A stretch of DNA of 9,540 nucleotides from Sulfurimonas sp. Lineage in GTDB: Bacteria > Campylobacterota > Campylobacteria > Campylobacterales > Sulfurimonadaceae. The notes under the pieces were generated by a model. The model had not been told where the DNA came from. It did no database searches and saw nothing but the letters and a program-made list of their open reading frames with translations. Below are positions 1 through 9,540 of the stretch, one piece after another (the first letter of the stretch is position 1; each line of letters opens with the position of its first letter). A program made the position numbers and the translations under genes. Location of the stretch: assembly GCA_022712775.1 (NCBI GenBank), contig JAFLJZ010000251.1, positions 1-9,540 of the forward strand, read 5' to 3'.

Positions 1-120
1 ATTAGTTTTGTGTCATTTATTCGAAATAATGAGAAATTCGATTCTTTAGATGAATTGAGAAAAGCGATTAAAAAAGATATAGCAGTTGCAAGTAGAGAAC
101 TTAAACTGCTTCAATTATAA
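1..120 (+). CDS. ribF: RibF C-terminus (riboflavin kinase / FAD synthetase), partial
   Basis: The frame is open from base 1 to a TAA at 118-120 and gives 39 residues, beginning before the window. The visible part reads FIRNNEKFDSLDELRKAI followed by KKD and a helical tail. It matches the C-terminal signature of bifunctional RibF, where F-I-R-x-x-x-K-F-x-S-L-x-x-L-x-x-x-I-x-x-D closes the riboflavin kinase domain. RibF phosphorylates riboflavin to FMN and adenylates FMN to FAD in the cytoplasm. The stop lies 10 bases before the truD start, so the two are probably co-transcribed. Only the tail is visible, so the call rests on one short motif. Confidence 0.6.
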   Translation: MSFVSFIRNNEKFDSLDELRKAIKKDIAVASRELKLLQL

Positions 121-130
121 GAGAGAAATT

Positions 131-1177
131 ATGATAAGAGACTATGAATTACCAAGAGAATACCTTCAAAATGGTGAAGTTATGGAGTTTGAGTTTGAAC
201 AAAATCAAAAAGATTTTGTGGTTGATGAAATACCCCATGTAGATTATAAAAAAAACAAAGGAAATTTCCTTATTTTACATATCAAAAAAGTTGAGATGAC
301 TACCTGGGATATGATTGCCGTATTTGCAAAGGTTCTAAATATTCCAGCGGAAAAAATAGGTTACGCAGGGCTAAAAGATAAACACGCAACAACTACGCAG
401 TATATATCTGTAGAAGTTAAGTTTGAAAAAGCATTAAAAAAGTTTAGACATAAACAGATTCATATTATTGCAACGCATAAACATAATCACTCGATTCGTA
501 TGGGAGATTTAGCCGGTAACCGTTTTCATATAAATCTTTATGGTGTAGATAATATTGAAGCAGGACGTATAGATAAACTTTCACTTAAAGCAGCTAAAAA
601 TGGTCTTCCAAACTATTTTGGATACCAAAGATTTGGTCGTGATGGTGATTCTATAGAACAAGCAAAAGCGATGATAAATGAAGAGATCCATATTGAAGAT
701 TCCAAACTCAAAAAGTTCTTAATATCGATTTATCAGTCTGTGTTTTTTAATGACTGGCTTAGAGAAAGAGTTCTTCTCTCTCGTGAAGAAAATGCAGGTA
801 AATATATGCTTCTTGATGGTGATATTTATCAAACCGATGAAGGCAAAATTTTTACACCTAAAAAGAAACCTCTTCAAGATTTTGAAGATGCAAAAGTTAT
901 GCCAACAGGACTTTTATGTGGACGTGATGTATACCGTGCAAGAGATGAATCACGGGTTATTGAAGAAAAATATGATGATTTGTTTCTTTATGAAAAAGGT
1001 CTACGTCGCCCAGCAATTATTTTCCCTAAAGATATAGAATCGAAGTACAACAAAGATTTTGGAATTTATAGTATCGCTTTTACTCTACCAAAAGGCTCTT
1101 ATGCAACAGTTTTTCTTGAAAATATTGCAAATAGAAATTTTAAAGCTAAGAAAGTGAAGAAAAAAGCAAAAAAATAA
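131..1177 (+). CDS. truD: tRNA pseudouridine(13) synthase TruD
   Basis: This 348-residue cytoplasmic enzyme converts uridine 13 of tRNA(Glu) to pseudouridine. The TruD signature GYAGLKDK is at residues 77-84, with the presumed catalytic Asp at 83. The second hallmark, NYFGYQRFG, is at 161-169, and the family's C-terminal LPKGSYATVFLE is present. The length is close to that of E. coli TruD (349). The protein ends in a lysine-rich tail (KAKKVKKKAKK) and the gene has two tandem TAA stops. I chose the ATG at 131, which has a modest purine-rich AGAGAGA upstream and lies just after the ribF stop. The in-frame ATG at 86 would start inside the ribF reading frame and adds a sequence unlike the family. 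The neighbouring ribF suggests a housekeeping operon. Confidence 0.93.
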   Translation: MIRDYELPREYLQNGEVMEFEFEQNQKDFVVDEIPHVDYKKNKGNFLILHIKKVEMTTWDMIAVFAKVLNIPAEKIGYAGLKDKHATTTQYISVEVKFEKALKKFRHKQIHIIATHKHNHSIRMGDLAGNRFHINLYGVDNIEAGRIDKLSLKAAKNGLPNYFGYQRFGRDGDSIEQAKAMINEEIHIEDSKLKKFLISIYQSVFFNDWLRERVLLSREENAGKYMLLDGDIYQTDEGKIFTPKKKPLQDFEDAKVMPTGLLCGRDVYRARDESRVIEEKYDDLFLYEKGLRRPAIIFPKDIESKYNKDFGIYSIAFTLPKGSYATVFLENIANRNFKAKKVKKKAKK

Positions 1178-1200
1178 TAATGCTTTAATGCAATACTGAC

Positions 1201-1206
1201 TATAAT
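1201..1206 (+). promoter_or_regulatory. Candidate -10 box of the atpB promoter
   Basis: A perfect TATAAT lies in the 60-base gap between truD and atpB, with a TG two bases upstream. No good -35 is seen, which is usual for sigma-70 promoters of Campylobacterota. Transcription would begin near 1213 and leave a leader of about 25 bases carrying the GGGAG ribosome binding site at 1226-1230. No hairpin terminator for truD is seen, so read-through from truD is also possible. Confidence 0.5.
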
Positions 1207-1237
1207 TGCGTAAATTATTAAACTAGGGAGAACATCA

Positions 1238-1912
1238 ATGAGTGATTTGTTTCTTTTTTTCGGTCTTATTTCACATGATAAGGTATTTGTTTATACAACG
1301 CATATGTTGTTAGCAGCTGGATTAGCGTTAATCCTTGTTAGATCTGCAATGAGCAATCTTCAATTAGTTCCAAAAGGAACGCAAAACCTTATGGAAGCTT
1401 ACATCAATGGTGTACTTCAAATGGGTACAGATGTTATGGGTAAGGAAAACGCTCGTCGTTATCTTCCTCTTATCGCAACTATTGGTCTTTTTGTAGCAAT
1501 CGCTAACTTAATCGGTATTGTTCCAGGTTTTGAAGCTCCAACTGCATTTTTAGAATTTGCTTTAACTTTGGCACTTGTTGTATTTGTATACTATAACTTT
1601 GAAGGTATTCGTCGTCAAGGTGTTGTTAAATACTTCAAACACTTTTTAGGTCCAGTTTGGTGGTTATACTGGTTAATGTTTCCTATTGAGATAGTTTCTC
1701 ACTTTTCTCGTTTAGTATCACTTTCATTCCGTCTTTTTGGAAACGTAAAAGGTGATGATATGTTTTTAATGGTTATCTTAATGTTAGCTCCATGGGTTAT
1801 GCCATTAGTTCCATTTGCATTACTTACTTTTATGGCATTTTTACAAGCTTTCATCTTTATGATGCTAACAACTGTATACTTAGGTTCTGCAGTAGTGATG
1901 GAAGATCACTAG
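1238..1912 (+). CDS. atpB: F0F1 ATP synthase subunit a
   Basis: This 224-residue integral membrane protein is the a subunit of the F0 proton channel, which carries protons past the c-ring. The diagnostic segment SRLVSLSFRLFGNVKGDD at 157-174 contains the essential Arg (residue 165, equivalent to E. coli Arg210). The last helix has LQAFIFMMLTTVYL, with the conserved Gln at 203. Hydrophobic stretches lie near 20-36, 76-98, 104-122, 140-165 and 175-220, so five to six helices are likely. It is at the short end for subunit a (about 270 in E. coli), as in Campylobacter and Helicobacter. The start has GGGAG seven bases upstream. No other atp gene is nearby, which matches the known separation of atpB from the F1 cluster in Campylobacterota. 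Confidence 0.96.
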   Translation: MSDLFLFFGLISHDKVFVYTTHMLLAAGLALILVRSAMSNLQLVPKGTQNLMEAYINGVLQMGTDVMGKENARRYLPLIATIGLFVAIANLIGIVPGFEAPTAFLEFALTLALVVFVYYNFEGIRRQGVVKYFKHFLGPVWWLYWLMFPIEIVSHFSRLVSLSFRLFGNVKGDDMFLMVILMLAPWVMPLVPFALLTFMAFLQAFIFMMLTTVYLGSAVVMEDH

Positions 1913-1927
1913 TCTTTCTCCTAAGCG

Positions 1928-2215
1928 ATGCAAAAAGATAGATTCGATAGAACTCTAAACTTCTTGCTTGGAGCATCATGGGCAATTGTCTTTTTTGGTG
2001 CTCTTATCACTTTTAAAATCTTTCTTATTCTAGGCTTAGGCATAGCTATTTTTTCAACAATAATTTTTATTTTTATAGGACTTTTTTTAATCCTTGGTCT
2101 TGATACATTTTCTGTTAATAGACAAAAATTAGTTGAAATTAAAAAACAAACAACACTACTAGAAAAAATCTACAAAAAACAAAACACTAGCAATCCACTA
2201 ATAAAGAAATTTTAA
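1928..2215 (+). CDS. Small two-helix membrane protein downstream of atpB
   Basis: This protein has 95 residues. Two strongly hydrophobic stretches at about 11-32 and 34-58 form a hairpin of membrane helices. A lysine-rich helical tail follows (about 65-95: RQKLVEIKKQTTLLEKIYKK) and probably lies in the cytoplasm. The gene starts 15 bases after the atpB stop and has no recognisable ribosome binding site. An in-frame TAA at 1922-1924 rules out an earlier start, so translation probably depends on ribosomes finishing atpB. A small membrane protein gene beside atpB is, to my recollection, also found in Campylobacter (near Cj1204c). A role in F0 assembly, like the unrelated AtpI, is speculative. 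I do not recognise a named family. Confidence 0.8.
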   Translation: MQKDRFDRTLNFLLGASWAIVFFGALITFKIFLILGLGIAIFSTIIFIFIGLFLILGLDTFSVNRQKLVEIKKQTTLLEKIYKKQNTSNPLIKKF

Positions 2216-2227
2216 AGCTCCTTCCTA

Positions 2228-2233
2228 TATAAT
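2228..2233 (+). promoter_or_regulatory. Candidate -10 box of the psr operon promoter
   Basis: TATAAT lies in the 42-base gap before psrA. A start near 2240 would give a leader of about 18 bases holding a strong AGAGGAG ribosome binding site at 2244-2250. No convincing -35 is seen. The gap is the only non-coding stretch upstream of the three-gene operon, so any regulator would have to bind here or inside the preceding gene. Confidence 0.45.
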
Positions 2234-2257
2234 TGTTTCCATTAGAGGAGTTTTTAT

Positions 2258-4678
2258 ATGAAAGTTGAAATATCACGTAGAAAATTCCTTCAGGGCTCCG
2301 TTGCTCTAAGTATATTAGGTGGAAGTCTTCTAACAACACCAAGCCTTTTTTCAAAAGAAAAAAAACCACTTACAAACATAAGAACTGTTGCAACACTTTG
2401 TGAAATGTGTGTAAATAAATGTGCTTTATTTGCAGAAGTTGAAGATGGAATTATCAGAAAACTCAATCCAAACCCACTTTTTCCAAAATCAAAAAATATG
2501 TTATGTGCCCGAGGGGATGCAGGGATTCATGCGGTATATGATCCAGATAGATTGAAATATCCAATGATTAGAATCGGTGAAAAAGGTGATGGAAAGTTTA
2601 AACGTGTTACTTGGGATGAAGCTTACGAGGTAATTCTTAATGGAACAGATAAGTTCCAAGGTCTCAATCAAATCATAGATGAAGAAAAAAATAATCGCTC
2701 CACTATTGGTTTTTGTGCGGGCGAGGGGATGGGTGAACATACTTATAAGGAATTTATTGGCGGTTTACTAGGCTCTAAAAACTTTGTAAATCATTCTTCT
2801 ATTTGTTTGCAAACTACCATCGCAGGATATACACTTACTTTAGGTGCATATGGAAAAGCAGATTTAGAAAATGCAAACTATGTGATTATGGCAGGAGCAA
2901 ATAGAGCAGAAGCTATTCTTACTCCTGATACTATGGATATGTTTAAGAGAACACGTGGACGAGGTTTAAAACTTATAGTTCTTGACCCTCGTTACACAAA
3001 TACAGCGATTCATGCGGATAAATGGTTAGGTATTAAAGTAGGGACTGATTTAGCCTTTGTTTTAGCACTTACCTATGTAGTAATTAAAGAGGTTCTTTAT
3101 AACAAAGAATTTGTAGCACAAAATATGAATGATTTTGATAAGTATAAAGAACATATTTTAAGTAATAATTATACTCCAGAGTGGGCAGAAGAAATCACAG
3201 GTGTAAGTACCTATGACATTACAAAAATAGCGCGAGATTTTACGGCGAATGCTCCTCGAGCTATATATTATCAAGGACGTCGTACTGCGTGGAGTAAACA
3301 AGATTTTCAACTTCGTCGTGCACAAGCTATATTTTCAGCACTTGGTGGAGGTATAGATATTAAAGGTGGTATTGTTTTTGGAAAAAAACTCCCATTAGCT
3401 TCTCATTTTATAGAAAGACCAGTGTATTCTACAAACAAAGGAAGAGTTGATTCTAAAGAAGCTAGTTTTGTAAGTGTCAATGGAACGTGGATTGGTTTTA
3501 GAAATACTATTATTGAAGGTAGGGCAGAACATCCTGTACGAGCTTTTTTCTCGTATAAACAAAATCCTATGCAGAGTGTGCCAAACATAACAAAGACTAG
3601 AAAAATGCTTGAGATGATGGATCTTGTTGTAACAATAGACACGATGCCAAGTGATACAGTTATGATGTCTGATGTTGTTTTACCAGAGTGTACATATTTT
3701 GAGCGAGAAGACCCTGTAAAATCTTTTGGAGGGACGGAACCAGCAATAGTACTTAGAAACAAAGTAATTGAACCCATGTATGAGACAAGACCTGTGTTTG
3801 AGATTATGAAAGGTTTAGCTGCGAAACTTTCACGTCCAATGTATGAATTAGCAGTGAAGCATGATGAGTTTGTACAAGAAAAGATAGAAGATAGTGACAA
3901 AGAAGATGTATATGAAGATGATGCATATGATTTTAATATAGTCTATGAGCATTCACAAGAAGAAATTAATCGAGAAATGGTAGAAAATAAGTATGGTGAA
4001 AAAGCTTATCTAACATTAAAAGAAAAGGGTGTTTTTTACCCTCATATGGATGAGTACTTCAAAAAAATATCCCAAAATGAATACCAGTATTATCCTGATG
4101 ATAAAAAATACTACACTACTCCTGGCGGTGAAAAAATTGATTCACAAGATACATGTATAGATGAAAAAGCGATGGCAGCTTTAAAGAAGAATCTTGGTAC
4201 TGCTTCTGGTAAGGTAAATTGTTATTTAGCTTCAATGCAAAAGAGAGGAGTAGACCCGATGCCAATGTGGCGAGATGAACTTTACTCTGAGGCACCAAAG
4301 GGGCGATTTAAATTTATTACGGGTAGAGATGCAAAACATACCCAAAGCTCTACGACAAATAATATAATGCTCTTAGACATAATGAGAGAGAATTATCTAT
4401 GGATAAATAAAGCCCAAGCAGATGCTAAGGGCATAAAGCATGGAGATTGGGTAGAGGTAAAAAGTTCTATAGGTGCTACGAGAATTAAAGCATATCCAAC
4501 GATAAAGATAATTCCTGATGTAGTGTTTTATGTACATGGGTTTGGTTCAGAATCAGAGGGCTTAACCTTTGGTTACCGTAATGGTGCGAGTGATAATTTA
4601 ATCATCGAAGATACAGTTGAAACAGTCTTTGGAAGTGCCGCGATGCATGAGACAGTCGTAGAAGTGAAAAAGGTTTAA
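2258..4678 (+). CDS. psrA: Polysulfide/thiosulfate reductase-family molybdopterin subunit (PsrA/PhsA-like)
   Basis: This 806-residue catalytic subunit belongs to the DMSO-reductase superfamily and binds bis-MGD molybdenum and one [4Fe-4S] cluster. A Tat signal (SRRKFLQG at 6-13, then a hydrophobic stretch) sends it to the periplasm. The N-terminal cluster site is C48-x2-C51-x3-C55-x27-C83. The probable molybdenum ligand is Cys183 in NHSSICLQT. The domain of the PhsA/PsrA type follows, with the motifs LDPRYTNTAIHADKW and YQGRRTAW. The C-terminal MGD-binding domain contains GFGSESEGL, GASDN and GSAAMHETVVEV. It is somewhat longer than typical PsrA (about 750-765), partly because of an acidic, low-complexity insertion around 540-570. 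The substrate could be polysulfide, sulfur or thiosulfate, and sequence alone does not decide. The operon with a ferredoxin subunit and an NrfD-like anchor fits menaquinol-driven respiration. Confidence 0.88.
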   Translation: MKVEISRRKFLQGSVALSILGGSLLTTPSLFSKEKKPLTNIRTVATLCEMCVNKCALFAEVEDGIIRKLNPNPLFPKSKNMLCARGDAGIHAVYDPDRLKYPMIRIGEKGDGKFKRVTWDEAYEVILNGTDKFQGLNQIIDEEKNNRSTIGFCAGEGMGEHTYKEFIGGLLGSKNFVNHSSICLQTTIAGYTLTLGAYGKADLENANYVIMAGANRAEAILTPDTMDMFKRTRGRGLKLIVLDPRYTNTAIHADKWLGIKVGTDLAFVLALTYVVIKEVLYNKEFVAQNMNDFDKYKEHILSNNYTPEWAEEITGVSTYDITKIARDFTANAPRAIYYQGRRTAWSKQDFQLRRAQAIFSALGGGIDIKGGIVFGKKLPLASHFIERPVYSTNKGRVDSKEASFVSVNGTWIGFRNTIIEGRAEHPVRAFFSYKQNPMQSVPNITKTRKMLEMMDLVVTIDTMPSDTVMMSDVVLPECTYFEREDPVKSFGGTEPAIVLRNKVIEPMYETRPVFEIMKGLAAKLSRPMYELAVKHDEFVQEKIEDSDKEDVYEDDAYDFNIVYEHSQEEINREMVENKYGEKAYLTLKEKGVFYPHMDEYFKKISQNEYQYYPDDKKYYTTPGGEKIDSQDTCIDEKAMAALKKNLGTASGKVNCYLASMQKRGVDPMPMWRDELYSEAPKGRFKFITGRDAKHTQSSTTNNIMLLDIMRENYLWINKAQADAKGIKHGDWVEVKSSIGATRIKAYPTIKIIPDVVFYVHGFGSESEGLTFGYRNGASDNLIIEDTVETVFGSAAMHETVVEVKKV

Positions 4679-4680
4679 TT

Positions 4681-5361
4681 ATGAATTATGCAATGGCATT
4701 AGATTATCAAAGTTGTATAGATTGTAAAGCATGTGAAGTTGCATGTAAAGAAGAAAATAATGTTCAGCTTGGTGCAGATAAACAGAGAATTTGGGTTACG
4801 CAGATTGAAAAAAGTATTTTTGGTCAGCCTTTTGTAGCCTTACATCCATCACAGTGTAACCATTGTCTCGATGCCCCTTGTGTTGATGTTTGTCCTACCG
4901 GATCAAGCTACTTTGCTGAGGGTGGTATCGTAATGACAGATAAGAACTTGTGTATTCTTTGTAAAGGTTGCATGGAAGCATGTCCTTATGATGCAAGATT
5001 TGTAGATGATACACGCGTAGCAGTAGATAAGTGTAATTTTTGTTATGATACAAGACTATCACGTGGTGAAATGACTACGGCATGTCAAGCAACGTGCCCA
5101 ACGAAAGTACGACTTTTAGGAGATATTGATGATGAAGAATCTGATTTAATTAAAATGCTTAAAGAAAGAAAGTTTTATGTACTAAAAGAAGAAGAAAAAA
5201 CGGTGCCGAAGTTATTTTATCTACTACCAGAACATGATAATTTTTATGCAATGAATTCTGTAAGTCCTGATACTATGATATATACATGGGATACATTTAA
5301 ACCTCTTGTTGAGGCAGCAAAAGCAAAAAGGAAACCACAGTGGAAAAAAGCAGTACTGTAG
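4681..5361 (+). CDS. psrB: Four-[4Fe-4S] electron-transfer subunit (PsrB/PhsB-like)
   Basis: This 226-residue ferredoxin-like protein wires the membrane subunit to the molybdenum subunit. All sixteen cluster cysteines are visible in four groups. The first is C12-x2-C15-x2-C18-x3-C22. The others are CNHC-x4-C-x3-C near 60, C-x2-C-x2-C-x3-C (CILCKGCMEAC) near 97, and CNFC-x13-C-x3-C (ending ACQATCP) near 120-140. It has no signal peptide of its own, as expected for PsrB-type subunits that are exported bound to the Tat-targeted partner. The start is 2 bases after the psrA stop, with AAAAAGG seven bases upstream inside the end of psrA, which indicates tight translational coupling. The C-terminal 80 residues lack cysteines and are charged. 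Confidence 0.9.
   Translation: MNYAMALDYQSCIDCKACEVACKEENNVQLGADKQRIWVTQIEKSIFGQPFVALHPSQCNHCLDAPCVDVCPTGSSYFAEGGIVMTDKNLCILCKGCMEACPYDARFVDDTRVAVDKCNFCYDTRLSRGEMTTACQATCPTKVRLLGDIDDEESDLIKMLKERKFYVLKEEEKTVPKLFYLLPEHDNFYAMNSVSPDTMIYTWDTFKPLVEAAKAKRKPQWKKAVL
5328..5332 (+). promoter_or_regulatory. Ribosome binding site fixing the GTG start of psrC
   Basis: AAGGA lies seven bases before the GTG at 5340 and inside the end of psrB. It supports the unusual GTG start and the 22-base overlap. The next in-frame ATG (5412) would cut into the first membrane helix. Confidence 0.6.
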
Positions 5362-6590
5362 GAGTTAAAGTAAATCGTGTGAGAATAAAAACATTTTTTA
5401 CTGATAAAACTATGATAGTAGCATATCTATTTTTACTTTTAGCTGCCTTTGGTGTTATTGAAATGGTATATGAAAGATACTTTTTGCTCTCAGCAAGTGC
5501 ATTTGATGCTGGCTCAAATCCGGGGAGTAGAGAAGTTGCAGCGGCGATGAAAGAGGCTGTATTTGGGAGTGGTGGTGAAGTAAAACGTGAAGCTCCTTGG
5601 TCTTTGTATATTGTAAATTATATGTATATGATTTATGTTGGATCGGGGATTATATTTTTAGTAGCTATAGCAGAGTTATTTGAAGTTGAAATTATTGTCA
5701 AACCTGCAGCAGGATTTTTGACACTTGGTTTAGCGATGGTGATGGCAGGTCTCTTCACCATTATGATGGATTTAAATATACTCAATGTCTACTGGATGAT
5801 TTTATCTCCTCAATTTGGTTCAGGAATGTGGTTAATGATGCCACTATATACGGTGTATATACCTTTAGTAATATTAGAAATTTATTTAATTTTAACGCAC
5901 CATACTGCCTGGGTTAAAAAAGTTGCTTTTATGATTATTGTTGTTGGGGTACTTGTTGAGTTTGTTGAGTTTTATGTTCAAGCTAAACTTTTTGATATGA
6001 ATTCTGCGAGACACTTATGGACAACCTATCCCATTCTTCCTTTATATTTTATGGTTTCTTCTTTTGCAGCATCTTTAGCTATTATGGGATTATATGCATA
6101 CATCATGTGTAATAGTGCACTACTTATGCATGTTTTAGAAAGAGGAGCACTCTTTTTTGTTATATTTCTTGGAGCGTATGAAGCAGTAGCATATCTTTCT
6201 ATAGATATAAAAGTGGCACAAATTATTCTTTTTGGAAAGTTTAAATATTGGTTTTATCTTTACATTATTTTAGCCATTATCATTCCTTTTGTACTGCTTT
6301 TTAAACATTATATGAATAAATATTTTAAACTTATTGCGTCTTTATCTATTATCTTTGGAACATTTTTAGGAAAAATTGTATTTGTCTATGGTGGAAATGC
6401 TTATCCTATGAGTGATAGATTTGGTGTTGGATTTGAGAAATATTATGAGCATGAACAAGTAAAAGAGATAATATTTTTCATGCCACCAATAAGTGAAATA
6501 GCGATAGTGATTGGCTCTATAGGAGTTATACTTTTTATTTATAGAGGAGCAGATTTGTTCTTTAATATTTCTGTTGTGCAAGAGCATTGA
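5340..6590 (+). CDS. psrC: NrfD/PsrC-family membrane quinone subunit, about ten helices
   Basis: This 416-residue integral membrane protein is the likely menaquinol-oxidising anchor of the complex. Hydrophobic segments lie near 23-43, 88-110, 121-142, 158-186, 192-213, 228-256, 264-285, 290-320, 328-350 and 380-403. This suggests ten helices, where the structurally known Thermus PsrC has eight and about 250 residues. An extra loop at about 50-85 (SNPGSREVAAAMKEAV and following) separates the first two helices. The number of helices is more like the HybB/DsrP branch of the NrfD superfamily. The gene starts with GTG, overlaps psrB by 22 bases and ends the operon. No hairpin terminator is apparent after it. 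The family call rests on context, length and hydrophobic pattern. The quinone-site residues were not assigned. Confidence 0.82.
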   Translation: MEKSSTVGVKVNRVRIKTFFTDKTMIVAYLFLLLAAFGVIEMVYERYFLLSASAFDAGSNPGSREVAAAMKEAVFGSGGEVKREAPWSLYIVNYMYMIYVGSGIIFLVAIAELFEVEIIVKPAAGFLTLGLAMVMAGLFTIMMDLNILNVYWMILSPQFGSGMWLMMPLYTVYIPLVILEIYLILTHHTAWVKKVAFMIIVVGVLVEFVEFYVQAKLFDMNSARHLWTTYPILPLYFMVSSFAASLAIMGLYAYIMCNSALLMHVLERGALFFVIFLGAYEAVAYLSIDIKVAQIILFGKFKYWFYLYIILAIIIPFVLLFKHYMNKYFKLIASLSIIFGTFLGKIVFVYGGNAYPMSDRFGVGFEKYYEHEQVKEIIFFMPPISEIAIVIGSIGVILFIYRGADLFFNISVVQEH

Positions 6591-6616
6591 TTTGTAAGCT
6601 TGGTATTTCATACTTG

Positions 6617-6631
6617 TGTTATAATGTAACA
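6617..6631 (+). promoter_or_regulatory. Extended -10 promoter within a palindrome, toxin-antitoxin operon
   Basis: TGTTATAAT at 6617-6625 is a perfect extended -10 (TG-n-TATAAT). It lies inside an inverted repeat, TGTTA at 6617-6621 and TAACA at 6627-6631 around a 5-base centre. Type II toxin-antitoxin operons are usually repressed by their own antitoxin or complex binding such a site over the promoter, so this is a plausible autoregulatory operator. The arms are short and could be chance in AT-rich DNA. Transcription would start near 6632, 23 bases before the antitoxin ATG. Confidence 0.55.
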
Positions 6632-6654
6632 TAATTAAATATAAAGGAATAAGG

Positions 6655-6867
6655 ATGGAAGTGCAAATATCAATAAAAGAAGATAAAGCAGAACTATTTT
6701 TACAAATTTTAAAAGAGTTTAAAAATGATATGGTTGAAAAGTTTCAAATCATTGATTCTAAATATGTTAGTGAAGAAGAACAAAAAGATATAGAAAATAT
6801 TTTAAATTCAAGAACCACAGAGGATAAAGAAGTAGCATCTTCAAAAATAATTAAATTAGATATCTAA
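6655..6867 (+). CDS. Putative antitoxin of a type II toxin-antitoxin pair
   Basis: This small protein has 70 residues. It opens with a short strand (MEVQISIKED) and an amphipathic helix (about 11-28), then carries a charged, probably flexible C-terminal half rich in Glu, Asp and Lys (about 38-65). That layout fits antitoxins that fold on binding their toxin. I see no clear ribbon-helix-helix or helix-turn-helix signature. It has AAAGGA six bases before the ATG. Its TAA is directly followed by the ATG of a RelE/ParE-like gene, and this antitoxin-first order is the main reason for the call. The function is inferred from position. Confidence 0.65.
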   Translation: MEVQISIKEDKAELFLQILKEFKNDMVEKFQIIDSKYVSEEEQKDIENILNSRTTEDKEVASSKIIKLDI

Positions 6868-7155
6868 ATGACAAAAAATATCAAAATAACCTACCTTAAA
6901 AAAGCAAAAAAATTCCTACTCAAAAATTCAAATACAATTACAGAAAATGAAGTTGATAGTTTAATAATATTAGCTATAAAAAAGAAAGTTTATAATATAG
7001 ATGTTAATCTTGATATAAAAGATTTGAAAGAAAATTTAAAAGGTAAGTCTAGAATACGAAAGGGAAAAATAAGAATCATTTTTGAACTTTTAGAAGATGA
7101 ACTGATTATTGAAAGTATAATAGAAGATATTGATTTTAGAGGGAATGTTTATTAA
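6868..7155 (+). CDS. RelE/ParE-superfamily toxin
   Basis: This protein has 95 residues, the usual size for RelE/ParE toxins. The C-terminal half shows the family fold pattern. L-K-G-x-S-R-I-R-K-G-K-I-R-I-I-F-E at 57-73 corresponds to the family's 'L-x-G-x-x-R-x-R-x-G-x-y-R-I-i-y'. A strand pair follows, and the protein ends F-R-G-N-V-Y, like the 'H-R-x-x-V-Y' ending of the family. Basic residues Arg62, Arg64, Lys67, Arg69 and Arg91 and the terminal Tyr95 are candidates for the RNA-cleaving site if it is RelE-like. ParE-type gyrase inhibition cannot be excluded. The ATG abuts the antitoxin stop with no separate ribosome binding site, so translation is coupled. The last four bases overlap the end of the convergent minus-strand gene. 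Confidence 0.78.
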   Translation: MTKNIKITYLKKAKKFLLKNSNTITENEVDSLIILAIKKKVYNIDVNLDIKDLKENLKGKSRIRKGKIRIIFELLEDELIIESIIEDIDFRGNVY

Positions 7156-7388
7156 AAAGGTTGCGTGATATTTTTGATGGCTTCTAATGAGCTTTTTATT
7201 TTGACTAAAAGCGGTTGCGGAGCGTATTTTATGAGGTCTAAGATTTCATTTTGGCTTTCTATATTTTTATCGTTATTTAAAGTAGTTAGGAGATAGTTTT
7301 CTTCTTCTGCATGTAAGTTTTCACAGAGATATTTTATCATCTTCATTCTCATGTTTTCATTTTCTTCAAACAAAAACTGTTCAGGCAT
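7152..7388 (-). CDS. Hypothetical 78-residue helical protein
   Basis: This minus-strand frame converges on the toxin gene and overlaps its end by four bases. From the ATG at 7386-7388 it encodes 78 mostly helical, charged residues, including IKYLCENLHAEEENYLLTTL at about 18-37 and DLIKYAPQPLLVKI at about 51-64. The frame stays open upstream to a TTG at 7466. The extra 26 residues are hydrophobic (about one membrane helix) and rest on a rare start codon. No good ribosome binding site is seen before either start. I do not recognise the family. It could be a real small gene or the remains of a longer one. The composition looks protein-like, which is why it is kept. Confidence 0.45.
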   Translation of the reverse strand: MPEQFLFEENENMRMKMIKYLCENLHAEEENYLLTTLNNDKNIESQNEILDLIKYAPQPLLVKIKSSLEAIKNITQPF

Positions 7389-7485
7389 GCAGTTAGATAT
7401 TTTGTATAACGATAATAGTACAAAAAAATTAGTAGATAGTCTGTATAGTATTATAAAATAAATCAAAACTATTACAATTTATCAT

Positions 7486-7502
7486 ATGATTAAGCTAATC
7501 AT
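7486..7502. repeat. Palindrome upstream of the small membrane gene pair
   Basis: ATGATTA at 7486-7492 and TAATCAT at 7496-7502 form a perfect 7-bp inverted repeat around AGC. It lies about 45 bases before the start of the first small membrane protein gene, in the 159-base gap 7389-7547 between that gene and the minus-strand hypothetical gene. It may be an operator. The hairpin would be AT-rich and weak as RNA. Nothing else convincing was seen in this gap except a poor -10-like TATAAA at 7526-7531. Confidence 0.4.
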
Positions 7503-7547
7503 GTAAAATCGATTATTATCTTAGATATAAAAATTTGAGGTATAATT

Positions 7548-7700
7548 ATGAAAGAAAATGAAGCATTAAAAGAGATAGGTAAAGCAGTTTTAGCCTTTGC
7601 TAATATCTTGACAGCATTATTCTTGGTCAATATATTGATAGTACAACATGGTGGCTTATTAGAAGCTATTGTTCCATTAGTTGGATTCTTATCTATATAA
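7548..7700 (+). CDS. Small membrane protein, 3' end replaced by inserted element
   Basis: This protein has 50 residues and begins MKENEALKEIGKAVLAF. Two hydrophobic stretches (about 13-33 and 38-50) suggest two membrane segments, the second cut short. A GAGG ribosome binding site lies at 7537-7540, seven bases before the ATG. The stop codon (7698-7700) is formed by the target TA and the first base of the inserted repeat element. If the element and one TA copy are removed, the frame continues as YFLGYSMIKKGELNGN and stops at 8012-8014, giving 66 residues. The present gene is therefore probably a truncated form of a longer protein. I do not recognise the family, and whether the short form still works is unknown. 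Confidence 0.65.
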   Translation: MKENEALKEIGKAVLAFANILTALFLVNILIVQHGGLLEAIVPLVGFLSI

Positions 7701-7730
7701 GTAAGAGGGGGAATATAATTTCATAACTAA
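7697..7730. repeat. Left terminal inverted repeat of the element
   Basis: This 34-base arm is the exact reverse complement of 7933-7966 with no mismatch. It begins ATAAGTAAGAGGGGG and ends TTTCATAACTAA. The outermost bases include the presumed TA target duplication (7698-7699), so the true terminal repeat is probably the 31 bases from 7700. Confidence 0.93.
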
Positions 7731-7731
7731 T

Positions 7732-7825
7732 GAGAAGAGAAGATATAAGATACAAGGCGAAAGTACGCAGGAGCTACTAGTAGCTTTAAGGATTTTCAAC
7801 GAAGTAGGTTGTATCTTCTCTTCTC
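7732..7825. repeat. First internal hairpin arm of the element
   Basis: GAGAAGAGAAGAT at 7732-7744 with TACAA at 7751-7755 pairs with a 17-base complement at 7809-7825, leaving a six-base bulge. Smaller elements lie in the loop: the perfect palindrome AGCTACTAGTAGCT at 7772-7785, a GCG/CGC mini-hairpin near 7758-7769, and CAAC/GTTG at 7797-7811. As RNA this would be a long branched arm. It may only reflect the palindromic build of the element, or it may be a folded RNA. Confidence 0.65.
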
Positions 7826-7836
7826 ACCCAAAGGGC

Positions 7837-7934
7837 AACATTTAAAAGGCTCATTTTTTGCGTTAAACTTTCATTAACGATACTCGTATCGCCAATAAAA
7901 GTTTGCCTTAAATCTAAACCTTTTAAATATTGTT
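7837..7934. repeat. Second internal hairpin arm of the element
   Basis: AACA and TTTAAAAGG at 7837-7849 pair with CCTTTTAAA at 7919-7927 and TGTT at 7931-7934 across a 3-base bulge. Further in, AAACTTT/AAAGTTT-like arms (about 7865-7877 and 7892-7904) enclose a strong tip, CGATAC at 7878-7883 and GTATCG at 7886-7891 with a two-base loop. The stem is imperfect but clearly symmetric about 7884-7885. Its base runs two bases into the right terminal repeat. Confidence 0.6.
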
Positions 7935-7966
7935 AGTTATGAAATTATATTCCCCCTCTTACTTAT
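7933..7966. repeat. Right terminal inverted repeat of the element
   Basis: This is the exact reverse complement of 7697-7730. It begins TTAGTTATGAAA and ends CCCCCTCTTACTTAT. The presumed second TA copy is at 7964-7965. Confidence 0.93.
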
Positions 7967-8014
7967 TTTCTAGGTTACTCTATGATAAAGAAAGGAGAAT
8001 TAAATGGAAACTGA
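7966..8014 (+). pseudogene. Detached 3' remnant of the small membrane protein gene
   Basis: Read in the frame that the truncated gene would have without the element, this stretch encodes FLGYSMIKKGELNGN and a TGA at 8012-8014. It has no start of its own in that frame before ATG 7982. It now serves as leader for the next gene, whose ribosome binding site (AAAGGAG near 7991-7997) and start (8004) lie within it. This is an inference from frame continuity. An intact homologue would prove it. Confidence 0.5.
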
Positions 8015-8102
8015 TTTCAATACAGCATATTACATTCTTGTTGCTGGCATACTTATAGCAGGTTTTATTATTTTAAAAACAAATATTTTAATACATAAAT
8101 AA
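8004..8102 (+). CDS. Single-helix small membrane protein, 32 residues
   Basis: The protein has 32 residues: METDFNTAYYI, then a hydrophobic helix at about 9-25 (ILVAGILIAGFIIL) and a short basic tail ending LIHK. A strong AAAGGAG lies seven bases upstream of the ATG, which argues that this tiny frame is translated. If the inserted element is removed, the preceding gene would end 11 bases inside this one, a normal overlap for co-translated partners. Such single-helix peptides often act as accessory subunits of membrane complexes, but nothing here identifies the partner. No family is recognised. Confidence 0.6.
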   Translation: METDFNTAYYILVAGILIAGFIILKTNILIHK

Positions 8103-8131
8103 TATACAAACTTACATAGTTTAAAGCAAAA

Positions 8132-8171
8132 CTTAGATAAAATAAAAGCAATATAATATATTTTATCTAAG
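8132..8171. repeat. 13-bp inverted repeat around the gatB promoter and ribosome binding site
   Basis: CTTAGATAAAATA at 8132-8144 and its exact reverse complement at 8159-8171 enclose a 14-base loop that contains TATAAT (8152-8157). The right arm runs into the AAGGA ribosome binding site of gatB (8169-8173). Transcripts coming from the upstream small genes would fold a hairpin hiding part of that site. Transcripts starting from the internal -10 (about 8164) would lack the left arm. It could also be an operator, or the end of the upstream unit, but no U-run follows as in a standard terminator. Confidence 0.7.
8152..8157 (+). promoter_or_regulatory. Candidate -10 box of the gatB promoter
   Basis: TATAAT lies in the loop of the 13-bp inverted repeat, 22 bases before the gatB start. 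No clear -35 is seen. The predicted leader would be only about 15 bases and would carry AAGGA at 8169-8173. Confidence 0.45.
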
Positions 8172-8178
8172 GAAATCC

Positions 8179-9540
8179 ATGTTCGAAGTAGTTATCGGTC
8201 TTGAAGTTCACGTTCAACTTAACACAATATCAAAACTTTTTTGCTCGTGTCCAACGAGTTTTAATCATCCACAAAATACAAATACTTGTCCGACGTGTTT
8301 AGCACTTCCTGGTGCTTTGCCAGTGCTGAACAAAGAAGTAGTTCATAAGTCTATTATGCTTGGAACTGCAATCGATGCTACAATAAACAGAACTTCGATA
8401 TTTGATAGAAAATCATACTTTTATCCAGATAGTCCCTCAGCGTATCAAATCACTCAACTTTATACACCGATAGTAGAAAATGGAGTATTAGAGATAGACT
8501 TAGAAGATGGTTCTAAAAAAACTATTAGAATTAATCGTGCACATATTGAGGCAGATGCGGGAAAAAATATTCATGATGGTGATATTTCTAAAGTTGATTT
8601 AAATCGTGCAGGAACTCCACTTCTTGAAATCGTATCTGAGCCAGATTTATCTAATGGTGATGAAGTTGTTGCTTATCTTAAAAAACTACACTCTATCATC
8701 CGTTATTTAGACATTGGTGATGCAAATATGCAAGAGGGATCTTTTCGTGTTGATGTAAATGTTTCTATTCGTCCAAAGGGTGATAAAAAACTTTACACGC
8801 GTGTTGAAGTGAAAAATATCAATTCATTTAAATTTATTCAAAAAGCTATCGAGGTTGAAGTTGCTCGTCAAAGTGAAGCATGGGAAGATGGTATCTATGA
8901 GCAAGAAATTGCACAAGAAACACGTTTGTATGACCAAGAAAAAAATGAAACTCGTTCTATGCGTGGAAAAGAAGAAGCAGCTGATTACCGTTACTTTCCA
9001 GAGCCAGATTTACTTAAGTGTGTAATTACGGAAGCGATGCTAGACAAGTACAGTAAAATACCAGAACTACCAGAAGAAAAAAAGGCTCGCTTTATAAGTG
9101 AGTATGGAATGAACGAATACAATGCAGGTGTTGTAACTGCTTCAGTTGAAACAGCACACTTTTTTGAGACAATGATGCGTGAAGAGGGTGTGACTGCTAA
9201 AACTGCGATTACTTGGCTTACAGTTGAACTTCCAGCACGTTTTTCAGGTGAGGTAAATATTTCTAACTCTCCAGTTGATGCAAAAAAATTAGGCTTCTTA
9301 GTAAAAAGAATTGATGATAAAACTATTAGTGGTAAGGCTGCCAAAGAAGTGCTTGATTATTTAATGAAAAAAAATGAAGATGTTGATTCTGTAATTGATA
9401 CACTTGGTCTTAAACAAGTATCTGATTCTGGAGCTATTGAAGCTATGTGTGATGAGATTATCGCAGCAAATCCCGATAAAGTTGAACAGTACAAAGGGGG
9501 TAAAGATAAACTCTTTGGTTTCTTGGAGATCGGAAGAGCG
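8179..9540 (+). CDS. gatB: Asp-tRNA(Asn)/Glu-tRNA(Gln) amidotransferase subunit B, 3' end cut off
   Basis: GatB phosphorylates and amidates mischarged Glu-tRNA(Gln) or Asp-tRNA(Asn) with ammonia from GatA, in the cytoplasmic GatCAB complex. The frame is open from ATG 8179 to the window end (454 codons, usual length about 475). Family motifs are [10 protein letters not shown] at 5-14, paired cysteines C22-x-C24 and C37-x2-C40 (probable zinc site), [30 protein letters not shown] at 140-156, [36 protein letters not shown], and the C-terminal YqeY-like domain ending [12 protein letters not shown]. The family normally continues as VGQVMK. Here the frame instead reads EIGRA, because bases from 9527 are adapter sequence. 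Real coding sequence therefore ends at about 9526. AAGGA lies five bases before the start. Neither gatA nor gatC is in the window. Confidence 0.95.
9527..9540 (+). other. Illumina TruSeq adapter remnant (sequencing artefact)
   Basis: AGATCGGAAGAGCG is identical to the first 14 bases of the TruSeq adapter read through at fragment ends. It begins exactly where the conserved GatB motif LFGF(L/F)VGQ breaks. The preceding TTGG fits Leu plus the first base of a Val codon. This sequence is not genomic. Confidence 0.9.

Follow-up and report, generated by a model that had tools for sequence, protein, structure and literature searches.

MITEs are usually seen as remnants of one parent transposon, with conserved ends and a disposable middle. 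Among other small repeats, some REPIN hairpins are arranged as inverted pairs, and the attC sites of integrons are conserved by structure rather than by sequence, show single-strand polarity, and have the box pair consensus GTTRRRY/RYYYAAC. Several described elements resemble the one that we report here. RUP of Streptococcus pneumoniae is an intergenic, MITE-like repeat of 107 bp, whose ends resemble those of IS630-Spn1 and whose target is TA (PMC2229807). Correia/NEMIS, ERIC, RPE, and other bacterial MITEs are non-coding or nearly so, have terminal repeats, and give strongly folding transcripts, and in the CIR elements of Caulobacter and Brucella, a linker connects two long hairpin arms (both in PMC2229807). 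GTAG REPs, found with RAYT, are small palindromic hairpins that are dispersed in the genome (PMC3733652). TIMEs are Tn3-derived miniature elements, that is, mosaic non-autonomous transposons (PMC4133298).

The locus that we studied lies in a 9,540-nt stretch of DNA from Sulfurimonas sp. (the window). It is a single copy of a mobile element without genes that is widespread in Sulfurimonas and related bacteria. The folded centre of this element is nearly constant, and its ends match those of several jumping-gene families. The window carries genes for TruD, for subunit a of ATP synthase, for a molybdopterin oxidoreductase along with iron-sulphur and NrfD-like partners, and for GatB, which is 88% identical to GatB from Sulfurimonas sp. 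OB5 (genome G001). It also has two small adjacent ORFs (6655–6867 and 6868–7155), which resemble a toxin-antitoxin pair; neither has a Pfam match above the cut-off.

The element's end is 0.2 kb upstream of gatB. Its arms (7697–7730 and 7933–7966) are 34 nt long, 100% complementary, and separated by 202 nt. According to the repeat finder, this is the longest of the window's 70 inverted pairs, and the runner-up is 29 nt at 76%. We take the TA at each border as the target duplication, so the element proper is 7700–7963 (264 bp; Table 1). No ORF of 60 or more amino acids overlaps it. A reading of the sequence alone (the sequence-only reading) had pointed out the perfect 34-bp repeat, the TA at both borders, and the lack of coding capacity, and we confirmed all three. 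Thus, the element has the features that are expected of a MITE: terminal inverted repeats, no coding capacity, and a length within 70–300 bp.

Table 1. Features of the element and of the adjoining ORF, in window coordinates.
Feature	Position	Strand	Basis
50-aa ORF	7548..7700	+	TAA stop = left TA + first base of element
Left TA, target duplication	7698..7699		sequence position; five related insertions have one TA at the empty site
Left terminal inverted repeat AGTAAGAGGGGGAATATAATTTCATAACTAA, end class A	7700..7730	+	repeat finder; class from 91-element comparison
Hairpin 1 (H1)	7731..7826	+	inverted repeat, arms 7731–7753/7804–7826; fold
Motif M, plus-strand copy	7745..7814	+	covariance model R1, 78.6 bits, E 2.4e-18
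Central CCC-AAA-GGG mini-hairpin, centre of imperfect palindrome	7827..7835		sequence, fold
Hairpin 2 (H2), diverged inverted H1 copy	7836..7932	-	arms 7836–7858/7910–7932; shared motif in alignment A1
Motif M, minus-strand copy	7848..7918	-	covariance model R1, 74.2 bits, E 4.3e-17
Right terminal inverted repeat, identical to left	7933..7963	-	repeat finder
Right TA, target duplication	7964..7965		sequence position

The predicted fold has one outer stem, which encloses hairpin 1, the mini-hairpin, and hairpin 2. The folding energies are −111.6 kcal/mol for the plus strand (z = −13.1) and −121.1 kcal/mol for the minus strand (z = −15.7), and 0/200 shuffles folded as low on either strand: the inverted-repeat fold is far beyond chance. 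Because hairpins 1 and 2 are diverged reverse complements of each other, the whole element is an imperfect palindrome that is centred on the mini-hairpin. The counterpart of the mini-hairpin is CCCTACGGG in a related locus (L001) and CCCGAAGGG in the consensus, which was computed from an alignment of 79 elements of 240–300 bp after cutting the G001 copies to four.

The insertion may have shortened the 50-aa ORF: if the flank on the 7548 side is joined to the right flank, then the reading frame stays open. This ORF has no Pfam match, and a search of 135 genomes of the genus found no relative with an uninterrupted site.

Two inverted copies of a shared motif (M) flank the CCCnnnGGG hairpin in the middle of the element. 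The layout of M is AAGGC-stem-CGCAGGAG-hairpin-CTTCAAGG-stem'-AACGAAG, with two-base apical loops. We chose 42 of 139 M sequences (those from H1, plus those from H2 in reverse) to build an alignment (A1) and a covariance model (R1); both of the window's copies are among these sequences, which bears on their scores in Table 1. In A1, the AAGGC and AACG loops are invariant or nearly so, and 97.2% of the 756 cells are paired, versus 75.4% in shuffles. Fifteen of the 18 stem pairs have changes on both sides. None of 500 shuffles reached any of five measures of covariation, which kinship can inflate (as the tool itself warns).

The wobble pairs in these stems have a polarity. On the M strand, G.T pairs outnumber A.C pairs by 64 to 2 in H1 and by 40 to 2 in H2 (104 to 4 overall); in the terminal repeats, which we used as a control, the counts are 61 and 40. 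Folding without an alignment gave a similar picture, as the M strand folded better than its complement in 64/66 H1 and 70/73 H2 sequences, and the terminal-repeat control split 37 to 22 with 32 ties. One count speaks against the claimed polarity of H2: with RNAalifold on the whole-element alignment, the tip of H2 has 80 G.T and 17 A.C pairs on the plus strand, or 80 A.C and 17 G.T on the M strand. This count rests on seven column pairs across mixed classes. We trust it less and set it aside, because both the dedicated alignment of M and the alignment-free folding favour the M strand for H2. Given the covarying stems and the wobbles of one polarity, M probably functions in a folded, single-stranded form with a fixed polarity, and the inverted arrangement supplies one M per DNA strand.

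M does not correspond to a known Rfam RNA. Rfam 15 gave a single match in the window between 7400 and 8300, far below the gathering threshold, and in six loci with a solo motif, the only matches above threshold were to the tRNA and SRP RNA beside the motif.

To describe the distribution of the element, we begin with the genus. Relatives of the element are present in at least 63/135 genomes (1e-6); this is a lower bound, as 5 candidates were scored per genome. It matched 6/8 of the first genomes that we tried. G001 has at least 37 matches (40 of 60 candidates scored), and a search of G001 for the end pattern gave 78 matches, versus 0 for the reversed pattern. Among the candidates scored, the closest copy to the window's, in G063, is 95% identical and has different flanks. 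Among gatB loci from 80 relatives, BLAST with the element found matches in three: L001 has a full copy at a different site, 3.2 kb beyond gatB; L040 has a copy with different arms, 1.1 kb ahead of gatB; and L018 has a fragment. R1 found M in three of these 80 loci (L001, L040, and L015) but never within 1 kb upstream of gatB, although 12/80 loci cover less than 1 kb on that side. We rejected on these grounds the possibility that the structure is a permanent local feature of the gatB region. The sequence-only reading had proposed a BLAST search for multiple copies, and many dispersed copies exist in the genus; either of the outcomes that it named as contrary, no second copy anywhere or the same structure at this site in all relatives, is contradicted by these results.

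We delimited 91 elements with both ends, and most of these are similar in length: 72/91 span 264–272 bp and 79/91 span 260–276 bp. These are spans of the inverted repeats and may include chance pairs outside of the TA; the set omits identical copies and elements with an end score below 16.

More broadly, a 67-nt core consensus matched 12/397 genomes sampled across the phylum. The more sensitive model R1 (1e-4) found M in at least 105/398 genomes from the order, with 12 candidates scored per genome; 14 of the 105 are in the genus sample and 91 are not. Nearly all (9/10) of the near-complete genomes had a match to M. Outside the genus sample, 11/21 loci gave a clear inverted repeat, with further end types, and 8 of the 11 span 263–274 bp; we found no M by pattern in 6/21. 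The element does not appear to be plasmid or phage cargo, as it had only short matches (E of 0.9 or worse), the core's matches in plasmids had E of 2 or worse, and a 23-mer from the core had no exact match in viral contigs.

Motifs that resemble M also occur alone. A conserved 89-nt motif lies after fabH in four genomes (L431, L432, L433, and L434, at 301–389), with no clear terminal repeats around it in these loci. The identity of fabH was checked by Pfam in L431; the convergent neighbour, presumably a HIT gene, has no Pfam match. This motif is possibly a domesticated or ancestral form. Another M-like motif adjoins an SRP RNA gene (L435:301–370, in G117), and another is flanked by tRNA-Gly and tRNA-Thr, upstream of a tuf gene (L441:301–369, in G025). 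We rejected a tRNA-like origin of the solo motif, as two checks, which covered 15 and 6 of 20 loci, found no tRNA at the motif.

We examined the target duplication by joining the flanks of 14 elements with one TA and searching 16 genomes for these empty sites. (Two of 16 elements were skipped because they had no clear TA, and the assessment is based on 30 fetched loci rather than on all matches.) Relatives that span the site were seen for 7/14 insertions. For five of the seven (L220, L231, L232, L233, and L239), the empty site in at least one relative has a single TA; for L231, the TA is absent from one of three relatives. L187 has no TA at the empty site, and L235, which is of end class E, is consistent with a duplication of 3 bp (TTA). 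By eye, L150, L236, L237, and an IS in G028 have matching TTA or TAA flanks. For end class F, 5/8 constructs had spanning matches and 3/8 did not, again judged on fetched loci rather than on all matches. L351 gains 4 nt (TTAA) and L369 gains 3 nt; for L353, L354, and L356, the relatives disagree or the site is equivocal. For the window's own copy, no match crossed the empty-site junction, and parts of it matched in 35/135 genomes (5 candidates scored per genome). So, the proposed duplication of TA stands for five of seven related insertions, but we have no empty site for the window's copy.

The ends of the elements fall into classes. The window's class, A, is TAAGTAAGAGGGCATAAATAACTTC; the others are B (TAAGTGCCTGACCATAATAAATG), C (TAAGTACCTCTCCATAAATAACCCC), D (TAAGTCCTTAGTC), E (TACCAATCCC), and F (AAGGGCACCTCTAAAAACCC). 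Around the same core, we also observed a class G (TAGACTTCTTGC... or similar), in eight elements (L436, L437, L438, L440, L442, L443, L449, and L450), of which six span 269–276 bp.

Several of these end classes resemble the ends of insertion sequences in the same genus. Transposases with PF13358 are found in 20/135 genomes (17 above the cut-off). Class B ends are on delimited full ISs in G128 and G129, class C ends are on those in G026 and G027, and class E ends are on one in G028; for these three classes, the ends of the IS and of the element are similar or near-identical. All three of the transposases that we tested against NCBIfam (from G027, G028, and G128) were called as IS630. In L192, L193, L195, and L212, the IS630 transposase is split over two frames, as if it were expressed by frameshifting. 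For class A, we found a broken IS630 in G001 and another in G120, with ends that are similar but not identical. The best IS630 ends match the window's end at 17–20 of 30 positions and the end of a MITE from G001 at up to 22 of 30.

Class F ends bound ISs of 1,254 and 1,258 bp in G026 and G048. The transposase from G048 belongs to IS5 (NF033581, 257 bits versus a cut-off of 140), so the class F relatives have the IS5 ends that would be expected of IS5-family MITEs. The same core also sits between the ends of an IS5-family element.

The core is not itself part of a full IS. At IS loci, core matches were either separate copies alongside the IS (L163/L164) or a fragment at a contig end, by a piece of transposase (L207). 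The sequence-only reading had proposed a transposase-less MITE of the Tc1/mariner-IS630 type, and the dispersed copies, the five empty sites with a single TA, and the IS630s with related types of ends agree with this. It also expected a full-length IS with the same ends: IS630s with related ends are present in the genus, but among the genus genomes we found no IS that is both intact and identical to the window's copy in its ends. As far as it goes, the MITE interpretation is correct, but it is incomplete, as it missed the conserved twin-hairpin core and the travel of this core with unrelated ends.

To compare the core and the ends, we used the 76 of 106 elements that had both pattern matches (the other 30 were left out). 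Between classes A through E, the H1 motif (plus-strand M) is 84–90% identical and the ends are 46–65% identical, versus 48% for random sequences. Between class F and the others, the H1 motif is 76–78% identical and the ends are 42–55% identical. Most class F elements (20/22) are 264–268 bp long, and the other two are 130 and 56 bp. Among the 20 full-length elements, H1 is within 4–14 mismatches of 51 in 9 and is strongly diverged in 11 (24–29 mismatches of 51, without gaps). R1 finds M in 15/19 class F loci and misses four. The two short pieces (L370, 56 bp; L369, 130 bp) have little or no core between their ends, which suggests that M is dispensable for mobility, unless these pieces are deletion products. 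Other very short derivatives are found at G001:C31:47433–47490, G004:C73:3679–3736, and G008:C44:3292–3350; several are two terminal repeats back to back, with the core absent or reduced.

We also built a tree from 98 of 106 interiors. On this tree, the end class changes 14 times, versus a minimum of 6 for seven labels and 53 for shuffled labels; this is slightly inflated by L110, which was automatically placed in class B even though it clusters with C and D. On well-supported branches, no fewer than two changes are forced for class A and no fewer than three for class B, and the tree is compatible with single origins of classes C, E, and F. These counts imply that the ends follow the core in part but have changed more than once. 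The interior is a conserved palindromic module, with two inverted copies of M around a mini-hairpin, that outlasts its ends.

Overall, we are quite confident in an account in which the element is a 264-bp non-autonomous DNA transposon that is probably moved in trans by resident ISs and whose conserved core keeps M as a folded single strand; a role of M at the RNA level and the exchange of ends are less certain parts of this account. We infer, with good support, that IS transposases mobilise the element in trans, presumably by cutting and pasting it. With less certainty, M may act in read-through RNA: it would give a compact fold in either orientation of insertion and might be bound by a putative host RNA factor. 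This role would keep insertions tolerable, so that the module persists, and the persisting module could acquire new ends by recombination or by arm-templated conversion. A stronger version, which we consider slightly less likely than not, is that the core is a selfish or host-tolerated nucleic-acid module in its own right, which is read from either strand, in the form of RNA or of single-stranded DNA, and which has repeatedly acquired the ends of active ISs. It would have taken ends from IS630 subgroups, from IS5, and from further types across the order of Sulfurimonas, as a passenger that hops between transposon families, and it would have left related solo motifs beside fabH, SRP RNA, and tRNA genes.

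The asymmetry between G.T and A.C pairs fits RNA and single-stranded DNA alike. An alternative is that M is recognised as single-stranded DNA, for instance at replication forks, by a host enzyme or by a tyrosine or HUH enzyme, and that it serves for recombining the core into new ends, in the manner of attC or REP hairpins. The polarity and the two-base apical loops would suit this as well as they suit RNA, and the exchange of ends requires some route. On the other hand, this alternative names no enzyme that acts on M, and by eye, A1 has neither GTAG at the foot of the hairpin, for which reason we also rejected a REP or REPIN, nor the box pair of attC. (An integron attC site was rejected because, judged by eye, only one side of M has AACG, and the other has GGC.) We consider the single-stranded DNA explanation unlikely, but not far-fetched.

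It is less probable still that this is an ordinary IS630 MITE family, with a core that is conserved because the copies are young, ends that diverged within one transposase lineage, and no function for M. Many copies are indeed recent, such as those in G001. Classes A through D all start with TAAGT and could be one diverging series, and the forced changes of ends are mainly between A and B; C, E, and F may each have a single origin. However, the ends of A and E or of A and F are at the random level of identity (0.49 and 0.46) while their H1 motifs are at 0.87 and 0.76, and class F belongs to IS5, which is another transposase family. The excess of end-class changes over the minimum also argues against this explanation, and neutral palindromes are not expected to have wobble pairs of one polarity. 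The least probable explanation, that template switching between the arms during hairpin repair is all that keeps the stems complementary, with no selection on M, accounts for the outer arms, which in each class are perfect or almost perfect in the majority of elements, but it predicts Watson-Crick arms on both strands instead of G.T over A.C, and it does not predict the invariant loop letters AAGGC and AACG.

For the placement of the elements relative to genes, we analyzed the 38 of 91 elements that are in loci of at least 2.4 kb, and allowed overlaps of up to 60 bp. None of the 38 is inside an intact ORF of 90 or more amino acids. Among the 36 with called neighbours, 20 lie between codirectional genes, 12 between divergent genes, and 4 between convergent genes (background: 349, 109, and 31). 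There is no marked bias in orientation relative to genes for these 36, so a terminator-like role lacks support, and we rejected it. Because the test is blind to genes that were broken by insertion, avoidance of genes by the insertions does not follow from it.

If our account is true, these elements would form a class of non-coding replicators, parasitic on several transposases. They would also provide a ready set of natural end swaps for studying how MITEs arise, and a structured motif, of RNA or of single-stranded DNA, that occurs across the order and is open to direct testing. We found no description of these elements in the open-licence literature, where a search for MITEs in Sulfurimonas or the Epsilonproteobacteria led only to unrelated work; the GTAG REP paper names Sulfurovum twice (PMC3733652).

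Each of the known systems shares some features with this element. Like M, attC sites are conserved at the level of structure and have single-strand polarity, but their box pair is absent from M. REPINs, BIMEs, and GTAG REPs (for the last, PMC3733652) are dispersed palindromic hairpins, some of them in inverted pairs; REPs are GTAG-tagged units of 20–40 bp, whereas the elements described here have DDE-type ends and a duplication of TA or, in some relatives, probably of 3–4 bp. CIR elements have paired long hairpins with a linker, but as presented in the relevant part of PMC2229807, they have no surrounding terminal inverted repeats, and they contain a GANTC motif instead of AAGGC and AACG loops. 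Correia/NEMIS, ERIC, and RPE are non-coding, with terminal repeats and strong folds; they are about 100–200 bp, and that part of the same source does not describe a common core bounded by classes of ends that belong to unrelated transposases. RUP is also MITE-like, with IS630-type ends and a TA target, but it is smaller and tied to a single IS family, and no conserved inverted structured pair that is carried between IS families is described for it there. TIMEs (PMC4133298) are similarly mosaic and non-autonomous but have Tn3 ends. The usual relation within a MITE is inverted in the Sulfurimonas element: the middle is constant and the ends change, even across transposase families.
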